Part shown: positions 1-62,874 of the stretch, piece by piece
Layout of the letters: each line of letters opens with the position of its first letter
Position numbering within the stretch: the first letter of the stretch is position 1
Notes under the pieces: model-generated
What the model saw: only the letters and a program-made list of their open reading frames with translations
Told to the model about the DNA's origin: nothing
Database searches by the model: none
Virus record (IMG/VR): IMGVR_UViG_3300044691_000465
Location: 1 to 62,874 of that record
Strand: one strand, 5' to 3'
Source of the DNA: a virus
DNA length: 62,874 nt
Program-made: the position numbers and the translations under genes

Positions 1-1
1 C

Positions 2-457
2 GTTAAGTTGATGCGGCCGTACGATGCAATGGCGGTGGAGAACCGGGTACGCCCAGGCACTCCGGACGTCAATTATATTGGTGGCTGGGTGGAGCTGAAA
101 TGGCTTCGTCGTTGGCCCAAGAACAGTGAAGAGGCGCCGGTTAAGATCGAGCACTTCACACCACAACAGCGCGTCTGGTTGAAGACGCGTTGGATGCGAG
201 GTGGTCGCGCGTTCCTGCTGCTGCAGGCAGGCGGGACCGACTGGCTGCTTTTCGATGGCGTGACTGCAGCCTATGCGGTCGGCCGGGTACCACGTTCGAA
301 GCTGTACGCTTACGCGCTGGCAACCTGGAAAACTTTGAACGAACAGGAGTTACGAGAATGGCTAACGACGGATTTGAAGCGCCTTCCCCGGCAGAGACAA
401 TTTTTATCGACCGCGTACGACGAGAGCATACCCAGCGACAGGCCGCAAAGCGACTGA
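2..457 (+). CDS. VRR-NUC-like PD-(D/E)XK nuclease (5' end outside the window)
   Basis: Likely Mg-dependent nuclease of the VRR-NUC/Holliday-resolvase-like kind. The motif PGTPDV, then a glycine-rich turn and VELKW, gives the PD-x(n)-ExK signature, and an upstream ENRV supplies the usual first acidic residue. A later FTPQQRVWL helix and a GGRAFLLL strand also fit the fold. The frame is open to the window edge, and the family normally has a few residues before the sequence RPYDAMAVEN, so the true start may lie upstream; ATG at 11 and TTG at 8 are internal possibilities. It precedes the primase-helicase, and such nucleases are common in phage replication modules. The last 100 bases overlap the next gene. 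The family is fairly certain; the substrate is unknown. Confidence 0.75.
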   Translation, partial: VKLMRPYDAMAVENRVRPGTPDVNYIGGWVELKWLRRWPKNSEEAPVKIEHFTPQQRVWLKTRWMRGGRAFLLLQAGGTDWLLFDGVTAAYAVGRVPRSKLYAYALATWKTLNEQELREWLTTDLKRLPRQRQFLSTAYDESIPSDRPQSD

Positions 458-684
458 AGGTCGCGCTCGGTGTTTACTCCCAGATGGAGCTGGGTAAGGT
501 TCCCGCGAAGCGTGTCGCTATCGGGAAACTGGCGGCGCACGAGCGTTGCTTGTTGCAGCGCCGTAGGGCAGGTTACACGCAAGCTTCGGTCGCTGCCGAC
601 GTCGGCGTTTGCCGCTGGTGGTTGAACCGGATGGAACACGGCGAGATCGACTGCACACCCTTGAGTGCATACTGGGATCAATAA
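358..684 (+). CDS. Small protein with two tandem HTH (XRE-like) motifs
   Basis: A 108-residue protein starting at ATG 358 behind AGGAGTTACGAG, a good ribosome binding site that decides the start inside the upstream nuclease gene. Two segments each look like the recognition part of an XRE-type helix-turn-helix: RREHTQRQAAKRLKVALGVY followed by SQMELG, and RRRAGYTQASVAADVGVCRW followed by LNRMEHGE. A tandem duplication within 108 residues is unusual for phage repressor-like proteins, which normally have one HTH. It sits between nuclease and primase-helicase genes, so an origin-binding, regulatory or replication accessory role is possible. DNA binding is inferred from the motifs; the target is unknown. 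Confidence 0.65.
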   Translation: MANDGFEAPSPAETIFIDRVRREHTQRQAAKRLKVALGVYSQMELGKVPAKRVAIGKLAAHERCLLQRRRAGYTQASVAADVGVCRWWLNRMEHGEIDCTPLSAYWDQ

Positions 685-686
685 GC

Positions 687-3086
687 ATGGCTGTTACGCC
701 TAACGACCTTGATGCGCTTGACTTCCTCAAGAAGGTTTATCCGGATGGCCCGTGGGTTCTCACGGCCATCCGGACTGACCGCAAGGCCATCGACACCAAG
801 ACCTTTGGTCCCGCGACCGAGGAAGCGGCGCTCGCTTGGCTGAAGACGTTCAACGGCGACCGCAACATCTATTGGTCGACCAACCCACCAACGCGTGCGC
901 TCACCAAGAAGGCAGAGCGCGAAGATATCAAGGAGGTTGCCTACCTCCACGTGGACATTGATCCACGTGCAGGTGAAGACCTGGAGGCCGAACGCGTCCG
1001 CTGCTTGGCGCTGTTCACCGACAAGCTGCCTGCCAGCGTGCCGCCACCAACCGTGGTGCTGTTCAGCGGCGGAGGCTATCAGGCTTTCTGGAAACTTGAA
1101 GCACCAATTCCTGTCAATGGTGATCTGGCGCTCGCTGAAGACGCAAAGCGCTACAACCAGCAGCTGGAGCTCTTGTTCGGTGGCGACAACTGCCACAACA
1201 TCGACCGCATCATGCGTCTGCCGGGCACCATCAACGTGCCGGACGCCAAGAAGATCAAGAAGGGCCGCACGCCAACGTTGGCGAGGCTTATCAGCTTTGA
1301 CCCTGGGCTTGTGTACCCGCTCTCCAAGTTCACTCCGGCGCCGGTGGTGCAGATCAAGGACGCGAGTGGCTTCAGCGGAGGCACTGCCGCGCCGTCGATC
1401 AAGATCAGCGGCAACGTGGCGCGGCTTGACGATATCAACGAGCTGGACAAATGGGGCGTGCCCGATCGGGTGAAGGTTATTCTCGTTCAAGGCACGCACC
1501 CAGATGAGCCCAAGGTGGGCGACAACAGCCGCTCCATGTGGATATTCGACGCGGTCTGCCAGCTGCACCGCTGCGAGGTTCCAGACGAGGTTATCTTCTC
1601 AATCATTACGGACCCGGAGTTTGGTATCAGCGAGAGCGTGCTCGAGAAGGGCAACAACGCAGAGCGCTACGCCATTCGGCAGATAGAGCGCGCCAAGGAA
1701 GAGGCCGTTGACCCGTGGTTGCGCAAGCTAAACGAGAAGCATGCTGTTATCGCCAACACAGGCGGCAAGTGCCGTATCATTCAAGAGGTGCTGGACCCGT
1801 CACTAAAGCGCAGTCGGCTAACCCGCATGTCGTTTGAAGACTTTCGCAACAGCCTGATGCACCGGAACATCGACATCGGCAAAGACGAAAAGGGTCTGCC
1901 GAAGATGATGGAGGTGGGCAAGTGGTGGCTCAAGCATCCGCAGCGTCGGCAGTTCGACACCATCCTGTTTGCCCCGGAGCAGGAGGTTGGTGAGGACTGC
2001 TACAACCTCTGGAAGGGCTTCGCTGTTAATGCCATCCCAGGCGACTGCACGCTGTTCCTCGATCACACCAAGCGCAACGTGTGCGGGAGCAACGAAGAGG
2101 TGTACAACTTCCTCTTGGGTTGGATGGCGCGGTTGGTCCAGAAGCCAGCGAGCGTTGGCGAAGTGGCTGTGGTGTTGCGTGGAGGTAAGGGCGTTGGCAA
2201 ATCATTCTTCGCGAAGCAGCTTGGCTCGCTTTTTGGGCGCCATTTTCTGCACATCAGTAACCCAAGCCATCTCGTCGGAAACTTCAACGCGCACTTACGC
2301 GACGTTATTCTGCTGTTCGCGGATGAGGCTTTCTATGCTGGGGACCGCAAGCATGCAAGCATTCTCAAAACTCTCATCACTGAAGAGACAATTCAGATCG
2401 AGGCTAAAGGAGTGGACGTCGAGAGCGCACCGAATTATGTGCATCTCATTATGGCTTCTAATGATGACCACGTTGTTCCTGCTTCTGGTGATGAGCGGCG
2501 TTATCTCGTACTGGACGTTGGCACTGAGAAACAGCAGCAGTCCGCCTACTTCAAAGCGATAGACGAGCAGATGGAGAAGGGCGGCCGCGAGGCGCTGCTT
2601 CACCTGCTGCGCACCATGGACCTGTCCGATTACGATCACCGCACCGTGCCGCAGACCGCCGCGCTGCGTGAGCAGAAAGAGCTGAGCCTGGGCAGCGAGG
2701 AAGACTGGTGGTATCACAAGCTGCAGGACGGCGTTATATTCGAGCAAGACCGCGAGTGGCCAGTCGACGTGCGCAAGGAGCAGCTGTACGAAGATTATAA
2801 TCAGTACACCAAGCGCTGGAACGTAACACGGCGAGGCAACCAGACTTCGCTTGGGCGTTTCATGTCGAAGTACTGCCCAAAGCTGGACGTGATCCAACGG
2901 CTGGCAACCTATACGGAGATGGACGAGCGCGGCTTCACCCGTGAGATCAAGAAGCGCGCCTACTTTTGGATGCTCCCAACGCTGCAGGAGGCCCGTGACC
3001 GTTGGGACGAGGTGCACGGCAAGCAGCGCTGGAAACATTTCACGCAGCTGAGCCTGAAAGACGAAACTGACAAGCCTCCGTTCTAA
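687..3086 (+). CDS. PrimPol-type primase fused to SF3/D5-like helicase
   Basis: A 799-residue replicative primase-helicase. Residues about 85-92 (YLHVDID) hold the acidic hDhD motif of archaeo-eukaryotic primases. SGGGYQAFW at about 127-135 and DRIMRLPGT at about 173-181 are the other hallmarks of RepB/PrimPol phage primases. The C-terminal half is a DUF5906/D5-like ATPase: Walker A GGKGVGKS near residue 500, Walker B LLFADEA near 542, and sensor ASNDD near 590 followed by a DERR arginine element. It should prime and unwind DNA at the phage fork and work with the family A polymerase at the right end of the window. I chose ATG 687 because the longer upstream reading only reuses the previous gene. 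Domain calls are strong. Confidence 0.9.
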   Translation: MAVTPNDLDALDFLKKVYPDGPWVLTAIRTDRKAIDTKTFGPATEEAALAWLKTFNGDRNIYWSTNPPTRALTKKAEREDIKEVAYLHVDIDPRAGEDLEAERVRCLALFTDKLPASVPPPTVVLFSGGGYQAFWKLEAPIPVNGDLALAEDAKRYNQQLELLFGGDNCHNIDRIMRLPGTINVPDAKKIKKGRTPTLARLISFDPGLVYPLSKFTPAPVVQIKDASGFSGGTAAPSIKISGNVARLDDINELDKWGVPDRVKVILVQGTHPDEPKVGDNSRSMWIFDAVCQLHRCEVPDEVIFSIITDPEFGISESVLEKGNNAERYAIRQIERAKEEAVDPWLRKLNEKHAVIANTGGKCRIIQEVLDPSLKRSRLTRMSFEDFRNSLMHRNIDIGKDEKGLPKMMEVGKWWLKHPQRRQFDTILFAPEQEVGEDCYNLWKGFAVNAIPGDCTLFLDHTKRNVCGSNEEVYNFLLGWMARLVQKPASVGEVAVVLRGGKGVGKSFFAKQLGSLFGRHFLHISNPSHLVGNFNAHLRDVILLFADEAFYAGDRKHASILKTLITEETIQIEAKGVDVESAPNYVHLIMASNDDHVVPASGDERRYLVLDVGTEKQQQSAYFKAIDEQMEKGGREALLHLLRTMDLSDYDHRTVPQTAALREQKELSLGSEEDWWYHKLQDGVIFEQDREWPVDVRKEQLYEDYNQYTKRWNVTRRGNQTSLGRFMSKYCPKLDVIQRLATYTEMDERGFTREIKKRAYFWMLPTLQEARDRWDEVHGKQRWKHFTQLSLKDETDKPPF

Positions 3087-3110
3087 CCCGTGTTTTAACG
3101 GGCTTGTCTT
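3087..3110 (+). terminator. Short hairpin plus U-rich tail after the primase-helicase gene
   Basis: Starting directly after the TAA stop, CCCGT (3087-3091) pairs with ACGGG (3098-3102) around a six-base loop, followed by CTTGTCTTTT. It is a weak-to-moderate Rho-independent terminator. The TTGTCT in the tail resembles the -35 boxes of the CtrA-type promoters elsewhere, but no matching -10 follows at the right distance. Confidence 0.5.
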
Positions 3111-3161
3111 TTGACTTCGGACGGTGCAGGCTGGGCGACTCAGAAACCAAAGGGGCTTTCA

Positions 3162-3338
3162 ATGATCCGCGCGGGCTGCAAGTTCACCCATAAAGAGACC
3201 GGCCGAGTTATGTCAATCACTGGCTGCTACGAGGGCCATGGCCCCGACGACCCTTCCGGCTATTATTATGTCTTTGACGACGCGGAGTGCCCGGCCTTTT
3301 GGATTTCCACCAGCGCGCTCGCCGTCCGGTTCCGTTAA
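3162..3338 (+). CDS. Small protein of unknown function (58 aa)
   Basis: Starts at ATG 3162 behind AAAGGGGC. It begins MIRAGCKFTHKETGRVMSIT, then an acidic YYYVFDDAE stretch; this looks like a compact beta-rich domain (small SH3- or DUF1653-like barrel), but I cannot name a family. Its TAA stop lies inside the first TTAACC of the downstream CtrA-like box, an arrangement repeated at the other promoters of this type. Confidence 0.55.
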   Translation: MIRAGCKFTHKETGRVMSITGCYEGHGPDDPSGYYYVFDDAECPAFWISTSALAVRFR

Positions 3339-3408
3339 CCACCCATTAACCATCCTGTCAAGCCGCTAAAACTGGCTGTTGTCTTCTGCCGTCGGACGGC
3401 GCTATGCT
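3335..3408 (+). promoter_or_regulatory. CtrA-box promoter P1 for the early small-gene cluster
   Basis: The sequence TTAACCACCCATTAACCAT (3335-3353) is TTAA-N7-TTAAC and includes the octamer TTAACCAT, both known CtrA motifs. Downstream are TTGTCT (3379-3384), an 18-base spacer and TATGCT (3403-3408), read as -35 and -10; the -10 in context is GCTATGCT. The spacer holds the perfect palindrome GCCGTC-G-GACGGC, a candidate repressor operator. The CtrA repeat lies one helical turn further from the -35 than at the five other promoters of this type. It is followed by the CAGAAAAGGAG leader of the next gene. Confidence 0.7.
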
Positions 3409-3436
3409 ACCGTACGATCAGAAAAGGAGTTTGGTT

Positions 3437-3682
3437 ATGACACGGTATGTCAAGCGGATGCGCGTTACCATCGAAATCGAAATGGACAACACGTCCGCGA
3501 TGTTTAACCGCTCGTTGTTCAATGAGCATACCCTCCGCGCGGTCGACGCGTTCAAGAAGGTCATGGTGTCCCCGGTTGTTTACGTTGCAACGGAGGAATG
3601 CCTGGACCCTTCGGACGAGATCGTAACCCGCGCGGTCCATGAGAACCGGCAGCTTGCCCCTGAAATCACAGTCGTCTCGTGA
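3437..3682 (+). CDS. Small protein of unknown function, first gene after promoter P1
   Basis: An 81-residue protein. ATG 3437 is preceded by CAGAAAAGGAG (3419-3429), the ribosome-binding leader shared by about ten genes in this genome, which settles the start. The N-terminus is rich in charged beta-strand-like sequence (RMRVTIEIEMDN) and no family is recognisable. It is translationally linked to the next gene, whose alternative GTG start overlaps its stop. Being first behind a strong promoter suggests early, high expression. Confidence 0.6.
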   Translation: MTRYVKRMRVTIEIEMDNTSAMFNRSLFNEHTLRAVDAFKKVMVSPVVYVATEECLDPSDEIVTRAVHENRQLAPEITVVS

Positions 3683-3687
3683 GCATC

Positions 3688-4548
3688 ATGGAAACCGCCA
3701 TTCACTGTTTTGAGAAGGCTGGCCTTGGCCGCGCTCCGTTCCGGTGTACGGACCTGTACAGCCTGCCCTCGCCTTCGTTAGCCGAGCACAACCCAACGGC
3801 CTACAACAACGCGCTCGCCGCGTTGCCCAGGGGCCTCTCGCTGGGCTCATGCGCCTTCTGTGGCACGGCCATCATGCACAATTTCGTGATCGAAGACGCC
3901 ACGGGCAAGCGGCGCTTCGTGGTTGGTTCCGACTGTGTGGCCCGCACGGGCGACGCTGGCCTGATCAAAAAGGTCCGCGCGGTTCGGTTGGCTGCAGCCC
4001 AAGAGAAGCGCGCTGCCAAGCGCAATATGAAGGCCAGCGAGCGTGCAGCAGCGTGGGCGGCCGAACGTGAAGCGCGCCGTGCCGAGTTTCTGGTGGCGCA
4101 CGCGGACCTGATCAAGGCGGCCGAACCTTTCATGGCCGACGGCGGTTTCATTCACGACGTTATGGAGCGCGGACTGTCTGGTGGTTATGTCAGCGACAAG
4201 GCGCTGGACGCGGTGGAGCGCACCATTGCCAACCTGTCCGAGCGCTTTCGCCTCCGCGCACTCTCGCGCCACGTCGGCACGGTTGGCGCCCGGCAGACCT
4301 TTAAGGTTACGGTGGAACGGATTGCGAGCTTCACGCGTCCGTCGTTCGGTGGTGGCTACGGCGCCAACGCCTACGAAACGGTTTGGATCATCACAATGAG
4401 AGACGAGGCAGGCAACGCGATCGTTAGCAAGTCGGCCTCGTTCCACGCGGAGAAGGGCAAGGCCTTGACAATCAAGGCGACTGTCAAAGAACACTCGGTC
4501 TATCAGGACGAGCAGCAGACCCTGGTGCAACGGATAAAGGTGAATTGA
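3688..4548 (+). CDS. Zinc-finger phage protein with C-terminal OB-like domain
   Basis: About 286 residues. The N-terminal third carries CAFCG, about 25 residues later VGSDCVART, and before these several conserved turns, the pattern of a small zinc-binding module seen in many phage proteins of unknown role. A basic, alanine-rich helical region (about residues 95-145) follows, then a C-terminal segment ending ATVKEHSVYQDEQQT, typical of a small beta-barrel found next to phage replication genes. A nucleic-acid-binding role is inferred. ATG 3688 follows GTGAG; GTG 3679, overlapping the upstream stop, is an alternative start. Confidence 0.6.
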   Translation: METAIHCFEKAGLGRAPFRCTDLYSLPSPSLAEHNPTAYNNALAALPRGLSLGSCAFCGTAIMHNFVIEDATGKRRFVVGSDCVARTGDAGLIKKVRAVRLAAAQEKRAAKRNMKASERAAAWAAEREARRAEFLVAHADLIKAAEPFMADGGFIHDVMERGLSGGYVSDKALDAVERTIANLSERFRLRALSRHVGTVGARQTFKVTVERIASFTRPSFGGGYGANAYETVWIITMRDEAGNAIVSKSASFHAEKGKALTIKATVKEHSVYQDEQQTLVQRIKVN

Positions 4549-4549
4549 G

Positions 4550-4756
4550 ATGGGCAAGGCGTGGAACAGTGGAACGAAGAAGCCGTTCGCTTCCAAACTG
4601 ATTATCTACCGCTGCTACAACGATGCAGCAGGCCTGTTCGAATATTTCGAGCACGGTGAAGACAACAGGCGACCGCAGATCGCGCGGTCGAACGCGGAAC
4701 ACCAAGTGTGCAGCGGTGCAGCGCGCTACGTCGACGTCAACAGGATTGTGTCATGA
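4550..4756 (+). CDS. Small protein of unknown function (68 aa)
   Basis: ATG 4550 follows the previous stop by one base and is probably translated by coupling. The protein contains RCYNDAAGLFEYFEHGEDNR and is polar, with no membrane segment or recognised family. Its stop overlaps the next start in ATGA. Confidence 0.5.
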   Translation: MGKAWNSGTKKPFASKLIIYRCYNDAAGLFEYFEHGEDNRRPQIARSNAEHQVCSGAARYVDVNRIVS

Positions 4757-4959
4757 GCCGCTGGACCGTAACCGTGGAAGGCCGTTGCCTTGGTCCCAAA
4801 TATTTTGGGCGGATATGCAAGGTCGCGTTTTTGCATCGTGACACGATGCAGGAGGCCATCGAGGCGATGGATGCGGAACCGGCAGTCGGTGAAACTTACA
4901 CCGATCTGGAGCAGTACAAGTTTGAAGTAACCAGAAAATGGATTGATCAAAATGACTAA
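4753..4959 (+). CDS. Small protein of unknown function (68 aa)
   Basis: ATGA overlap with the upstream gene at 4753. It begins MSRWTVTVEGRCLGPKYFGR and ends in an acidic and aromatic tail (EQYKFEVTRKWIDQND). No family recognised; coupling on both sides supports expression. Confidence 0.5.
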   Translation: MSRWTVTVEGRCLGPKYFGRICKVAFLHRDTMQEAIEAMDAEPAVGETYTDLEQYKFEVTRKWIDQND

Positions 4960-5590
4960 CGCGCACACAACCCGCGAGGGCTGGCTTGTTGCCGCCATGG
5001 CGATGCTGGACGCCAAGTATTTCGACGGCCGGGGTTACACGCTTCCGGAGAAGCGCAGCTGCTCGTGCGGCTTTCCGAAGGGTGGCTGGGGCCACTCCAT
5101 TGGGCAGTGTTGGGGGCCTGAGACTTCGACTGATGGCACTATCAATATGTTTGTGTGCCCAACGCAGGACAACCCAATCCGCGTGCTGGACATTCTGCTT
5201 CACGAGCTTATTCATGCCCAGGTGGGTGTGGTTGTTGGCCACAAGAAGCCGTTCAAGAAGATGGCGCGCGAGTTTGGCCTGGAGGGCAAGGCAACAGCGA
5301 CCTACGCCACCGAAGGCACGCCGCTGTGGCTGGAGCTCTCGCACATCAGCGAGCAGCTTGGCCCGTACCCGCACAAGGCGATGCAGCCAATTAAAAAGAC
5401 CAAGGAGCGCGGCTCCATGGGTGGCTGGGTGCGGCTTCAGTCGCCGACTGAAGAAACTTATAAGGTGCTGGTGTCACCGAAGATGCTGGACGAGCATGGC
5501 GTGCCGCTGGACCCTTGGGGCGACAGGATGGAGCCGGTGGAAGGCTCCGCGTGGCAACCTGGAGGCGACGATGATGCTGACGGCGAGTGA
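4952..5590 (+). CDS. SprT-like zinc metallopeptidase domain protein
   Basis: A 212-residue protein with HELIHA at residues 84-89 and a further histidine in GHKKPF (about 97), the SprT/Spartan-like HExxH zinc site. The motif GHKKPFKKMAREFGLEG is characteristic of phage SprT-like proteins. Upstream cysteines (CSCG, QCWG, FVCP) may form a second metal site. Spartan proteins cleave DNA-protein crosslinks; whether this phage protein is a protease or only a structural relative is unknown. ATG 4952 overlaps the previous gene by eight bases; TTG 4943 is less likely. Confidence 0.75.
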   Translation: MTNAHTTREGWLVAAMAMLDAKYFDGRGYTLPEKRSCSCGFPKGGWGHSIGQCWGPETSTDGTINMFVCPTQDNPIRVLDILLHELIHAQVGVVVGHKKPFKKMAREFGLEGKATATYATEGTPLWLELSHISEQLGPYPHKAMQPIKKTKERGSMGGWVRLQSPTEETYKVLVSPKMLDEHGVPLDPWGDRMEPVEGSAWQPGGDDDADGE

Positions 5591-5825
5591 GCGAGAGCAG
5601 TTCGATCAGTTACATGCTTACTGGCATGCTAGGCGGGAGCACGCTTACCGGCTTCGACTTGAACATTTAACGTACAAGGCGATTGGACAACGACTTGGCA
5701 TAGGCAAAAATCAAGCCAGACAGCAATGTCTTAAAGAGGCGCGTATAATCAAGTATCGACTTGATAGAGCAATAAAGGGTTACGACGATGCAAGGGATGA
5801 AGGTTTGGGTGGTGCACCGTATTGA
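5574..5825 (+). CDS. Small HTH protein, sigma-region-4-like
   Basis: About 83 residues. GGAGGCGACG precedes two consecutive ATGs (5571 and 5574). The middle, LTYKAIGQRLGIGKNQARQQ, is a helix-turn-helix of the sigma-factor region 4 or LuxR type, flanked by basic helices. It overlaps the ends of both neighbours. A DNA-binding regulatory role is inferred; the target is unknown. Confidence 0.6.
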   Translation: MLTASEREQFDQLHAYWHARREHAYRLRLEHLTYKAIGQRLGIGKNQARQQCLKEARIIKYRLDRAIKGYDDARDEGLGGAPY

Positions 5826-5994
5826 CAGCGACGACGATGTTTATACCTTCATCCACTCCTATCAATCGCACAACAACGCGGTGCAGGCCATCGAGAAGCA
5901 CGCGCGCCACGTTCGCCTGGAATGGAACGATGCCATGAACGAGGCCAGCGCCAAGGGCAACGTGTACTATATAACTGAGACGGAGCTACAATGA
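5788..5994 (+). CDS. Small protein of unknown function (68 aa)
   Basis: Starts at ATG 5788 within the end of the HTH gene, behind AAGGGTTACG. Contains HSYQSHNNAVQAIEKHARHV, a likely amphipathic helix, and otherwise beta-like sequence; no family recognised. ATGA overlap with the next gene. Confidence 0.5.
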   Translation: MQGMKVWVVHRIDSDDDVYTFIHSYQSHNNAVQAIEKHARHVRLEWNDAMNEASAKGNVYYITETELQ

Positions 5995-6263
5995 AATACG
6001 ACGTTCATGCTACGGTGCATCTGAACCTGCCAGACATTGACAAGTCCGGCGCCAGCTATCTGGCCGTGCTTATCAAGCACGAATTTGGAGACAACTTTAC
6101 TGGCTACGCGGCGCTGGTGCAGCTGGGAGCTCGGCCACAGCATCGCCTTTACGAGAAGGCGCGCAACGTGAAGGCGCAACGCGTCGCCGCGCTTGGCGTG
6201 AAGCTTACCTTTGGGCAAGCCCAGGCACACTGGCCCGCCATCAAACTGAGCCAATACGTATGA
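5991..6263 (+). CDS. Small protein of unknown function (90 aa)
   Basis: ATGA start overlapping the upstream stop. Starts MKYDVHATVHLNLPDIDKSG and continues with a mixed alpha/beta composition ending in a glutamine-rich helix. No family recognised; part of the coupled early cluster. Confidence 0.5.
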   Translation: MKYDVHATVHLNLPDIDKSGASYLAVLIKHEFGDNFTGYAALVQLGARPQHRLYEKARNVKAQRVAALGVKLTFGQAQAHWPAIKLSQYV

Positions 6264-6478
6264 AGACAATTCATGGACGGGACGTCGTTCCGCTAATGCG
6301 AGCGACACGCACGGAATTGGTGACTGCTTGGCAGAAGCTTTTCCGGCAGAGTGCACCTGCACAATCCTCCGCGCTTCAGTTGCGGAATACATTAGTGGCC
6401 GCAACCAGTCTCTTGCGGTTGGACTTTGAGATAGCACGGCAAAGGGGCTTTGCCATTGAGGGAGAAACCGTACGATGA
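6260..6478 (+). CDS. Small protein of unknown function (72 aa)
   Basis: ATGA start at 6260, ATGA end at 6475. Mostly helical and basic (RATRTELVTAWQKLFRQSA). No recognised family. Confidence 0.45.
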   Translation: MKTIHGRDVVPLMRATRTELVTAWQKLFRQSAPAQSSALQLRNTLVAATSLLRLDFEIARQRGFAIEGETVR

Positions 6479-6780
6479 AGACCGTGAAATTGATTGGTAC
6501 ACCGCTTGTCATAGCGCGCAGTATCAGCGAGGTGCTGACCCACCATCGCGCGTTGCATGATGCCTGGGAAGAAAAGGTCAACCGCGAAAAGGAGCTGTTG
6601 TTCAGCAATTGCAACGCGGAGATGGCAAAGCTGCTCCAAGCACTGGCGGTCGCCACCGGCCTTGAGATGGGCGAGGCCAAACTGGACCTGCGCTACATTG
6701 ATGATCACGACGTGGCCTTTGTCGTCTTTGAAGAAGACGGCGACGATGCCGAGTTGCCTGCCGCACCGGGCGAGCACTAA
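6475..6780 (+). CDS. Small acidic-tailed protein of unknown function (101 aa)
   Basis: ATGA start at 6475. A helical first half (HHRALHDAWEEKVNREKELL) is followed by LDLRYIDDHDVAFVVFEEDG and a strongly acidic C-terminus. No family recognised. Confidence 0.5.
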   Translation: MKTVKLIGTPLVIARSISEVLTHHRALHDAWEEKVNREKELLFSNCNAEMAKLLQALAVATGLEMGEAKLDLRYIDDHDVAFVVFEEDGDDAELPAAPGEH

Positions 6781-6781
6781 C

Positions 6782-7171
6782 ATGGCTGAAACGCAGCAAT
6801 CAATTTGCCGGTGGGGCGTTGACACCTTTGGTGTTGGCTCTGCGCTGGCGACCGCGACCCGCATGAACGTGGAGGTTGCTGAGTTGCTTTCCGATCTGGG
6901 TGGCCACCAAGACCAGCTGCTCAGCGACTTGCTTACCGCGAACAATAGCATTGCGGAAGCGCTTTCTAACCGCGCAAACTGGCTTGAAGGGCAAGGCCTG
7001 TTAGCAGATCGAACACCGAACGGTAAAGAGTGCGCTGATATTCAAGTGGTGCTCTATCAGGTGGCAGAACGCTGCAACGTTATTCTCCACGAAGCTACCG
7101 ACGAAAAGATGGCCGTCAACCGCGCTCGCCAGTGGAAACTGACGCGTGGTGGTAGGTTCCAGCATACATAA
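6782..7171 (+). CDS. MazG-like nucleotide pyrophosphohydrolase
   Basis: A 129-residue protein of the all-alpha NTP pyrophosphatase superfamily. It opens with a W...FG element, has RMNVEVAELL as first metal-binding helix, ECADIQVVL as the ExxD helix, and ends KMAVNRARQW followed by the conserved G..QH tail, as in phage MazG-like proteins. These enzymes hydrolyse (d)NTPs to NMP and pyrophosphate. In this phage it could remove an unwanted dNTP; this is inference. The start one base after the previous stop implies coupling. It is also the family of MazZ from diaminopurine phages, but I see no PurZ here. Confidence 0.75.
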   Translation: MAETQQSICRWGVDTFGVGSALATATRMNVEVAELLSDLGGHQDQLLSDLLTANNSIAEALSNRANWLEGQGLLADRTPNGKECADIQVVLYQVAERCNVILHEATDEKMAVNRARQWKLTRGGRFQHT

Positions 7172-7201
7172 CTTTCATGTTTTCAGAAAAGGACAGCGGG
7201 A

Positions 7202-7462
7202 ATGGTAACCGATAAAGAGGTGGTGAGCCTCGGAAAAATACGCGCCGACAAAAGCGGCGAAGCTGCACACTGGTCGCCACGCGACGCGATCAATGAGATG
7301 CTCCAGATGCTGGACGCAGGCCTCAATTGCACCAGCCTGATCATTTGCTATGATGGCATCAATGGCTCAGGGTGCAAGAACGCAACCAAGTCTGTTATGG
7401 AAGCGATCGGCCTGCTGCAGGTAACGCAGCTGTCCATCTATGAGGCCGGTCGTGAAGCCTGA
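7202..7462 (+). CDS. Small protein of unknown function (86 aa)
   Basis: ATG 7202 behind CAGAAAAGGA (7184-7193), the shared leader. A possible promoter CTGACG (7139-7144) and TACATA (7165-7170) lies just upstream, weakly supported. The protein has a helix HWSPRDAINEMLQMLDAG and a beta segment TSLIICYDG; the pattern resembles small phage proteins of unknown role. Confidence 0.6.
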   Translation: MVTDKEVVSLGKIRADKSGEAAHWSPRDAINEMLQMLDAGLNCTSLIICYDGINGSGCKNATKSVMEAIGLLQVTQLSIYEAGREA

Positions 7463-7814
7463 TCACTACAACCCGGATACTTCGCATAAGTTTTTCCCTG
7501 CGAACGAAAATCCGCCTAAGCCACAACGCCAGCCACGCGTGCACCGTGTCAAGTCGTGGGTGCCGTTCTTCCAGGCTATCAAGCGAGGCGACAAGACGCA
7601 CGACCTGCGCAAAGACGATCGTGGCTACAACGTTGGCGACCAGCTGGTGTTGTCCGAGTACGACCAGACGACCGGCCGCTATACAGGCGACCGCTTTATC
7701 GTTGACATAACCTTTATCACCGACCGGCGGACGCCTTGCGCGTTTTCCAGCGCGGTGCTGCCACCGGAATACTGCATTCTATCAATCCAGAAAAGGAAGT
7801 CATCATGGACGTGA
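7440..7814 (+). CDS. ASCH/DUF3850-type domain protein
   Basis: A 124-residue protein. From about residue 35, HRVKSWVPFFQAIKRGDKTH then DLRKDDRGYNVGDQLVLSE and a final CILSI match the DUF3850/ASCH beta-barrel, an RNA-binding-like fold related to PUA domains. The first 30 residues are proline-rich and probably disordered. ATG 7440 lies within the end of the previous gene; GTG 7452 is an alternative. The role in phages is unknown; nucleic-acid or modified-base binding would fit the fold. Confidence 0.7.
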   Translation: MRPVVKPDHYNPDTSHKFFPANENPPKPQRQPRVHRVKSWVPFFQAIKRGDKTHDLRKDDRGYNVGDQLVLSEYDQTTGRYTGDRFIVDITFITDRRTPCAFSSAVLPPEYCILSIQKRKSSWT

Positions 7815-8335
7815 TGCTCGACTTGGAGACGTTCGCCACCACGCCGGACGCGGCCATTGTGCAGATCGGTGCCTGCACCTTCGACCCGCGCACGCAGGAT
7901 GGTACGCGCGATCGGTTCTGCTGCAACGTGAACCTCGCCTCAAGCGTGCTGCTTGGGCTTAGGGTGGACCCGGCAACGTTGGACTGGTGGAGCAAGCGCG
8001 ACTACAACCACCTCATTCTGGGCACCGTGTCGCTTGGGCAAGCGCTGTTCGACTTCACCACGTGGTTCCATAAGCACACGACGGCCGACACGTTCGTCTG
8101 GAGCCATGGTGCCTCGTTCGATGTGCCTGTGTTGGCGCTAAGCTATGCCAAGATTGGTGAACCGGCGCCTTGGCACTACCGGCAGGTCCGTGACACGCGT
8201 ACCTTCTTCGCTGTGGCCGAAGACTTCGGTTGGATGAAGCCCAAGAGCGGAGAGCCTGCACACCAAGCGTTGCAAGATGCGGTGCAGCAGGCACACGACG
8301 TGCAGAGCGCGGCGAGCGTGGTGTACCGGCCATGA
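7805..8335 (+). CDS. DnaQ-like 3'-5' exonuclease
   Basis: A 176-residue exonuclease of the DEDD family (Rv2179c/T4 DexA-like). MLDLET at residues 4-9 gives the first D and E, WSHGASFDVP near 99-108 gives the second D, and HQALQDA near 153-159 gives the final H and D (DEDDh type). It probably trims single-stranded or RNA ends during replication or recombination. The start follows CAGAAAAGGA (7788-7797). It overlaps the end of the ASCH gene by ten bases and the next gene by ATGA. Confidence 0.85.
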   Translation: MDVMLDLETFATTPDAAIVQIGACTFDPRTQDGTRDRFCCNVNLASSVLLGLRVDPATLDWWSKRDYNHLILGTVSLGQALFDFTTWFHKHTTADTFVWSHGASFDVPVLALSYAKIGEPAPWHYRQVRDTRTFFAVAEDFGWMKPKSGEPAHQALQDAVQQAHDVQSAASVVYRP

Positions 8336-8565
8336 GCGAGGAACCGAAGGGCTGCAGGCTGGTTTCCATGCATCCTATGCGCAGGCACGAGAAGGCTTTG
8401 CGGGAGCGACACCTGCAACTCGATCTTGATTTCTGGCAGGGCATTGCGCAAGACCAGCACGATGCTTTTGAGAAGCTGATCGGCGACCTGGAGAAGTTTG
8501 GCACACCTGTCAAGCTCGTGTTCGGCGACGTGTCCGTGATCTGCACGAAGTGGCCACTGCCATGA
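8332..8565 (+). CDS. Small protein of unknown function (77 aa)
   Basis: ATGA start overlapping the exonuclease stop. Mostly helical in the middle (RRHEKALRERHLQLDLDFWQ), with a short beta end. No family recognised. Confidence 0.5.
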   Translation: MSEEPKGCRLVSMHPMRRHEKALRERHLQLDLDFWQGIAQDQHDAFEKLIGDLEKFGTPVKLVFGDVSVICTKWPLP

Positions 8566-8699
8566 AAAAACCGCTGGACCCTATGCTGCTCGGCATGATT
8601 GGCTTTATTGCCTTTCCGTTCATCATGCTGGCGGTTGTCATGCTCATTTCTCCGTTCATGAATTGGCTGAACGGCTACGGTTTCACATGGATATTCTAA
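8562..8699 (+). CDS. Single-pass membrane miniprotein (45 aa)
   Basis: ATGA start at 8562. Begins MKKPLDPMLL and is followed by one long hydrophobic helix (GMIGFIAFPFIMLAVVMLIS), so an inner-membrane miniprotein is likely. No recognisable family. The TAATG junction couples it to the next gene. Confidence 0.55.
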   Translation: MKKPLDPMLLGMIGFIAFPFIMLAVVMLISPFMNWLNGYGFTWIF

Positions 8700-8908
8700 T
8701 GTCACATGAACGCGACCTGTTCTATCTCAAATCAATCCACGGCATGCTCAAGCAACTTCGTGATGGTGTGGCCTTCAGCCGCTACAGAAGCCTATTGGGT
8801 GAAATGGTGTTGTGCGACAACATCGACTGGCTCGACTGTTATATTGCAAAACAGGAGAAGTCAGATGGTGGAATTGCCAAACCCATGGATGACAAACCGG
8901 CGCTTTGA
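8699..8908 (+). CDS. Small protein of unknown function (69 aa)
   Basis: Starts at 8699 in a TAATG overlap. It begins MSHERDLFYLKSIHGMLKQL, with cysteines in MVLCDNIDWLDCYI. No family recognised. Confidence 0.5.
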   Translation: MSHERDLFYLKSIHGMLKQLRDGVAFSRYRSLLGEMVLCDNIDWLDCYIAKQEKSDGGIAKPMDDKPAL

Positions 8909-9050
8909 GCTAACCCCGGAAATCGAAGACAAACTCTACTGGCAGATTATCGAACCGCCCTTGTTCCTGAGTAACCCGCGTCAAGAGTTTTTGGAGAGTT
9001 GCGATGAGAATATACCTGGCAGGCCCCTTGTTCACCTGGGGCGAGCGTGA
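8865..9050 (+). CDS. Small protein of unknown function (61 aa)
   Basis: ATG 8865 behind CAGGAGAAGTC, a good ribosome binding site, in another frame of the upstream gene's end. It contains PNPWMTNRRFELTPEIEDKL. It overlaps both neighbours by over 40 bases, so the call is tentative, but no other gene covers 8909-9003. Confidence 0.4.
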   Translation: MVELPNPWMTNRRFELTPEIEDKLYWQIIEPPLFLSNPRQEFLESCDENIPGRPLVHLGRA

Positions 9051-9435
9051 ACAGAACATCCACATGGCCGCAGAGCTCCGGCGCTTGGGCCATGAGGTGT
9101 TCTTGCCGCAGGAGAACGAGCAGCGGCCTGCAACTGCGGTCAACATCTTCAACAGCGACGTTGGCGGTATGGATTGGGCCAACGTGTGTGTGGCCTGCAT
9201 GGACGGTCCAGACCCGGACAGCGGTACCGCGTTCGAGCTCGGCTACATGTACGCCCAGAAGAAGCCTTCTGTGATCTACCGATCGGACTTCCGTTCGGCG
9301 TGTGGCGAGTACCTTGGGCACATGGTCAACCTGATGTTGGCCGTGCCTGCCACGGTGGAAATTCATAACGGCTTTGTTGGCCCAGAGTTTCTGGCGCAGA
9401 AGATACACGACGTGCTGATTAGCTGGTCATGCTGA
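9004..9435 (+). CDS. Nucleoside 2-deoxyribosyltransferase-like protein
   Basis: A 143-residue protein of the nucleoside 2-deoxyribosyltransferase family (PF05014). IYLAGPLF at the N-terminus, a LRRLGHEVFLPQ turn, DWANVCVACMDG and DSGTAFELGYMYA (about residues 72-84, with the catalytic glutamate in FELGY) are all present. The enzyme moves 2-deoxyribose between bases, serving nucleotide salvage or pool adjustment. It fits with the MazG-like and HD enzymes as part of nucleotide control; the exact substrate is unknown. Confidence 0.85.
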   Translation: MRIYLAGPLFTWGEREQNIHMAAELRRLGHEVFLPQENEQRPATAVNIFNSDVGGMDWANVCVACMDGPDPDSGTAFELGYMYAQKKPSVIYRSDFRSACGEYLGHMVNLMLAVPATVEIHNGFVGPEFLAQKIHDVLISWSC

Positions 9436-9677
9436 CCAACTGGCAGACGCACATGCGAGTGCTGGCGGAGACGGCAGCACATGATCTTGAAGGCACGCCC
9501 AAGAGCCTGCACGAGCTGGGCGTGACAATTGTGGCCGCGCAAGACGACAAGACGTTCTGTGCACGGCTTGATGAGCTGGTGTTTGAATGCGCCGTGTGCG
9601 GCTGGTGGTGCAGCATGGACGAGGCCAATGACACAGATGGAGGGGAATATGCCTGCACCGATTGTTCCGACGTGTGA
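9429..9677 (+). CDS. Small zinc-ribbon protein (82 aa)
   Basis: ATG 9429 overlaps the previous stop by seven bases. The C-terminal half holds CAVCGWWC and CTDC, a likely zinc ribbon with short spacing; the N-terminal half is helical. A DNA-, RNA- or protein-binding adaptor role is possible. No named family. Confidence 0.55.
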   Translation: MLTNWQTHMRVLAETAAHDLEGTPKSLHELGVTIVAAQDDKTFCARLDELVFECAVCGWWCSMDEANDTDGGEYACTDCSDV

Positions 9678-9855
9678 GTGTTGCAGCCCAACTGCCGACG
9701 ACGCGCGTGAGCGGTGGACGTTTGCTGCGGCGCACGAGGCAGAGCAGCGAGCGCTCCGGCGCCGGTTCGCGCATTCAACCAGGATGAGCGACTGCTGGGC
9801 AAACCTGGACGCGGCCATGGCACAATGCGCGCGCATGGAAGCTGCAGGTGAATAA
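9649..9855 (+). CDS. Small protein of unknown function (68 aa)
   Basis: ATG 9649 behind GGAGGGGA. Starts MPAPIVPTCECCSPTADDAR, with a CECC cluster, then a helical, arginine-rich body. Overlaps the zinc-ribbon gene by 29 bases. Confidence 0.45.
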   Translation: MPAPIVPTCECCSPTADDARERWTFAAAHEAEQRALRRRFAHSTRMSDCWANLDAAMAQCARMEAAGE

Positions 9856-10021
9856 GCGTGGCATACGGTTCGCTTGGTTGCCAGAGCTGACTATGGCGGG
9901 CGAGGTGGTGTGGCTTGAATGGGTGCACTTCGACGGCGAGCGGTTGGCGCGTTGGATACCGCAAGCCCGTTACGATCGCGGCGAGCGCGCACAGGAGGCG
10001 TTCTATGATAAAGCCAAATGA
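9848..10021 (+). CDS. Small protein of unknown function, GTG start (57 aa)
   Basis: GTG 9848 overlaps the previous stop by eight bases. It encodes VNKRGIRFAWLPELTMAGEV and a tryptophan-rich middle. The frame is open for 58 codons and fills a stretch no other gene covers. Support is positional only. Confidence 0.45.
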   Translation: MNKRGIRFAWLPELTMAGEVVWLEWVHFDGERLARWIPQARYDRGERAQEAFYDKAK

Positions 10022-10112
10022 TTTCATATCTGGCATGCTGCTGGTCGCCGTGTTCTTCGTGATCGCGCCGCTTGCCATTTGCCTACTCGGTGCACTCGGT
10101 GCGTTCCAGTGA
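10005..10112 (+). CDS. Single-pass membrane miniprotein (35 aa)
   Basis: ATG 10005 behind an ideal AGGAGG ribosome binding site with seven-base spacing. One hydrophobic segment, MLLVAVFFVIAPLAICLLGA, spans nearly the whole protein. No family recognised; perhaps a membrane-acting early peptide. Confidence 0.55.
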   Translation: MIKPNDFISGMLLVAVFFVIAPLAICLLGALGAFQ

Positions 10113-10342
10113 CAGGTAGCGAGCTCGCCCAGGGGCTTGTGGTGTGCATGGTGCAGCCACCTCCAATGGACGCTCGCCCGCGCCTCGCTGCCCTCGCTAA
10201 GACCGGCAGGGGCATATCGCTGCGGTACGAATGGATCAAGGATTATGCCGCCTTTAATTCGCTTTGTTTAGCAGGCAATTGGGAGCTGTCCGATGGGGCG
10301 GAGTGGATAACCCTGTGGCGGTTGGCAGAAACTAATGATTAA
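10109..10342 (+). CDS. Small protein of unknown function (77 aa)
   Basis: GTG 10109 overlaps the upstream stop in GTGA; the longer reading from 10079 is unlikely as it covers the miniprotein. Contains RYEWIKDYAAFNSLCLAGNW. Its TAA stop (10340-10342) lies inside the TTAACCAT of promoter P2. Confidence 0.5.
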   Translation: MTGSELAQGLVVCMVQPPPMDARPRLAALAKTGRGISLRYEWIKDYAAFNSLCLAGNWELSDGAEWITLWRLAETND

Positions 10343-10393
10343 CCATAGATCAATCAGGGACTTGTCTTCTGCCTCCTGTTGGTGACATATTCT
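10339..10393 (+). promoter_or_regulatory. CtrA half-box promoter P2
   Basis: TTAACCAT (10339-10346) is an exact CtrA octamer and overlaps the TAA stop of the previous gene. Exactly 23 bases after its first base is TTGTCT (10362-10367), the -35. The -10 is either CATATT (10386-10391, 18-base spacer) or TATTCT (10388-10393). The CAGAAAAGGAG leader of the next gene begins at 10463. The second TTAA half is missing. Confidence 0.6.
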
Positions 10394-10481
10394 TTGCAGA
10401 AGCTGAGCGAACCTCTAAGGGGTTAGCCAGTTGGTATAGGAGCAGCACCCGCTGCTTCAACTCAGAAAAGGAGAGACTAAG

Positions 10482-10700
10482 ATGGCCCAGACCAACCATG
10501 ACAAACAGAGCAGGGCGCTCAGACTGCTTCAGCGGAAGCAGGGCGCTACGGTGGAACACCTTACCAAGGTGTTGAAGCTGAAGGACGTTAAGGCCGCACG
10601 CGGCATCATCGATCGCCTGCGTGTCAAGGAAGAGCCGATCGAAAACATCGCGTCTCACACCTTCAAGCTGAAGACGCGCCGCAACCCCAAGTCGACCTAA
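10482..10700 (+). CDS. Small winged-helix-like DNA-binding protein (72 aa)
   Basis: The only gene behind promoter P2, with the CAGAAAAGGAG leader and ATG at 10482. Basic, with QGATVEHLTKVLKLKDVKAA then a helix and HTFKLKTRRN, an arrangement like DUF3489-type winged helices. The sequence pattern is similar to the C-terminus of the 51.9 kb protein, which is also placed behind a CtrA-box promoter. A transcription regulator or nucleoid-binding role is inferred. Confidence 0.6.
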   Translation: MAQTNHDKQSRALRLLQRKQGATVEHLTKVLKLKDVKAARGIIDRLRVKEEPIENIASHTFKLKTRRNPKST

Positions 10701-10720
10701 CGGTTGGCTTGGCAAGTGGA

Positions 10721-10767
10721 CTGGCGGCGGTTCTAACCCCCTTGGCTCCGTCGCCAGTGCCCCCTTT
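10721..10767 (+). terminator. Imperfect hairpin with pyrimidine-rich tail
   Basis: CTGGCG-G-CGG (10721-10730) pairs with CCG-T-CGCCAG (10748-10757) around a loop; CCCCCTTTCATTTTT follows shortly. It probably terminates the P2 transcript. Confidence 0.5.
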
Positions 10768-10788
10768 CATTTTTAATGGAGTAGTATC

Positions 10789-11106
10789 ATGCGTAGATTG
10801 ATTATCAGCGCGGCGCTGCTCGCCGCAATGTGCGGCACCGCGATGGCGCTGGACATTAACGTTACCGTGGCGCCGTTCCGTTACGACGGTGGACCGCGCA
10901 TTATCCATGTGGACCCGGACCTGGACGGTTGGACGCGTCCGGCCTACGAGCCACCGAGTGAGTCGGTGGACGATGGCAAAGCCAAGCGCTGGACCACCAA
11001 CGCCGAAGAAGCCGCGAAGGCACGTGCAGCCTCCGCGCTGTGCGCGCCGGTTCGGTTGAGCGGCGACACGGTTGTCATTCACCGGCCGACGGAATGCCGT
11101 CGGTGA
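10789..11106 (+). CDS. Exported protein of unknown function
   Basis: 105 residues with a classical signal peptide: MRR, hydrophobic LIISAALLAAMCGTAMA, and a likely cleavage after AMA. The mature part is small, proline- and charge-rich with two cysteines (ALCAP and TECRR) that could form a disulphide. A periplasmic role such as superinfection exclusion or envelope modification is possible, not shown. It stands alone between two terminator-like hairpins. Confidence 0.65.
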   Translation: MRRLIISAALLAAMCGTAMALDINVTVAPFRYDGGPRIIHVDPDLDGWTRPAYEPPSESVDDGKAKRWTTNAEEAAKARAASALCAPVRLSGDTVVIHRPTECRR

Positions 11107-11167
11107 TTGTTCTTTAAGCGGTTGTGGTGGATGGTGACCAACAGGTCGAGAAGGCTGTCCATTGCAA

Positions 11168-11194
11168 GGTGCGAGGGCCAGTAACCCTCGCACC
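11168..11194 (+). terminator. Perfect 10-bp hairpin before the coiled-coil gene
   Basis: GGTGCGAGGG (11168-11177) and CCCTCGCACC (11185-11194) are exactly complementary around a seven-base loop. Only a short ACTTCGTTT follows, so it may be a weak terminator or an mRNA-stabilising hairpin for the gene at 11218. Confidence 0.55.
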
Positions 11195-11217
11195 ACTTCG
11201 TTTGGAGCAATCCCCTT

Positions 11218-11607
11218 ATGTTCGGCGCACGCAAAGTTTTACATTCGCTCGTTCACGCTGTGTTGTCGCTGACCGACACGGCGGACAAATTAAAAGGTCA
11301 GCTAAATCGCATGGAGCTTATCTTGTCAAATCAATCGGACGCCCTGGCAGCTATCGTTGCCAGCCTGACTACGAACTTCGGCAACCTTGATGCCGCGATC
11401 GCCACCGTGGTGGCTGCTGCTGGAGCCGGTACGCCGGACCCTGCCCTCCAGGCCTCAATCGACGCGCTTGGCAAGCTTAACACAGCCGTCCAGGCCGACG
11501 TTACCAAGCTGGCGCCCACCGCTGCCCCGGTGGTTGCCGCTGCCACTGCGGCTGATGCCACTTCGGCCGCTGCTACCGCTGCTCCTGCACCCGGCAAAAT
11601 GGGCTAA
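11218..11607 (+). CDS. Helical, alanine-rich protein of unknown function
   Basis: 129 residues, starting behind GGAGCAATCCCC. The first 60 residues look coiled-coil (MELILSNQSDALAAIVASLT), the middle has ALQASIDALGKLNTAVQADV, and the end is a low-complexity Ala/Pro/Thr tail. This resembles small phage structural or decoration proteins with oligomerising helices, but no family is recognisable. Confidence 0.55.
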   Translation: MFGARKVLHSLVHAVLSLTDTADKLKGQLNRMELILSNQSDALAAIVASLTTNFGNLDAAIATVVAAAGAGTPDPALQASIDALGKLNTAVQADVTKLAPTAAPVVAAATAADATSAAATAAPAPGKMG

Positions 11608-11613
11608 CGCCAT

Positions 11614-11832
11614 ATGCAGGCTCGTCTTGACAACGAGCGGAGGCCGGGTGAGGAGCCCGGCCTTTGGCCTGTTGTCTGCCGTGGCGTTGCGATTGGCGCG
11701 CTGCTCGGCGGAAGTATGACTATGATATTTAGTTTAGGCGCTGTGCTATTCGGCCACTACTTGCTGGACTGCTCGCTGCTCGGCCTCTGCCTGTTGCTGG
11801 TTGGCTTCTTGGGCGTGAGTGTAACCTTCTAA
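11614..11832 (+). CDS. Small two-segment membrane protein
   Basis: 72 residues from ATG 11614, or 38 residues from ATG 11716, which has a better ribosome binding site (GGCGGAAGT). Two hydrophobic stretches are visible (GVAIGALLGGSMTMIFSLGA and LLGLCLLLVGFLGVSV). The hairpin at 11641 lies in the first part of the longer reading, which favours the shorter one. It converges on and overlaps the reverse-strand gene 11746-11934. Confidence 0.4.
   Translation: MQARLDNERRPGEEPGLWPVVCRGVAIGALLGGSMTMIFSLGAVLFGHYLLDCSLLGLCLLLVGFLGVSVTF
11641..11668 (+). terminator. Perfect 8-bp GC-rich hairpin
   Basis: AGGCCGGG (11641-11648) pairs with CCCGGCCT (11656-11663), followed by TTGGCC. It is strong as RNA structure and moderate as a terminator, and would end transcription of the 11218 gene. 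Confidence 0.5.
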
Positions 11833-11934
11833 CCCGTTCCAGGCCTCGCCCATCTGGCGAGCTCTAAGGCGCCTCGTAACGGCCTCGTAGCACTGGCGCT
11901 CAATCACCGCCATCTCATAAGCTATATCAAACAT
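11746..11934 (-). CDS. Small helical protein of unknown function
   Basis: 62 residues on the reverse strand. The start at 11934 (MFDIAYEMAVIERQCYEAVT) sits seven bases after GGAGG, better than the longer start at 11961. That GGAGG is in the 3' arm of a hairpin (GGCCTCC-N7-GGAGGCC, 11940-11960), so translation may be modulated or the hairpin may be a terminator of the upstream hydroxylase gene. The C-terminus is Gln/Ala/Glu-rich helix. It overlaps a forward gene tail to tail. Confidence 0.4.
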   Translation of the reverse strand: MFDIAYEMAVIERQCYEAVTRRLRARQMGEAWNGLEGYTHAQEANQQQAEAEQRAVQQVVAE

Positions 11935-11987
11935 AGGTGGCCTCCGGTTTCTGGAGGCCATTGTGCTTTGCGTTTGTTAACGGCGCC

Positions 11988-12476
11988 TTACTTTGGTTCC
12001 GCGTAGGTTCCAAATATGAGATCACCAAGTGGATTGAGAAGGTTGAAGTTCTTCTCAACACCACGGTGGTGCAGCAGGTGGCGCTTAGCGATCTTGCTCT
12101 CTGGGCTTAGCCAGCCTGCGTGGATCGCGTGGTGCGTGAAGATATAGGTGCAATAGCCCAAGAGGAAACCGCCGGCGAGCGCGGCGCCAACGTATTGGCC
12201 TGCGGTCGCCAGTGTGAGGCCAACGACGGCGCCCAGGGCGAGCGGCGCAACGGCAGGAGGTGGCGCGCCACGCGGGTCTGTTGGCCGCAGGTGGTGCACC
12301 CAATGCTGGCGTCGGAACACGCGGTGGAACAACACAGCGTGCATCCACCACTCGACCACCACCCAAGCCAGATAGCCTGCGATCCATGCGCTGATTGGCA
12401 CGTTGGCAAGCGGTGGGCTTAGCACGAGCAGTATGAGAACGGTCAGCGGGATAGTGATGTATTCGAGGATTGCCAT
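11988..12476 (-). CDS. Fatty-acid-hydroxylase superfamily integral membrane enzyme
   Basis: A 162-residue membrane protein with the histidine clusters of the non-haem di-iron hydroxylase/desaturase superfamily: MHAVLFHRVFRRQHWVHH, then FTHHAIHAG, then KRHLLHHRG, plus a conserved DLIFGTY end. Four hydrophobic segments surround them. Members hydroxylate fatty acids, sterols or carotenoids. It is a host-type metabolic gene on the strand opposite its neighbours, typical of a recently acquired accessory gene that would alter the host membrane lipid or pigment. ATG 12476 behind CAGGAC is chosen over the longer reading. It is divergent from the next gene, sharing a 55-base promoter gap. The fold is strong; the substrate is unknown. 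Confidence 0.8.
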   Translation of the reverse strand: MAILEYITIPLTVLILLVLSPPLANVPISAWIAGYLAWVVVEWWMHAVLFHRVFRRQHWVHHLRPTDPRGAPPPAVAPLALGAVVGLTLATAGQYVGAALAGGFLLGYCTYIFTHHAIHAGWLSPESKIAKRHLLHHRGVEKNFNLLNPLGDLIFGTYAEPK

Positions 12477-12531
12477 GGTCGTTGTCCTGCGGGATGGTGG
12501 CGGAGTTTCCCGTTTACATAGAGGAATTACC

Positions 12532-14166
12532 ATGGCTGAGGCAATCACTGAAGATCAGATCATCGAGACCGTGCAGGCTTATCATGCTGCCGGGAACAAC
12601 AAGTCGGCCGCTGCCCGGCTGCTTGGCATTGGGCAAAGCACCATGTCCAAACGGCTTGACGTGTTGAAGATGCGCGGCCTCATTCGGGAGCGCGATGGAA
12701 AGCTGGAGGCGTTGACCACGGAGCCATGGACGCGTCCAGCCAGAGGGAAGGTGTTGCGTTACCTGCTGACGTCGGCGCAGAACCACACCAAGATACACCA
12801 GGAGTTCTGGAAGAACCTGCACGCGATGGCTGTGCACTATGATGCCACGCTGATGGTGTCAACGTTCAAGTACAACAAGGATGCGTTCGCCAACAACGTG
12901 CTCGGCAAGAAGCGCGTGCGCATTAGCGAGCTGCCAGACGACGTCGAATATGATCCGGAAATCGTGCCGTACATTTCCAATGACCGCATCGACTTGGCGC
13001 CCAGGTTGACGTGGTGTGGCGAGCTCAACATCCTGCCGACGGCGCGCAAGCCGTTGACCGGCATGGAGAACTACACCTACCGCAAGTCGACGATTATTCC
13101 ACACACCACCATCGCGCTGAAAAGTGTTGCGGCCGTGAAGGGTGAAGGCGTGAAGCTGCTGTATACGACAGGAGCCTGCACCCAGCGCAATTACATCAAG
13201 CGCAAGGAAGGCTTCCGAGCAGAGCATTTCCATGCCTACGCAGCACTGCTCGTCGAGGTGGATAGCGATGGCAATTGGTGGTGTCGACAAGTTGAACAAG
13301 GCGCTGATGGAACGCTCTGTGATCTCAACCTTGTTTTCCGAGCAGGCAAGCTGGCGCGAGATGGTGCCCGTGTCGCCTGTATTACATGGGGTGACATTCA
13401 CGCTACCAAGCTGGACCAACGCGTTGCCGACGCCGGATGGCGAGAGCCCGGAAACATGCTCGACACGCTGCGACCTTACAGCCAGCACGTTCACGACCTG
13501 CTGGACTTTACCCCGGCTTCCCACCATACCAGAAAAGATCCGTTCGAAAATTACCGAGCGTATATGCGCAATGATCGACGAAGCGTTGCTAACGAGCTTA
13601 TGTCCACCGGACAGGTTGCCGCAGCGCTGCAGCGCAAATGGTGCAGAACCGTTGTTGTCAACTCCAATCACGATCGACACCTTGAACGCTATCTCAAGGA
13701 AATTGACTGGCGGGAAGACAGTGAGAACGCAGAACTTGTTCTGCGCCTCACTGAACGCTGTCTTCGTGCCATAAGGTTGGATGACAAGGCGTTCAACCTC
13801 GTGGAATTTGCGTTGAAGGAAGGCTGTGCGTTGCCGCTGGATGGCCTGGACTTCCTGCACGAAGATGAAAGCGATGTTATTCTTAGGCAGATCGACGGTG
13901 GCATCGAGTGCGGTATGCATGGCGACCGTGGTGCCAACGGCAGCAAGGGTACCGCTGCTGGCATCGCTCGCATGGGACGCAAGATCAACATGGCCGACAA
14001 ACACAGCGTGGAAATCGTGGACCTTGTTTATGTGGCCGGTGTCTCTGGGCAATTGGACATGGGCTACAACAAAGGCCCCTCGTCCTGGACGCAAGCGCAC
14101 ATCGTGACCTACAACAACGGGTGCAGGGCGATTGTGTCAGTTTGGAAAGGAAAATGGAGAGCCTAA
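12532..14166 (+). CDS. HTH-metallophosphoesterase fusion
   Basis: 544 residues. Residues about 15-50 (NNKSAAARLLGIGQSTMSKR) form an HTH of the Fis/MarR-like kind. Further on, GDIHATKLD near 287, NSNHDRHLERY near 377 and a histidine-containing MHGDRGANG near 462 follow the order of calcineurin-like metallophosphoesterase motifs. Phage proteins of this kind are known as large early proteins, T5 A1 being a distant analogue, and act on nucleic acids or nucleotides. Fusion to a DNA-binding head suggests a DNA-directed phosphodiesterase or regulator. The start follows AGAGGAATTACC. Function is inferred from motifs only. Confidence 0.65.
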   Translation: MAEAITEDQIIETVQAYHAAGNNKSAAARLLGIGQSTMSKRLDVLKMRGLIRERDGKLEALTTEPWTRPARGKVLRYLLTSAQNHTKIHQEFWKNLHAMAVHYDATLMVSTFKYNKDAFANNVLGKKRVRISELPDDVEYDPEIVPYISNDRIDLAPRLTWCGELNILPTARKPLTGMENYTYRKSTIIPHTTIALKSVAAVKGEGVKLLYTTGACTQRNYIKRKEGFRAEHFHAYAALLVEVDSDGNWWCRQVEQGADGTLCDLNLVFRAGKLARDGARVACITWGDIHATKLDQRVADAGWREPGNMLDTLRPYSQHVHDLLDFTPASHHTRKDPFENYRAYMRNDRRSVANELMSTGQVAAALQRKWCRTVVVNSNHDRHLERYLKEIDWREDSENAELVLRLTERCLRAIRLDDKAFNLVEFALKEGCALPLDGLDFLHEDESDVILRQIDGGIECGMHGDRGANGSKGTAAGIARMGRKINMADKHSVEIVDLVYVAGVSGQLDMGYNKGPSSWTQAHIVTYNNGCRAIVSVWKGKWRA

Positions 14167-14167
14167 T

Positions 14168-14515
14168 ATGCCAATGAAACATCCGACGTTTGAGAAATAT
14201 ATTCTCGAATATACCAGCAGTCGGAAGGTTGGGCCACGGTCTGCCTGTCTTGAATACTTGACAGAACAGATCGTGGCTGGGACCTTTCCTGGGCCAACCA
14301 GCAGCTTCCGAGCGTGCTATTCGCGGTGGATAAAGACCATTCCGCAAGTGCACGTGCGCGAGGCCGGTCGTTTGATCCGCGAGTACGAGCAATGGAAGAA
14401 GCGTCGTGTCGCCGAAGCGCATGCTCAAAAGCGACTCAAGGCACTCGACAAACTCAACGCTGCGAACCGACCCAAGCCCAGGAAAACATATTCCCTGATG
14501 GACCTTATACGGTAA
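14168..14515 (+). CDS. Basic protein of unknown function
   Basis: 115 residues, starting one base after the previous stop. Basic and helical (RLIREYEQWKKRRVAEAHAQ), with a lysine-rich end. Possibly DNA-binding. Cotranscribed with the phosphoesterase gene; the structured element follows it. Confidence 0.55.
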   Translation: MPMKHPTFEKYILEYTSSRKVGPRSACLEYLTEQIVAGTFPGPTSSFRACYSRWIKTIPQVHVREAGRLIREYEQWKKRRVAEAHAQKRLKALDKLNAANRPKPRKTYSLMDLIR

Positions 14516-14519
14516 TCCC

Positions 14520-14730
14520 TCACCAACTCATGAAACTCACCCGGTTTTGGTTGCTAGGGAAAACAGCTCACCGGGAGGTATATTTCTCTTCTCTCTATTC
14601 TATTGAGTAAGTAGAGAGAGTAGAGGGATAGCCGAGAGTGCCTTGTAGCAGCAGGGAAATTCGCTGCTCAAACCTTCCCAACGCAATGAGTGCAGTGAGT
14701 CAGCCGTTTTAGCGCATGGCTGGCGCTCTG
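14520..14730 (+). repeat. Structured intergenic element, copy 1
   Basis: No gene fits 14516-14833. The stretch shares an ordered set of blocks with 43121-43310: CTCAC, GCTAGGGAAA, CTCACCGG, then a pyrimidine arm, TTCTATTGAGTAAG, and a purine arm, then GAGTGCAGTGAGT. The arms CTCTTCTCTCTA (14586-14597) and TAGAGAGAGTAGAG (14612-14625) can pair around the conserved loop. A second hairpin AGCAGC/GCTGCT is at 14647-14668. Between two transcription units, it may be a terminator/processing region, a replication or packaging site, or a small RNA. Confidence 0.6.
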
Positions 14731-14745
14731 CCTTTGGGCTTCCCA

Positions 14746-14774
14746 TTGCGAAAACTATCCGCGATCCGTATCAG
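14746..14774 (+). promoter_or_regulatory. Candidate late promoter before the terminase genes
   Basis: TTGCGA (14746-14751), a 17-base spacer and TATCAG (14769-14774) resemble the TTGCGR/TATCCT boxes of the reverse-strand promoters. There is no CtrA box at this site. It would start the long late operon about 60 bases before the small terminase gene. Tentative. Confidence 0.4.
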
Positions 14775-14833
14775 TTGAGCGACCTACGCGCGTGCGCGAA
14801 GGAACACAGCCAAAACTGACAGGACGCTTTCCC

Positions 14834-15424
14834 ATGGACGAGGAACAACCCGAAGCTGAGAAAGGCTTCAAAGGCGCGCGCTTGACTAAGCTTGAAGCGA
14901 TGGGACGCAAGCGAGCGGACCAAGGCAACTGGCGCAAGAAGCTGCAGGCTTCCAAACTCAAATTCGACGACGTGCAGAAGCAGGTGTACCTAAAACACCT
15001 CGCCCAATTCGGCCGCAAGCAGCATGCGTGCAAAGCCGCTGGCGTTTGTTTCGAGACGGTTGCCAAGCACATCGAGAACGATGCCGAGTTTGCCAGCGCC
15101 AGAGAAGCAGCGATGCAGGACTATGCCGACGCGGTGCAACAGCTTGCCTATCGCCTAATGAACGGCACGAAGAAACCAATCATCGGCGTGGACAAAGGCA
15201 CAAGCTTCATTATCGGCCACGAGCTCGTGCATGCCACCAACCTGCTGGCGATGGAAATGAAAAAGACCAACCCGGCTTATAAGGAGCGCAGCGAAGTCGA
15301 CTTGAACGGCGGCACTGTTGGTGGTGTGCTGCTTGTTCCTGCTGGCATGAACGCCGAAGACTTCATCAAGGTTGAGCAAGAGCGCACGGGCCATATGGAA
15401 GAGCCGGGCGCAGATATCAAATGA
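14834..15424 (+). CDS. Terminase small subunit
   Basis: 196 residues. After a charged N-terminus, an HTH region (KQHACKAAGVCFETVAKHIE) is followed by a helical oligomerisation region and an acidic, disordered C-terminus, the usual layout of terminase small subunits that recognise the packaging site. It is directly before the large subunit with an ATGA overlap. Start ATG 14834, behind AGGACG; the longer reading from 14792 lacks a ribosome binding site. Confidence 0.8.
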   Translation: MDEEQPEAEKGFKGARLTKLEAMGRKRADQGNWRKKLQASKLKFDDVQKQVYLKHLAQFGRKQHACKAAGVCFETVAKHIENDAEFASAREAAMQDYADAVQQLAYRLMNGTKKPIIGVDKGTSFIIGHELVHATNLLAMEMKKTNPAYKERSEVDLNGGTVGGVLLVPAGMNAEDFIKVEQERTGHMEEPGADIK

Positions 15425-17004
15425 CCTACCAGCCAACGCCAGAAGAACAAGCCGAGTTTGACAAGCGCCTTGTTGAGGCCGAAGCCATCGAGGCAAAGAC
15501 GCCGAACAAGCGCTATGTTATGCGCAACGGCAAGCTGGAGCTGCTGATTTGGGAAGCGCAAAAGGGAAGCCAGTGGGCGTTCTTAAACAGCGATGAATTC
15601 TTTGAAGCGCTGTATCACGGTACACGTGGCCCTGGCAAGACCGATGCCTTGCTCATGGCCTTTGCCAAGCACGTTGGCAAAGGCTACGGCGCCTCATGGC
15701 GTGGTGTCATCTTCCGGCAAACCTACCCGCAGCTCGCCGACGTCGTTGCCAAAAGCGAAAAGTGGTTTCGCCAGCTGTTCCCGCGTGCCAAGTTCAACAA
15801 GTCCAAAATGATGTGGACGTGGCCGACAGGCGAAGCGCTTTTGTTTCGCCACATGAACAACGTTGCGGACTATTGGAATTATCACGGCCACGAATATCCG
15901 TTTATTGGCTGGGAAGAGTTGACCAATTGGGCAACGGACGACTGCTACAAGATCATGATGAGCTGTTGCCGGAGCTCCACGGCCGGTATTCCGCGCATGT
16001 ATCGTGGCACAACCAATCCCTACGGTGTCGGCCACAATTGGGTGAAGGACCGTTTTCGCTTGGGCGGTAAGTGGTGGCAAACAACCGTTATAGCAGATGC
16101 GAAGGACATTGCAGGCAGACCGGAGCCGCGTCGCATCGCATTCTATGGCTTCATCGACGAAAACAAAATTCTGATGGATGCTGACAAGGATTACAAGACC
16201 ACAATCATAGCATCCGCTGCCAACCCTGCCATGGCAAAGGCTTGGCTGTATGGCAGCTGGAACATCGTGGCAGGCGGGATGTTCGGTGACATTTGGTCGC
16301 CAACGCATCACATCCTCAAACCGTTCAAGATACCGCTGACTTGGCGGATGGATCGCAGCTTCGACTGGGGCAGCTCCAAACCGTTTAGCGTCGGCTGGTG
16401 GGCGACAAGCGACGGCTGCGATTACATGGATGGGGACGGCAAGATACGCAGCTCGGTCAAGGGCGACCTGTTCCGCTTTCGCGAGTGGTACGGTTCCACT
16501 GGCAAGCCGAATGAAGGATTGAAGATGCTCGCAACTGAGATCGCGCAAGGCATAGTTGAGCGAGAAGTCTTGTGGGGCTTGTATGGCCGTGTCAAGGCTG
16601 GCGTTGCCGATAGCTCCATCTTCACAACTGAGAACGGAAACTGCATTGCCGACGACATGGAGCGCAAGGTGCGGCTTGACGACGGCAAGGAATACCGTGG
16701 TGTCAGTTGGGAACGAGCGGACAAGCGCCCAGGCTCTCGCAAGATGGGTTGGGAGCAGATGCGCAAGGCGCTCAAGGACGCACTGCCGAACAAGGATGGC
16801 CGACCACGCGAACAGCCCGGCTTGTTTGTGTTCGACGTTTGCACTAATTTCCTTCGCACCGTTCCTTCGCTGCCACGGGATGAGAAGGACATGGACGACG
16901 TTGACACGGATGCTGAAGACCACATCGGCGACGATGTGCGCTATCGCGTACGAGACATGAGCAACTCTGGCGTAAGTCAAAGCCGCACGATTGGGACTTA
17001 CTGA
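15421..17004 (+). CDS. Terminase large subunit
   Basis: 527 residues. Walker A GTRGPGKT at residues 67-74 and Walker B YPFIGWEEL near 159-167 form the packaging ATPase. The C-terminal RNase-H-like nuclease follows, with DWGSSKPFSV (first Asp), a middle AGVADSSIF, and an aspartate-rich end, DDVDTDAEDHIGDD. It pumps DNA into the prohead and cuts it. ATGA start coupled to the small subunit. Confidence 0.92.
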   Translation: MTYQPTPEEQAEFDKRLVEAEAIEAKTPNKRYVMRNGKLELLIWEAQKGSQWAFLNSDEFFEALYHGTRGPGKTDALLMAFAKHVGKGYGASWRGVIFRQTYPQLADVVAKSEKWFRQLFPRAKFNKSKMMWTWPTGEALLFRHMNNVADYWNYHGHEYPFIGWEELTNWATDDCYKIMMSCCRSSTAGIPRMYRGTTNPYGVGHNWVKDRFRLGGKWWQTTVIADAKDIAGRPEPRRIAFYGFIDENKILMDADKDYKTTIIASAANPAMAKAWLYGSWNIVAGGMFGDIWSPTHHILKPFKIPLTWRMDRSFDWGSSKPFSVGWWATSDGCDYMDGDGKIRSSVKGDLFRFREWYGSTGKPNEGLKMLATEIAQGIVEREVLWGLYGRVKAGVADSSIFTTENGNCIADDMERKVRLDDGKEYRGVSWERADKRPGSRKMGWEQMRKALKDALPNKDGRPREQPGLFVFDVCTNFLRTVPSLPRDEKDMDDVDTDAEDHIGDDVRYRVRDMSNSGVSQSRTIGTY

Positions 17005-17018
17005 GAAGGACGACCGCA

Positions 17019-18671
17019 ATGGCGATTATTAGCCAACATCCGCTCTACAAGACGATGCTCCCGGATTGGGAAACGATGCGCGACACCTACGCAGGCGATC
17101 GCGCCGTGAAGGAGCGCGGCCAGAAATACCTGGCACCGACGAGCGGCATGGTGGCAGACGGCATGGCGCCGACGATGGCCGGTTTCGCTGCGTACAACGC
17201 CTATCGCTCCCGCGCCATCTTCCACGACTACGTTCGGGAAGGCGTCGAATATTACATCGGCTTGATGCACCAGGAACCGCCGGACATTCAGCTGCCAGCT
17301 GCGCTCGAACCGATGCGCAAGAACGCCACCATCAATCACGAAAGTCTCGAGCAGCTTTTGCGCCGCATCAACGAGCAGCAGCTTGTTGCTGGGCGCTTCG
17401 GCATGATGCTCGACATTCCTGCGCAACCCGAACAAGGGCATGAAATGCCCTACATCGCCACCTACAACGCGGAAAGCATCATCAACTGGGACGTTGGCAC
17501 GCGCGCGCAGATCGATTTGCCGGAGCTGAACCTCGTTGTGCTAAACGAGAGCACGTTCAAGCGCACGCTGCAAGGCTTCGAGTGGGAATGGATACAGCAA
17601 TTCCGTGTCCTGTCACTGATGCCGGTTGGTCCGGAAAAGGAAAGCGGCCCATACGCACAGGCCTTGTTCGCTGGCATGGAAGCGCAGTTCGATCCCAACC
17701 AGTTGGTGCAGCCGAACATTCGCGGCCGCACGTTGGAGCACATCCCGTTCGTGTTCGTGAACGCCACCGACACCTTGCCGACGACCGACGTGTGCCCGCT
17801 GATGGGCCTCGCCAAGCTGGCGCTCACCATCTATCGAGGTGAAGCGGACTATCGGCAGAACCTATTCATGCAAGGCCAGGACACCTTGGTTGTCATCGGC
17901 GGCAAGCAGGATGAAACGTATCGCCTGGGCGCAGGCTCGACCATCAACCTCAACGCTGTCCCTGGCGCCGACGCCAAGTATGCTGGTGTCACTGCAACCG
18001 GCCTCGCCGAGCAGCGGCAAGCACTCGAGAACGACATGACGCAGGCTCGCAACAAGGCAGGCCAGCTCATCGACACGCGTGGCGCCCAAAAGGAAAGCGG
18101 CGAGGCGCTGGAGGCACGCGTGTCTGCGCAGACCGCCAACCTCAACACGATTGCCGCTACCGGCGCCCGTGCGCTTGAGCAGCTGTTGAAGGCAGCAGCC
18201 GAATGGATGGGCGCCGATCCGGAGCAAGTCATTGTTACGCCGAACAAGGAATTTGCCGAGCAGCCGTTCGTTGCTGCGGACCTTGTGTCGCTGATGACCG
18301 CCAAGTCGCTTGGTGCACCGCTTGCGTTGGAGACGATCCACGACATCATGGTCGATCGCGGCTTGACCGAGCTGGAGTTTGATGCCGAGATGGCGAAGAT
18401 TGCCGACGAGGCGCCGGTTATGGGCACTGGTACGACTGCTGGTGGTGATCCCGTGACCAACCCGAAGGAAGGCAAGCCGATGATCGATCCCAAGACCGGG
18501 AAACAGATCACGCAACCCGGTGGCACTGCCGAACATCCGGATGCAGTCGCGTCGCGCACGGCAAGCCTCGCTGCGGCCGGTGCAGCAGGCAAAGGCGTTC
18601 CAGGTGCCAAGCCTGCAGGTCTCGCTTCACGTCCGCAGGGTGCAACGAAGTCCGCCGCGCCAGGGAAATAA
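17019..18671 (+). CDS. Portal protein (DUF4055-like)
   Basis: 550 residues. It opens MAIISQHPLYKTMLPDWETM with an early AGDRAVKERGQKYL, and has the helical VARSY-type fold expected of DUF4055 portals. The last 100 residues are a Gly/Pro/Ala-rich disordered tail. It sits between terminase and MuF-like genes, the normal place for a portal, and would form the dodecameric DNA gate at one vertex. Confidence 0.85.
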   Translation: MAIISQHPLYKTMLPDWETMRDTYAGDRAVKERGQKYLAPTSGMVADGMAPTMAGFAAYNAYRSRAIFHDYVREGVEYYIGLMHQEPPDIQLPAALEPMRKNATINHESLEQLLRRINEQQLVAGRFGMMLDIPAQPEQGHEMPYIATYNAESIINWDVGTRAQIDLPELNLVVLNESTFKRTLQGFEWEWIQQFRVLSLMPVGPEKESGPYAQALFAGMEAQFDPNQLVQPNIRGRTLEHIPFVFVNATDTLPTTDVCPLMGLAKLALTIYRGEADYRQNLFMQGQDTLVVIGGKQDETYRLGAGSTINLNAVPGADAKYAGVTATGLAEQRQALENDMTQARNKAGQLIDTRGAQKESGEALEARVSAQTANLNTIAATGARALEQLLKAAAEWMGADPEQVIVTPNKEFAEQPFVAADLVSLMTAKSLGAPLALETIHDIMVDRGLTELEFDAEMAKIADEAPVMGTGTTAGGDPVTNPKEGKPMIDPKTGKQITQPGGTAEHPDAVASRTASLAAAGAAGKGVPGAKPAGLASRPQGATKSAAPGK

Positions 18672-18673
18672 CG

Positions 18674-18763
18674 ATGGCTAAGCTCACAGGCTATTTGGTG
18701 ATTGTGTTCAGTGGCGCGCTGTTCCTTCTTTGGGCAGCAGCCATTTGCACAGGGGTAATCTAA
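18674..18763 (+). CDS. Single-pass membrane miniprotein (29 aa)
   Basis: ATG 18674 behind AGGGAAATAACG, two bases after the portal stop. Encodes MAKLTGYLVIVFSGALFLLW and a short end, almost wholly one membrane helix. A membrane peptide inside a head operon is unusual. The next gene starts one base after its stop. Confidence 0.45.
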   Translation: MAKLTGYLVIVFSGALFLLWAAAICTGVI

Positions 18764-18764
18764 A

Positions 18765-19061
18765 ATGAAAACGCACGAGCTCGCTTTCTCGAAACCGGAC
18801 GGCGACAATCCGCGCATCTTCGCAACCGTGCGTGGTGGCACTGTCACGGTGGTTATTCGTGGCAGCGCCGATGCCATGTGCGAAATGTCATTGCACGATT
18901 GGTACACGTTCATCGAGCAGTCGCGCAAGAAGGTGCTGATGCAAGGCGACGTGCCCGTGGACGAGAAGCTGCGTGACTTCTCGCAAATCAAAGCACCAGT
19001 CGCGCCTCCCAAAGAAAACATTCCATATGGTGGCCATGGTATCGACGGGATGGGATACTAA
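18765..19061 (+). CDS. Protein of unknown function in the head operon
   Basis: 98 residues. The first half is beta-like (RIFATVRGGTVTVVIRGSAD), and the end is Gly/Pro-rich. It is between portal and MuF-like genes, so a minor head role is possible. TAATG overlap with the next gene. Confidence 0.5.
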   Translation: MKTHELAFSKPDGDNPRIFATVRGGTVTVVIRGSADAMCEMSLHDWYTFIEQSRKKVLMQGDVPVDEKLRDFSQIKAPVAPPKENIPYGGHGIDGMGY

Positions 19062-20263
19062 TGCCCGACACCACAACCAACGTCGCGTTGCGGGATGCGA
19101 TGGTTCGCCATCAAATCCAACTGCAACGCTTTGCCAAAGGCGTAACGAAAAAGATCCACGACGTGTTGAATAAGTCGGAGCAGGACATTGCGCAGATGAT
19201 CCGCGACCGGCTTGCTGCTGCAGTAGGCCTCGACACGGTGGCAGACGTTCGTCGCTTGCAGACCGTGCTTTCCATGCTGGAGAACCTGCGCACAACGACG
19301 TGGGACACACTGGACGCCACCTGGAACGAGCAGCTCATCGCGCTCGCAACCACAGAGCCGGGCTTCCTGGCAAACCAGCTGGACACCACAAGCCCGGTTG
19401 TGTTGGACATGGCGATGCCCGCGTTGGCGCAGCTGAAGTCGATCGTTACGAGCTCGCCCTTCGAAGGCCAGACGCTAAAGGACTGGTCTGCCTCGCTTGC
19501 GGCCGATGACATCCGCCGAATGGAAGCGCAAATCCGTCTTGGCATGGTGGCAGGTGAAGACAGCGCCACCATTGCGCGCCGCATTGTTGGCAGCGCCAAG
19601 CTGCTCGGCAAAGATGGTGCCACCCAAATCACCCGTGACAAGGCAGCAGCGATAACGCGGACAGCGGTGAATTTCATTGCCAACCAAGCGCGCCGCGCCT
19701 TCATCCTGGACAACCAAGAAATCTTCCAGCAGGAAATGTTCGTTGCAACGCTGGACGACCGCACCACCATGTTGTGTGCCAGCCTGGACGGCGATCTGTT
19801 CGACGTCGGCAAAGGTCCAGTCCCGCCGCTGCATTGGAATTGTCGAAGCACGCGAGTGCCCGTGCTCGAAGGCAACGTGGTGGGGCAGCGACCGTTCAAG
19901 GCGAGCACCGAGAAGCAGATGCTGAAGGACTTCGCCAAGCAGCAGGGCATCAAGCCGGTTGCGAGCCGCGACAGCCTGCCACGCGGCATGAAGGGCAAGT
20001 ACGATAAGTTTGCGCAGAAGGCGGTTCGTGATCAAACAGGGCAGGTGCCAGCCAACACCAGCTATCAACAGTGGCTTAGCACGCAGTCCGCCGCGTTCCA
20101 GGACGATGTGCTTGGGCAAACGAAGGGGCAGCTTTTCAGAAATGGCGGTCTCACACTTAAAAAGTTTGTTGCGGTCGACGGTTCTGAGCTATCACTATCG
20201 GACCTTGCGACCAAACAGGCCTCCGCGTTCCGCGCTGCCGGCCTTGACCCTGGGAACTTTTGA
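19061..20263 (+). CDS. MuF-like minor head protein
   Basis: 400 residues of the SPP1 gp7/Mu gpF family. The signature lies at about residues 225-265: FVATLDDRTTMLCASLDGD then GPVPPLHWNCRSTRVPV. The N-terminal part is helical. The C-terminus carries extra sequence without a known toxin domain. Members are internal head proteins associated with the portal and may be ejected with DNA. Confidence 0.85.
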   Translation: MPDTTTNVALRDAMVRHQIQLQRFAKGVTKKIHDVLNKSEQDIAQMIRDRLAAAVGLDTVADVRRLQTVLSMLENLRTTTWDTLDATWNEQLIALATTEPGFLANQLDTTSPVVLDMAMPALAQLKSIVTSSPFEGQTLKDWSASLAADDIRRMEAQIRLGMVAGEDSATIARRIVGSAKLLGKDGATQITRDKAAAITRTAVNFIANQARRAFILDNQEIFQQEMFVATLDDRTTMLCASLDGDLFDVGKGPVPPLHWNCRSTRVPVLEGNVVGQRPFKASTEKQMLKDFAKQQGIKPVASRDSLPRGMKGKYDKFAQKAVRDQTGQVPANTSYQQWLSTQSAAFQDDVLGQTKGQLFRNGGLTLKKFVAVDGSELSLSDLATKQASAFRAAGLDPGNF

Positions 20264-20265
20264 TC

Positions 20266-20616
20266 ATGGCGAGCGGCAACCCATATCACGACGCGAAGGG
20301 CCTGTTTGCCTCCGGTGATGGTGGCGGCGGATCGCCTTCCGGCGACCGACACGCGTTGCAGATCAAGGCGCAGCTGCAGTCGGACAAGGCCAAGAGCCTT
20401 GGACGGCAGATGACCGCCAAGGCGCAGCTGCTGCTCTCACGCGGCAAGCCACAGAGCTACAGCTCGGCCGGGCGCCAGGGAAAAGCCGTGAGCGGCACCA
20501 ACTCGCTTGGCCGTATGCGCGACGCCTACGCAGCGGCCAAGGGCAGAGGACCAGACACAGGCGAGAGCTCGCTGGCGCGCATGGCCCGTGACTACGCGGC
20601 GAGCAAGCGCTGGTAA
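20266..20616 (+). CDS. Small head-operon protein, GNPYHDAKGLF family copy 1
   Basis: 116 residues starting MASGNPYHDAKGLFASGDGG. The N-terminal NPYHDAKGLFxSG is the same as in the next gene and resembles the HDxxGRFxSG box found at the ends of many MuF-like or internal head proteins. The rest is low-complexity Ser/Ala/Lys sequence with SLGRMRDAYAAAKG and SLARMARDYAASKR repeats. Probably a disordered internal virion component. ATG 20266. Confidence 0.55.
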   Translation: MASGNPYHDAKGLFASGDGGGGSPSGDRHALQIKAQLQSDKAKSLGRQMTAKAQLLLSRGKPQSYSSAGRQGKAVSGTNSLGRMRDAYAAAKGRGPDTGESSLARMARDYAASKRW

Positions 20617-20632
20617 TAGGGGAGATAAGATC

Positions 20633-20971
20633 ATGGCTGGTGGTGGAAATCCGTATCACGACGCGAAGGGCTTGTTCAGCTCCGGTTCCGGTGGCAGCAC
20701 GGGAGGTGCGCTTACACGTGGCACCGATAACCACGCAACGGTGGCGCAGCGCATGAATGTGCACACGCAGCAGGCCCGCGCGGCGCACACGCAGCAGACC
20801 GCCAGTACCCGCGCCAAAGGCACGAGCTACAGCACGAAGATGCGCGACGCGGCCAAGAGCCTCGCCGCAACCCGCGCCGGTTGGGAAGCCCGTGACAAAG
20901 CCAATCAGACCGGGCCATACGATCCGGCCGTGGTCCGCTGGCGCGCGTCGATGGGCTACCCTGCCATCTGA
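20633..20971 (+). CDS. Small head-operon protein, GNPYHDAKGLF family copy 2
   Basis: 112 residues behind GGGGAGATAAGATC. It begins MAGGGNPYHDAKGLFSSGSG, a near copy of the start of the upstream protein, and then diverges to a Thr/Ala/Arg-rich tail. The pair looks like a tandem duplication that kept only the N-terminal box, perhaps a head-targeting signal. Confidence 0.55.
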   Translation: MAGGGNPYHDAKGLFSSGSGGSTGGALTRGTDNHATVAQRMNVHTQQARAAHTQQTASTRAKGTSYSTKMRDAAKSLAATRAGWEARDKANQTGPYDPAVVRWRASMGYPAI

Positions 20972-20973
20972 TC

Positions 20974-21174
20974 ATGGATACCGTGGCCATTAACCGAACG
21001 CAGCGCTACAGCCTCCTAGCGGACGGCTCTGTTGTGCCTTGGGCACGGCTGTTGGATGGCCTCGGCGACCCGGTAGACACGCTAGGCGAGGCTAGCTACG
21101 CGCTCCAGCAGCTGCCTAGCGGTGAATGGGAGACCTTGGTGCTGGCGGATTGGGAGACTGTGACAATCCACTAA
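20974..21174 (+). CDS. Small protein of unknown function (66 aa)
   Basis: Starts at ATG 20974 two bases after the previous stop. It is beta-like with RYSLLADGSVVPWARLLDGL and LPSGEWETLVLADWETVTIH. The last 59 bases overlap the tail of the reverse-strand gene 21116-21376. Confidence 0.5.
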   Translation: MDTVAINRTQRYSLLADGSVVPWARLLDGLGDPVDTLGEASYALQQLPSGEWETLVLADWETVTIH

Positions 21175-21376
21175 GCGCAACCTGGAGCGCGGCGAGGCCG
21201 TTACCGATGGCCGCTGCCGTTTTATAGTCATAGGTTGCGTCTTCGGTACGCGCGAACACGTGCCAATAGCCATCGCCGTTATACACAGCCACGTACAGCT
21301 GTGGGTTGAAGAAAATGAGGCCCTCGTCGTGGCCCGCGCTCTGCGCAAAGCCGTTGGCAAGCAACCACGCGATCAT
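21116..21376 (-). CDS. Reverse-strand protein of unknown function (86 aa)
   Basis: Last gene of the reverse-strand block. ATG 21376 follows CGGGAG. It contains LIFFNPQLYVAVYNGDGYWH, a beta pattern similar in style to the other block proteins (short strand, G/D turn, WxV/WxH). No family recognised. It converges on the forward head gene before it. Confidence 0.5.
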   Translation of the reverse strand: MIAWLLANGFAQSAGHDEGLIFFNPQLYVAVYNGDGYWHVFARTEDATYDYKTAAAIGNGLAALQVALSGLSQSPNPPAPRSPIHR

Positions 21377-21404
21377 GGCGGAACTCCCGGTTAGAGCCGG
21401 AAGC

Positions 21405-21602
21405 TTACATGTCCTCACTGGTGCGTTCAATCACGCGATACGCCCAGCCAACGCTGGGAAGCTTGCTGCGCGCGCAGTCGTCTGCGTAGCCCTGGGCGAC
21501 ACGCTCGTTGTCGAACGCCGCGATGGCGACGTACCAAGCGTATTCTGGCCACTTGCATTCGACAAACCAGCGCAGGCCCCGATATCGGCTGTGGCGTTTC
21601 AT
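21405..21602 (-). CDS. Reverse-strand protein of unknown function (65 aa)
   Basis: Start at 21602 (MKRHSRYRGLRWFVECKWPE) behind GGAGGG; the longer reading to 21749 would swallow the next gene. Basic and aromatic-rich. ATGA overlap with the upstream 43-residue gene. Confidence 0.5.
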   Translation of the reverse strand: MKRHSRYRGLRWFVECKWPEYAWYVAIAAFDNERVAQGYADDCARSKLPSVGWAYRVIERTSEDM

Positions 21603-21730
21603 GTGCGCAGCCCTCCGCGAATGGACGCGACGATTTGGTTGGCGGTCGGCTTGATGACGACCGGCGGACGCGGCTTGGAGCTGAAGATCGCGGACAGCGA
21701 CAGGCCGAAGTGCGGTTTGGGGTTTGTCAT
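21599..21730 (-). CDS. Reverse-strand miniprotein (43 aa)
   Basis: Encodes MTNPKPHFGLSLSAIFSSKP and a short basic end, terminating in an ATGA overlap with the next gene. The ribosome binding site AGGAG is well placed. Short, but both junctions are tight, so I regard it as a real gene. Confidence 0.5.
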   Translation of the reverse strand: MTNPKPHFGLSLSAIFSSKPRPPVVIKPTANQIVASIRGGLRT

Positions 21731-21735
21731 AGCCG

Positions 21736-22122
21736 TTACTCCTGGGCAATGCGCGAAAGCAGCGCGTCGAGCTCGGCCAGATCGGATGCCAAGACGAATT
21801 TCAGGCCACGGCAGATCAGCGCGTTCATCTTGTCGGAAACCGCGTTGGCCTTTTCATGGTGCGCGCGCTCGGCCGCCTTGATGGCAAGCCACTGGTCGAA
21901 GCCTTCGTCCCAGATCACGACCTTCGTGCGAAAGCTGCTGTGGTCGTTGGTTTGATACGCGACCGTATTATTGTAGGTCGGTTTCCACTGCTGGTTGGTT
22001 TCGTCGCCGACCAGGGTGAAGTTGCCGTTCTTGTGGATCGTCTTGATGAAGGCCTCGATGTGGTAGTGGCCGTGAAAGCCACTGACCTTCGCGACCCGCG
22101 CTCCTGCTACAAACTTTGCCAT
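21736..22122 (-). CDS. Reverse-strand protein of unknown function (128 aa)
   Basis: Starts at 22122 behind CAGAAAAGGAG, the shared leader, and promoter PM1. Begins MAKFVAGARVAKVSGFHGHY with a probable small beta-barrel (HIEAFIKTIHKNGNFTLVGD) and a helical end. No family recognised. First gene of a four-gene reverse operon. Confidence 0.6.
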   Translation of the reverse strand: MAKFVAGARVAKVSGFHGHYHIEAFIKTIHKNGNFTLVGDETNQQWKPTYNNTVAYQTNDHSSFRTKVVIWDEGFDQWLAIKAAERAHHEKANAVSDKMNALICRGLKFVLASDLAELDALLSRIAQE

Positions 22123-22149
22123 AACCGTCTCTCCTTTTCTGATACATGA

Positions 22150-22200
22150 GACATAGCGCAGTCCTGAGAAGGCGCAAGGCCTTCCCAGAATTGTGGTTAA
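22150..22200 (-). promoter_or_regulatory. CtrA-type promoter PM1 (reverse)
   Basis: Read on the reverse strand: TTAACC (22200-22195), 23 bases later TTGCGC (22177-22172) as -35, a 16-base spacer, and TATGTC (22155-22150) as -10. The upstream half of the CtrA repeat is degenerate (GATA). The -35 is inside an imperfect inverted repeat, CTGGGAAGGC-N5-GCCTTCTCAG. TTAACC contains the TAA stop of the upstream gene. Confidence 0.65.
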
Positions 22201-22427
22201 GAATTGGTATCTGCGTTCGGGTAAAGATGCGCGTTAAGCGCGGCGACAGTGCGGCCATCGGCCACCTTGCGTTCGTATTCCCAGACTTCCCACCGGCCGT
22301 CCAGGTAAAGCCGCACGAAACATTCGTCGGTTTCGTCCATGAAGAAAGTGGCATATTTGGCGGTTGAATAACTTTCGTCTTCAACCCAACCGAGCGAGAA
22401 CAGCAGGTCCAGAATTTGTTGATACAT
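22197..22427 (-). CDS. Reverse-strand protein of unknown function (76 aa)
   Basis: Starts at 22427 (MYQQILDLLFSLGWVEDESY) behind TAGAAAAGGAG, a one-base variant of the shared leader, and promoter PM2. Contains CFVRLYLDGRWEVWEYERKV, a beta hairpin like that of the neighbouring block proteins. Single-gene transcription unit. No family recognised. Confidence 0.6.
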   Translation of the reverse strand: MYQQILDLLFSLGWVEDESYSTAKYATFFMDETDECFVRLYLDGRWEVWEYERKVADGRTVAALNAHLYPNADTNS

Positions 22428-22454
22428 AGGTCGTGCTCCTTTTCTATGACAACC

Positions 22455-22516
22455 AGGATACCGCAACCTTGAGAAGCCGCAAGGGCTTCTCAAGATAATG
22501 GTTAATGGCCGGTTAA
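22455..22516 (-). promoter_or_regulatory. CtrA-box promoter PM2 (reverse)
   Basis: On the reverse strand: TTAACCGGCCATTAACCAT, a full TTAA-N7-TTAAC box with the TTAACCAT octamer; its TTAACC halves occupy 22516-22511 and 22505-22500. Exactly 23 bases on is TTGCGG (22482-22477), then a 16-base spacer and TATCCT (22460-22455). The -35 lies in a perfect palindrome, CTTGAGAAGCC-N5-GGCTTCTCAAG, which may be an operator or the terminator of the upstream gene, whose TAA stop lies in the box. Confidence 0.75.
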
Positions 22517-22773
22517 CGGATATGCCGGGAGATGTAATTGCCAATAAACTCGGCCTCGCCCGGAATTTCGCTGACGGCGGTCCATTTTTCGCCCTTGCGT
22601 GCAAACTCACGGCTGGTGCGGCGCTGCTCGCTTCGCATGATCTTGCCGTTGCAGTACAGAGCATAGCACACTTCGGTGTCGCCAGCCTGCACAAGCCAAC
22701 CGAGCACTAAATTCGGTGAGAACTTGATGGTCGGATGCTGACCTGCCGCGTAGCTTTGATAGGTGATCGCCAT
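22513..22773 (-). CDS. Reverse-strand protein of unknown function (86 aa)
   Basis: Starts at 22773 (MAITYQSYAAGQHPTIKFSP) behind CAGAAAAGGAG and promoter PM3. Contains VCYALYCNGKIMRSEQRRTS, again a strand-turn-strand unit. The C-terminus is helical and basic. Single-gene unit, no recognised family. Confidence 0.6.
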   Translation of the reverse strand: MAITYQSYAAGQHPTIKFSPNLVLGWLVQAGDTEVCYALYCNGKIMRSEQRRTSREFARKGEKWTAVSEIPGEAEFIGNYISRHIR

Positions 22774-22801
22774 TCGTTTTGCTCCTTTTCTGATGCATGA
22801 G

Positions 22802-22864
22802 ACGATGGCGCAGTTCGTACGGCATCGCAATCACCCTTGCCAGACGTGGTTAAAGCGGGGTAAA
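22802..22864 (-). promoter_or_regulatory. CtrA-box promoter PM3 (reverse)
   Basis: Reverse strand: TTTACCCCGCTTTAACCA, a one-mismatch TTAA-N7-TTAAC box (22864-22847). Again 23 bases from the second TTAACC to TTGCGA (22830-22825), then a 17-base spacer and CATCGT (22807-22802). It lies back to back with the leader of the scaffold gene, so any regulator bound here could affect both strands. Confidence 0.65.
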
Positions 22865-22943
22865 CGCTGATTTCCCGCGCTACCCTGCTTGGGCAGGAGC
22901 CACCTTCGGGCATGGGCTTGAAGGCAAAAGGAAAGACAATAGT

Positions 22944-23780
22944 ATGCCCGATGATATCATGTTGGAACCGGCCTACGACACGGTCGACGCCATCCCGGAA
23001 GCCTTCCGGCCACTGTACGTGGAAACAGGCGGCAAACACCTTCTCACCAAGATCAAAGGCCTTGCATCGACAGCGGACGTTACCCGCGTGCAGCGCGCGC
23101 TTGATGCCGAGAAGAAGGAACACGGCACGCTCAAGACCAATTGGACCGGCTTTTTCGGCGACAAGAAGCCCGAAGAGGTACGCGCCATTCTGGACCGCGT
23201 TCCGGAGCTGGAAACGATCGCAGCCTCCAAGAACATCAACGACGAAAAACTGAACGAGCTCGCAGAGACGCGCTTCCGCGCCAAGCTGGCGCCGATGGAA
23301 CGCGACAACGCCACGATGAAAACGCAGCTCGCTGAACGCGACGAGATCATCAAGGGCTTCATGCTGCAGCACGAGACCCGCACCATCCACGACGGCGTGC
23401 GTGAAGCAGCGGTGAAGTCCAAAATCATCGACACCGCGATGGAAGACGTGTTGATGCTTGCCGAGCGCATGTTCGAAGTCGGCGAGGACGGCAAGCTGAC
23501 TGCCAAGGACGGCGTTGGTGTTACACCCGGCATCACGCCGGAACAGTGGCTCACCGAGATGACCGTGAAGCGGCCGCATTGGTGGCCCGTGTCCAAGGGT
23601 GGTGGCGCTGGTGGTGGCATCGGCGCTGGTGTCGGTGGCGACAACCCGTTCAGCTTTGAAGGCTGGAACATGACAGCCCAAGGTAAGCTGTACGGAGAAA
23701 ACCCGACACGTGCTGCGCAGCTCGCGCAGATGGCCGGGACAACGGTTGGCGGATTGCGTCCGCCCGCTCCGAGAAAATAA
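22944..23780 (+). CDS. Scaffolding protein
   Basis: 278 residues just before the capsid gene. Residues about 50-160 are highly charged helix (VTRVQRALDAEKKEHGTLKT; PMERDNATMKTQLAERDEII), typical of scaffold coiled coils. A Gly-rich hinge (GGGAGGGIGAGVGG) and a C-terminal amphipathic stretch follow, where scaffolds usually bind the coat. It starts behind AAAGGAAAGACAATAGT. No protease gene is evident beside it, so it may leave the head intact or be cut by a host enzyme. Confidence 0.75.
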   Translation: MPDDIMLEPAYDTVDAIPEAFRPLYVETGGKHLLTKIKGLASTADVTRVQRALDAEKKEHGTLKTNWTGFFGDKKPEEVRAILDRVPELETIAASKNINDEKLNELAETRFRAKLAPMERDNATMKTQLAERDEIIKGFMLQHETRTIHDGVREAAVKSKIIDTAMEDVLMLAERMFEVGEDGKLTAKDGVGVTPGITPEQWLTEMTVKRPHWWPVSKGGGAGGGIGAGVGGDNPFSFEGWNMTAQGKLYGENPTRAAQLAQMAGTTVGGLRPPAPRK

Positions 23781-23784
23781 TACT

Positions 23785-23862
23785 TGCGGCCCTCCGCACA
23801 ACATGGTAAATGCGAGAGGGAAGAGTAGTTCACGCATGGGCGTGGTATCGCTTCCCTCTCGC
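23785..23862 (+). other. Structured RNA leader before the capsid gene
   Basis: The 169-base gap holds three nested or adjacent hairpins: TGCGG/CCGCA (23785-23798), a perfect 12-bp stem GCGAGAGGGAAG/CTTCCCTCTCGC (23812-23823 and 23851-23862), and inside it CACGC/GCGTG (23831-23844). No U-run follows, so this is more likely an RNA processing or stabilising structure than a terminator. The gap ends with the GGGAG ribosome binding site of the capsid gene. Confidence 0.6.
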
Positions 23863-23949
23863 AAACCTGCCAGTCGACCATGGGGTCCAGGCACGTAGCG
23901 ATCATCCCTTTTCATACGTGCAACCCAACCCACAACGGGAGTTACTCTC

Positions 23950-25008
23950 ATGGCCGCAGGCCCCATTACCCAGATTAGCGACGTCGTCGTACCCGCGATC
24001 TTCACGCCCTACACCCAACAGCTGACCGAGGAAAAGGCCCGCCTGATCCAGGCCGGTGCCGTGGTCCGCGACAGCGAGATCGATCGGCTGCTCGCCGGTG
24101 GTGGTCTGACCTTCGACGTCCCGTCCTTCAAGGATTTGGACAGCGATCAGGAGCGCGTGTCGACCGACAGCATTCCCTATCAGTTCACGGGTGGTGTCGC
24201 CAACCCCGATCCCGACAAGACTGGGACCGGCACGGAAATCGCCGTCCGCCTGAGCCGCAATAACAGCTGGGCGTCCGCCGACTTGGCCGCTGTCCTGGCT
24301 GGCAAGGACCCGATGGCGTCCATTGCCGACCGCATCGCCTACTACTGGACCCGACGCATGCAGGCCGCGCTCGTCGCCGTTACCAAGGGCTTGTTCCTTG
24401 CGAACGACGCCGCCACCGCAGCCGACCACGTCCAGTTCGACATGACCCACGACATCAGCACGCTCAATGGCGGTGTGTTCTCCGCTGGTGTTACGGACTT
24501 CTCCGCTGAAGCGTTCCTCGATGCCGCCCTGACCATGGGTGACAGCCAGGACGGCTTGAAGATGGTGATGGTGCATTCGGTTGTCTACAACAAAATGCAG
24601 AAGAACAACCTCATCGACTTCATTCCGGATGCACGAGGCGAGATCATGATCCCGACGTTCCTCGGCCGGGAAGTCATCGTTGACGACGGCGTGCCGTTCG
24701 CCGGTGGTGTCTACCAGACGTGGCTCTTCGGACCCGGTGCGATCCGCCTGGGTGTTGGCGCTCCGAAAATTCCGACGGAGATCGACCGCATCGCAGGTGC
24801 CGGCAACGGTGGTGGCGCCGAAGTGCTCTACAACCGCGTCGAATGGGCGCTGCATCCCGTCGGCAATGCCTACGCAGGCACCGCGCCGAAGGGTGGACCG
24901 TCCAACGCCGCGACGACGAACAACCTTGCCGCCGCTGCTTCCTGGACCCGCGTGTTCCCGGAGCGCAAGCAGATCAAGATCGCGCGTCTGGTCACCCGCG
25001 AAGCCTAA
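23950..25008 (+). CDS. Major capsid protein
   Basis: 352 residues, after the scaffold gene. Starts MAAGPITQISDVVVPAIFTP, with a mid-protein WTRRMQAALVAVTKG and a long glycine/asparagine-rich beta region, matching HK97-fold coats of the kind common in siphoviruses with scaffold-coat order. RNA hairpins on both sides (23785-23862 and 25025-25046) fit a message made in large amount. The family fit comes from position and pattern rather than a single motif. Confidence 0.8.
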   Translation: MAAGPITQISDVVVPAIFTPYTQQLTEEKARLIQAGAVVRDSEIDRLLAGGGLTFDVPSFKDLDSDQERVSTDSIPYQFTGGVANPDPDKTGTGTEIAVRLSRNNSWASADLAAVLAGKDPMASIADRIAYYWTRRMQAALVAVTKGLFLANDAATAADHVQFDMTHDISTLNGGVFSAGVTDFSAEAFLDAALTMGDSQDGLKMVMVHSVVYNKMQKNNLIDFIPDARGEIMIPTFLGREVIVDDGVPFAGGVYQTWLFGPGAIRLGVGAPKIPTEIDRIAGAGNGGGAEVLYNRVEWALHPVGNAYAGTAPKGGPSNAATTNNLAAAASWTRVFPERKQIKIARLVTREA

Positions 25009-25024
25009 TTGACCCGCCCACTAC

Positions 25025-25046
25025 CCTGGAGGCTTCGGCCTCCAGG
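25025..25046 (+). terminator. UUCG-capped hairpin after the capsid gene
   Basis: CCTGGAGGC-TTCG-GCCTCCAGG, a perfect 9-bp stem with the very stable UUCG tetraloop, 17 bases after the capsid stop. Followed by TTCACTTCT, so partial termination is possible. It probably also protects the 3' end of the capsid mRNA. Confidence 0.7.
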
Positions 25047-25074
25047 TTCACTTCTGGCCAGCTGGAGAGCACCG

Positions 25075-25524
25075 ATGACTGAGATCACTCCGCGCCACGT
25101 CCGCCACCGCAAGCGGTCCCGCATTCGACGCGGCAACGGCCTCAAGGCCTTCGTCGCCAAGCTACAGGCCACGCTTAACGGCACTGGCGCGACCGTTACA
25201 CCCTTCACCGCCACCGCAGCCTCCGCCACGCTCACCAAGGCCGCGCACGGTCTCGTTGTGGGCGATGGACCCTATCTGGCGACCAATGCCGGTGGCGCGC
25301 TGCCTCCGGGCATGCCCGCATCCTTCCTTTGGATCGCGTCCGTTCTCAGCGCTAACACCTTCACGGTGAAGAGCGCGCTGCAGGGCGCACCTTTGGTGTT
25401 TACCGGAGCGGGAACCGGGACTAACACTCTCACCAAGGCCTCCACCATCGCAGCAGTCTTTCTGCTGCTCAAGAAGCATGGTGCGGCGTTCATGAAGCAT
25501 GCCACCACTGTGAATGGCATCTAA
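25075..25524 (+). CDS. Putative capsid decoration or head protein
   Basis: 149 residues from ATG 25075, behind GGAGAGCACC. A basic N-terminus (RHVRHRKRSRIRRGNGLKAF) precedes Thr/Ala/Gly-rich beta sequence with AATGAGTGTNTLTKAS-like repeats. Position directly after the coat gene is usual for decoration or head-stabilising proteins. The longer reading from 25009 spans the hairpin and is unlikely. Confidence 0.5.
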   Translation: MTEITPRHVRHRKRSRIRRGNGLKAFVAKLQATLNGTGATVTPFTATAASATLTKAAHGLVVGDGPYLATNAGGALPPGMPASFLWIASVLSANTFTVKSALQGAPLVFTGAGTGTNTLTKASTIAAVFLLLKKHGAAFMKHATTVNGI

Positions 25525-25533
25525 GGAGACCAC

Positions 25534-26139
25534 ATGTCTGAAGCACACGACGCAATCCGCGCGGCACTCGCCACGCTGAATACGAAGAACGACGATCACT
25601 GGACTGAGAACGCTCTGCCCCGCCTTGAGGCCTTGGGCTTGAAGGGTGTCACTCGCCAGGACGTGACTGCTGCTGCCCCGCAATTCACCCGCATGAACGC
25701 GGTGGTGCAGGTGGTGAAGCAGATGGAAGCGCCCGCTCCGGCGGCGCCAGTCGTCAATACCGACCAGGAAGATTACGACGCGCTCTCGCTGGAATGCGCG
25801 GACGCGGAGAAGAAGCTGGCAGACGCCAAGGCCTTTGCCGACGTGGCACGCGCCGAGATGCAAGCGCTCGAGACCAAGCGCGATGCGATCGTCAAGCGTC
25901 TGGACAAGGCGCGTCCGAAGAACGAGAACATGCTCGGCATTCGCGCCGTGCTGGCGCGCAGCAACGAGGCCCGCGCGAACAACGCAGAGATCGCCAAAGA
26001 GCTGCGCAAGGTTGGCGTTACCGCCGCGCTGCTCCAGGCAGGGTCGCCGCTCGACCGCGCCATGGCGCGCAAGCGTGGCTTCGGCCTTCAGCGCCCGACG
26101 GCGCCCGGCCAGCCCGCGCTACAGGCAGGAGCCAAGTAA
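25534..26139 (+). CDS. Helical head protein of unknown function
   Basis: 201 residues with a strong coiled coil (ADAEKKLADAKAFADVARAE and the following EMQALETKRD) and flexible ends. In the head-completion block; may be a minor head protein. No family recognised. Confidence 0.5.
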   Translation: MSEAHDAIRAALATLNTKNDDHWTENALPRLEALGLKGVTRQDVTAAAPQFTRMNAVVQVVKQMEAPAPAAPVVNTDQEDYDALSLECADAEKKLADAKAFADVARAEMQALETKRDAIVKRLDKARPKNENMLGIRAVLARSNEARANNAEIAKELRKVGVTAALLQAGSPLDRAMARKRGFGLQRPTAPGQPALQAGAK

Positions 26140-26331
26140 ATGAGCGAGAGCGAGGACAAAGACACCAGCAAGGTCAACCCGCAATTTACGGGAACGCCAG
26201 CTGTTGCCCCTCGCTTTGGTTCGCTTTTCGCAGGCACGGATGGGCAACGCGCTCAGATGCGCGCTGCCATCTACCGGAACCGGGTGCATCGTCTTCAACG
26301 GAAAACGCACCTGCTCCGGCCTCCGCATTAA
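26140..26331 (+). CDS. Small protein of unknown function (63 aa)
   Basis: ATG 26140 directly after the previous stop. Polar and basic (RAQMRAAIYRNRVHRLQRKT). Likely coupled translation; no family. Confidence 0.45.
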   Translation: MSESEDKDTSKVNPQFTGTPAVAPRFGSLFAGTDGQRAQMRAAIYRNRVHRLQRKTHLLRPPH

Positions 26332-26343
26332 AGGAGACGTGTC

Positions 26344-26952
26344 ATGGCAGCGACTTTTGTAGTGGAGGATGGCAATGGCTTACCTAATGCTAATGCTTAT
26401 GTCCCACTCGTTTTCTCGAACGATTATTTTGCATCCCGAGGTGTCGCCTCTTGGGCACTTGCGAGCGATGCTGACAAGCAAACGTCGATCGTTCGTGCAA
26501 CCGACTACATTGAAACCGTCTGGGGTCCCCGCTTCCTTGGCGCCCAGGCCTTCGCTGTAACAGGCGATCCCACGATCGACCAAGCGTTGTCTTTCCCTCG
26601 CGACCTGCGCACGCAATTCGTTGGCAACGTGAACTACGTCGACGTGCAGTACATGTACACGTCCAGCCAGCTGGTAGCCAACCCGTTGCCCAAGCCGGTC
26701 GCGATGCCGCTGGCGCTGCTGAAGGCCTGTTGCGAGTACGCCAATCGCGCGCTGCTTGCCTCGCTGCTCAACGACCCGGTTGTCGATCCCACTGGTGCCA
26801 TGGTAACTGAAAAGACCGAGACGATCGGCCCAATCACCGAGCACACTTCGTATTTTCCTGGCTTTGGCATTCAGGTCACGCAGCCATATCCGGCCGCTGA
26901 CTTGCTGCTCCGTCCTCTCATCACCGTTGGTGGAAGGACAATCCGTGGTTGA
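26344..26952 (+). CDS. Head-tail connector, DnaT-like family
   Basis: 202 residues. ANAYVPLVFSNDYFASRG, then a helix and RATDYIETVWGPRFLG, then QALSFPRDL match the phage DnaT-like/head-tail adaptor family (related to HK97 gp6), which forms the ring under the portal. Starts behind AAAGGAGACGTGTC. Confidence 0.7.
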   Translation: MAATFVVEDGNGLPNANAYVPLVFSNDYFASRGVASWALASDADKQTSIVRATDYIETVWGPRFLGAQAFAVTGDPTIDQALSFPRDLRTQFVGNVNYVDVQYMYTSSQLVANPLPKPVAMPLALLKACCEYANRALLASLLNDPVVDPTGAMVTEKTETIGPITEHTSYFPGFGIQVTQPYPAADLLLRPLITVGGRTIRG

Positions 26953-27337
26953 TTATGTCCATGCTGCAGCGACTGCCTTGCGGCTGATCAAAAAGAACGG
27001 CAAGCCCATTACCCTCGTGAAGCTGGCGACAACCGCCAGCGATCCGACGAAGCCTTGGCGTGGACCTGTAGATCAGCGTTCGCCTCCTGCTGCTTCGCTG
27101 AATTTGTTCGGTGCAGAAATCTCTTTCAGCAAGCGCCAACTCGGTGTGGCGTTTACAAAGAAGTCCATTCCCGACACAGTAACAGGATATTTCTTCGTCG
27201 CTGTTCCTCCGGGCACCCAGGACCTGACCAAGTTTGATGAGCTGACTTCCGATGGCGTTGTCTACAAGATCGAGGTGGCAGACGTGCTGCGCCCAGGTAC
27301 CGTGGACGTTCTTTACCTGTTCGGAATATCGAAATGA
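26945..27337 (+). CDS. Head-tail completion protein
   Basis: 130 residues from GTG 26945 behind GGAAGGACAATCC. The middle holds TKKSIPDTVTGYFFVAVPPG and KFDELTSDGVVYKIEVADVL, a small beta-barrel like the stopper proteins of siphoviruses. Between connector and tail-terminator genes, the expected place for a stopper. ATGA overlap with the next gene. Confidence 0.6.
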   Translation: MVDYVHAAATALRLIKKNGKPITLVKLATTASDPTKPWRGPVDQRSPPAASLNLFGAEISFSKRQLGVAFTKKSIPDTVTGYFFVAVPPGTQDLTKFDELTSDGVVYKIEVADVLRPGTVDVLYLFGISK

Positions 27338-27753
27338 CAGCCACAGTCGAACAAGCACGAGACCAGATGTACGGTTTGCTCCAGGCCGCTTGGGCGCCGA
27401 CTGGCAACCTGCTAATCTATGATGATGCAAAAGCTGACAACCCGAACGGTGCTGTCCCCTGGGCGCGCATCACGGTACGACACAACGCTGGTGGACAGAA
27501 CACTATCTCGAAGCAGGCCGGGAAAAGTCGTTACAACCGCTCGGGAACGTTGTATGTGAACCTATTCGCGCCTCCAGGGGATGGCTTGCGAAGTCTCGAC
27601 CCTCTCGTTAAAGTCGTTCTAGATGCTTTCGAGGGAAAGACCACGTCCGGTCAAATCTGGTTTTCGAAGATCAGCGTGCGGGAACTAGGAATAGTTCAAG
27701 GCTACTATCAGATCAACGTGCTAATCAATTTCTCGTATGATGAGATCAAATAA
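27334..27753 (+). CDS. Tail terminator-like protein
   Basis: 139 residues. Begins MTATVEQARDQMYGLLQAAW, then ARITVRHNAGGQNTISK and a beta-rich end (GYYQINVLINFSYDEI). The length, layout and place just before the tail tube match tail terminator proteins that stop tube growth and join head to tail (DUF4128-like). Confidence 0.65.
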   Translation: MTATVEQARDQMYGLLQAAWAPTGNLLIYDDAKADNPNGAVPWARITVRHNAGGQNTISKQAGKSRYNRSGTLYVNLFAPPGDGLRSLDPLVKVVLDAFEGKTTSGQIWFSKISVRELGIVQGYYQINVLINFSYDEIK

Positions 27754-27765
27754 AGGACCACTGAC

Positions 27766-29652
27766 ATGACCGTAGTCAATAAAATTGACAGCAACTTCAC
27801 TGGCCTTCGCTTCGCGGTGGAGAGCAACCAAGTCGGTGTCCTCCCGGCCAATCCCGTTTGGTATCCGGTTGAGCCCAACAGCTACACCAAGTTCGGTGGC
27901 ACGCTGAAGACGAAGGCGCGCAACCCGATCAACGATGGTCGCCAGCGCAAGAAGGGCGTGATCGTCGACTTCGACGCGCTCGCTGAATACGAGATGGACC
28001 TGACCGAAGACAACACCCAGATCATGATGAGCTCGTTCCTGTTCGCCAACCCGCGCACCAAGGTTGAGCTGCCGGTCGGCGCCGTGTCCGCCGCTGGCTA
28101 CGCTCCGGTCGCTGGTGGCGCTGCCTACTTCGCTGGCAACCTGCTCTACGCCAAGGGCTTCTCCTTGGGTGCCAACAACGGCCTGTCCAAGGTCACTGGC
28201 ACTCCCACTGGCGTCCAGGTGCCCACCACCGCTGCGCTCGTTACCGAGAACAGTGTCGGTGGCGTCATCAGCCGCGTTGGCCACGAGTTTGCTGCCAGCG
28301 TCGCGACCATCGACGTGTCCGGCCTTCTGCCCAAGCTAGTGATCAGCGGTGTGGCTGCGGCCTCGCAGGCCCTCACCACCACGGGTGTGTTCACCAACGG
28401 CGAAACGATCACCGTCGGTGGCAAGACCTACACCCTCCAGACCGTGCTGACCAACGTCGACGGCAACGTGAAGATCGCGGGCTCCACCGCGCTGACGCTC
28501 ACCAACATCGCCAACGCCATCACCCTGAACGGCTTGGGCGTCCCTGGCACGGACTTCGCGCTCGCAATGACGGACAACCCGCTCGTCAGCGCGACCGCAA
28601 CGTCCACCGTGCTCACGGCGACCGCCGACGTTGCTGGCACTCCCGGCAACACCATTGGCTCTACCACCACGACCGCCAACGCAACCTGGGGCGCTGCCAC
28701 CTTGGTTGGTGGTACCGGCCGCTCGTTCCTGGACTTCGGCATCATCCCCGGAGAGTATGTCTGCATCGGCGACGATGGCGTTGGACAGTCCTTCGCCAAC
28801 CAGAGCAACAACGGCCTGAAGCGCGTGCGCGCCCTCACCGACAACTCGCTGACCTTCGACAAGTCGACCTTGCTGATGGTTACCGATGCCGGCACCGGCA
28901 AGACCATTCGCGTGATCATGGGCCGTGTCATCAAGAACGAAGTCGGCGCGAACATCCACCGGCAGACCCTGCAGTTCGAGCGCACCTTGGGCGCCCCGGA
29001 CGACAGCTCCAGCGCGGTGCAGGCGGAATACATTACCGGCTGCGTTGCCAACACCTTTGACCTGAGCATCAAGACAGCGGACAAGCTGAACCTGAAGCTC
29101 GGCTTCATGGCCCGCGACCAGGAGACCGTTACCGCCGTGCAAGGCCTCAAGGTAGGCACTCGTCCCGTGCTGCAGGAGAGCGATGCCTACAACAGCTCTT
29201 CTCACGTGGCGCGCTTGTCGCTCGCCGCGATCGATCCGACCACTGCAACTCCGACCGATCTGTTTGCCTTCCTTCTCGACCTTGATCTTTCGATCAAGAA
29301 CAACGTGAAGGCGAACAAGGCCGTGAAGTTTCTCGGTTCCTTCGACAACTCGGCTGGCATCTTCGAAGTCGACGCGAAAATGACTGCCTACTTCGCGACA
29401 GTCGATGCAATTAGGGAAGTGCGACAGAATGGCGACGTTACCCTGGACATTACGTTCGCGCAGGCGAATAAGGGGCTGACGTTCGACCTTCCGCTCGTTA
29501 CTCTCGCGTCCGATGGTGCCAACGTGAAGCAGGACACGGCGATCGAAATCCCGGTCACCTCAACTGCAGCGACCGGCTCCAAGCTGGACATCAACCTGAA
29601 CCACACCTTGCTGGTCCAGTACTGGGATTACATCCCGACGCTGGCGGCGTAA
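27766..29652 (+). CDS. Major tail tube protein with inserted beta domain
   Basis: 628 residues, large for a tube protein. The N-terminal 180 residues and last 200 residues (KADKLNLKLGFMARDQETVT; GSKLDINLNHTLLVQYWDYI) look like the tube fold. Between them at about residues 190-320 is an Ala/Thr-rich domain (NGETITVGGKTYTLQTVLTN, then AGTPGNTIGS) that also occurs in the tail hub at 37.06-37.41 kb. It is probably an outward-facing decoration domain. The gene is followed by the two tail chaperones as usual. Confidence 0.75.
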   Translation: MTVVNKIDSNFTGLRFAVESNQVGVLPANPVWYPVEPNSYTKFGGTLKTKARNPINDGRQRKKGVIVDFDALAEYEMDLTEDNTQIMMSSFLFANPRTKVELPVGAVSAAGYAPVAGGAAYFAGNLLYAKGFSLGANNGLSKVTGTPTGVQVPTTAALVTENSVGGVISRVGHEFAASVATIDVSGLLPKLVISGVAAASQALTTTGVFTNGETITVGGKTYTLQTVLTNVDGNVKIAGSTALTLTNIANAITLNGLGVPGTDFALAMTDNPLVSATATSTVLTATADVAGTPGNTIGSTTTTANATWGAATLVGGTGRSFLDFGIIPGEYVCIGDDGVGQSFANQSNNGLKRVRALTDNSLTFDKSTLLMVTDAGTGKTIRVIMGRVIKNEVGANIHRQTLQFERTLGAPDDSSSAVQAEYITGCVANTFDLSIKTADKLNLKLGFMARDQETVTAVQGLKVGTRPVLQESDAYNSSSHVARLSLAAIDPTTATPTDLFAFLLDLDLSIKNNVKANKAVKFLGSFDNSAGIFEVDAKMTAYFATVDAIREVRQNGDVTLDITFAQANKGLTFDLPLVTLASDGANVKQDTAIEIPVTSTAATGSKLDINLNHTLLVQYWDYIPTLAA

Positions 29653-29663
29653 GAAAGGCTCCC

Positions 29664-30080
29664 ATGTCTGAAGTATCAAACGGCGCGTCCGTCTACGATC
29701 TTTATGAGACCGTAGCGGACGCGGAAAGCACTGGTGCGTGGATCGACATTGGCCCCGCTCGGTTCAAACTGGCCCGCACTGGTGGCGCCAACGAGAACTT
29801 CATGAAGACCGCTTCCAAGCGGCTCAAGCCATTTCAGGCCGCGCTCGAGAACCTGCCCAAGAAGGCAGCGGACGAGCTCGCCATTGGCATCTTCATCGAC
29901 ACCATCCTGATGGATTGGGATGGCGTGAAGGGTCGCGACGGAGTTGTCATTCCCTTCTCGAAGGAAGCTGCCAAGGCGCTGCTGAAAGACCTGCCGAACC
30001 TGCTCACCGCGCTTCAACAGGAAGCCAACAAGATGAGCAATTTCACCCAGGCCAATCTCGAGGCCGCAGCAAAAAACTAA
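29664..30080 (+). CDS. Tail assembly chaperone, gpG-like
   Basis: 138 residues. A small beta start (TGAWIDIGPARFKLARTGGA) then helices. Together with its frameshifted extension it would bind the tape measure and recruit tube subunits, as lambda gpG and gpGT do. The reading ends at TAA 30078-30080 directly after a slippery heptamer. Confidence 0.8.
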   Translation: MSEVSNGASVYDLYETVADAESTGAWIDIGPARFKLARTGGANENFMKTASKRLKPFQAALENLPKKAADELAIGIFIDTILMDWDGVKGRDGVVIPFSKEAAKALLKDLPNLLTALQQEANKMSNFTQANLEAAAKN

Positions 30081-30499
30081 CGGAGTGCCTTGTCGACACG
30101 CTCGAGAAGGCACCGCTTCGTAACAAGATCATACAGCAAGCGGTGAAGTCAGGCCGCGCAATCCCGCCAAGACTTCTGGAGACACCTCCAGAAGTCAGCA
30201 ACGGGTTGCAGCTGTATATGAACGCCTTTTGGGCACTGTGCTCGTGCAGAGGTGGTGGCCCGCTTATTCCCTGGACTGCCGTGCAGCACTATGCCGACAC
30301 CCTGGGCTTGGATCGCGGCGAGGCGCTGGACCTACATTTTCTCGTCTCCCGGCTTGATATGGCGTATGCTAATTGGGCGAACAAGAAGGGCAAGGGCGAT
30401 GGGAAGCTTGAGAGACCTAGCGAACAAGATGGACCGACTATCCAAACAAATCCCGGTCGAGGTGGCCAAAGGTCTCAAGGAAACCGTCCTGGTAATTGA
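29664..30499 (+). CDS. Tail assembly chaperone, -1 frameshift product gpGT-like
   Basis: Predicted fusion of about 278 residues: translation shifts back one base at A-AAA-AAC (30071-30077) and continues in the -1 frame as KKLTECLVDTLEKAPLRNKI, ending at TGA 30497-30499. The extension is helical and has a Lys/Gly-rich end (NKKGKGDGKLERP), as gpT domains often do. The -1 frame has no good start of its own in the overlap, which supports frameshifting. Confidence 0.8.
30071..30077 (+). promoter_or_regulatory. Programmed -1 frameshift site A AAA AAC
   Basis: A canonical X XXY YYZ heptamer set exactly in the zero frame (codons AAA, AAC, then TAA). The stop immediately after it, as the next codon, is likely to help slipping. 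I did not identify a clear downstream pseudoknot. Confidence 0.85.
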
Positions 30500-30827
30500 T
30501 CAGGCGCTGGTTACTGCAACCCCTGTGGACACTGGTAGGGCGCGCTCGAATTGGGTGGTTGGGATCGGACCATCCACTGAGGCCATCGACGCCTACGCTC
30601 CGGGAACCAAGGGCAGCTCGGGAGGCGCCAACACTGCTGCAGCCCTCCAGCAGGCCAAGGACTTTCTCGACGGGACAGATGCATCAACCATTTATATTTC
30701 GAACAACCTGAAGTATATACAGTACCTTAACGAAGGCAGTTCCGCGCAGGCACCATCCGGATTTATTGAAGCCGCTGTGCAGGCCGGGATTGACTACGTT
30801 AAAACCCTGAAGGTTTTAGGAGAATGA
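30399..30827 (+). CDS. HK97 gp10-like protein
   Basis: 142 residues. ATG 30399 lies within the end of the frameshift product. TATPVDTGRARSNWVVGIG followed later by IYISNNLKYIQYLNEGSSAQ matches the HK97 gp10/minor tail-completion pattern. Its place after, not before, the tail tube genes differs from the usual order. ATGA-coupled to the tape measure gene. Confidence 0.65.
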   Translation: MGSLRDLANKMDRLSKQIPVEVAKGLKETVLVIDQALVTATPVDTGRARSNWVVGIGPSTEAIDAYAPGTKGSSGGANTAAALQQAKDFLDGTDASTIYISNNLKYIQYLNEGSSAQAPSGFIEAAVQAGIDYVKTLKVLGE

Positions 30828-33415
30828 GCGACTCAGTTGACATTATCGTCTCAGAGACCGGCGCGGATGATGCAGCAGCTAGCCTTGCTGCTGTCAGCGC
30901 AGCAGCTGACCAAGCTGCCACTTCGGTAGACACCGCAAACCAATCCATCAACTTTCTGAAGGACGCCACCGCGAGTGCACAATCGCCTCTGGACGCGCTA
31001 GCGTCCGCTGCAGACCAAGGCACGACCGCGTTCGACAGCAACTACAAGATGGTGTACAACGCCGAGACTGGCTTCTACGATATCGTCACTGCGGCCCAGG
31101 AAGCTGCGGCCGCAATCCAACTCGCTGCAGAGGCAGCGGACGCTTCTGGCAATGCCTCCGTCAAGGCGGCCGACGCGCTTGGCGAACACAAGACGAGCCT
31201 GGACCACCACGCAGAGGCCACCCACGCGGCCAAGGAGCAGACCGAAGCTCTCACCGAAGCAACCAACCTTCTCAAGGAAGCGCTTGGCTTCTTGGGACTG
31301 GCTTTGGGTGTCGAGAAGGTCATTGACATGGCCGAAAAGTTCGAGCAGCTGACAATCAAGCTGAGCGGTGTTTCCAAGAACTCAAAAGAGCTCGAAGAGA
31401 ACTTGAAAGCGCTGGAGGACATTTCGCAGAAGACAGGTTCGTCCCTGACTGCAAACGCCAACGCTTTCCAGAAGCTTGCGATCGAAACCAAGGGCGCTGG
31501 TATTTCGCAGAAGGACTTGCTCACGACCATTGAAGGCGTCGATCAGGCTGTGCGCTTGTCTGGTGGCACTTCGGATCAGGCCGCGCAAGCGCTCAACGTC
31601 TTCTCCCGTGCGCTGGCGACAGGCTCGGTGCAAGGTCGACAATTCCGCACGCTGCTCATTCAGTTCCCCGCACTCGGCAAGATGATTGCAGATGGCTTGG
31701 GCGAGCCACTCAGCGCGCTCACGTCGTTTAGCGCCAAGGCGCCGTTGGCCTCCAAGGACTTCATCGAGGCCTTCGTGAAGGCCTCGGATAGCGCTCGGAA
31801 AGCCGGTGGCGAGATTGAGCTCACGCTTGGGCAAGCGCTGACCACGCTCGGCAACGCGGTGATGATCTACATCGGCCAGACCAACGAGAGCACTGGAGCC
31901 ACCGCGAAGCTAGCCGCGATCGTTCATTTCCTTGCAGAGAATTTCCAGACCATTGCCACGGTGGTAACCATCGCTGCAACCGCCTACGGCACGTACCTCG
32001 CCATCCTTGTTGTCATCCCTGGCGTGATCAACACGATCATTGCAGCCACCAACCGGCTGACCGTTGCTGTTGCTGCCAACCCCTTGGGCTTCCTGGCGGT
32101 CGCCATCGTGTCGCTGATCGCGATCACCTACGAATATGGCAACTCGGTAAAGCTAACCAGCGATGGCAGCATCACGCTGCTTGGTGCAGTGATCGGCCTT
32201 TGGAATTTGCTGAAGGAGGCAATGATCAAAATCTGGGAATACGTTGGTGGCCCGCTCACTGCCGTCTTCATGTTCTTCTTCAACAACGTTATCCTGGCGC
32301 CTTTCCACCTCGTGATCACCGTGATCAACGACATTATCTGGGCGCTTAATAAGATCGGAGCAGCCATCCCGCCGCTCAGCGATAGCATTGTCTCGTTCAA
32401 AGAACATATCGTTGACGCGATGAAAGAGGCCACCACCAAGCTGAACGAGACCGAAGAGCACTCCAAGACCCTGGCAGAGACCTTGGGTGGCGACGATGAA
32501 ACGCACAACGTCTCTGGAGCAGCGAAGAAGGCAACTACTTCGGTGAAGGGCCTCTCCAGCGCAGCCAACGACCTGGGTGTCCAGATGGGGCGCGTAGACG
32601 CTTCGCTCATCCCGGCTGGCAATGGGCTGATCAAGGCGGCAGAAGCTGCCAAGAAGGCTGCAGACGAATGGAAGAAATACTCTGCCGAAGTGGACGCGAA
32701 CACCAAGGCTGTGCAGGCCAACGCGCTGATGACACAAGACGCGATGGGCAACATGATAAAGGCCACCGACGAGTGGGCGCGTCGCTCTGGCGACGACTAC
32801 AACGGCATTGCAAGCAAGGCCAGCGCCGCGACAACTGCCGTGCAGGGGCTGCAGGCCGCGCAGAGTGCGGCCTCTGCTGCTTCGGCGGCAACGACCGGCG
32901 CAAGGTCGGTCGGCGGCGATGGTACGCAGAGCACCAACGCGATGTTGGAAGGCGGCAAGAGCACCGACGGTGGAGCGCACTTCCAACTGCCTGGGCAGAG
33001 CCTCCACAACTACCAGCTCTACGGCTACCCGCTTGGCGATGTTACCAGCGCCTCCGCATGGAACGACCTTCTTACAGAGACGGCTGACGCCGCGCTGCAA
33101 GCGAAGATCAGAGGCGACGCGCACACCCGGCATATCCCAGGTTTTGCGACCGGCGGATCGTTCCTTGTTGGTGGCAGCGGCGGTCTCGACAGCCAGCTCG
33201 TTACGTTCATGGCTTCTCCGGATGAGCGCGTTACCGTGCAGACGCCAGAGCAACAGCGTCGCGGCATTACATCCGGTGATGGTTCGTCCGCCAGCGGTGG
33301 CGGCACGCAGCGTCCGATCTTCATGACAATCAACACGCCGGATGCCAACAGCTTCCGACGCTCCACCAGCCAAATTCTCCTTGAGCTGCGGTCCAAACTT
33401 AATCAGGTAGGCTGA
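30824..33415 (+). CDS. Tail tape measure protein
   Basis: 863 residues, mostly alpha-helical and alanine-rich, with hydrophobic segments at about residues 370-435 (TIATVVTIAATAYGTYLAIL and following) and a Gly/Ser-rich C-terminus. This is the standard make-up of a tape measure protein. At about 1.5 angstrom per residue it predicts a tail near 130 nm. The hydrophobic part may help DNA cross the inner membrane. Confidence 0.88.
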   Translation: MSDSVDIIVSETGADDAAASLAAVSAAADQAATSVDTANQSINFLKDATASAQSPLDALASAADQGTTAFDSNYKMVYNAETGFYDIVTAAQEAAAAIQLAAEAADASGNASVKAADALGEHKTSLDHHAEATHAAKEQTEALTEATNLLKEALGFLGLALGVEKVIDMAEKFEQLTIKLSGVSKNSKELEENLKALEDISQKTGSSLTANANAFQKLAIETKGAGISQKDLLTTIEGVDQAVRLSGGTSDQAAQALNVFSRALATGSVQGRQFRTLLIQFPALGKMIADGLGEPLSALTSFSAKAPLASKDFIEAFVKASDSARKAGGEIELTLGQALTTLGNAVMIYIGQTNESTGATAKLAAIVHFLAENFQTIATVVTIAATAYGTYLAILVVIPGVINTIIAATNRLTVAVAANPLGFLAVAIVSLIAITYEYGNSVKLTSDGSITLLGAVIGLWNLLKEAMIKIWEYVGGPLTAVFMFFFNNVILAPFHLVITVINDIIWALNKIGAAIPPLSDSIVSFKEHIVDAMKEATTKLNETEEHSKTLAETLGGDDETHNVSGAAKKATTSVKGLSSAANDLGVQMGRVDASLIPAGNGLIKAAEAAKKAADEWKKYSAEVDANTKAVQANALMTQDAMGNMIKATDEWARRSGDDYNGIASKASAATTAVQGLQAAQSAASAASAATTGARSVGGDGTQSTNAMLEGGKSTDGGAHFQLPGQSLHNYQLYGYPLGDVTSASAWNDLLTETADAALQAKIRGDAHTRHIPGFATGGSFLVGGSGGLDSQLVTFMASPDERVTVQTPEQQRRGITSGDGSSASGGGTQRPIFMTINTPDANSFRRSTSQILLELRSKLNQVG

Positions 33416-33416
33416 C

Positions 33417-34007
33417 ATGGCTTTTCACGACGTTCGACTGCCCGATGAAATCGAGCAAGGCGCGACAGGTGGACCGACGTTTCTAACGACGGTCAACCCC
33501 ATGTCGTCCGGCCGCGAGCAGCTCAACATCAACTGGAGCGACGCGCGCATCGCCTGGGACATTTCCTACGGCATCCAAAGCCAGGAAGACTTCGACGTCT
33601 GCAAGGCGTTCTTCTATGCGCGGCGAGGCCAGGGCAACAGTTTCCGCTTCAAGGACTGGTCGGACTACCAGATGGTGGCCGAGCACATCGGAGTGGGCGA
33701 CGCGGTCGCTACACAGTTCCAGCTCACCAAGACCTACGAGCCTGGAGCCTACCAGTACGTGCGCAGGATCACCCGGCCGGTTGTTGGCACCATCCACGTG
33801 TTCGTTGGCGGCGTTGAGGTTGGCTTCACGCTTCAACCTTTGGGCGTTGTGCTCTTGGGCGCTGCACCAGCCATTGGTGCGCTGGTCCAGGCGAACGCAG
33901 AGTTTGATGTGCCCGTGCGCTTCAACGTTGACGCGTTCTCGCTATCGTTGGACACCTCCACCGCTGGCGCCATTGGCCACCTCCCGCTCCTTGAGGCCCG
34001 CGAATGA
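33417..34007 (+). CDS. DUF2460 (GTA-type) distal tail protein
   Basis: 196 residues starting MAFHDVRLPDEIEQGATGGP, with WDISYGIQSQEDFDVCKAFF and FYARRGQGNSFRFKDWSDYQ, the signature of DUF2460. These proteins form the distal tail ring in GTAs and related siphoviruses. Starts two bases after the tape measure stop. Confidence 0.9.
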   Translation: MAFHDVRLPDEIEQGATGGPTFLTTVNPMSSGREQLNINWSDARIAWDISYGIQSQEDFDVCKAFFYARRGQGNSFRFKDWSDYQMVAEHIGVGDAVATQFQLTKTYEPGAYQYVRRITRPVVGTIHVFVGGVEVGFTLQPLGVVLLGAAPAIGALVQANAEFDVPVRFNVDAFSLSLDTSTAGAIGHLPLLEARE

Positions 34008-34855
34008 AGTCTGCAAGCCCAGAGCTAATTGCGTCTATCAGCGCAGAAGCCACCACGCTGTGTCGGCTGTGGCGTGTCACGCGTAGGGATGGTACCGTGT
34101 TCCGGTTCACCGACGCGGTGCGCAATGTCACGTTCGGCGGCAACGTGTATCGCGCCGACGTGTCGTTCACGTCCTCCGCGATCTTCACCACCACGGTGGT
34201 TGCCAACCTGCAGAGCGTTACCCTCGCCATCATCATGGACGACACCGCGTTCGCCGAAGGCGACCTGCGCAAGCGGCTGTACGATAGCGCCATCGCTCAA
34301 ATCTCCGTGTGCGATTACACGCATCCGGAGTACGGCGAGCTCTTGCTGTTCTCCGGCAAGTTTGGCATCGTCCAGCTCTCCAACATTCAGACCGCTTCGA
34401 TCACGATCATTCCGGACAGCGGTGCAGCCACTGGCAAAGTCATCGGCAACGAGTGCTTCCAACAGACCTGCCGTGCCAACCTTGGCGACGTGCGCTGCAC
34501 CGTGAACATCGATCCGCTCAAGGTGGCGTTCACCGTGATCAGCGCGACAGGCGGCAGCTTCGTTGCGGCCGCGTTGAACCAACCATCGGCGCACTGGACG
34601 CTCGGCAAGATCAAGTGGCTGACCGGCCACAACGCTGGCACCGACAGCTTGATCAGCTCTGGGGATCAGGCCTCCACAAGCATCTTCCTCGCCGCGCCTC
34701 CGTTCTATCCGATCGCGCCAGGAGACACGGGCTACGCCTATCCCGGTTGCGACAAGCAGGCCATCACCTGCAGCAGCAAGTTCAATAACATCTTGAACAT
34801 GCGAGCAGAGCCGTTCATACCAGACGGCACACCCTCTGCAACCGGCCTAAGGTGA
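34004..34855 (+). CDS. DUF2163/BR0599-type tail tip protein
   Basis: 283 residues. The N-terminal CRLWRVTRRDGTVFRFTDAV opening is that of DUF2163. The C-terminal part has the conserved cysteines of the BR0599 domain: CFQQTCRANLGDVRC, then YPGCDKQAITCSSKF. In GTAs the equivalent follows DUF2460 and forms hub parts. Here it leads directly to the large hub gene, with no NlpC/P60 peptidase gene between. Confidence 0.88.
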   Translation: MKSASPELIASISAEATTLCRLWRVTRRDGTVFRFTDAVRNVTFGGNVYRADVSFTSSAIFTTTVVANLQSVTLAIIMDDTAFAEGDLRKRLYDSAIAQISVCDYTHPEYGELLLFSGKFGIVQLSNIQTASITIIPDSGAATGKVIGNECFQQTCRANLGDVRCTVNIDPLKVAFTVISATGGSFVAAALNQPSAHWTLGKIKWLTGHNAGTDSLISSGDQASTSIFLAAPPFYPIAPGDTGYAYPGCDKQAITCSSKFNNILNMRAEPFIPDGTPSATGLR

Positions 34856-34858
34856 TCA

Positions 34859-37800
34859 ATGTCATCCCTCGTCGCACCGCTTCAAACGCCGCTCACTGGC
34901 CCGTCGATGCTGTTCGTTCCGGTGCAGACCGTGAACTACGCGTCCGCCTATGGCACGCCAATCCCGCTCTCGCAGGGTCTGCGCAAGGTTACAGGCACAC
35001 CGATCTGGCAAGGTCCCGTTGGCTCCAAGGTTGTGTCCAACAACCTCGATGGCTCGCAGACCGTTGGAAGCAATCCCAGCGCGCTCTCGACCACCACCAC
35101 GCTGTTCCGCAGCTTCGCGGTCTCTTTGGGCTATCAGCTAGAGACCGATGGCTCACAGCCACCTCCGAAGATCAGGCGTGTTTGGATCGACGGCACGCTG
35201 GTATTCGCGAATGGCTCTGCCACGCAGCCCGTGTTCTACAACATCGCCACCGGCCAATACAACCCGACCATTGGACAGGTTCCAATCCCGGCTGGCCTGC
35301 CTCCGGTTACCTCCGACGGCGCGTTCCCTCCGCCAGCGCCGGATGGCTTCCTTGGCAACCTGACCTACACGTTCTACGATGGTTCGGAAACGCAGCTGCC
35401 CGACTGGGAAATCCAGGCCGACAAGGGCGCCATCGCTCCGGCCTTCCGTGGCATGATGTACCTCGTTGTGCGCGGCCTTCCCGTTGGGCAAGGCACCATG
35501 CTGTTCCAGTACACCTCGCAGTTTGGCTTCTCCAGCGATCTGGTTGGAAGTCAGGCACCAGCGATCACTTCGACCCGGCTCCCGGTTATTCAAGTGGAGC
35601 TCATGGATGGTACGAGCCTGCCGTCGTTCGCCACCGAGATGACACCGCTGCCTGGGAGCCTTCCCTTCGGCGTTGGTGTGGTGGTGCTTTCGGACTTCCG
35701 CAAGCGGCTGCTGTGCACCAACACCGGCGCGCACCTCCACACTTTCGACATGGACGCCAAGGTCGAGATCGATTACAAGCCGATCACTGGCATTGCCGGC
35801 ATCGTTGACAACAATGGCTTCGGCGACCCTGGCAAGTTCAACAGCTGGGACCTAGTCAACGACGTGATCTATGGCCAGGGCTTCCCCGGTGCAACCATCG
35901 CCGCAGTGAACCGTGCAACCGGCGCTGGCGCCAATGGTCCCTATACGCACAGCTTCGATCTTGCAGCGCTCGACAGCATGGGCGCCAACGCTATCCCTTC
36001 GGGCACGGACGCTGTTGTCTTCCCAAGGTTCTGGTATGGCGACGTCGAACACGCGATCATCAATGGCGCAAACCAGCCCGTGGTGTTCGGCATCACCCAG
36101 GTTGGCTACGTCGCCGCGCTAACTCCGTCCAACGACGGGATGACGTGGCCTGCTGCTATCCCCAACAAGGCCATGCTGGACTTTACGGCGCGCTCGCCGA
36201 ACAGCATTTGCGCCATGCCGTTGCGCGAGCTGGCGTTGCAGAAGGGCCACAACGATTTCCAGGACACTGCCTTCCTCATTGGCTCTGGGCAGTTCATCTA
36301 CCTTGCACTCGTAACGGTTCGCCCTGGCCCAAAGGCGGCGATCGTTAGCGCCACACAAATCTATGACTCAGGCGATCCGACGCTCCACGCGTCTGCCTTC
36401 CTGGATGCCAACGGCGCAATCGTCGTGACAGACACCAGCGTCTCCATTGGCCTCGAGAAAGTTTCGCTGCTGCCGGTCGTCTATGACTTCGCTCCCAACT
36501 ACTCGTTGGCGCCAGGGTGGAACGGCATCTTCCCGCACGTGCAGCCTGCAGCTTACAAAGACCTTCCGCTCAATGTTGCTTGGAATGGTGGTGAGCCAAA
36601 CGTGTATGTCAACTCGGACTTCTCACGTGGCAACTTCGCCTATCTCGGTGGCATGATCAACCTTGCCGACGGCGCCTTCACCTTCACCGATCTAGGCGCG
36701 CTAGGTGGCGGCACAGGCGAGGCCTGGGACAGCGGTTCGCAGACCATGTTCTTCCGTGGCGCTGGCGTCGACGGTGAGCGCTTGCTTTGGGCAAGGCTGT
36801 CCAACGCCATCACTGGCACCGTTGGCTCGCTAGCGAGCTACCTCACGTTCTTCGCGGAACGCGGTGGCTACACGGTTGACAAGATCAACATCGATAACAC
36901 CATCAAAGATCAGGTGGTCGGCGCACTCATCACGGCGCCGACGGACTTGTCCACTCTGTTCGATCAGATCGCAGCGGTGTATGGCCTCATCTGGTTTGAT
37001 AGCGGTGGCGTGCTGAAGTTCGTGAAGCAGAACCGCTCGCCGATCAAAGCGACAAACACGCTCACCATCTCTGCCAACCCGGTCGATGGTGCCACCGTTA
37101 CGATCGGCACCTTTGTCTACAGGTTCAAGAACGTTATGTCCGCTCCGTTCGACGTTCAGATCGAACCAACGAAAGAGAGCACCATTGCCAACCTTGCGGC
37201 CACCGTCAACGGTAGCGGCACAGCTGGCATCTCGTTCTTCGCTGGCACGGTCTCGCCGCACACCAGCGTGAACGCAGCCATGGCTTCCAACACGGCGATG
37301 ACAGTTACAGCTCTGCTCGGTGGCGCGGCTGGCAATCTGATCGGCACAACGAGCACCTCCGGCGCGCTCGTCTTCGCGACAACTACGCTGCTCGGTGGCA
37401 ACCCGCCACCGGAGCCGGTTGTTGAGCTCACGTCCGACGACATGTCCTTCATTGCCAGCTCGACCCTGGGCACCGGGGACGTTCTGGTTACCACCTTCCC
37501 TGCACCCATAAGCCAAGGCGTTGCGGTGGCCGTTACCTACTACAATCTCGACGCGGACTACGCGATGGGAACGCAGCAGTACACGCCAGACCAAGGCACC
37601 GGCCTCGCGCCAGTTGTCACGACGGTAACGACCTACAACCTGCCGTTCACCATGGCGAACGCGGAGGCCTACGATCGCGTTACCAAGGTTGCACTGCGGA
37701 CCCTCGACAGCCAAGTTATTCAAGAGCTGCAGCTCACGCAGAAGCACATGCAGCTGGAGCCTTCCGACGTGGTCGGCATCACCATCAACAATTTCGCCTA

Positions 37801-38923
37801 CACGGTTCGGCTGAACGAGGTGACTTACAACGCCGACTTCACCATGTCGATCAACGGTACCAACTACAGCTTCCGAGACGACGTGGTGCTCACGCACGCC
37901 ATTCCGCCGCAAGTAACGGACCACACCATTCACGGTCCAGGCGATGGCGTGCCTGTGGTGATCGACGGTCCAGTTCTAAACCCTGCGGCAGGCTCCACAG
38001 CTGGCATCTTCGCGCTGCTCGATGGTGTCGCCTCCTACGGACAGGCCGGTTGGGAAGCTGCCTCTTTGGGCTTTGAGCTCCCAGGTTCGACCTACATGGC
38101 AGAGCTGTTCCAGGTTGTTGCCCAAGTGAAGGGCGGACAGCTGGTGAGCGCACTGCCGGACACCGCAACGCCGTGGCTCACGGATTACGACACGACCATG
38201 CGCCTCGTGCTGAAGTCGGCCACCTCTGCAGACTTCGTCAATGCGCCGGACTATCTTAGTTTCTCGACTGGCGTGAACATGCTGATCGTTGGTGCACCTG
38301 GACGGTGGGAGTACATCCTATTCCGCAACGTGAACGTGCTGTCTGCCAAGGTTGTAGAGCTCACCGGCCTCGTGCGTGGCTTGCGCGGTACCGAAGTGAA
38401 CACCGGCAACCACGTTGCTGGCGACCAAGCCTATCTGGTCTCGAGCGCTGCCACTGGCTTCGAGGCACCGCTCCGGCAGCAGTCCCTCCCGAAGGCAGAG
38501 ATCGGCGCCACCGCAAGGTATCAGGCCATTGGCATCCCCGCTTCACGGACGCCCTCGCAGATCAATGTAACGTTCCAGGGCTACACGCTCTACCCCTTCG
38601 CGCCTTGTCATCCCAAAGCCGTGTTGGCTGGTGGGAACGACATCAACCTGACGTGGGTACGACGCGACCGTCTCGGCACGGACTTTGTCACTACTAACCT
38701 TGCGCTCAGCGAGACGGCTGAAAAGTACGACCTTGTGATCTATAGTGGCGGGACAATCGTTCGCACGCTTGTCGACCTGACCGCGCCAGCCTACACCTAC
38801 ACTGCTGCGCAGCAGACCGCCGACGGGTTTACTGTCCCGCTTGCATCGCTTAAAATCGCGCTCTTCCAAAAGGGCGAGCTCGGACGAGGCTTCGAGAAAC
38901 TGGAGACGTTGAATGTCCAATAA
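34859..38923 (+). CDS. Tail hub/baseplate protein
   Basis: 1354 residues. The first 300 residues are beta-rich. From about 670, VDKINIDNTIKDQVVGALIT then a DLSTLFDQIAAVYGLIWFDS element mark the phage tail hub (tail_3/gp27-like) domain of GTA-type tips. At about residues 735-850 is a beta insert shared with the tail tube protein (TNTLTISANPVDGATVTIGT and GAAGNLIGTTSTSG). The C-terminus looks fibronectin-like (about 1240-1330). It probably caps the tube and contacts the receptor complex. Confidence 0.82.
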   Translation: MSSLVAPLQTPLTGPSMLFVPVQTVNYASAYGTPIPLSQGLRKVTGTPIWQGPVGSKVVSNNLDGSQTVGSNPSALSTTTTLFRSFAVSLGYQLETDGSQPPPKIRRVWIDGTLVFANGSATQPVFYNIATGQYNPTIGQVPIPAGLPPVTSDGAFPPPAPDGFLGNLTYTFYDGSETQLPDWEIQADKGAIAPAFRGMMYLVVRGLPVGQGTMLFQYTSQFGFSSDLVGSQAPAITSTRLPVIQVELMDGTSLPSFATEMTPLPGSLPFGVGVVVLSDFRKRLLCTNTGAHLHTFDMDAKVEIDYKPITGIAGIVDNNGFGDPGKFNSWDLVNDVIYGQGFPGATIAAVNRATGAGANGPYTHSFDLAALDSMGANAIPSGTDAVVFPRFWYGDVEHAIINGANQPVVFGITQVGYVAALTPSNDGMTWPAAIPNKAMLDFTARSPNSICAMPLRELALQKGHNDFQDTAFLIGSGQFIYLALVTVRPGPKAAIVSATQIYDSGDPTLHASAFLDANGAIVVTDTSVSIGLEKVSLLPVVYDFAPNYSLAPGWNGIFPHVQPAAYKDLPLNVAWNGGEPNVYVNSDFSRGNFAYLGGMINLADGAFTFTDLGALGGGTGEAWDSGSQTMFFRGAGVDGERLLWARLSNAITGTVGSLASYLTFFAERGGYTVDKINIDNTIKDQVVGALITAPTDLSTLFDQIAAVYGLIWFDSGGVLKFVKQNRSPIKATNTLTISANPVDGATVTIGTFVYRFKNVMSAPFDVQIEPTKESTIANLAATVNGSGTAGISFFAGTVSPHTSVNAAMASNTAMTVTALLGGAAGNLIGTTSTSGALVFATTTLLGGNPPPEPVVELTSDDMSFIASSTLGTGDVLVTTFPAPISQGVAVAVTYYNLDADYAMGTQQYTPDQGTGLAPVVTTVTTYNLPFTMANAEAYDRVTKVALRTLDSQVIQELQLTQKHMQLEPSDVVGITINNFAYTVRLNEVTYNADFTMSINGTNYSFRDDVVLTHAIPPQVTDHTIHGPGDGVPVVIDGPVLNPAAGSTAGIFALLDGVASYGQAGWEAASLGFELPGSTYMAELFQVVAQVKGGQLVSALPDTATPWLTDYDTTMRLVLKSATSADFVNAPDYLSFSTGVNMLIVGAPGRWEYILFRNVNVLSAKVVELTGLVRGLRGTEVNTGNHVAGDQAYLVSSAATGFEAPLRQQSLPKAEIGATARYQAIGIPASRTPSQINVTFQGYTLYPFAPCHPKAVLAGGNDINLTWVRRDRLGTDFVTTNLALSETAEKYDLVIYSGGTIVRTLVDLTAPAYTYTAAQQTADGFTVPLASLKIALFQKGELGRGFEKLETLNVQ

Positions 38924-39986
38924 CCTGACACTAACGCAGGTCGCGACCAACCAGACCAATCCCGAAGTTCCCGTCAATGACAAAGGCGGTGAGCTCGACG
39001 CTGCATTGACAGAGACTTCAACGCTGGACCTGACCAACAGCCTCACCTGTCCGACGCTAACATACCAGCGCGCGATCCGGCTGCTCATCACGCCGACTGG
39101 CGTGGCGAAGACGCTGACGCTGCCTGCGGTGAAGCGGCTGCTCGTGCTGCAGAACGCGGGCACCAACGCTGTTACCATCGCGGTTGGCACCACCAATTTC
39201 CTGCTGGCAGCTGCAGCGCAGACCTTCGTCTACACCGACGGCACGACCAATGGCCTGCAGCAGCTCTCGCTCGGTGGCGGAGGTGGTGGCGGATCGACCG
39301 CGCAACCCTGCGACATTGCAACCTTCATTCCCGGCAAGCCCGTTGGAGCCGCGACCGTGTTCCGCTTCAACGTGTTGCGCGCCTTCACGTGGCCGATCGC
39401 GCTGGCGGGATCAGTGTTCAACGCAGCGGTCGCTGCAACTGGAACTTCGGTGTTCACCATTCTCCAGAATGGATCGTCCATCGGTACCCTCTCGTTCGCT
39501 GCAGCTGGCACAGTGCCAACCATTACCTTCACCTCAGCGGTGACGTTTGCAGCGAACGACGTCATCAGCATCACTGCCCCAGCCGTCCAGGACGCCACGC
39601 TGGCGGACATAGCCTTCGACTTCCTGGGCTCACGACCAATCGGCACGACGCTGCAGCCCTTCGACATAGGCGTCTTCATTGCCGGCAAGCCGGGCGCTGC
39701 TGCCACAGTGTTGCGCCTCAACGTGGTGCGCGAGTTTGTCTGGAAAGCCAGCCTCACCGGCTCCGTGTGCAACGCTGGCGTCGCCTCCGCTGCTTCCAAG
39801 GTTTTCACGATCAAGAACAATGGTTCGTCGATCGGCACGGTAACGTTCAGCACGAGCTCAACAGGAACGATCGCCTTCGCAGCGGACGTGTTCTTTGCGG
39901 TAGGCGACGTGCTGACCATTGAGGCTCCAGCCGTGCAGGACACGACCCTGGCGGACGTTGCCCTCAACTTCCTCGGGAGCCGCTGA
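38913..39986 (+). CDS. Tail fibre/receptor-binding protein with tandem repeats
   Basis: 357 residues. After a 125-residue N-terminal domain that probably attaches to the hub and a Gly7-Ser linker, two repeats of about 112 residues follow. Each opens with xFDIxxFIxGKP or CDIATFIPGKP, has NGSSIGT in the middle, and ends with API/APAVQDxTLADxxxxFLGSR. Such repeats are common in proteins of GTA-like phages of alphaproteobacteria. The two units differ most on one face, as expected for receptor contact. Starts within the hub gene's last 11 bases. Confidence 0.75.
   Translation: MSNNLTLTQVATNQTNPEVPVNDKGGELDAALTETSTLDLTNSLTCPTLTYQRAIRLLITPTGVAKTLTLPAVKRLLVLQNAGTNAVTIAVGTTNFLLAAAAQTFVYTDGTTNGLQQLSLGGGGGGGSTAQPCDIATFIPGKPVGAATVFRFNVLRAFTWPIALAGSVFNAAVAATGTSVFTILQNGSSIGTLSFAAAGTVPTITFTSAVTFAANDVISITAPAVQDATLADIAFDFLGSRPIGTTLQPFDIGVFIAGKPGAAATVLRLNVVREFVWKASLTGSVCNAGVASAASKVFTIKNNGSSIGTVTFSTSSTGTIAFAADVFFAVGDVLTIEAPAVQDTTLADVALNFLGSR
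39304..39983 (+). repeat. Tandem repeat of about 330 bases coding the fibre domains
   Basis: Two in-frame units (about 39304-39636 and 39649-39983) encode the repeated GKP...GSSIGT...VQDxTLADxxxxFLGSR domain. Protein identity is clearly visible by eye; the DNA has diverged, so it is an old duplication. Confidence 0.7.
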
Positions 39987-39987
39987 T

Positions 39988-40767
39988 ATGTCTGCATCTA
40001 TCGAGAATGCCCTAAGCGGGTTTTATGATGGTGGAAGCGCGTCGCCCGGAGCCACCATCACTACAGGTGGTGCAAACCGGCTTGTCGTAATTATGTGTGT
40101 CACGGGTCGTGATAATACTTCAGCGGATATCAATCAGGTCACCGCTATAGCAGCAAGCGGCCTTACGTTCACTCGCATCTTTCACGATGTTTCGTTCACC
40201 TACTCGGACACGGCTGGAGACCCTAGCTTTCCAGACGCGTCCATCTCGGTCGACGTCTTCACAGCGCCAGCACCAACGACACTGACAGCTCTCGCCTGGA
40301 CAGCTACGATGGCGGGCGACGGCTTCGTCAACCACGGGACTTGGTCGCAGTTCAGCGTCGTTGGCCTCCCAGACCTCAGCAACCCGTTCGATCCGAACGT
40401 GCTCGTCCCTGTCACTGCGAAGAACGTCTCCGGCACCTCATCAGCAGCGGCGGTCCCTGGAGTGACTACCACCAACTCCAACGACCTGCTTGTTGGCCTG
40501 TTCGTGAACCACGACTTCAACGCGGCGGTTACACCAAGTCCCGCTGCAGGGTGGACAACCATCGTTGGCCCCAGGCAGGATAACGGTGGGGCAAGTGGCC
40601 ACTGGCAGCTTCCGGTGTCCAAGAATTTTAGCGCGCCCCAGACTGGGCTCACTGTCCCGACAGGCTTCAGCGACGACTACTGGTATGGTGCAGTGTTCGC
40701 GTTCACGAGCGACTCAGGAGCAGCACCAAGTGGCACGCCAGAGCCTGTCATCATCATAATGCAATAA
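39988..40767 (+). CDS. Minor tail/fibre protein of unknown family
   Basis: 259 residues starting MSASIENALSGFYDGGSASP. All-beta composition with repeated Ser/Thr/Ala turns and WSQFSVVGLPDLSNPFDPNV. Between the fibre and lysin genes, it is probably another tip or fibre component. The longer reading from 39919 only overlaps the fibre gene. Confidence 0.6.
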   Translation: MSASIENALSGFYDGGSASPGATITTGGANRLVVIMCVTGRDNTSADINQVTAIAASGLTFTRIFHDVSFTYSDTAGDPSFPDASISVDVFTAPAPTTLTALAWTATMAGDGFVNHGTWSQFSVVGLPDLSNPFDPNVLVPVTAKNVSGTSSAAAVPGVTTTNSNDLLVGLFVNHDFNAAVTPSPAAGWTTIVGPRQDNGGASGHWQLPVSKNFSAPQTGLTVPTGFSDDYWYGAVFAFTSDSGAAPSGTPEPVIIIMQ

Positions 40768-40777
40768 GGAACGACAA

Positions 40778-41797
40778 ATGCAAACGAGCGATAAAGGCCT
40801 GAACGTAATCAGAAGTTTCGAAGGGCGCGCGCTGCGTGCCTATCAGGACAGCGTTGGTGTGTGGACCATCGGCTACGGCAACACCAACTTCGACGCCAAC
40901 GCGGTGAAGGAGCTCGGCAAGATCGGCCGTGGCCTCACCATCACGGCGGACCAAGCGGAAACGCTGTTCGTCGAGAGCATCCGCCACGGCTATGAGCCTG
41001 CGGTCTCCAAGCGCCTTGCACCTTTGGGTGTGGCGCTCACGCAAGGGACCTACGACGCTGGCAGCTCGTTCCACTACAACTGCGGCGCGATCATGAAGGC
41101 CACATGGCCGACGGCTCTCATTCAAGGTGACAAGAGCCTTGCGCGTACGAGCATTCTATCATGGAACAAGGCCAAAGGCACCGTGCTGCCTGGGCTCACT
41201 CGCCGTCGGAAGCGCGAATGGTCAATGATTGATATCGGAGACTATGGTCCGGAAGGCGCCTCCGGTCCCGTCGACCTGGATACGCACAAGCAGCTCCCAG
41301 CGCCGCGACCGGCCGGAGCAGGCCCGCTCGTTCCCTTCCCAACGCCGGAGGCGACCAACAGCGCCGTCCCAGGGCAAGCTAAAACGGGTGACGTGAGCGA
41401 TCACGTGGCCGAAGTGAACGGCTACCTCGTGGCCCTTGGGCGCCTCAAGAAGATGCCGGAACCGAGCAGCCTGTTCACCAAGGAGACAGAAGACGCTGTT
41501 CTGAAATATCAGGGCGAGCACCCAAACCTGACGAAGGACGGCAAGGTTGGACCTGCTACAACGGCCTCGCTGCAACGCGACGTGAAGATGAGACAGACGA
41601 CCAAAAAGACGACAAAGGTCACCGCCATTGTCGCTTCTGCAGGAACCGCAGCAGCTGCAGCAGGATGGGCGACAATCAAGTTCGTGCTGATTGCTGCAGG
41701 AGTTGCAGGTTCCGCTGGCTTGATTTTCATTGTCCTCACGCACAAAACTGAGCTAGAAACTCTATGGAATGCCCTTCGTGGCAAACAGGTTCCATAG
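40778..41797 (+). CDS. Endolysin: GH24 lysozyme, peptidoglycan-binding domain and C-terminal membrane segment
   Basis: 339 residues. FEGRALRAYQDSVGVWTIGYG gives the GH24 E-D-T catalytic triad (E15, D24, T30). A proline-rich linker (about 165-205) leads to a peptidoglycan-binding domain (VNGYLVALGRLKKM, then KYQGEHPNLTKDGKVGPAT, about 214-270). The last 55 residues hold one long or two short hydrophobic segments (GWATIKFVLIAAGVAGSAGL). A C-terminal membrane anchor on a lysozyme is unusual; it may hold the enzyme at the membrane until holin action. Starts behind AAGGAACGACAA. Confidence 0.85.
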   Translation: MQTSDKGLNVIRSFEGRALRAYQDSVGVWTIGYGNTNFDANAVKELGKIGRGLTITADQAETLFVESIRHGYEPAVSKRLAPLGVALTQGTYDAGSSFHYNCGAIMKATWPTALIQGDKSLARTSILSWNKAKGTVLPGLTRRRKREWSMIDIGDYGPEGASGPVDLDTHKQLPAPRPAGAGPLVPFPTPEATNSAVPGQAKTGDVSDHVAEVNGYLVALGRLKKMPEPSSLFTKETEDAVLKYQGEHPNLTKDGKVGPATTASLQRDVKMRQTTKKTTKVTAIVASAGTAAAAAGWATIKFVLIAAGVAGSAGLIFIVLTHKTELETLWNALRGKQVP

Positions 41798-41806
41798 GAG
41801 GCTCTC

Positions 41807-41962
41807 ATGTCGTTTCTCGTTGCTGCTGCCGTTGCACTCGGCACGTTCCTCGCTGGCGTTATGTTCTCGGACAAGATCAAGGCATGGTTCACGACCAAGG
41901 CGCTTCCGGCCACCGTCCGCGAGCTGAAGGCTGAAGAGGCCAAGGTAGTGGCGAAGCTGTGA
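41807..41962 (+). CDS. Small membrane protein in the lysis block (51 aa)
   Basis: ATG 41807 behind AGGAGGCTCTC. One N-terminal membrane helix (MSFLVAAAVALGTFLAGVMF), then a charged helix ending EEAKVVAKL. Could be a small holin, antiholin or spanin-like part. Overlaps the next start by one base. Confidence 0.55.
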   Translation: MSFLVAAAVALGTFLAGVMFSDKIKAWFTTKALPATVRELKAEEAKVVAKL

Positions 41963-42222
41963 TGTTCGCGCAGCTGCGCTTGCAAGAAAGATGCCACCAG
42001 TTCGCTGGTGGCATCAAGGCCGTGGCCGCATTGGCGGTTACTGTTGCGCTCTCCCTCGCCGACTTCTACGACGTTGTCCCGCTGCAGCCCGTGCTGACCG
42101 AGTTGCTCGGCGAGCACGCTGCTACCAAGCTTGCCCTTTATCTGCCGGTGATCTTTGCGATCTTGCGCTACGTGTCGACCACGGAAGTGCACTGGCACCA
42201 CCACGACGAGGAAGCGCACTGA
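41962..42222 (+). CDS. Two-segment membrane protein, putative holin
   Basis: 86 residues from ATG 41962. Two hydrophobic segments (AVAALAVTVALSLADFY and ALYLPVIFAILRYVS), and a His-rich tail, HWHHHDEEAH. Size, topology and place after the endolysin suit a class II holin. Confidence 0.6.
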   Translation: MFAQLRLQERCHQFAGGIKAVAALAVTVALSLADFYDVVPLQPVLTELLGEHAATKLALYLPVIFAILRYVSTTEVHWHHHDEEAH

Positions 42223-42683
42223 TGTTTGGCTTTGCATTTATCATGAAGATCGTTGGCTGGTTCAGCGGAGTGAATATCTCTGGTCTGATCAACGGCATCA
42301 CTGACGTTATCAAGAACCGGCAGAACGCAGAGGTGGCTGATCACGCCTCCGACAACTCTAGCGGTGTCGCCCTCGGCACGGCCTACCTCCGATCGGTCGA
42401 CGCCACCAACAACATAAAGCTGGAGAGCAAACGGATCGAGGGCAAGTGGGGCCTGACGCTGATCACCACCATCATCTTCTTCACCATCCCGATCGGCATC
42501 CACTTCGCTGCGATCGTGTTCGACAGCATGACCTTCTGGCATCACCGCATCGGCGACTGGGACGTTGGCAGACTGCCAGTCCCCTACGACGCGCTCGAGA
42601 TTTCGATCATTCAATCGCTTTATTACATCGGTGGCGGAGTGGGCGCGGTGTCCATGCTGGCCAAGGCGTTCGGTAAACGCTAA
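42222..42683 (+). CDS. Membrane protein in the lysis block
   Basis: 153 residues. Begins MFGFAFIMKIVGWFSGVNIS, with a later hydrophobic segment (LTLITTIIFFTIPIGIHFAA) and a C-terminal IQSLYYIGGGVGAVSMLA. Three weak membrane segments. Often found beside phage endolysins; function unproved. Confidence 0.55.
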   Translation: MFGFAFIMKIVGWFSGVNISGLINGITDVIKNRQNAEVADHASDNSSGVALGTAYLRSVDATNNIKLESKRIEGKWGLTLITTIIFFTIPIGIHFAAIVFDSMTFWHHRIGDWDVGRLPVPYDALEISIIQSLYYIGGGVGAVSMLAKAFGKR

Positions 42684-42697
42684 GTGAGGCAGGGGCA

Positions 42698-43048
42698 ATG
42701 GCGGATCATGATCAGGCGCAACAGGTACGCGAGAGTGTAGAGCACGTAGCGGAACGAGCGGCCGACGTCGCGGTCGCCCGCATGCTTACGCACCTGGGCA
42801 TTGATGCTGCCAACCCAATACAGTCCCAGGCCGAGTTCCAGAGCCTCCGAGCGCTGGCGAAGCTAATGGCCGACGAAGGCGTCGCCGCCGACCTAGCGTT
42901 CATCCGGCGCCTCCGCACAGCCTCCGACACCATTAAGGACGCGACGTGGCGCACCACCGTCCGAGTTCTTGTTACCGCCGCTTTGGGCATATTTGCCATT
43001 GGTACGAAGGACTGGTGGATCGCACACATTGGTGCGATGTTCCGCTGA
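42698..43048 (+). CDS. Tail-anchored protein in the lysis block
   Basis: 116 residues, mostly soluble helix with one C-terminal hydrophobic segment (VRVLVTAALGIFAIGTKDWW). Similar layouts occur in phage holin-adjacent proteins. Starts behind GAGGCAGGGGCA. Last gene of the late operon. Confidence 0.5.
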   Translation: MADHDQAQQVRESVEHVAERAADVAVARMLTHLGIDAANPIQSQAEFQSLRALAKLMADEGVAADLAFIRRLRTASDTIKDATWRTTVRVLVTAALGIFAIGTKDWWIAHIGAMFR

Positions 43049-43049
43049 G

Positions 43050-43310
43050 CTCACGCACTCACTGTGCCCAAACAACCAGAGCTGCAGAAAGCCCAAAGGG
43101 CAACAAGGGTTAGGGCGGTTTAACTCACGCACTCGACTTCCTCACGCGCTTTCGGTCGCTAGGGAAATCGCCTCACCGGAGCTCCCTACTCTACTCTCTC
43201 TAATTCTAATGAGTAAGTAGAGTAAGTAGAGTAGCTAGGTTCCAACCCCTGCTCCCGCCAACGAAATCCCGTGCTCAGACGTTTTGCACGCAGTGAGTGC
43301 GTTGAGTCCG
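43050..43310 (+). repeat. Structured intergenic element, copy 2
   Basis: No gene fits 43049-43365. The blocks GCTAGGGAAA (43159-43168), CTCACCGG (43172-43179) and ATTCTAATGAGTAAG match copy 1 at 14.5 kb. The arms 43186-43202 and 43218-43234 pair over 17 bases with two mismatches around that loop. An outer inverted repeat, CTCACGCACTCACTG (43051-43065) against CAGTGAGTGCGTTGAG (43291-43306), encloses the element. The arm sequences differ from copy 1 but stay complementary, which suggests a selected structure. Confidence 0.65.
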
Positions 43311-43365
43311 TGATTGCGGCCGTCCCGCTCCCGCGCCAAAAGCGGTGCACAGAAAAGGAACGGCC

Positions 43366-44853
43366 ATGGATACCTCCAGCTACATCCCGGAAACGAAGCA
43401 CCTCAGCCACCAAGCGCGCATCTTCCACGACACCGCGTCGCGCGCTGTGTACGCGCTGTTCTGGGAGCAGGGTACCGGCAAGACCAAACCAACCATCGAC
43501 ACCGCTGCGTACCTGTACGAGGCAGGCGAGATCGACGCGCTCATCGTGGTGGCGCCCAATGGCGTGCACCGCAATTGGAAGAGCGACGAGCTGCCGAAGC
43601 ACCTGCCCAAGCGGCTGCACGCTGCCACACGCGTGGAGTATTGGGAGAGCAACAAGGCTAACAACGTCGGCTTCAAAAGCAAGATGAAGGCCCTTTTGAT
43701 GCACAAGGGCCTCGCCATCCTACTCTTGTCCTACGACAACGCGGTGACCAAAAATGGAAAGAATTATCTTTGGAAGTTTCTCCGACAGCGCAAGTGCCTG
43801 TATGTGCTCGATGAGTCCCAGAATATCAAGGCTCCCGGAGCCAAGCGCACTATCAGCTTGGTCGCCAGCGGACGCTACGCCAAGTACAAACGCATCCTCA
43901 CTGGAACGCCGATTGGCGGAGGTGGCCCGTTCGATATCTACGCGCAGATCAAATTCCTGGACGAGCACTTTTGGAAGCCGCATGGGTTCGCAGACTACAA
44001 CGTGTTCAAACGCCACTTCGGAGTTTGGTTCACGGCCGAAGACTGCAAGCGACTTAATGGTTATGATCCAGGATATGATAAGCTCGAAGAATATGTGCAC
44101 CTCGATCAGCTCGCTGCAATTGTCGGAACGGTTTCCGATCGCGTTTTGAAGACCGACGTGCTGGACCTTCCGCCGAAGGTCTTCAGCAAGCGCTACTATG
44201 AGCTGAACAGCGAACAGACCCGCGTGTACAACGAGCTGGTGGACAACTATGAAGCAGAGTTCAAGGACGGAGCGCGCGTCGACGGGCAGCTTGCGATTAC
44301 TCGACTACTGCGCCTCCATCAGGTATGTTGCGGATATGCACAAACCGATGATGAAGAACCATCGCGCCTATTGGGAAATAACAACCCCTTACTGGACTGC
44401 GTCGAAGAGGAAGCGAAGAGCTCGACGTCGCAGGGAATTATATGGGCGCGCTTCTCCCGCGACATTGATCAGGTTATGGACGCGCTTGGCAAGCGCGCTG
44501 TCCGGTACGATGGCAAGGTGAGCGACGACGAGGCAGAGCGCAACAAGCAAGCGTTCCAGGCCGGTGACATTCAATGGTTCGTTGGCAATCCGCAGAAGGG
44601 CGGCACGGGACTGACCCTGATCCAAGCCCGGACAATGATGTTCATGTCCAACAGCTTCAAGCTGATTGAACGCTTGCAGGCGGAAGATCGCGCCCACCGC
44701 TTTGGGCTTACGTGGCCGGTTGACTACATCGACTTCGTTGGCACGCTGCCAGGGAACAAGCAGACCATCTCCGGCAAGGTTATCACCGCGCTGCGCAAGC
44801 ACTATGACATTGCGCGGCAAATCACAGGCGACGAGTTGAGGGAATGGATATGA
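43366..44853 (+). CDS. SNF2/SF2-type DNA helicase
   Basis: 495 residues. Motif I EQGTGKT (residues 34-40), motif II as LDESQN near 145, TGTPIGGG as motif III near 180, and C-terminal NPQKGGTGLTLIQART and ERLQAEDRAHRFG as motifs V and VI. These are the elements of SNF2-like helicases/translocases such as those found in many phage replication blocks. The start is fixed by CAGAAAAGGA (43350-43359). First gene of the middle/replication operon. Confidence 0.88.
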   Translation: MDTSSYIPETKHLSHQARIFHDTASRAVYALFWEQGTGKTKPTIDTAAYLYEAGEIDALIVVAPNGVHRNWKSDELPKHLPKRLHAATRVEYWESNKANNVGFKSKMKALLMHKGLAILLLSYDNAVTKNGKNYLWKFLRQRKCLYVLDESQNIKAPGAKRTISLVASGRYAKYKRILTGTPIGGGGPFDIYAQIKFLDEHFWKPHGFADYNVFKRHFGVWFTAEDCKRLNGYDPGYDKLEEYVHLDQLAAIVGTVSDRVLKTDVLDLPPKVFSKRYYELNSEQTRVYNELVDNYEAEFKDGARVDGQLAITRLLRLHQVCCGYAQTDDEEPSRLLGNNNPLLDCVEEEAKSSTSQGIIWARFSRDIDQVMDALGKRAVRYDGKVSDDEAERNKQAFQAGDIQWFVGNPQKGGTGLTLIQARTMMFMSNSFKLIERLQAEDRAHRFGLTWPVDYIDFVGTLPGNKQTISGKVITALRKHYDIARQITGDELREWI

Positions 44854-45188
44854 GTACCGTGTATCTGGTGCAGGACACCAAGTGGGTTGACAAGGACGGA
44901 CAGCTGAAGAGCAAGTTCGACTTCAGCGCGGCCACACAATATGGCGAGCTCGTGGAGCTGCTGGAGCCGGGTGCAAGCCCGTTCGATCTGGCGCCGGTGA
45001 TCTACCGCTTGCAAGACCGCTTGCGCAACTTCAGTCGGACCGACTACCTTTTGCTCGTTGGCTCTCCCGTCCTTATTGGGCTTGCAGTAGCGATTGCAGC
45101 CAACTACGGAGACGGAGACGTTGCCATGTTGCAATGGTCCGGTGCGAAACGGCAGTACATTCCCGCGAGAGCCTACGGCATATACTGA
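44850..45188 (+). CDS. Phage protein of unknown function (112 aa)
   Basis: ATGA start overlapping the helicase stop. Has YLVQDTKWVDKDGQLKSKFD, later PVIYRLQDRLRNFSRTDYLL then LVGSPVLIGLAVAIA. The last segment is hydrophobic but probably a buried strand-helix unit rather than a membrane helix. Conserved next to helicase genes in phages as far as I know; function unknown. Confidence 0.55.
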   Translation: MSTVYLVQDTKWVDKDGQLKSKFDFSAATQYGELVELLEPGASPFDLAPVIYRLQDRLRNFSRTDYLLLVGSPVLIGLAVAIAANYGDGDVAMLQWSGAKRQYIPARAYGIY

Positions 45189-45241
45189 TTGTTAACCCAG
45201 GGAAACACAGGCAACTTCCCGCTGCAGAAAAGGAACATTCC

Positions 45242-45811
45242 ATGTCCGACGACATCTACAACTATGACGAGCACAAGCAGGAAGCCGCAGGCCCAGGCGA
45301 TAACATCCTGGCCTCGCTGTCCGCGCTTGCCATGGAGCAGAAGCGCGCTGAAGTCGCCGTCGCAAAAGCTGAAGAAGCTTTGGCGCTGGCGAATGCCGAG
45401 CTCAAGCGCATCAGCGAGCATGTCATCCCGGACCTGATGGACGTTGCCAAGCTGACGGAGTACACCTCCAGGGACGGCATCAAAATCAAGATCGGCGAGA
45501 AGATCAGGGGCTCCATCCCCAAGGCCAACGAGGAAAAGGCATTCGCATGGCTTACGGACCAGAAGCACGACGATTTGATCAAGCGCGAGTTCAAAATACA
45601 GTTTGGCAAGAACGAGGAAGGATGGGCCAAGAAGTTCCTGGCCGATCTTCAGAAACGAAAGCGACCTTTAGCGTTCGAGCTGAAGCGCACCGTGCACGCA
45701 AGTACCCTTGCCTCGTTTGTCAAGGGCCAATTAGAAAGTGGCGTTGACTTTCCCATGGATATCTTTGGCGTCTATCGCCAGCGCGCCTCCACCATCGAGG
45801 TGAAGGACTAA
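45242..45811 (+). CDS. Replication-block protein with N-terminal coiled coil
   Basis: 189 residues. Behind CAGAAAAGGA (45225-45234). Residues about 28-62 are coiled coil (EVAVAKAEEALALANAELKR), followed by an alpha/beta domain with FAWLTDQKHDDLIKREFKIQ. Placed just before the SSB-like gene, so it may be an accessory replication or recombination protein. No named family. Confidence 0.5.
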   Translation: MSDDIYNYDEHKQEAAGPGDNILASLSALAMEQKRAEVAVAKAEEALALANAELKRISEHVIPDLMDVAKLTEYTSRDGIKIKIGEKIRGSIPKANEEKAFAWLTDQKHDDLIKREFKIQFGKNEEGWAKKFLADLQKRKRPLAFELKRTVHASTLASFVKGQLESGVDFPMDIFGVYRQRASTIEVKD

Positions 45812-45876
45812 ATACCGTCACCTGGTTAGTGGTGAGTACGCCCAGCGGGCTAACGAGTGTATAAGGAACGTTTAAC

Positions 45877-46734
45877 ATGGTTGACTTTGCAAAGAAGAAT
45901 GCGGAAAAGGCAGCTGTCTCGACCGAGGTTGCCACCACTGCTGCTGCCCTTCCGGCCGTTGCTGGTGCTTACGACTACGGCGCCGACGCTGGAGTTGGCT
46001 TCGAGGGGACCACTGCCAAGGACCTAAGCATCCCCTTTATCGGCATCCTGCAGTCCAATTCGCCGCAGGTTGAAGACGGTGGCGTTGCTGGTGCCAAACC
46101 CGGCATGCTGATCAACACGGTGACCAACGATCTGATCGACGGCGACAAGGGCCAAGCCTTTATCCCGGTCCATTATGATCGCGCGTTCGTCGAGTGGGTA
46201 CCGCGCACCAAGGGTGGTGGCTTCGTCGGCCTCCATGACATCAACAGCGAGCTGGTGAAGTCCGAGCAGAAGAAGCAGGAAGACACCAAGACGCGTGGCA
46301 AGATCATTCTCGCCACCGGCAACGAGCTGATCGAAACCGAGTACTGCTATTGCCTCACGTTGGACACGGACTTCGTGTCGCCGACTGGCTTCGCGGTGCT
46401 CTCGCTCACGTCGACCAAGCTGACTCCGTTCCGCAAGTTCAAGACTTCGCTGTTCATGCTCAAGGGCAAACCGCCTTTGTTCGTCAACCGCGCCATCCTG
46501 AAGACGGACAAGCAGAAAAACGACAAGGGTACCTTCTACAACGCCAAGTTCGTTCCGGTTGCAGCCGACTGGAAAACCTCGCTGATCCCCAACACAGCCG
46601 AGTTCAAGGACTTGATCGAGGAAGCCAAGTCGTTCCGTGCGATGGTTCTGTCCGGCATGGCCAAGGCCGCGTTCGAAACGCAGAACGTTGCTGGTGATAC
46701 CGGCAGCGGCAACACCGAAGACGCTCCGTTCTGA
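45877..46734 (+). CDS. Putative single-stranded DNA-binding protein
   Basis: 285 residues. A Gly/Ala-rich start, a beta-rich core (LSIPFIGILQSNSPQVEDGG, then AFIPVHYDRAFVEWVPR), and a C-terminus ending NTEDAPF, like the acidic phenylalanine tail by which SSBs recruit partners. It is highly likely to be the phage SSB analogue given its place between helicases, but the core is not a recognisable canonical OB fold. Strongly spaced from its neighbours, with its own ribosome binding site AAGGAACG. Confidence 0.6.
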   Translation: MVDFAKKNAEKAAVSTEVATTAAALPAVAGAYDYGADAGVGFEGTTAKDLSIPFIGILQSNSPQVEDGGVAGAKPGMLINTVTNDLIDGDKGQAFIPVHYDRAFVEWVPRTKGGGFVGLHDINSELVKSEQKKQEDTKTRGKIILATGNELIETEYCYCLTLDTDFVSPTGFAVLSLTSTKLTPFRKFKTSLFMLKGKPPLFVNRAILKTDKQKNDKGTFYNAKFVPVAADWKTSLIPNTAEFKDLIEEAKSFRAMVLSGMAKAAFETQNVAGDTGSGNTEDAPF

Positions 46735-46740
46735 CCGCTA

Positions 46741-46762
46741 GCCATGCTCTACGGAGCATGGC
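46741..46762 (+). terminator. UACG-capped hairpin after the SSB-like gene
   Basis: GCCATGCTC-TACG-GAGCATGGC, a perfect 9-bp stem with a stable UNCG tetraloop. Starts six bases after the stop codon. No U-run follows, so mRNA stabilisation is as likely as termination. Confidence 0.6.
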
Positions 46763-46850
46763 CGAGCTCAGAAGCGATATCAGGGTAGCTGCGGAACACG
46801 CGTCCTGGTATCGTCTCGGCCCCCATACCGCAGTTCAGGGGGCATCCCTT

Positions 46851-46895
46851 CTAGCCGCGAACCTACGGAGTTTGGCTCCGTCGGCTAGTTCTTTT
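46851..46895 (+). terminator. Hairpin with U-tail
   Basis: CTAGCCG (46851-46857) and ACGGAG (46865-46870) pair with CTCCGT (46876-46881) and CGGCTAG (46882-46888), with one asymmetric bulge, followed by TTCTTTT. A good Rho-independent terminator that ends the SSB transcript. Confidence 0.65.
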
Positions 46896-46909
46896 CAACG
46901 GAGGCTTCC

Positions 46910-47155
46910 ATGTCGCTACTTCGCAAACTGTTACGTCACGAGAACGCCATGGTTGGCCGGGTTACACGGCGCGGCGTTCGAGGTCAGATCAATCGGCACA
47001 TCATCCAAAAGGGCATTCGCAATTGCCGCACCTTCGTGCGCAACGGCAAGACGGTGCACCTTGGGCGTGGGCGTCAAATCCCCATGGAGCTGCATGCCAC
47101 CAAGGGCTGGCGCTACGTCGTTGCTTGGGGCGCATTAGATGCAATTCGGACCTGA
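46910..47155 (+). CDS. Small basic protein of unknown function
   Basis: 81 residues behind ACGGAGGCTTCC. Very basic (RRGVRGQINRHIIQKGIRNC) and probably nucleic-acid binding. The last 17 bases overlap the helicase gene. No family recognised. Confidence 0.5.
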   Translation: MSLLRKLLRHENAMVGRVTRRGVRGQINRHIIQKGIRNCRTFVRNGKTVHLGRGRQIPMELHATKGWRYVVAWGALDAIRT

Positions 47156-48368
47156 ACAGGACGCTGCTCTTTCTGCAGTCGCCGATTGGATGACCAGTGA
47201 TCAACAGCTCTTTCGGCTGTTCGGCTACGCTGGCACCGGCAAGACAACGCTTGCAAGGCACTTCGCGGAGGGAATAGAGGGCAGCGTCCTGTTCGGCGCT
47301 TATACTGGCAAGGCAGCGCACGTGCTGCGCTCCAAGGGCTGTCCGGGTGCTGGCACCATTCACAGCCTGATCTACCACTCCAAGGACCAGGGCCGCTCTG
47401 CGCTCCGGGAGATGGAGCTGGAGCTCGTTGAGCTCATGATCGAGTTGAAGCACGAAGGCGCGTCCGATGAAGAAATCAGCCGACACCCGAACGTCGTCAA
47501 CGTTCGGGCTCAACTCGAGAAAGAACGCACCAGCCTCGCCCGGCCAATCTTCTCGCTCAACCATGAGAGCATCGTTAAAGATGCTAAGCTTGTTGTCATT
47601 GACGAGTGCTCTATGGTGGACGGACAAATGGGAGCGGACTTGCTCAGCTACGGAACCAAGGTGCTCGTCCTTGGCGACCCTGCACAATTGCCACCTGTTA
47701 TGGGTGCAGGTTTTTTCACGGAGGGATGCAAGCCGGACGTCATGCTCACCGATATTCATCGACAGGCAGCAGACAATCCGATCATTGCCATGGCAACAAC
47801 GGTTCGCAACGAGCGGCCTCTCGCCTTGGGAAAGTATGGAGAGAGTGAAGTTATCGAACGGGCAGACCTACGTCAAGACGATGTTATCAACGCCAATCAA
47901 GTATTAGTCGGCAAGAACGTTACCCGCCACGCAAGCAACCGCCGCTTGCGCGCCCTTTTGGGCATCACCTCTGAGGTGCCTGTGCCCGACGACAAGCTGG
48001 TCTGCCTGCGCAACAACAGCGAGATTGGGCTGCTCAACGGCGCCATCTGGAACATCGACCAGATCGGCAACATGGACGACCAGCGCATTCACATGACGAT
48101 AAGCCCAGAGGAAGCGGGCGCCTCGCAAGACGTTGAAGCGCACATGCATTATTTCCTAGGCGCCGGAGACAAGCTGGCATGGTATGAGCGCAAGGATGCG
48201 CAGGAGTTTGATTACGGCTACGCGCTGACCGTTCACAAGAGCCAAGGCTCGCAGTGGAACCACGTGATGCTGTTTGACGAGAGCTACGTGTTCCGCAAGG
48301 ACAGGTGGCGTTGGCTCTACACTGGCATCACCCGTGCCGCCGAGAAACTAACCGTAGTGAGGATGTGA
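47139..48368 (+). CDS. RecD/Dda-like SF1B helicase
   Basis: 409 residues. Walker A GYAGTGKTT (29-37), motif II VVIDECSMV near 152-160, motif III LGDPAQLPPV near 178, motif V TVHKSQGSQ near 365, and motif VI LYTGITRA at the end: the complete set of a 5'-3' SF1B helicase like T4 Dda or RecD2. It would clear protein or start origin unwinding and recombination-dependent replication. Confidence 0.9.
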   Translation: MQFGPEQDAALSAVADWMTSDQQLFRLFGYAGTGKTTLARHFAEGIEGSVLFGAYTGKAAHVLRSKGCPGAGTIHSLIYHSKDQGRSALREMELELVELMIELKHEGASDEEISRHPNVVNVRAQLEKERTSLARPIFSLNHESIVKDAKLVVIDECSMVDGQMGADLLSYGTKVLVLGDPAQLPPVMGAGFFTEGCKPDVMLTDIHRQAADNPIIAMATTVRNERPLALGKYGESEVIERADLRQDDVINANQVLVGKNVTRHASNRRLRALLGITSEVPVPDDKLVCLRNNSEIGLLNGAIWNIDQIGNMDDQRIHMTISPEEAGASQDVEAHMHYFLGAGDKLAWYERKDAQEFDYGYALTVHKSQGSQWNHVMLFDESYVFRKDRWRWLYTGITRAAEKLTVVRM

Positions 48369-48634
48369 TGTATAACGAAGACGATGAGGCCGTTGGCCGC
48401 TTTTGGTTCCACATCATGGTCGTTATCGTGGTGAGCGCGTTGTTTCTTTGCAGCGTGGTGCAGTGCCATGCCGAAGAGCCGGACGGCTACTGGACTAAGC
48501 TTGCATCAAAGTACAATTGCGAGTGGGTGCGCACCAAGCTGAAAATCTATTCCGAAGACGAGCTGATCAAGAAGGCCAAGCGATGGCACATCCCCGAAAG
48601 AATAATAGAGCTCGGAAAGAGCTGCCCTCGATAG
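48368..48634 (+). CDS. Membrane-anchored small protein (88 aa)
   Basis: Starts at ATG 48368 in a TGATG overlap. One N-terminal hydrophobic helix (FHIMVVIVVSALFLCSVVQC) and then a Cys-containing exported part (YNCEWVRTKLKIYSEDELIK). Either an inner-membrane protein or an exported one with an uncleaved anchor; a lipobox-like cysteine at the segment end is possible. Confidence 0.5.
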   Translation: MYNEDDEAVGRFWFHIMVVIVVSALFLCSVVQCHAEEPDGYWTKLASKYNCEWVRTKLKIYSEDELIKKAKRWHIPERIIELGKSCPR

Positions 48635-48813
48635 AGAAGGCTCTCGCTCACCTCCACAAACAGATCGCGCAATCAGGTTCTACAGTTGCGTTGATGTTGG
48701 CGCGACGCAAGCTGAACCTCGCTGCGCTCAACGTTTCCCGTGCGCAAGTAAAAATAGCGCTTGATGAGTTCGATAAAGTTCTTGAACAGCTCACTCCGGA
48801 AAGCGAAGAATGA
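48583..48813 (+). CDS. Small helical protein (76 aa)
   Basis: ATG 48583 within the preceding gene's end. Basic start (MAHPRKNNRARKELPSIEKA) then a long helix. Ends in an ATGA overlap with the reductase gene, which supports translation. Confidence 0.5.
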   Translation: MAHPRKNNRARKELPSIEKALAHLHKQIAQSGSTVALMLARRKLNLAALNVSRAQVKIALDEFDKVLEQLTPESEE

Positions 48814-50669
48814 CCCTCCTTCAAAATCCCCACACCTTCCGGAGACCTATTGCCATGGGACCTTCACAGCCTCATTCCGAACAAGTGCATGCCGAAAAGT
48901 ACCGAGGCGACGGTGAAAGTTTCCGGGAAGCAATGGGCCGCATCGCGTCTGGCCTCGCCGACGGCGACGATCACTATCAGGAGTTCCGCGACATACTTCT
49001 CAACATGCGCTTCATGCCAGCAGGGCGCATCCAAGCCGCGATCGGCTCACCGAAGCATATCACGCCGTACAACTGCTTCGTCAGCGGCACCATTCACGAC
49101 AGCTTTGCGCACGGCAACGAGGCTGGCCAGAACAGCATCATGGATATCGCGAAGCAGGCCGCGCAGACGATGCGCATGGGAGGCGGGATTGGTTACGATT
49201 GGAGCACGCTACGTCCATCCGGTGATCTCATACGCGGAGTGCAGTCCAAAACCGATGGTCCCTTGGCCTTCATGCCAATCAACGACGCGGTCTGCAAGGC
49301 GACGTCAAGCGCTGGAAACCGCCGTGGTGCCCAGATGGGCGTGCTGCGTGTCGACCATCCTGACATCTTCAAGTTCATCCGCGCCAAGCAGCCCTCAGAC
49401 GAGATGCAACACCTTTGGGACCTAGTGGACAGCCTTCCGGCCGACTACCCAGGCCGCATGCAGATCGCCAACGCGCTGCAGAAGACGTTGCTGCTCACTG
49501 GCTTCAACATGAGCATTGCGATCACCGATGAGTTCATGGAAGCGCTCGCCGCCAGAAAGTCCTTCGACCTGAAGTTCAACGGCCGGGTGTTCAACACCGT
49601 CGACGCGCACGAGCTCTGGGAAACGATCATGCGCTCCACCTGGGATTGGGCTGAGCCGGGTGTGCTGTTCATTGACACCATCAACCGGATGAACAACCTG
49701 TGGTACTGCGAGAACATCGCGGCGACCAACCCGTGTGGCGAGCAGCCGCTCCCACCGCACGGCGCTTGCCTCCTGGGCTCTTTCAACCTGACGAAGTATA
49801 TCAGGGGCTCAGCTGAAATAAGCGAATGGCACTTCGACATGAAGCAGTTTGTAGCCGACATTCCGGCCGTCGTTCGGGCCATGGACAACGTGGTGGACTA
49901 CGCTCAATATCCGCTGCGTGCCCAAGAAGCGGAGGCTAAGTCGAAGCGCCGGATGGGACTAGGTGTAACCGGCCTCGCCAACGCAGCGGAGGCGCTAGGC
50001 TTTCCATATGGCTCACCGAAGTTCCTGATGTTCGAGCGGCGCGTGCTGCTGGCGCTTAACGAAGGCGCCTACCTTGCCTCGATGCAGCTTGCTCGGGAGA
50101 AGGACGCGTTCCCAATGTTTGACGCTTATCGTTACACCGAAGGCGAGTTCATCAAGAAGCTTCCTCACTACTTGCGCAGTGACATCAAGAAATACGGCAT
50201 CCGCAACAGCCACCTGACGTCGATCGCGCCGACGGGCACCATTAGCTACGTGGCGGACAACGTGAGCTCCAGCATAGAGCCGGTTTTCATGTACAATGGC
50301 CAGCGCAAGATGAAGACCCTGGCAGGCGACGTCGTTGTCGACGTGCAAGATTATGGCCTGCGCGAGTTTGGCGTGCGTGGTCGCATTGCTGACGAAGTTA
50401 CAGCGGACGAGCACGTCGCCGTGCTTGGCGTTGCTTCCAACGCGGTGGACAGCTCGGTGTCCAAGACCTGCAACGTATCGGCTGACATGAAGTGGAACGA
50501 CTTCAAGAACATCTACGTGAAGGCGTACGAGCTGGGATGCAAAGGCGCGACCACGTTTAATCCTGGTGGAAAACGACTTGGAATATTCTTGGCGAAGGCG
50601 CACAAGGACGTCGCCGAAGGGGAAGCGTGTACCTTCGACCCAGAAACCGGGAGGCGAAATTGCGAGTAA
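48810..50669 (+). CDS. Class II (adenosylcobalamin-dependent) ribonucleotide reductase
   Basis: 619 residues. NPCGEQPLPPHGACLLGSFN near residue 307 contains the N-x-C-x-E radical site, and this extended form is the class II signature. PYNCFVSGTIHDS near the N-terminus gives the first redox cysteine, SSSIEPVF the C-terminal finger, and TFDPETGRRNCE the end. It makes dNTPs from NTPs without a separate oxygen-dependent small subunit, using the host's B12. No nrdB or thioredoxin gene is evident. Its stop is overlapped by the next gene's TTG. Confidence 0.9.
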   Translation: MTLLQNPHTFRRPIAMGPSQPHSEQVHAEKYRGDGESFREAMGRIASGLADGDDHYQEFRDILLNMRFMPAGRIQAAIGSPKHITPYNCFVSGTIHDSFAHGNEAGQNSIMDIAKQAAQTMRMGGGIGYDWSTLRPSGDLIRGVQSKTDGPLAFMPINDAVCKATSSAGNRRGAQMGVLRVDHPDIFKFIRAKQPSDEMQHLWDLVDSLPADYPGRMQIANALQKTLLLTGFNMSIAITDEFMEALAARKSFDLKFNGRVFNTVDAHELWETIMRSTWDWAEPGVLFIDTINRMNNLWYCENIAATNPCGEQPLPPHGACLLGSFNLTKYIRGSAEISEWHFDMKQFVADIPAVVRAMDNVVDYAQYPLRAQEAEAKSKRRMGLGVTGLANAAEALGFPYGSPKFLMFERRVLLALNEGAYLASMQLAREKDAFPMFDAYRYTEGEFIKKLPHYLRSDIKKYGIRNSHLTSIAPTGTISYVADNVSSSIEPVFMYNGQRKMKTLAGDVVVDVQDYGLREFGVRGRIADEVTADEHVAVLGVASNAVDSSVSKTCNVSADMKWNDFKNIYVKAYELGCKGATTFNPGGKRLGIFLAKAHKDVAEGEACTFDPETGRRNCE

Positions 50670-50902
50670 CAAACATTATCGTCGGCTTGATGATGCTTCT
50701 GTTCTTTGGAGCTGGCATGGCGCTCGCCAACAAGCTGCACAAGCTGCACCCGTCGATCGGCCTCCAGGTCGATCGTGAACACAAGGGCGACAAGCAGCCG
50801 ATCAAGCTGCGGCCGGAAGGCGATGCCTGGACCTGCTTCGGTGGTGGCCGTTATGAGGCAATGGCCAAGGGCGAAGTCTGCCCCGGCTGGGAAGATCAGT
50901 GA
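50660..50902 (+). CDS. Membrane-anchored small protein, TTG start (80 aa)
   Basis: TTG 50660 follows GGGAGGCGAAA, an excellent ribosome binding site, and no ATG is suitable. One N-terminal membrane helix (TNIIVGLMMLLFFGAGMALA) then a soluble basic part with ending cysteines. Overlaps the reductase end by ten bases. Confidence 0.5.
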   Translation: MRVTNIIVGLMMLLFFGAGMALANKLHKLHPSIGLQVDREHKGDKQPIKLRPEGDAWTCFGGGRYEAMAKGEVCPGWEDQ

Positions 50903-51081
50903 AGATATTCCTCTACAAGAGCCAATGGTGCCGCGCCGATCTACGTGCGCTGGCGCAGAAGTGGGTTGGCATCGACAACGTTCACCTGTGCAAGGATTTA
51001 CCCCATGAGAATGCTAGTGTGCGGCGGCCGGAACTACGGAGACTTCACTCGGCTGGCGATGATACTCGATCAGATCAATAA
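50899..51081 (+). CDS. Possible small protein (60 aa)
   Basis: GTG 50899 overlaps the previous stop. The first half, MKIFLYKSQWCRADLRALAQ, looks like a real thioredoxin-fold-like start, but only one cysteine of a CxxC is present. The second half lies wholly in another gene and is unconvincing. It fills a 100-base gap, so I keep it with low confidence. Confidence 0.3.
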   Translation: MKIFLYKSQWCRADLRALAQKWVGIDNVHLCKDLPHENASVRRPELRRLHSAGDDTRSDQ

Positions 51082-51352
51082 CGATGGCGTGAAGGTCAGC
51101 GTTGTGATCGAAGGCGAAAGCCGGGGCGCTGACAAGCTTGCTGCCCTTTGGGCTTCACGTCGCAGCATTCCTCTGGAACCGTATCCGGCGGACTGGGACC
51201 GTTGGGGCATGGCTGCTGGTCCCAAACGCAATAGACAAATGCTGATTGAAGGCAAGCCCGATCTGGTTGTTGCTTTCCCCGGTGGCGACGGAACAGCCGA
51301 CATGGTTCGCCAAGCTCGCAAAGCGGGTGTTCGCGTTAGGGAAGTGGTGTGA
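51005..51352 (+). CDS. DUF2493/YspA-like SLOG-fold protein
   Basis: 115 residues. MRMLVCGGRNYGDFTRLAMI, then EGESRGADKLAALWA, then GPKRNRQML and FPGGDGTADMVRQAR match DUF2493, a Rossmann-like SLOG domain related to DprA and LOG proteins. SLOG domains bind nucleotides or nucleotide-derived ligands. In a phage it may sense or process a nucleotide signal or act on DNA ends. Start ATG 51005 behind AAGGATTTACCCC. Confidence 0.8.
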   Translation: MRMLVCGGRNYGDFTRLAMILDQINNDGVKVSVVIEGESRGADKLAALWASRRSIPLEPYPADWDRWGMAAGPKRNRQMLIEGKPDLVVAFPGGDGTADMVRQARKAGVRVREVV

Positions 51353-51825
51353 TGGAAGCGACACAGGAAGAGCTCGACCGCTTTATGTCCTACGTGGACA
51401 AGCTGCCCAACGGCTGCTGGTATTGGACCGGAGGCCGTTCACGCGGCAAGGGTAACAAGAAGTGGTACGGCACGTTTTGGTTTCGTGGCAAGTCGATCCG
51501 CGCACACCGCTTCTCAGCCGACTACATCGGCAAGTTCGAGCCTCTGCCCAAGGGCAAGCACCGTGATCATCTTTGCGTTTTCTCAATGTGCGTTTGCCCG
51601 GAGCACCTGGAGCACACCACGCCGGAAGTCAATCAAGAGCGCAAGATCGAACGCCTTGCAACCGCTTGCTCGGACGGACTGGACCGCCTGAAGGCGCTTG
51701 GCCTGTGGCCGTTTGATGAGCCAGACTATTCGCTGCCGGTTGGCCAAACAACGTTCTGCTACGGCGACCCGGTGAGCCACGAGGCTGACAAATATCGCTA
51801 CGGCATGACATTAACCAGACGTTAA
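51352..51825 (+). CDS. HNH endonuclease
   Basis: 157 residues. GCWYWTGG, WYGTFWFRGKSIRAHRFSAD, DHLC (72-75) and CVCPEHLEHTT (80-90) form the HNH/beta-beta-alpha metal site of phage HNH nucleases of the free-standing homing type. Its TAA stop lies within the CtrA box of promoter P3. No intron is evident nearby. Confidence 0.85.
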   Translation: MEATQEELDRFMSYVDKLPNGCWYWTGGRSRGKGNKKWYGTFWFRGKSIRAHRFSADYIGKFEPLPKGKHRDHLCVFSMCVCPEHLEHTTPEVNQERKIERLATACSDGLDRLKALGLWPFDEPDYSLPVGQTTFCYGDPVSHEADKYRYGMTLTRR

Positions 51826-51874
51826 CGATGCTGAGAACCGCCTGTTGTCTTTTGCGAAAGTTCAAGGCATGAAT
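51811..51874 (+). promoter_or_regulatory. CtrA-box promoter P3
   Basis: TTAACCAGACGTTAAC (51811-51826) is a TTAA-N7-TTAAC box; its second half contains the TAA of the HNH gene. Exactly 23 bases from the second half start is TTGTCT (51845-51850), and after an 18-base spacer ATGAAT (51869-51874) as a weak -10. The leader CAGAAAAGGAG starts at 51886. Confidence 0.65.
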
Positions 51875-51905
51875 GGCCATCGTTTCAGAAAAGGAGATCG
51901 GAACT

Positions 51906-52559
51906 ATGACAGCCCAAACCGTCGTCATTTTTGGCAACCAGACCTATACCTACGAAGGCCTCTTTACCCTCTCCGGCCCAGAGCTCACCAAGCTGCACAA
52001 TGAAGCCGCGCACAAGGTTGGTGTTGAACCAACCAAGCGCTTCAGCGACAAGCTGTCTGCGGCCAAGCGCACCTGGGCCGTGCTCCTGAAGGTTGCCGCT
52101 GGCACCGAAGCCACCGTTGCAACCGCACCGTCGGAGCTGGTCAAAGCGGCCACCGTCGAGAAGGTTGTTGTGCCCGAAGCAGAGCGCGACGTGCTGGTGG
52201 TGAAGCCCAAGGCCCTGAAGGCTGAAAAGCCTGCCAAGGCGCCGAAGGCACCCAAGGAGAAGAAAGAGGCTGCACCGCGCAAGCCGCGCGGCAAGCGCTT
52301 CGTATTTCCGAAGGGCGACGAGCTGAAGAAGGTCCGCGAAGGCACCTTCCGCGCCACGCTCGTCAAGATGCTCTCCCGCGAGCAAGGCGCCACGTTCGGC
52401 CAGTGCCTGGGTGCCACTTGGGGCCAGAAGGCCGGAATGGATGCTGAGACCGCCGAAAAGACCTGCTACGAGGCCATGCGGCTGCTCCACTACTATTGTG
52501 GCTACGGCATGCGCCACCTGGACCAGAGCGAAAACCCGCATATCCAAATCTACTTCTAA
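51906..52559 (+). CDS. Lysine-rich, winged-helix-like DNA-binding protein
   Basis: 217 residues. First gene after P3. An N-terminal helical domain (about 1-65), a Lys/Pro/Ala linker (AEKPAKAPKAPKEKKEAAPR), and a C-terminal domain (GTFRATLVKMLSREQGATFG) resembling a DUF3489-like winged helix, also seen in the protein at 10482. The whole resembles a nucleoid-like or histone-tailed DNA-binding protein. A regulator of phage or host transcription is plausible. Confidence 0.6.
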   Translation: MTAQTVVIFGNQTYTYEGLFTLSGPELTKLHNEAAHKVGVEPTKRFSDKLSAAKRTWAVLLKVAAGTEATVATAPSELVKAATVEKVVVPEAERDVLVVKPKALKAEKPAKAPKAPKEKKEAAPRKPRGKRFVFPKGDELKKVREGTFRATLVKMLSREQGATFGQCLGATWGQKAGMDAETAEKTCYEAMRLLHYYCGYGMRHLDQSENPHIQIYF

Positions 52560-52576
52560 TGGGAAGGCATCTCTAC

Positions 52577-52891
52577 ATGCGCTTCGAAAACCTCGCCAAG
52601 CCAGCGGCTGAAAAGCCGCTGGCGTTTCCGGACCACGCTATCATTCCGAACAAGACCATCACGTTCGACGATGCCGCGCTGGCCTGCCAACGCGCTTGCG
52701 CTGACTGCAAGTTCTACCGCTTGGGCTTTAGCCGCTCCTGCAGCGCACTACCGCTCCAGCATTGGCACGCGGTGAGCGGTTGGCTTACAAGCGATCCGCA
52801 GTTTAATCGTGATGAGCCGGATCGGTGTGGTCGCGAGGGCAAGCACTGGCGCCCAAAGCTGTGGTACCGCCTGAAGGGCTGGCTGCGATGA
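52577..52891 (+). CDS. Zinc-binding small protein (104 aa)
   Basis: ATG 52577 is preferred as GAAGG lies upstream; ATG 52559 overlaps the previous stop. Cysteines in CQRACADCKFY, SCSAL and RCGREG suggest a zinc site. Basic C-terminus (RPKLWYRLKGWL). Function unknown. Confidence 0.5.
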   Translation: MRFENLAKPAAEKPLAFPDHAIIPNKTITFDDAALACQRACADCKFYRLGFSRSCSALPLQHWHAVSGWLTSDPQFNRDEPDRCGREGKHWRPKLWYRLKGWLR

Positions 52892-53067
52892 ACGCGCGAG
52901 CAGCGGCCATCGCCGAAGGTTGGTTCGACTGGTTTGGCTATTGGTATTTCCTGGACCCGGTACGGTTCGTGGAAGAGGTGGCCCGGCCGTTTTATTTCAG
53001 AGGCACCGCGCGGGAGCTGTGCTTAGCACAAGGGATTGAGTTCCATGACGAGCAAGCGAAACTATGA
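52888..53067 (+). CDS. Small protein of unknown function (59 aa)
   Basis: ATGA start. Aromatic-rich (AEGWFDWFGYWYFLDPVRFV). Overlaps the amino acid:DNA transferase gene by 23 bases, so it may be translationally coupled to it. Confidence 0.5.
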   Translation: MNARAAAIAEGWFDWFGYWYFLDPVRFVEEVARPFYFRGTARELCLAQGIEFHDEQAKL

Positions 53068-53971
53068 GCGGTTGGCGATCGAGGACTTCGGCAAGCACCT
53101 GCTTGAGAGCGGCGACCTGGACCCGATCTACATCGCGTTGCGCAAGACCTTCGTGCACCCGGCAGGCAGCATCCCAGCGCTGAAGCGTTGGATGGTGGCC
53201 TACTGGTGCCTCTACCACGCTGGCACGGCCTGCTACCTCAGCGACTTCGAGGGCCGTGAGTTCTGGCTTGAGCTCAAGAAGGCCGCAGCCAACACCGAGC
53301 TCTCGCCCACTGGCGAGCGCTGGCAGCGCGGCCACGAGCGTCGCCACTTCCGGGGCGAGGCCAGCGTGAAAGCCGTCCGTACGATGATGGGGCGGTACCT
53401 TGATAACCCGGCCGACTTAGTCAATGTGATCATCGGCGACGATGAAGGCCGCGACATGGATCGGCCCTTCATGGAAATTTCGCAGCGCGCCCAGGAGCTG
53501 CCTCTCTTTGGGCCATGGATTGGTTTCAAGGTTGGAGACATGATCGACCGCGTGCTCGGCATACCAATCGACTTTGACAACGCAGCCGTGTTCATGTTCG
53601 ACGACCCGACGAAGGCCGCGCTCCGGCTCTGGCGTCTCAAGGCCGGCATTCACGAGCGCTATGATACCAACGGCAAGGTGTCCAAGGTGCAGGTGACGCC
53701 CAAAGACAAAGACAAGGCAATCAATCAGGTTGTGGACTATCTGATTGAACACTTCCGTAATTTCCAGGCACCTCCGCTTGGCGATCGGCCGGTTGGTCTG
53801 CAGGAGGTGGAAACCATCCTGTGCAAGTGGAAGAGCCATATGAACGGGCATTACCCGCTCTACAACGACATCGACGAAATCAACGACGGGATCAAGCCAT
53901 GGGTGAAGCACAGCCAGACCGCGCTAAATTTCGCAGCAGCCATGCCGCAAAACCCGGCACGCAAAACCTAG
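53045..53971 (+). CDS. Amino acid:DNA transferase (aGPT-PPlase clade 2-like)
   Basis: 308 residues. Features that match the alpha-glutamyl/putrescinyl-thymine pyrophosphorylase clade 2 family: an N-terminal DLDPIYIALRKTF, RWMVAYWCLYHAGTACYLSD, GHERRHFRG (about 96-104), LPLFGPWIGFKVGDM (about 153-166) and IPIDFDNAAVF. These enzymes, distantly related to HhH DNA glycosylases, attach an amino acid to pyrophosphorylated 5-hydroxymethyl-uracil in DNA. Start ATG 53045 behind AAGGGATTGAG. It is the first member of the modification cassette. The family call is strong; the amino acid (glycine is favoured by the flavin enzyme) is inference. Confidence 0.8.
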   Translation: MTSKRNYERLAIEDFGKHLLESGDLDPIYIALRKTFVHPAGSIPALKRWMVAYWCLYHAGTACYLSDFEGREFWLELKKAAANTELSPTGERWQRGHERRHFRGEASVKAVRTMMGRYLDNPADLVNVIIGDDEGRDMDRPFMEISQRAQELPLFGPWIGFKVGDMIDRVLGIPIDFDNAAVFMFDDPTKAALRLWRLKAGIHERYDTNGKVSKVQVTPKDKDKAINQVVDYLIEHFRNFQAPPLGDRPVGLQEVETILCKWKSHMNGHYPLYNDIDEINDGIKPWVKHSQTALNFAAAMPQNPARKT

Positions 53972-54090
53972 TACGTGGCGACAATTACTTTCGCCAGCTC
54001 TACTATGCAGCGGAGTTGGAGCTCATGCGCCATGATCAGCTTGTCTCCGAGGGCTACTTGTTCTTTCAAGACGGCTACTGGAGACCGTGA
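53899..54090 (+). CDS. Small protein of unknown function (63 aa)
   Basis: ATG 53899 lies 73 bases inside the transferase gene. The second half, NLVRGDNYFRQLYYAAELEL, is convincing; the true start may be later. TGATG overlap with the next gene. Confidence 0.4.
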   Translation: MGEAQPDRAKFRSSHAAKPGTQNLVRGDNYFRQLYYAAELELMRHDQLVSEGYLFFQDGYWRP

Positions 54091-54305
54091 TGCGCTTGAA
54101 CAATTTCATATTCCGCTGGCGCCTTGCACGCCGCAACCGGCTCCAGGAGTGGCACACCAAGTTTCTCTGGTGGCCACGCGACGTGTTCTGGCAAGAAGGG
54201 GATTGGGGCTACCACTGGCTTATCCACGTGCAGCGTCGCCGCTGCTACGGCCACTGGTTTGATCAGTACTACACCGAGTATCGTCGGCTGGAGCGGATGT
54301 GGTGA
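54090..54305 (+). CDS. Small basic, tryptophan-rich protein (71 aa)
   Basis: Begins MRLNNFIFRWRLARRNRLQE, with many W, H and R residues (KFLWWPRDVFWQEGDWGYHW). Possibly nucleic-acid binding. No family recognised. Confidence 0.45.
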   Translation: MRLNNFIFRWRLARRNRLQEWHTKFLWWPRDVFWQEGDWGYHWLIHVQRRRCYGHWFDQYYTEYRRLERMW

Positions 54306-54484
54306 CCACGTGCACGATCAAACACTTCTCCAGCCTGGGTGGTGGCGGGACCAACATTTGGATCGAGCACGAGGGCAAGCGCTACTATTCCCGCGTCAAC
54401 TACATAATCCAAAACAGCACTGGCATGCAGAACCTCTGCATCATGGAATTTCATAAACGGAGAAAGATATATGGCACGTACTGA
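54302..54484 (+). CDS. Small protein of unknown function (60 aa)
   Basis: GTG 54302 overlapping the previous stop. Beta-like, with SSLGGGGTNIWIEHEGKRYY. No family recognised. Confidence 0.4.
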   Translation: MTTCTIKHFSSLGGGGTNIWIEHEGKRYYSRVNYIIQNSTGMQNLCIMEFHKRRKIYGTY

Positions 54485-54719
54485 CGCGGAGATCGAAGCA
54501 GCGATTGTGCTTCACAAAAAGATCAGGACCAACGGCCTGCAGCGCGCCATTGACATTATGGAGCCGACGGAGAAGGCCTATGCACGTCGGCTGATCTGCC
54601 ACGCGCTGGAGGACATGATTGCACCGAAGGTTACAGCTGGCGAACCGCAGTCCCACTCCGATGGCACGCCAGCGCGGCCGGACCTTGGCCTGCTACGTGG
54701 CCGTGGCGGAGAAGCCTGA
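54471..54719 (+). CDS. Small helical protein (82 aa)
   Basis: ATG 54471 behind ACGGAGAAAGATAT. Helical first half (DAEIEAAIVLHKKIRTNGLQ), then a basic, disordered end. TGATG overlap with the flavin enzyme gene. Confidence 0.45.
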   Translation: MARTDAEIEAAIVLHKKIRTNGLQRAIDIMEPTEKAYARRLICHALEDMIAPKVTAGEPQSHSDGTPARPDLGLLRGRGGEA

Positions 54720-55618
54720 TGCACGTTCACCTCGAAGGCATGGGCCTGCAAGGTTCGCTGCTCGCCCACCGGCTCAGCATGTATGGTGTGCCGTTCACGT
54801 GGCACGATATCAACCGCACGGAGACCGCGTGGAAGGCCTCCACCGGCGCAATCTACCCGGCCGACAGTACCAACCACGGTCCAGACCGCGATGCCTACAC
54901 GGTTTGGAAATCGTGGTACGAGCACGGCTACTTTGAGAAAGAGTTTCTCGAGCGCTCCGGTGGCATGGTGTTCTGCACTAAGCAGCCACCGCACAAGGGC
55001 AAGTACAAGTTCACCGAGCTCCCAGGCAACCTGCGCTTGGGCGAGCAGCCCTCGTTCCACTTCAACGCGCAGACCTTCGTGAAGACACAGCAGCACCATT
55101 GGCGGAGTGGCCGAAAGCAGGGACCCGTTACCGCTGACATGCACATTGTCACGCACGGTTGGGGCATGCGTCTTGGGCACGCCTATTGGGGCTGGACCCG
55201 GCTTGTGAAGCTGGCCTATCCACGCGTGATGCAGCCTGAAGAACACCACCGGCCTGCGTTCTACTTCCGGCCGAACCGTTACATGATGGCCTATGCCTAT
55301 CCCGTTCCAGGAACCGATTGGTACTACGCTGGCAGCTCCATCATGAAGCAGGCCAAAGACAAGCTGCACGAGCTGCCGATCGTTCCGAAATATGATCGCT
55401 GGAAAAAGACCTTCGAGGATATTGCCCAGGGGCAGGTCATGGTGAAGGAAGAAGGCGAGTACCTCACTGGCTGGCGCCCCGCTGCTGCCGACGAAGATAC
55501 AGCCTGGGTACGCCGCAAGGGCAACGTGCTGCTCATGCGCCCGCTCTGGAACAGCGGCATTCGCCACTTCCCCGTGCAATGGGCTGGCGTTGCCACACAG
55601 CTAGGATTGATACCATGA
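54719..55618 (+). CDS. FAD-dependent lyase/oxidoreductase of the hypermodification pathway
   Basis: 299 residues with an N-terminal dinucleotide-binding motif, GMGLQG at residues 7-12 in VHLEGMGLQGSLLAHRLSMY, followed by an acidic end of the second strand (WHDI). This is the DAO/glycine-oxidase-like FAD fold. Phage members of this family are the flavin-dependent lyases that convert an attached glycine on 5-methyl-uracil in DNA to an aminomethyl group. The gene sits between the amino acid transferase and the acetyltransferase, which supports that role. The family is probable; the exact reaction is inferred. Confidence 0.75.
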   Translation: MHVHLEGMGLQGSLLAHRLSMYGVPFTWHDINRTETAWKASTGAIYPADSTNHGPDRDAYTVWKSWYEHGYFEKEFLERSGGMVFCTKQPPHKGKYKFTELPGNLRLGEQPSFHFNAQTFVKTQQHHWRSGRKQGPVTADMHIVTHGWGMRLGHAYWGWTRLVKLAYPRVMQPEEHHRPAFYFRPNRYMMAYAYPVPGTDWYYAGSSIMKQAKDKLHELPIVPKYDRWKKTFEDIAQGQVMVKEEGEYLTGWRPAAADEDTAWVRRKGNVLLMRPLWNSGIRHFPVQWAGVATQLGLIP

Positions 55619-55782
55619 AGGCGATCGGCGGAGTTCCAACACCGAACCCGGATTGGGAGAAGGTGACACACGGCCCTGAGACCCGTCGTCTCATGGTTCC
55701 CGGAGGATGGCTTTATTTCGTATCGCCTTCTCATATGGAACCTTGTCTAGTTTTTGTCCCGGAACCAAAGCAAGGCGATTGA
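55615..55782 (+). CDS. Small protein of unknown function (55 aa)
   Basis: ATGA start. Contains THGPETRRLMVPGGWLYFVS, beta-like. Placed within the modification cassette between the flavin enzyme and the acetyltransferase. Confidence 0.5.
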   Translation: MKAIGGVPTPNPDWEKVTHGPETRRLMVPGGWLYFVSPSHMEPCLVFVPEPKQGD

Positions 55783-55812
55783 AGACCCTGACTTTCCCGC
55801 TATTGTTGCGGG

Positions 55813-56253
55813 ATGGCTTACAGGTTCGCCCAGGTTGACACAGACGAAGATGATGTGGTGGAGCTCCTGACCGAGCTCCATCTGCACACCTTTGGTGGCG
55901 CGGAAGAGGCGCCCTTGCCTCTGTGGGAGAACGGGCACTGGTGGATCGGCTGGGAACAACGTTCCGCCACACCAGCGGCCTTCTGCGGCATCACCCAATC
56001 CATACTCGGACCCGGTATAGGCTACCACAAGCGCGCTGGCGTCGTGAAGGGCCACTATGGCAATGGCCTGCAGCGCAGGATGATCCGACTGCGCGAGCGG
56101 AAAGCACGCTCTCTGGGCTTCACCCAAATTGTCACCGACACAACTAACAATTGGCGTTCCGCTAACAACCTGATTGCGGAGGGATACCGCTTGTGGGCAC
56201 CTGTGTATCCCTGGGCGTTCGAGGAAACGCTCTACTGGCGAAAGTTTCTCTAA
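55813..56253 (+). CDS. GNAT acetyltransferase, probable DNA aminomethyl-uracil N-acetyltransferase
   Basis: 146 residues. The acetyl-CoA loop is GHYGNGLQRRMIRLRE (about 81-96, an R/Q-x-x-G-x-G/A relative), and the late TNNWRSANNLIAEGYRL (about 111-127) is the usual N-x-x-(S/A)xxxxxxxGF GNAT end. In this cassette it would acetylate the aminomethyl group on DNA. A hairpin CCCGC-N7-GCGGG (55796-55812) ends at the start codon and may hide the weak ribosome binding site. The fold call is firm; the substrate is inferred. Confidence 0.75.
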   Translation: MAYRFAQVDTDEDDVVELLTELHLHTFGGAEEAPLPLWENGHWWIGWEQRSATPAAFCGITQSILGPGIGYHKRAGVVKGHYGNGLQRRMIRLRERKARSLGFTQIVTDTTNNWRSANNLIAEGYRLWAPVYPWAFEETLYWRKFL

Positions 56254-56268
56254 AGAAAAGGATAGGAC

Positions 56269-56508
56269 ATGTTTGTCACCATCGTTGCACTCATGTGCAT
56301 GACAACTGGTAACGTGCCGTTCTGCCGGGAAGAAATCGTTACCGACAGTTCCATCTCGGAGAACATCACGTTCTTCAGCTGCGCCAACGGCGCCCAGGCA
56401 CCATTGGCAGAATGGAAAGCCAACCACCCGGTCTACCGCAACGAGAATTGGACCATCAAGCGGTACATCTGCGTGCCCGGACACTACGTGATCAAGGACG
56501 CGATCTGA
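56269..56508 (+). CDS. Possible exported Cys-rich small protein (79 aa)
   Basis: Behind AAAGAAAAGGA, a variant of the shared leader. It begins with a hydrophobic stretch (MFVTIVALMCMTTGNVPFC) like a short signal peptide, and has four cysteines, fit for two disulphides. No family recognised. Confidence 0.5.
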   Translation: MFVTIVALMCMTTGNVPFCREEIVTDSSISENITFFSCANGAQAPLAEWKANHPVYRNENWTIKRYICVPGHYVIKDAI

Positions 56509-56981
56509 TGCAAGGCCATCTCGGCGATAATGTTCGCCCGTTCAAGCCCTCCAGCGGAGGTGGTGGCTCCAAGAAGGGCAAACCCCAATGGCACTGGCCT
56601 TGGGTTTTGAAAGCCATTGCTGACGCTATCTTTGAGCGAGCAAAAGGTTCAAGCGATGCTTGGAAGACAGATCGCAGCGCGCGACTGAGCCTTGCTCAAT
56701 TCAAAGACCGCATGGACGATATTGCGCCCGGCTGGGAAGACTACTGCAGCGCGGTAGGAGGCCATCGCGCTACGCCTTGGGCTGAGCTGCTTCACAATCG
56801 TGTTTACAAGATGCATTATTCTGGCACTAGCGATCGCGGTGTTGGCCACAGCCCAGAAACGCGCGCTTGCGATAGCAGTGAGCACTTGACCAAGCATTAC
56901 CACGTTAGCAGCCCGATGGCGAAATTGCACCTCGCCGTGGTGCGTGGCGAAACACGTGTAGACTGGAAATCATTCCTATGA
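56508..56981 (+). CDS. Protein of unknown function in the modification cassette (157 aa)
   Basis: TGATG start at 56508. A Gly/Ser/Lys-rich leader, then a helical domain with RMDDIAPGWEDYCSAVGGHR and a late SSEHLTKHYHVSSPMAKLHL. Histidines and cysteines are scattered, with no recognisable enzyme motif. Position makes a role in modification possible. Confidence 0.45.
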   Translation: MQGHLGDNVRPFKPSSGGGGSKKGKPQWHWPWVLKAIADAIFERAKGSSDAWKTDRSARLSLAQFKDRMDDIAPGWEDYCSAVGGHRATPWAELLHNRVYKMHYSGTSDRGVGHSPETRACDSSEHLTKHYHVSSPMAKLHLAVVRGETRVDWKSFL

Positions 56982-57235
56982 TCATCGTTCGAGTAGAGCT
57001 CTTGTCGGCCATCACTGGCAAGACAACCGAGCTGGCGCGCATGGACCTGTGCAACATCGGTGGCACCAGGAACAGCGGCGATTACTCGGTGCAGGCCATG
57101 CGAGGCCGCGACCACGCGACGTTGTCGAAAAGGATTGCACAGCGAGAAGGCAAAGTGTTAGGTCACCCGCGACTTTCCCAGCACGTCTGGTATCTCGTTG
57201 CCAAAGCCCTAAAGGCGCTCAGCTATGATCATTAA
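56978..57235 (+). CDS. Small protein of unknown function (85 aa)
   Basis: ATGA start at 56978. Starts MIIVRVELLSAITGKTTELA, with MDLCNIGGTRNSGDYSVQAM; a small alpha/beta protein of a type common in phage genomes, of unknown role. Overlaps the kinase gene by 11 bases. Confidence 0.55.
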   Translation: MIIVRVELLSAITGKTTELARMDLCNIGGTRNSGDYSVQAMRGRDHATLSKRIAQREGKVLGHPRLSQHVWYLVAKALKALSYDH

Positions 57236-57797
57236 CATCCGTGGCACGTCCGGCTCTGGCAAGAGCACGCTGGTACGAAACGTTACCGCGCTCTATCAGG
57301 CCCGCTTCCCGGTAAAGGTTGTCGGCCGCAAGCAGCCGATTGGCTACATTCACCAGTGCGGTACCGGCAAGAGCCTTGCTGTTGTGGGGCATTACGAGAC
57401 AGACTGTGGTGGCTGTGATACCATCGCCAACATGGACGAAATCTATGACAAAGTCCGGGAAGCGCACGCCGCTGGAATGGATGTTCTTTACGAAGGACTT
57501 CTCATTAGCGCCGATGCTAATCGAGTTATCGCTTTACATACTGACGGGCTTCCTGTTCGCGTCATTGCGCTGAACACGCCGCTGGACGTCTGCCTCGCCA
57601 GTGTCAACCACCGGCGCCGTAACACTGCCATGATCAAAGGCAAGGAATACAAAGGCGACGTCAATCCCAAGAACACCACGAGCAAGTTCGCTGGCGTTAA
57701 GTCCAGCCTGAAGCGGATCGAGGCCGCTGGCATTCCCAACAGCTGGGAGAGCCGCGAGAGCGCGCTGGCGCTGATCCGCACGGAGTTCAACCTATGA
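57225..57797 (+). CDS. P-loop kinase, 5-hydroxymethyl-dU DNA kinase (ATPase part)
   Basis: 190 residues. Walker A GTSGSGKST at 7-15, then GRKQPIGY, VVGHYETDCGGCDTI near 60-74, VLYEGLLIS near 95, and a late NHRRRN lid. The GHYET...GGCDTI motif is typical of the P-loop kinases in phage thymine hypermodification clusters that phosphorylate 5-hydroxymethyl-uracil in DNA. ATGA overlap with the helical partner gene. The family call is quite confident. Confidence 0.8.
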   Translation: MIINIRGTSGSGKSTLVRNVTALYQARFPVKVVGRKQPIGYIHQCGTGKSLAVVGHYETDCGGCDTIANMDEIYDKVREAHAAGMDVLYEGLLISADANRVIALHTDGLPVRVIALNTPLDVCLASVNHRRRNTAMIKGKEYKGDVNPKNTTSKFAGVKSSLKRIEAAGIPNSWESRESALALIRTEFNL

Positions 57798-58690
57798 GCC
57801 AGGACATTTTCTTCGAGACGGCGCGCGAGCGCTATCGCATGATGCTGCGCAAGAACATTGCGGCAGAGGCTGACACCATCCTGCAGGATACAATCCTAGA
57901 CCGGCGCTGGTCTGATGATCCCATCTTCCAGGAGTTTCGCTTCTGCAACGTGTTTCGCGAAGACGACAAGGTCACCAAGTGGTTTCGCGAACACGTCCGC
58001 AACCCTTTGGGCGCAAGGCGAGCGGACCAAGTTCGTGCTGCCGTGGTGTTCCGTTGGTTCAACAACATCGCCACGGGCGAGCAGCTGGAAACATTCTTCC
58101 TGTTAGAGAATTGGAGGCATGAAGAGGCACGAGGCCTCGTGCAGCTGATGGCCGATCGCGGTGAACGCATTCTCAACCCGGCATATATGATCAAGTCGCC
58201 GCCAGGGATGAACAAAACAACCGGCCTGTTCCAGTGCATTGCCAACGTGCTCGACGACCTGGAGATGATCACCACCGAGATGATGGAAGGCTCCAGCCTG
58301 CAGAAGGCGCACACGCTGCTCCAGCGCTACCCGTACCTTGGCCCCTTCATGGCCTACCAGATGATCTGCGACCTTCGCTTCACCGGAGTGCTCGGCCACG
58401 CCACCGACATCAACACCTGGACTGCCCCTGGGCCAGGGTCTGCACGCGGCGTTGGTCGCATGTTCTTCAGTGATGTGGCAAGATACAACTATAACAGCGA
58501 GCGCGACCAGGAGCTGCTTTGCGACAAGATGCGCTACCTTCTTGAGTGCAGCCGGGAAGCAACCTTCTGGCCAACGGAATGGCCCAAGTGGGAGCTGAGC
58601 ACCGTGCAGCATTGGTGTTGCGAGTACGACAAGTACATGCGCGTCCTGTTGGGTGAAGGAACGCCGAAACAGAGATACCGTCCCGCGTAG
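57794..58690 (+). CDS. 5-hmdU DNA kinase helical-domain protein (aGPT-PPlase superfamily)
   Basis: 298 residues. EFRFCNVFREDDK (about 47-59), VFRWFNNIATG (85-95), GPFMAYQMICDLRFT (about 183-197) and APGPGSARGVGRM (about 210-222) match the family named 5-hmdU DNA kinase helical domain, related to HhH DNA glycosylases. In some phages I believe this domain is joined to the P-loop kinase; here the two are separate ATGA-coupled genes. It probably binds and flips the modified base for the kinase, or itself transfers a group. Confidence 0.75.
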   Translation: MSQDIFFETARERYRMMLRKNIAAEADTILQDTILDRRWSDDPIFQEFRFCNVFREDDKVTKWFREHVRNPLGARRADQVRAAVVFRWFNNIATGEQLETFFLLENWRHEEARGLVQLMADRGERILNPAYMIKSPPGMNKTTGLFQCIANVLDDLEMITTEMMEGSSLQKAHTLLQRYPYLGPFMAYQMICDLRFTGVLGHATDINTWTAPGPGSARGVGRMFFSDVARYNYNSERDQELLCDKMRYLLECSREATFWPTEWPKWELSTVQHWCCEYDKYMRVLLGEGTPKQRYRPA

Positions 58691-58727
58691 TTGGCTTCTA
58701 ATGGCGCTACAGAAAAGGAATTGTCCC

Positions 58728-59729
58728 ATGCACGTTATCAATGTACGCAACGTTCACGACGCGTTGCCGGAAGCACTGCGCGAGCTGGCCCGACTGCCCA
58801 ACGGTGGCGTGCAGCGAGAGACGCGCAACGGCGCCGTGCGCATGTTCCCCATGCCAGTCACCACGGTGTACAGCGAGCCAACCGAGCGGGTTATGTTCCA
58901 CCCGGAACGCGACTGCAACCCGTTCTTCCACCTATACGAGAGCCTGTGGATGTTGGCCGGAAGGCGAGACGTGAAGAGCGTTGCGCACTATGTCAAGCGC
59001 ATGGCCGACTTTAGCGATGATGGTGTGAACTTCCATGCAGCCTACGGCTACCGCTGGCGCAAGCACTTCAAATTCGACCAGATCAGTCGCATCATCAAAG
59101 CGCTGAGCACCAACCCAGATGACCGCCGCTGCGTGCTCCAGATGTGGGACGCCAAGGTCGACCTTGGGCAGGAGGGCAAGGACTTCCCCTGCAACACCAT
59201 CGCCACGTTCAGCGTCAACTGGCTTGGCAAAGTTGACATGACCGTGTTCAACCGCTCCAATGATATCGTGTGGGGCGCTTACGGCGCCAACGCTGTGCAC
59301 TTCTCCATGCTGCAGGAATACATTGCAGCCTCGATCGGCCGGGAGACCGGCATGTACTTTCAAGTCTCAACCAATTTCCACGGCTACCTTCAGACGTTGG
59401 AGCCCGTGCTTGAGCTTGTGAACTCATACGACAATCCGTACAAGATGGACGAAGTGAAGCCCTTCCCGATCATGACCGAAGGGCAAGCGGCGTTCGACCT
59501 GGACCTGTCAACGTACCTGGCACGTGGGCCAATCGTCGGCTTCAGCACCGCGTTCTTCCGGAAGGTTGTAACGCCAATGCATTGGGCGCACGAGGCCTAC
59601 AAGGCCGGTGGCGTCGATCGTTTCATCAATGCCATGGAAATCCTGAACCAATGCGAGGCCACTGACTGGCGCCGCGCGGCGATGGAGTGGATCATAAGGA
59701 GGCAACTCAATGCACAACGTTTCCGTTAA
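58728..59729 (+). CDS. Thymidylate synthase homologue, probable dUMP hydroxymethylase
   Basis: 333 residues. The catalytic cysteine is C155 in KDFPCNTIATF (canonical TS has PCH). The dUMP-binding NRSNDIVWGAYGANAVHFS (175-193) keeps the asparagine (N188) that selects dUMP over dCMP. Phage relatives in hypermodification clusters make 5-hydroxymethyl-dUMP instead of dTMP. It has its own CAGAAAAGGA leader (58710-58719). A plain thymidylate synthase cannot be excluded from sequence alone. Confidence 0.8.
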   Translation: MHVINVRNVHDALPEALRELARLPNGGVQRETRNGAVRMFPMPVTTVYSEPTERVMFHPERDCNPFFHLYESLWMLAGRRDVKSVAHYVKRMADFSDDGVNFHAAYGYRWRKHFKFDQISRIIKALSTNPDDRRCVLQMWDAKVDLGQEGKDFPCNTIATFSVNWLGKVDMTVFNRSNDIVWGAYGANAVHFSMLQEYIAASIGRETGMYFQVSTNFHGYLQTLEPVLELVNSYDNPYKMDEVKPFPIMTEGQAAFDLDLSTYLARGPIVGFSTAFFRKVVTPMHWAHEAYKAGGVDRFINAMEILNQCEATDWRRAAMEWIIRRQLNAQRFR

Positions 59730-60270
59730 GAAGCTCGCCGAAAGCGTCGTCCAGAGCCGCTCCGGCGGCAAGGTGGAGCGCTGCCACGGCCTCCCACACC
59801 ATGGCACCTACAGCAACGCGGCGCACCAATGGGGCGTGGCCATGCTGATGCATTACCTCTGGCCGGATGACTTTCCGCGCCTCGCGCTGGTGTGCCTCTC
59901 GCACGACGTTCCGGAAGCCTGGGTAGGCGACATTCCGGCGCCGACGTGCCGCTATATGCCTGGGCTAAAGGAAGGCCTGAACGAAGCGGAGGGCAACATC
60001 AACGAGGACCTGCTGCTGCCTGCTGAGCACAAGCTAGAGGCGATCGACTACGCCAAGCTGAAGTGCTGCGACCGGCTTGAGTTCTGGCTTTGGTGCTGTG
60101 AGCAGGAGCTCTACGGCAACCTCTACGCCAAGGAAGGCCGCAAGGAGATCGAACGCTACTTCGTCGAGGTGCCGCTGCTTCCTGAAGCCCAGGAGCTGTT
60201 CATGGAAATGCGTTCCATGGACCTGCTGCCGGTGCAGGCTGGTGTTATGAAGGCCGCGTTCGGCGGATGA
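59710..60270 (+). CDS. YfbR-like HD phosphohydrolase (5'-deoxynucleotidase-like)
   Basis: 186 residues with an ideal AAGGAGGCAACTC ribosome binding site inside the previous gene's end. H39, the H65-D66 pair in LSHDVPEAWVGDIPAP and later acidic residues form an HD site; the extension HDxxExxxGDxPxP is that of YfbR-type deoxynucleoside 5'-monophosphatases. Directly after the TS homologue, it may destroy dTMP or another competitor so that the modified nucleotide is used. DatZ of diaminopurine phages is from the same superfamily. Confidence 0.75.
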   Translation: MHNVSVKKLAESVVQSRSGGKVERCHGLPHHGTYSNAAHQWGVAMLMHYLWPDDFPRLALVCLSHDVPEAWVGDIPAPTCRYMPGLKEGLNEAEGNINEDLLLPAEHKLEAIDYAKLKCCDRLEFWLWCCEQELYGNLYAKEGRKEIERYFVEVPLLPEAQELFMEMRSMDLLPVQAGVMKAAFGG

Positions 60271-60410
60271 AGATAGAGCTCGCACCAGTGCGCGCCGAAG
60301 ACGGAAGCGTGTTGCTCTTTGACATCTTCGTCGATGGCGTTTGGCACGGGTCGCGGAGGCTTGAACGTCACTGCATTCAATATTTACGGGAGCTGAAACA
60401 TGTCCGCTAA
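60267..60410 (+). CDS. Small protein of unknown function (47 aa)
   Basis: ATGA start at 60267. Encodes MKIELAPVRAEDGSVLLFDI, a small beta-alpha unit with a Trp-Gly turn (VDGVWHGSRRLER). Probably coupled to the HD gene. Confidence 0.45.
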   Translation: MKIELAPVRAEDGSVLLFDIFVDGVWHGSRRLERHCIQYLRELKHVR

Positions 60411-60810
60411 TTCAAAACAAATCGGTGGGAGCCACTACGCCGCGTCGCTTCAACATTGGGACATGATTGAAGAACACGGTATTGGCTACCTCGAAGGCTG
60501 TGCCTCGAAGTATGTCAGCCGCTGGCGCAAGAAGAACGGCCTCCAGGACCTGGAGAAGGGCCTGCACTATACCGAGAAGCTGATTGAGCTCGCCATGCCG
60601 ATCCAAGGACGCCACACGCGGCATCCCCGCGGCATCGTTCCGTTGGACGTTATTCAACGGTTCGTGATTGCCAACGAATTGGAGTTCATCGATCATGCCA
60701 TCCTCACCGGACTTCTCCGGTGGAAGGAAGTTTCCGAGCTTCAACTCGCTGCGGTTCATTTCCAGCAGCTCATTCAAGAGGTTAAGAATGGCACGGCACA
60801 CAAGGTATGA
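60400..60810 (+). CDS. DUF3310 protein
   Basis: 136 residues. The N-terminal half has QIGGSHYAASLQHWDMIEEH, then CASKYVSRWRKKNGLQDLEK and HYTEKLIELA, the DUF3310 pattern found in many phages next to nucleotide and replication genes. The C-terminal 60 residues are an extra helix region. Function is unknown, possibly a nucleotide kinase accessory. Confidence 0.85.
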   Translation: MSANSKQIGGSHYAASLQHWDMIEEHGIGYLEGCASKYVSRWRKKNGLQDLEKGLHYTEKLIELAMPIQGRHTRHPRGIVPLDVIQRFVIANELEFIDHAILTGLLRWKEVSELQLAAVHFQQLIQEVKNGTAHKV

Positions 60811-61297
60811 GGCTATCCATCATTTCGTCAGCGAAGAAAGTCGGGCGGCTTTTCTGGAGTTGACAAATGGTTTGCTCCGGAAGGACGCTGGCGAATATGT
60901 TCATACGCGCACAGGTGACCCGGAAGACGAGCAGTTTCATTACCAACGGCGCCTTGGTATAGCTCTGTTGACCGCGTTCAAGCGCCCTAATCAGAGCGTT
61001 GAGCTCGAAGACTTCATGATTGCAGCTGCGGACTTTAAGTATCACAGCGTTGCCAGCGTGAAAAGTTATCTGCATGAAATGGCTAACGAGGGTGTTGTGG
61101 CTTCGCATGGGCGTGGGCATAACTCTTGGTATCTCACGAAAGAATTTAAGAATGACCCAGCTTCCCCTGTTCGCTCCGACGTCGACGTGGTCGCCACCCG
61201 ACATGAGCTGCCTTCCGGACTGGAGCTCAGCGAAGCGGGTAGCCATCGATGTGGAGACCAAGGACATTCACATCAAGACCCTGGGCATCGGGGTTAG
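60788..61297 (+). CDS. Winged-helix-like protein of unknown function
   Basis: 169 residues. Residues about 70-118 (YHSVASVKSYLHEMANEGVV, then GHNSWYLT) look like a winged helix. The last 48 residues lie inside the DNA polymerase gene in another frame and are low-complexity, so the functional part probably ends near the polymerase start. A DNA-binding or regulatory role is possible. Confidence 0.5.
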   Translation: MARHTRYEAIHHFVSEESRAAFLELTNGLLRKDAGEYVHTRTGDPEDEQFHYQRRLGIALLTAFKRPNQSVELEDFMIAAADFKYHSVASVKSYLHEMANEGVVASHGRGHNSWYLTKEFKNDPASPVRSDVDVVATRHELPSGLELSEAGSHRCGDQGHSHQDPGHRG

Positions 61298-62874
61298 GCG
61301 CGGCGGTTACATCACTGGCTACTCGTTCGCGATCGAGGATGGCCCCAAGCACTACCTGCCTGTTCGGCACGCTGGTGGCGACAACCTGGACGCCATTCAG
61401 GTTCGGCGCTACCTTCGGGCGCAGGCAGAGAAATTCAAGGGTGACTTCGTCGGCGCGAACCTCGCGTACGACATGGACTACATGCTCTCCGAGGGCATTG
61501 ATTGGAAGCACGTGCGCTACTGGCGCGACGTGCAGGTGGCTGCACCGCTAATCAACGAGCTCCACGACCGCTTCAGCCTGCAGCACATCTGCGAGCGCTA
61601 TGGCTTGCCGGGCAAGGACGAGGCCGTTCTGCGTGAGGCAGCGCGTGCCTACAACGTCGATCCGAAAGGTGGCATGTGGCAGCTTCCAGCCCGCTTTGTT
61701 GGGCAGTATGCAGAGGCCGATTGCGAGCAGCCACTGCTGGTATCACGGAAACAAGAACGGGAGATCGACGATGAAGGGCTGTGGAAAATCTATAACCTTG
61801 AAAGTCAGGTGCTCCCGGTGCTCGTCCGGATGCGGCGACGTGGTGTGCTTATCGATCAAACGAAGCTGGAGCAGATCGAAAACTGGTCCCTCGCCCAAGA
61901 GGCAGCAGCGCTTGACCAAGTTCGAGCAGCGACTGGTGTCAAGATTAATGTCGGAGACGTTTGGAAGGGCGATGTTCTTGCTCCCGCGCTCGAAGCAATT
62001 GGTATCAAGCTTGAGCGTACTGCAAACGGTAAGCCCTCCATTCGCAAGGATGTGCTAGCCGACGTCAACCACCCGGTGGCCGACGCGTTGGCTCGTGCGC
62101 GCAAGGTGAACAAGCTGCGCACCACGTTCGCTGCCTCCATCCGCCGTTATATGACCAATGGCCGCATTCACTGCACGTTCCACCAGATCGCGCGAGAGGA
62201 CGAAGACACGGGCGACCAACGCGGCGCGCGCTATGGGCGCCTCAGCTGCGTCGACCCGAACATGCAGCAGCAACCAAGCCGCGACGAGTTTGCCAAGGAG
62301 TGGCGGTCGATCTACATCCCAGAGCCGGACACGCTTTGGGCCTCGAACGACTACAGCCAGCAAGAGCCACGCTGGACAACGCACTTCGCTGCAATCGCTA
62401 AGAAGGGTGGCCTTCCTGGCGCGCTGGAGGCCTGTGCTGCCTACCACGCGGACCCGCTGCTGGACAACCACCAGTTCATGGCGGACCTGACCAAGCTGCC
62501 CCGCAAGTTCGCGAAGAACATCTACCTTGGCCTCTGCTATGGTGAAGGTGGCGCAAAGCTGGCCCGCGACTGCGGCTTGCCTACTCGTTGGGCTTGCGCT
62601 CTGGGCGGATGGAAGAACAGGGAATTGTTCTACTTTGAAGACCGCAACGATGCGATAGCCAAACGCCAGGATGCAGGTGAGGGCTATGTTTTTGAAACCG
62701 CTGGCATCGAGGCACAGAAGATTATTGACACCTTTGACGAGCGTGCACCGTTCATCAAGCAGCTGGCGGACTTTGCCAAAGACCGCGCTAACAAGAACGG
62801 TTTCATCATCACGGGAGGCGGACGCAAACTGCACTTCCCGCAGAAGGTGGACGGAAGTTTTGATTGGTGTCACA
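61152..62874 (+). CDS. Family A DNA polymerase with 3'-5' exonuclease (3' end outside the window)
   Basis: 574 residues are present. Begins MTQLPLFAPTSTWSPPDMSC, the usual phage PolA start. Exonuclease motifs VAIDVETKD, GANLAYDMDYM and YAEADC; polymerase motif A as NDYSQQEPRW; motif B as RKFAKNIYLGLCYG. In motif B the residue matching E. coli Phe762/T7 Tyr526 is leucine. Motif A DYSQQEPR differs from the common DYSQIELR. The palm motif C (HDE) lies past the window edge. Start 61152 overlaps the previous gene by 146 bases; ATG 61203 is an alternative. Confidence 0.92.
   Translation, partial: MTQLPLFAPTSTWSPPDMSCLPDWSSAKRVAIDVETKDIHIKTLGIGVRRGGYITGYSFAIEDGPKHYLPVRHAGGDNLDAIQVRRYLRAQAEKFKGDFVGANLAYDMDYMLSEGIDWKHVRYWRDVQVAAPLINELHDRFSLQHICERYGLPGKDEAVLREAARAYNVDPKGGMWQLPARFVGQYAEADCEQPLLVSRKQEREIDDEGLWKIYNLESQVLPVLVRMRRRGVLIDQTKLEQIENWSLAQEAAALDQVRAATGVKINVGDVWKGDVLAPALEAIGIKLERTANGKPSIRKDVLADVNHPVADALARARKVNKLRTTFAASIRRYMTNGRIHCTFHQIAREDEDTGDQRGARYGRLSCVDPNMQQQPSRDEFAKEWRSIYIPEPDTLWASNDYSQQEPRWTTHFAAIAKKGGLPGALEACAAYHADPLLDNHQFMADLTKLPRKFAKNIYLGLCYGEGGAKLARDCGLPTRWACALGGWKNRELFYFEDRNDAIAKRQDAGEGYVFETAGIEAQKIIDTFDERAPFIKQLADFAKDRANKNGFIITGGGRKLHFPQKVDGSFDWCH

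What the first reader, a model, noticed from the sequence alone, without database searches (positions are those of the whole stretch)
53045..59729. A thymine hypermodification cassette predicted to make an acetylated aminomethyl-uracil in DNA
Six genes in 6.7 kb fit one pathway: amino acid:DNA transferase (53045), flavin-dependent lyase (54719), GNAT acetyltransferase (55813), P-loop 5-hmdU DNA kinase (57225), its helical partner (57794) and a TS-like dUMP hydroxymethylase (58728). Established knowledge: phages such as Pseudomonas M6 and Salmonella ViI install amino acids on 5-hydroxymethyl-dU after replication, and flavin lyases and acetyltransferases trim and acetylate them. Inference: with a lyase and a GNAT but no PLP decarboxylase or radical SAM enzyme visible, the end product should be 5-aminomethyl- or 5-acetylaminomethyl-dU. 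The genes between them (55615, 56269, 56508, 56978) are candidates for unknown steps.
Basis: partly seen in the sequence, partly recalled or inferred. Interest (0 to 1): 0.93.

Follow-up and report, generated by a model that had tools for sequence, protein, structure and literature searches.

The report
Phage thymine-remodelling genes with new lyase
This phage carries a gene set that very probably replaces some thymines in its DNA with aminomethyl-uracil, a chemistry already known from phage PaMx11, but here the key flavin enzyme comes from a family that no library used here describes, and a second gene may cap the product with acetate.

Summary
The cassette is real and at the stated coordinates. 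Four core genes are confirmed. The amino acid:DNA transferase belongs to PF18724 and resembles a solved glycinyltransferase. The 5-hmdU kinase P-loop protein and its helical partner (PF18723) are both there. The thymidylate-synthase relative carries the two residue changes seen in hydroxymethyl-uracil phages. All four are 42-54% identical to phage PaMx11, whose cassette has the same order: transferase, flavoprotein, GNAT, kinase, helical protein, synthase. The predicted product class is therefore known.

The flavoprotein and the GNAT are not PaMx11's. The flavoprotein (54719-55618) has no Pfam, PHROG or NCBIfam match and does not align over its length with PaMx11's solved flavin-dependent lyase. 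Its AlphaFold2 model (pLDDT 92) is a D-amino-acid/iminodiacetate/glycine-oxidase fold. Relatives sit in 22 loci, 21 with the transferase. They never occur with the PaMx11-type lyase or with PLP or radical-SAM enzymes, and they swap with that lyase among close transferases. I read it as a second, uncharacterised family of deglycinating enzymes giving 5-aminomethyl-dU.

The GNAT fold is confirmed, but its family occurs in phages without cassettes, so acetylation of the DNA is only about even odds.

Overall: a new variant of a known system. Nothing here was tested chemically.

The parts
53045..53971 (+). Amino acid:DNA transferase (ADDT, aGPT-PPlase2 type), probably a glycinyltransferase acting on phosphorylated 5-hmdU in DNA
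   Evidence: PF18724 E 3e-22; phmmer to PDB 8z2m 'Glycinyltransferase' E 3e-97 and 25qc E 2e-99; 52% identical to PaMx11 (tblastn)
54719..55618 (+). Flavoprotein of an undescribed family ('FLB'), DAAO fold; proposed deglycinating enzyme giving 5-aminomethyl-dU
   Evidence: no library match; AF2 pLDDT 92, best PDB matches iminodiacetate oxidase, DAAO, glycine and sarcosine oxidase; 21 of 22 FLB loci carry ADDT
55813..56253 (+). GNAT-fold acyltransferase; same slot as the GNAT of PaMx11 but a different family; role in DNA modification unproven
   Evidence: fold search; no alignment with PaMx11 gp48; relatives where no cassette was found
57225..57797 (+). P-loop 5-hmdU DNA kinase (Walker A GTSGSGKST)
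   Evidence: 52% identical to PaMx11 gp49; PF18748 weak; phrog_800 E 9e-20
57794..58690 (+). Helical partner of the 5-hmdU DNA kinase
   Evidence: PF18723 E 4e-40; 43% identical to PaMx11 gp50; overlaps the kinase gene by 4 bases
58728..59729 (+). dUMP hydroxymethylase (thymidylate synthase relative)
   Evidence: 53% identical to PaMx11 gp51; keeps the catalytic Cys and the uracil-reading Asn, but has Met for Trp80 and Asn for His147 as in an SPO1-type phage
59710..60270 (+). HD-domain 5'-nucleotidase-like protein, follows the synthase as in M6 and PaMx11; probably nucleotide-pool management
   Evidence: PF12917 E 4e-7; same neighbour in M6 and PaMx11
56508..56981 (+). Small protein of unknown function inside the cassette; one homologue, also between ADDT and kinase, in L064
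   Evidence: phmmer E 5e-32 to L064:3949-4863; no phage or family-library match
56978..57235 (+). Small protein of unknown function, phrog_8231, overlapping the kinase start
   Evidence: phrog_8231 E 1e-9

Best explanation
A PaMx11-type thymidine hypermodification cassette of a Mesyanzhinovviridae-like siphovirus. The TS relative makes 5-hydroxymethyl-dUMP, which enters DNA. The P-loop/helical kinase phosphorylates 5-hmdU in DNA, and the ADDT displaces the phosphate with glycine to give N-alpha-glycyl-thymidine. The DAAO-fold flavoprotein, from a family unlike the known lyase, then removes the two-carbon part of glycine (as glyoxylate) and leaves 5-aminomethyl-dU. The GNAT may acetylate that amine to 5-acetylaminomethyl-dU; I put this last step at about even odds. 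Shown by sequence and predicted structure: the identity of the six proteins, their order, and the linkage of the flavoprotein family to ADDT. Inferred: the substrate, each reaction, and the end product.
For: Core proteins match PaMx11 at 42-54% identity and in order. ADDT matches a solved glycinyltransferase. TS residues follow the hydroxymethylase pattern. The flavoprotein model matches enzymes that oxidise N-substituted glycines: iminodiacetate oxidase E 4e-13, TM 0.71, and sarcosine and glycine oxidases. That is the chemistry N-alpha-glycyl-thymidine needs. Its GxRP motif (R253 and P254 invariant in 17 sequences) lines up with GIRP of PaMx11 gp47 in a forced global profile alignment; in DAAO and glycine oxidase this Arg binds the substrate carboxylate (own knowledge). 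FLB occupies the PaMx11-lyase slot, never co-occurs with it or with PLP/rSAM (0 of 22 against 45 of 74 loci), and alternates with it within one well-supported ADDT clade, where the other core proteins are 44-66% identical.
Against: No chemistry is known to me for any member of the flavoprotein family. The profile comparison with the known lyase covers only the dinucleotide-binding motif (Prob 39, 46 columns). A DAAO-type enzyme could cut either C-N bond. The GNAT has no comparative link to cassettes. The loci are related to each other, so the Fisher p-values overstate independence. The record is incomplete at the polymerase end.
Confidence: 0.72

Rival explanations
1. Same pathway, but it ends at 5-aminomethyl-dU; the GNAT is an unrelated phage acyltransferase that landed between lyase and kinase and acts on another substrate.
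For: GNAT relatives lie in a T7-like Limnohabitans phage and in contigs beside structural or lysis-type genes, with no cassette genes found there. No other FLB locus has a GNAT of either family. The GNAT does not align with PaMx11's.
Against: It sits exactly where PaMx11-type cassettes keep their GNAT, and that GNAT occurs only with a lyase (10 of 10 loci, p 7e-7), so a free amine seems to invite acetylation.
Confidence: 0.45
2. The flavoprotein does different chemistry from the PaMx11 lyase, for example oxidising the carbon attached to the uracil to release glycine and leave 5-formyl-dU, or acting on an amino acid other than glycine.
For: No full-length similarity to the known lyase. The family is also used in phages with a TET/JBP-type oxygenase instead of the TS route.
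Against: The swap with the known lyase on closely related transferases and the match to N-substituted-glycine oxidases point to the same substrate and outcome.
Confidence: 0.15
3. Ordinary nucleotide-metabolism genes with no DNA hypermodification.
For: The TS, kinase and HD proteins belong to folds used in nucleotide metabolism.
Against: ADDT and HMUDK_hel are DNA-hypermodification families. TS groups with cassette, SPO1-like and ViI-like enzymes, not with ThyA.
Confidence: 0.03

Closest known systems
Pseudomonas phage PaMx11 cassette (gp46-gp51; gp47 = PDB 8z2o flavin-dependent lyase)
   Same: Same gene order: ADDT, flavoprotein, GNAT, P-loop kinase, helical partner, TS relative, HD protein; core proteins 42-54% identical
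   Different: The flavoprotein and GNAT do not align with gp47 and gp48 beyond short motifs; extra small genes lie between them
Pseudomonas phage M6 cassette (5-aminoethyl-dU)
   Same: Same transferase, kinase, helical and TS families and the same genome neighbourhood, including a 60% identical ribonucleotide reductase
   Different: M6 follows the transferase with a threonine-dehydratase-like gene and a photolyase-annotated gene (its PLP and radical SAM enzymes, own knowledge); neither is in this record
Gordonia phage MossRose (gp2-gp5) and Rhodococcus phage Tonitrus (gp3-gp8)
   Same: Carry the same flavoprotein family beside ADDT and a P-loop nucleotide kinase
   Different: They have a TET/JBP-type oxygenase rather than a TS relative as likely hydroxymethyl source, Ploopntkinase3 instead of HMUDK plus helical partner, and no GNAT found

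Membership tests
Thymidine hypermodification cassette (M6/PaMx11 kind) | Amino acid:DNA transferase PF18724 | tested here: met
   E 3e-22 over cut-off; PDB glycinyltransferase E 3e-97
Thymidine hypermodification cassette (M6/PaMx11 kind) | 5-hmdU DNA kinase P-loop plus helical partner | tested here: met
   PF18723 E 4e-40; 52% and 43% identity to PaMx11
Thymidine hypermodification cassette (M6/PaMx11 kind) | dUMP hydroxymethylase rather than thymidylate synthase | tested here: met
   By sequence only: W80M and H147N with Cys146 and Asn177 kept; tree splits it from ThyA at 99/98, with long branches. Activity not tested.
Thymidine hypermodification cassette (M6/PaMx11 kind) | Modified thymidine in virion DNA | not testable with these tools
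   uncultivated virus record
Characterised flavin-dependent lyase (PaMx11 gp47, PDB 8z2o) | Full-length sequence membership | tested here: not met
   BLASTP 32 residues only; hhalign Prob 39 over 46 columns; profile of the window family finds no 8z2o
Characterised flavin-dependent lyase (PaMx11 gp47, PDB 8z2o) | Dinucleotide-binding motif and DAAO-type fold | tested here: met
   invariant GxGxxG; Foldseek to DAAO, IdaA and glycine oxidase; DAO is the Pfam family of gp47
Characterised flavin-dependent lyase (PaMx11 gp47, PDB 8z2o) | Converts N-alpha-glycyl-thymidine to 5-NmdU | not testable with these tools
   needs enzyme assay
Cassette GNAT (PaMx11 gp48) | Sequence membership | tested here: not met
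   14-residue match only; family HMM does not recover it
GNAT superfamily | GNAT fold | tested here: met
   AF2 pLDDT 82; 412 PDB matches at E<=1e-3

The most novel reading that the evidence does not exclude
The flavoprotein family is an independent recruitment that cuts the other C-N bond or acts on another amino acid, so this phage and its relatives carry a thymidine derivative not yet described in any phage (for example 5-formyl-dU).
Probability: 0.15. Interest if true: 0.82.

Novelty: new variant of a known kind. Interest (0 to 1): 0.55.

Why it matters
It suggests that the step that turns a DNA-bound glycine into an aminomethyl group has two solutions with no detectable full-length sequence similarity that swap on the same core pathway, one of them without any entry in the family libraries searched. 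The second family also occurs in Gordonia and Rhodococcus phages, where it is annotated as hypothetical protein or oxidoreductase. It gives a short list of enzymes to test for new DNA bases and for new ways of installing amines in DNA.

Tried and rejected
Megablast of the region against phages: no match. GNAT searches in viral contigs with the single sequence found nothing; with two sequences, three unrelated contexts. Gene 56508: no relatives in phages or viral contigs, one in L064. Apparent FLA/FLB BLASTP hits at E 1e-15 came from untrimmed stop-to-stop ORFs that run over the transferase gene out of frame; after trimming the best is 6e-5 over 46 residues. Lee 2022, Lee 2018 and Wen 2024 are not held, so I could not check whether this flavoprotein family is already mentioned there. 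Foldseek does not list 8z2o among the 50 rows shown, so the two lyase folds were not superposed.

Full report
What is there. The window is a 62,874-base linear virus record. Its ribonucleotide reductase is 60% identical to that of phage M6 and its polymerase, cut off by the end of the record, 55% identical to that of PaMx11, so it is a relative of the Mesyanzhinovviridae.

Core genes. 53045 is an amino acid:DNA transferase (PF18724), with PDB relatives named glycinyltransferase. 57794 is the helical partner of the 5-hmdU kinase (PF18723) and 57225 its P-loop protein (52% identical to PaMx11 gp49). 58728 is a thymidylate-synthase relative, 53% identical to PaMx11 gp51. Aligned with E. coli ThyA it keeps Glu58, Cys146, Arg166, Asp169, Asn177, His207 and Tyr209 but has Met for Trp80 and Asn for His147, as does an SPO1-type phage enzyme (Goe26); a ViI-type one (Maynard) has Ala and Asn. 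Trp80 is known to keep water away from the methylene intermediate (own knowledge), so this is the pattern of a hydroxymethylase. In a tree it falls with cassette, SPO1-like and ViI-like enzymes, apart from ThyA and T4 gp42 (99/98), although the outgroup branches are long.

The same order is known. PaMx11 has transferase gp46, FAD protein gp47, acetyltransferase gp48, kinase gp49, helical gp50, TS gp51 and HD gp52. [quoted passage not shown] paper not held).

What differs. The window's flavoprotein does not align with gp47, and its GNAT does not align with gp48. The flavoprotein has no match in Pfam, PHROGs or NCBIfam. I call its family FLB and the PaMx11 family FLA. Profile-profile comparison gives only the dinucleotide-binding motif (Prob 39, 46 columns; Prob 61 on trimmed sets). 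A higher-scoring BLASTP signal was an artefact of untrimmed ORFs overlapping the transferase gene. AlphaFold2 on 17 relatives gives pLDDT 92 and pTM 0.90. Foldseek places it with iminodiacetate oxidase (E 4e-13, TM 0.71), D-amino-acid oxidase, sarcosine oxidase and glycine oxidase. These enzymes oxidise amino-acid amines, several of them of the glycine type; N-alpha-glycyl-thymidine is an N-substituted glycine.

Linkage. A scan of viral contigs with the flavoprotein alone returned 19 loci. All but L010 hold a transferase gene, and in L010 a Ploopntkinase3 gene is the neighbour. With the transferase scan and annotated phages, 96 loci remain after removing 7 copies. FLB is in 22, of which 21 have ADDT. 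FLB is never with FLA, never with PLP/rSAM enzymes (0 of 22 against 45 of 74, Fisher p 6e-8). The PaMx11 GNAT is in 10 loci, all with FLA (p 7e-7). Loci are related, so these p-values are indicative only. FLB goes with a TS relative in 11 loci and with a TET/JBP-type oxygenase in 9, including Gordonia and Rhodococcus phages. In the transferase tree the FLB label needs at least 5 changes on well-supported branches, and one clade (99/94) mixes FLA loci L012 and L035 with FLB loci L016, L019 and L029. In these the other four proteins are 44-66% identical while the lyases share only short stretches. The simplest reading is that FLA and FLB do the same job on the same glycylated base.

The GNAT. 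The AF2 model (pLDDT 82) is a GNAT fold. Relatives lie in a Limnohabitans T7-like phage and three contigs where no ADDT, kinase, helical, TS, HD, FLB or TET gene was found (the contigs are fragments). None of the other 21 FLB loci has a GNAT of either family. Its position is that of the PaMx11 GNAT, which favours acetylation of 5-aminomethyl-dU; its family history does not. I give acetylation about 50%.

In-between genes. 56508-56981 has one homologue, fused to a phosphoribosyltransferase-like part, between transferase and kinase in L064. 56978 is phrog_8231, function unknown. The others gave nothing useful.

Verdict. A new variant of a known kind: PaMx11-type thymidine hypermodification with an undescribed flavoenzyme family in the lyase slot. 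Shown: identities, order, linkage, predicted folds. Inferred: reactions and end product.

Noticed in passing
window 61152-62873: The record ends inside the DNA polymerase gene (55% identical to PaMx11), so the virus genome is not complete here.
   Followed up: partly
L064:3949-4863: An ORF with a phosphoribosyltransferase-like N-terminal part and a C-terminal part homologous to window 56508-56981, between transferase and kinase of a PLP/rSAM cassette.
   Followed up: partly
L016, L017, L019, L029 between helical partner and TS: A protein of about 205 aa in this slot; the L016 copy is Nmad5, nucleotide modification associated domain, and L019 and L029 copies look near-identical by eye. A tblastn with the M6 gene in the same slot finds nothing in the window.
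   Followed up: partly
L051 and L053: Cassettes that combine the PaMx11-type lyase with a radical SAM homologue, a combination not seen in the other loci.
   Followed up: no
window 55783-55816: A hairpin-like sequence CCCGC-TATTGTT-GCGGG directly before the GNAT start codon, with no obvious ribosome-binding site.
   Followed up: no
Mycobacterium phage Phelemich oxidoreductase S5YQU6: A structural match to the flavoprotein model among viral proteins (E 3e-8, TM 0.61-0.69), possibly another phage DAAO-fold enzyme worth checking for DNA modification.
   Followed up: no
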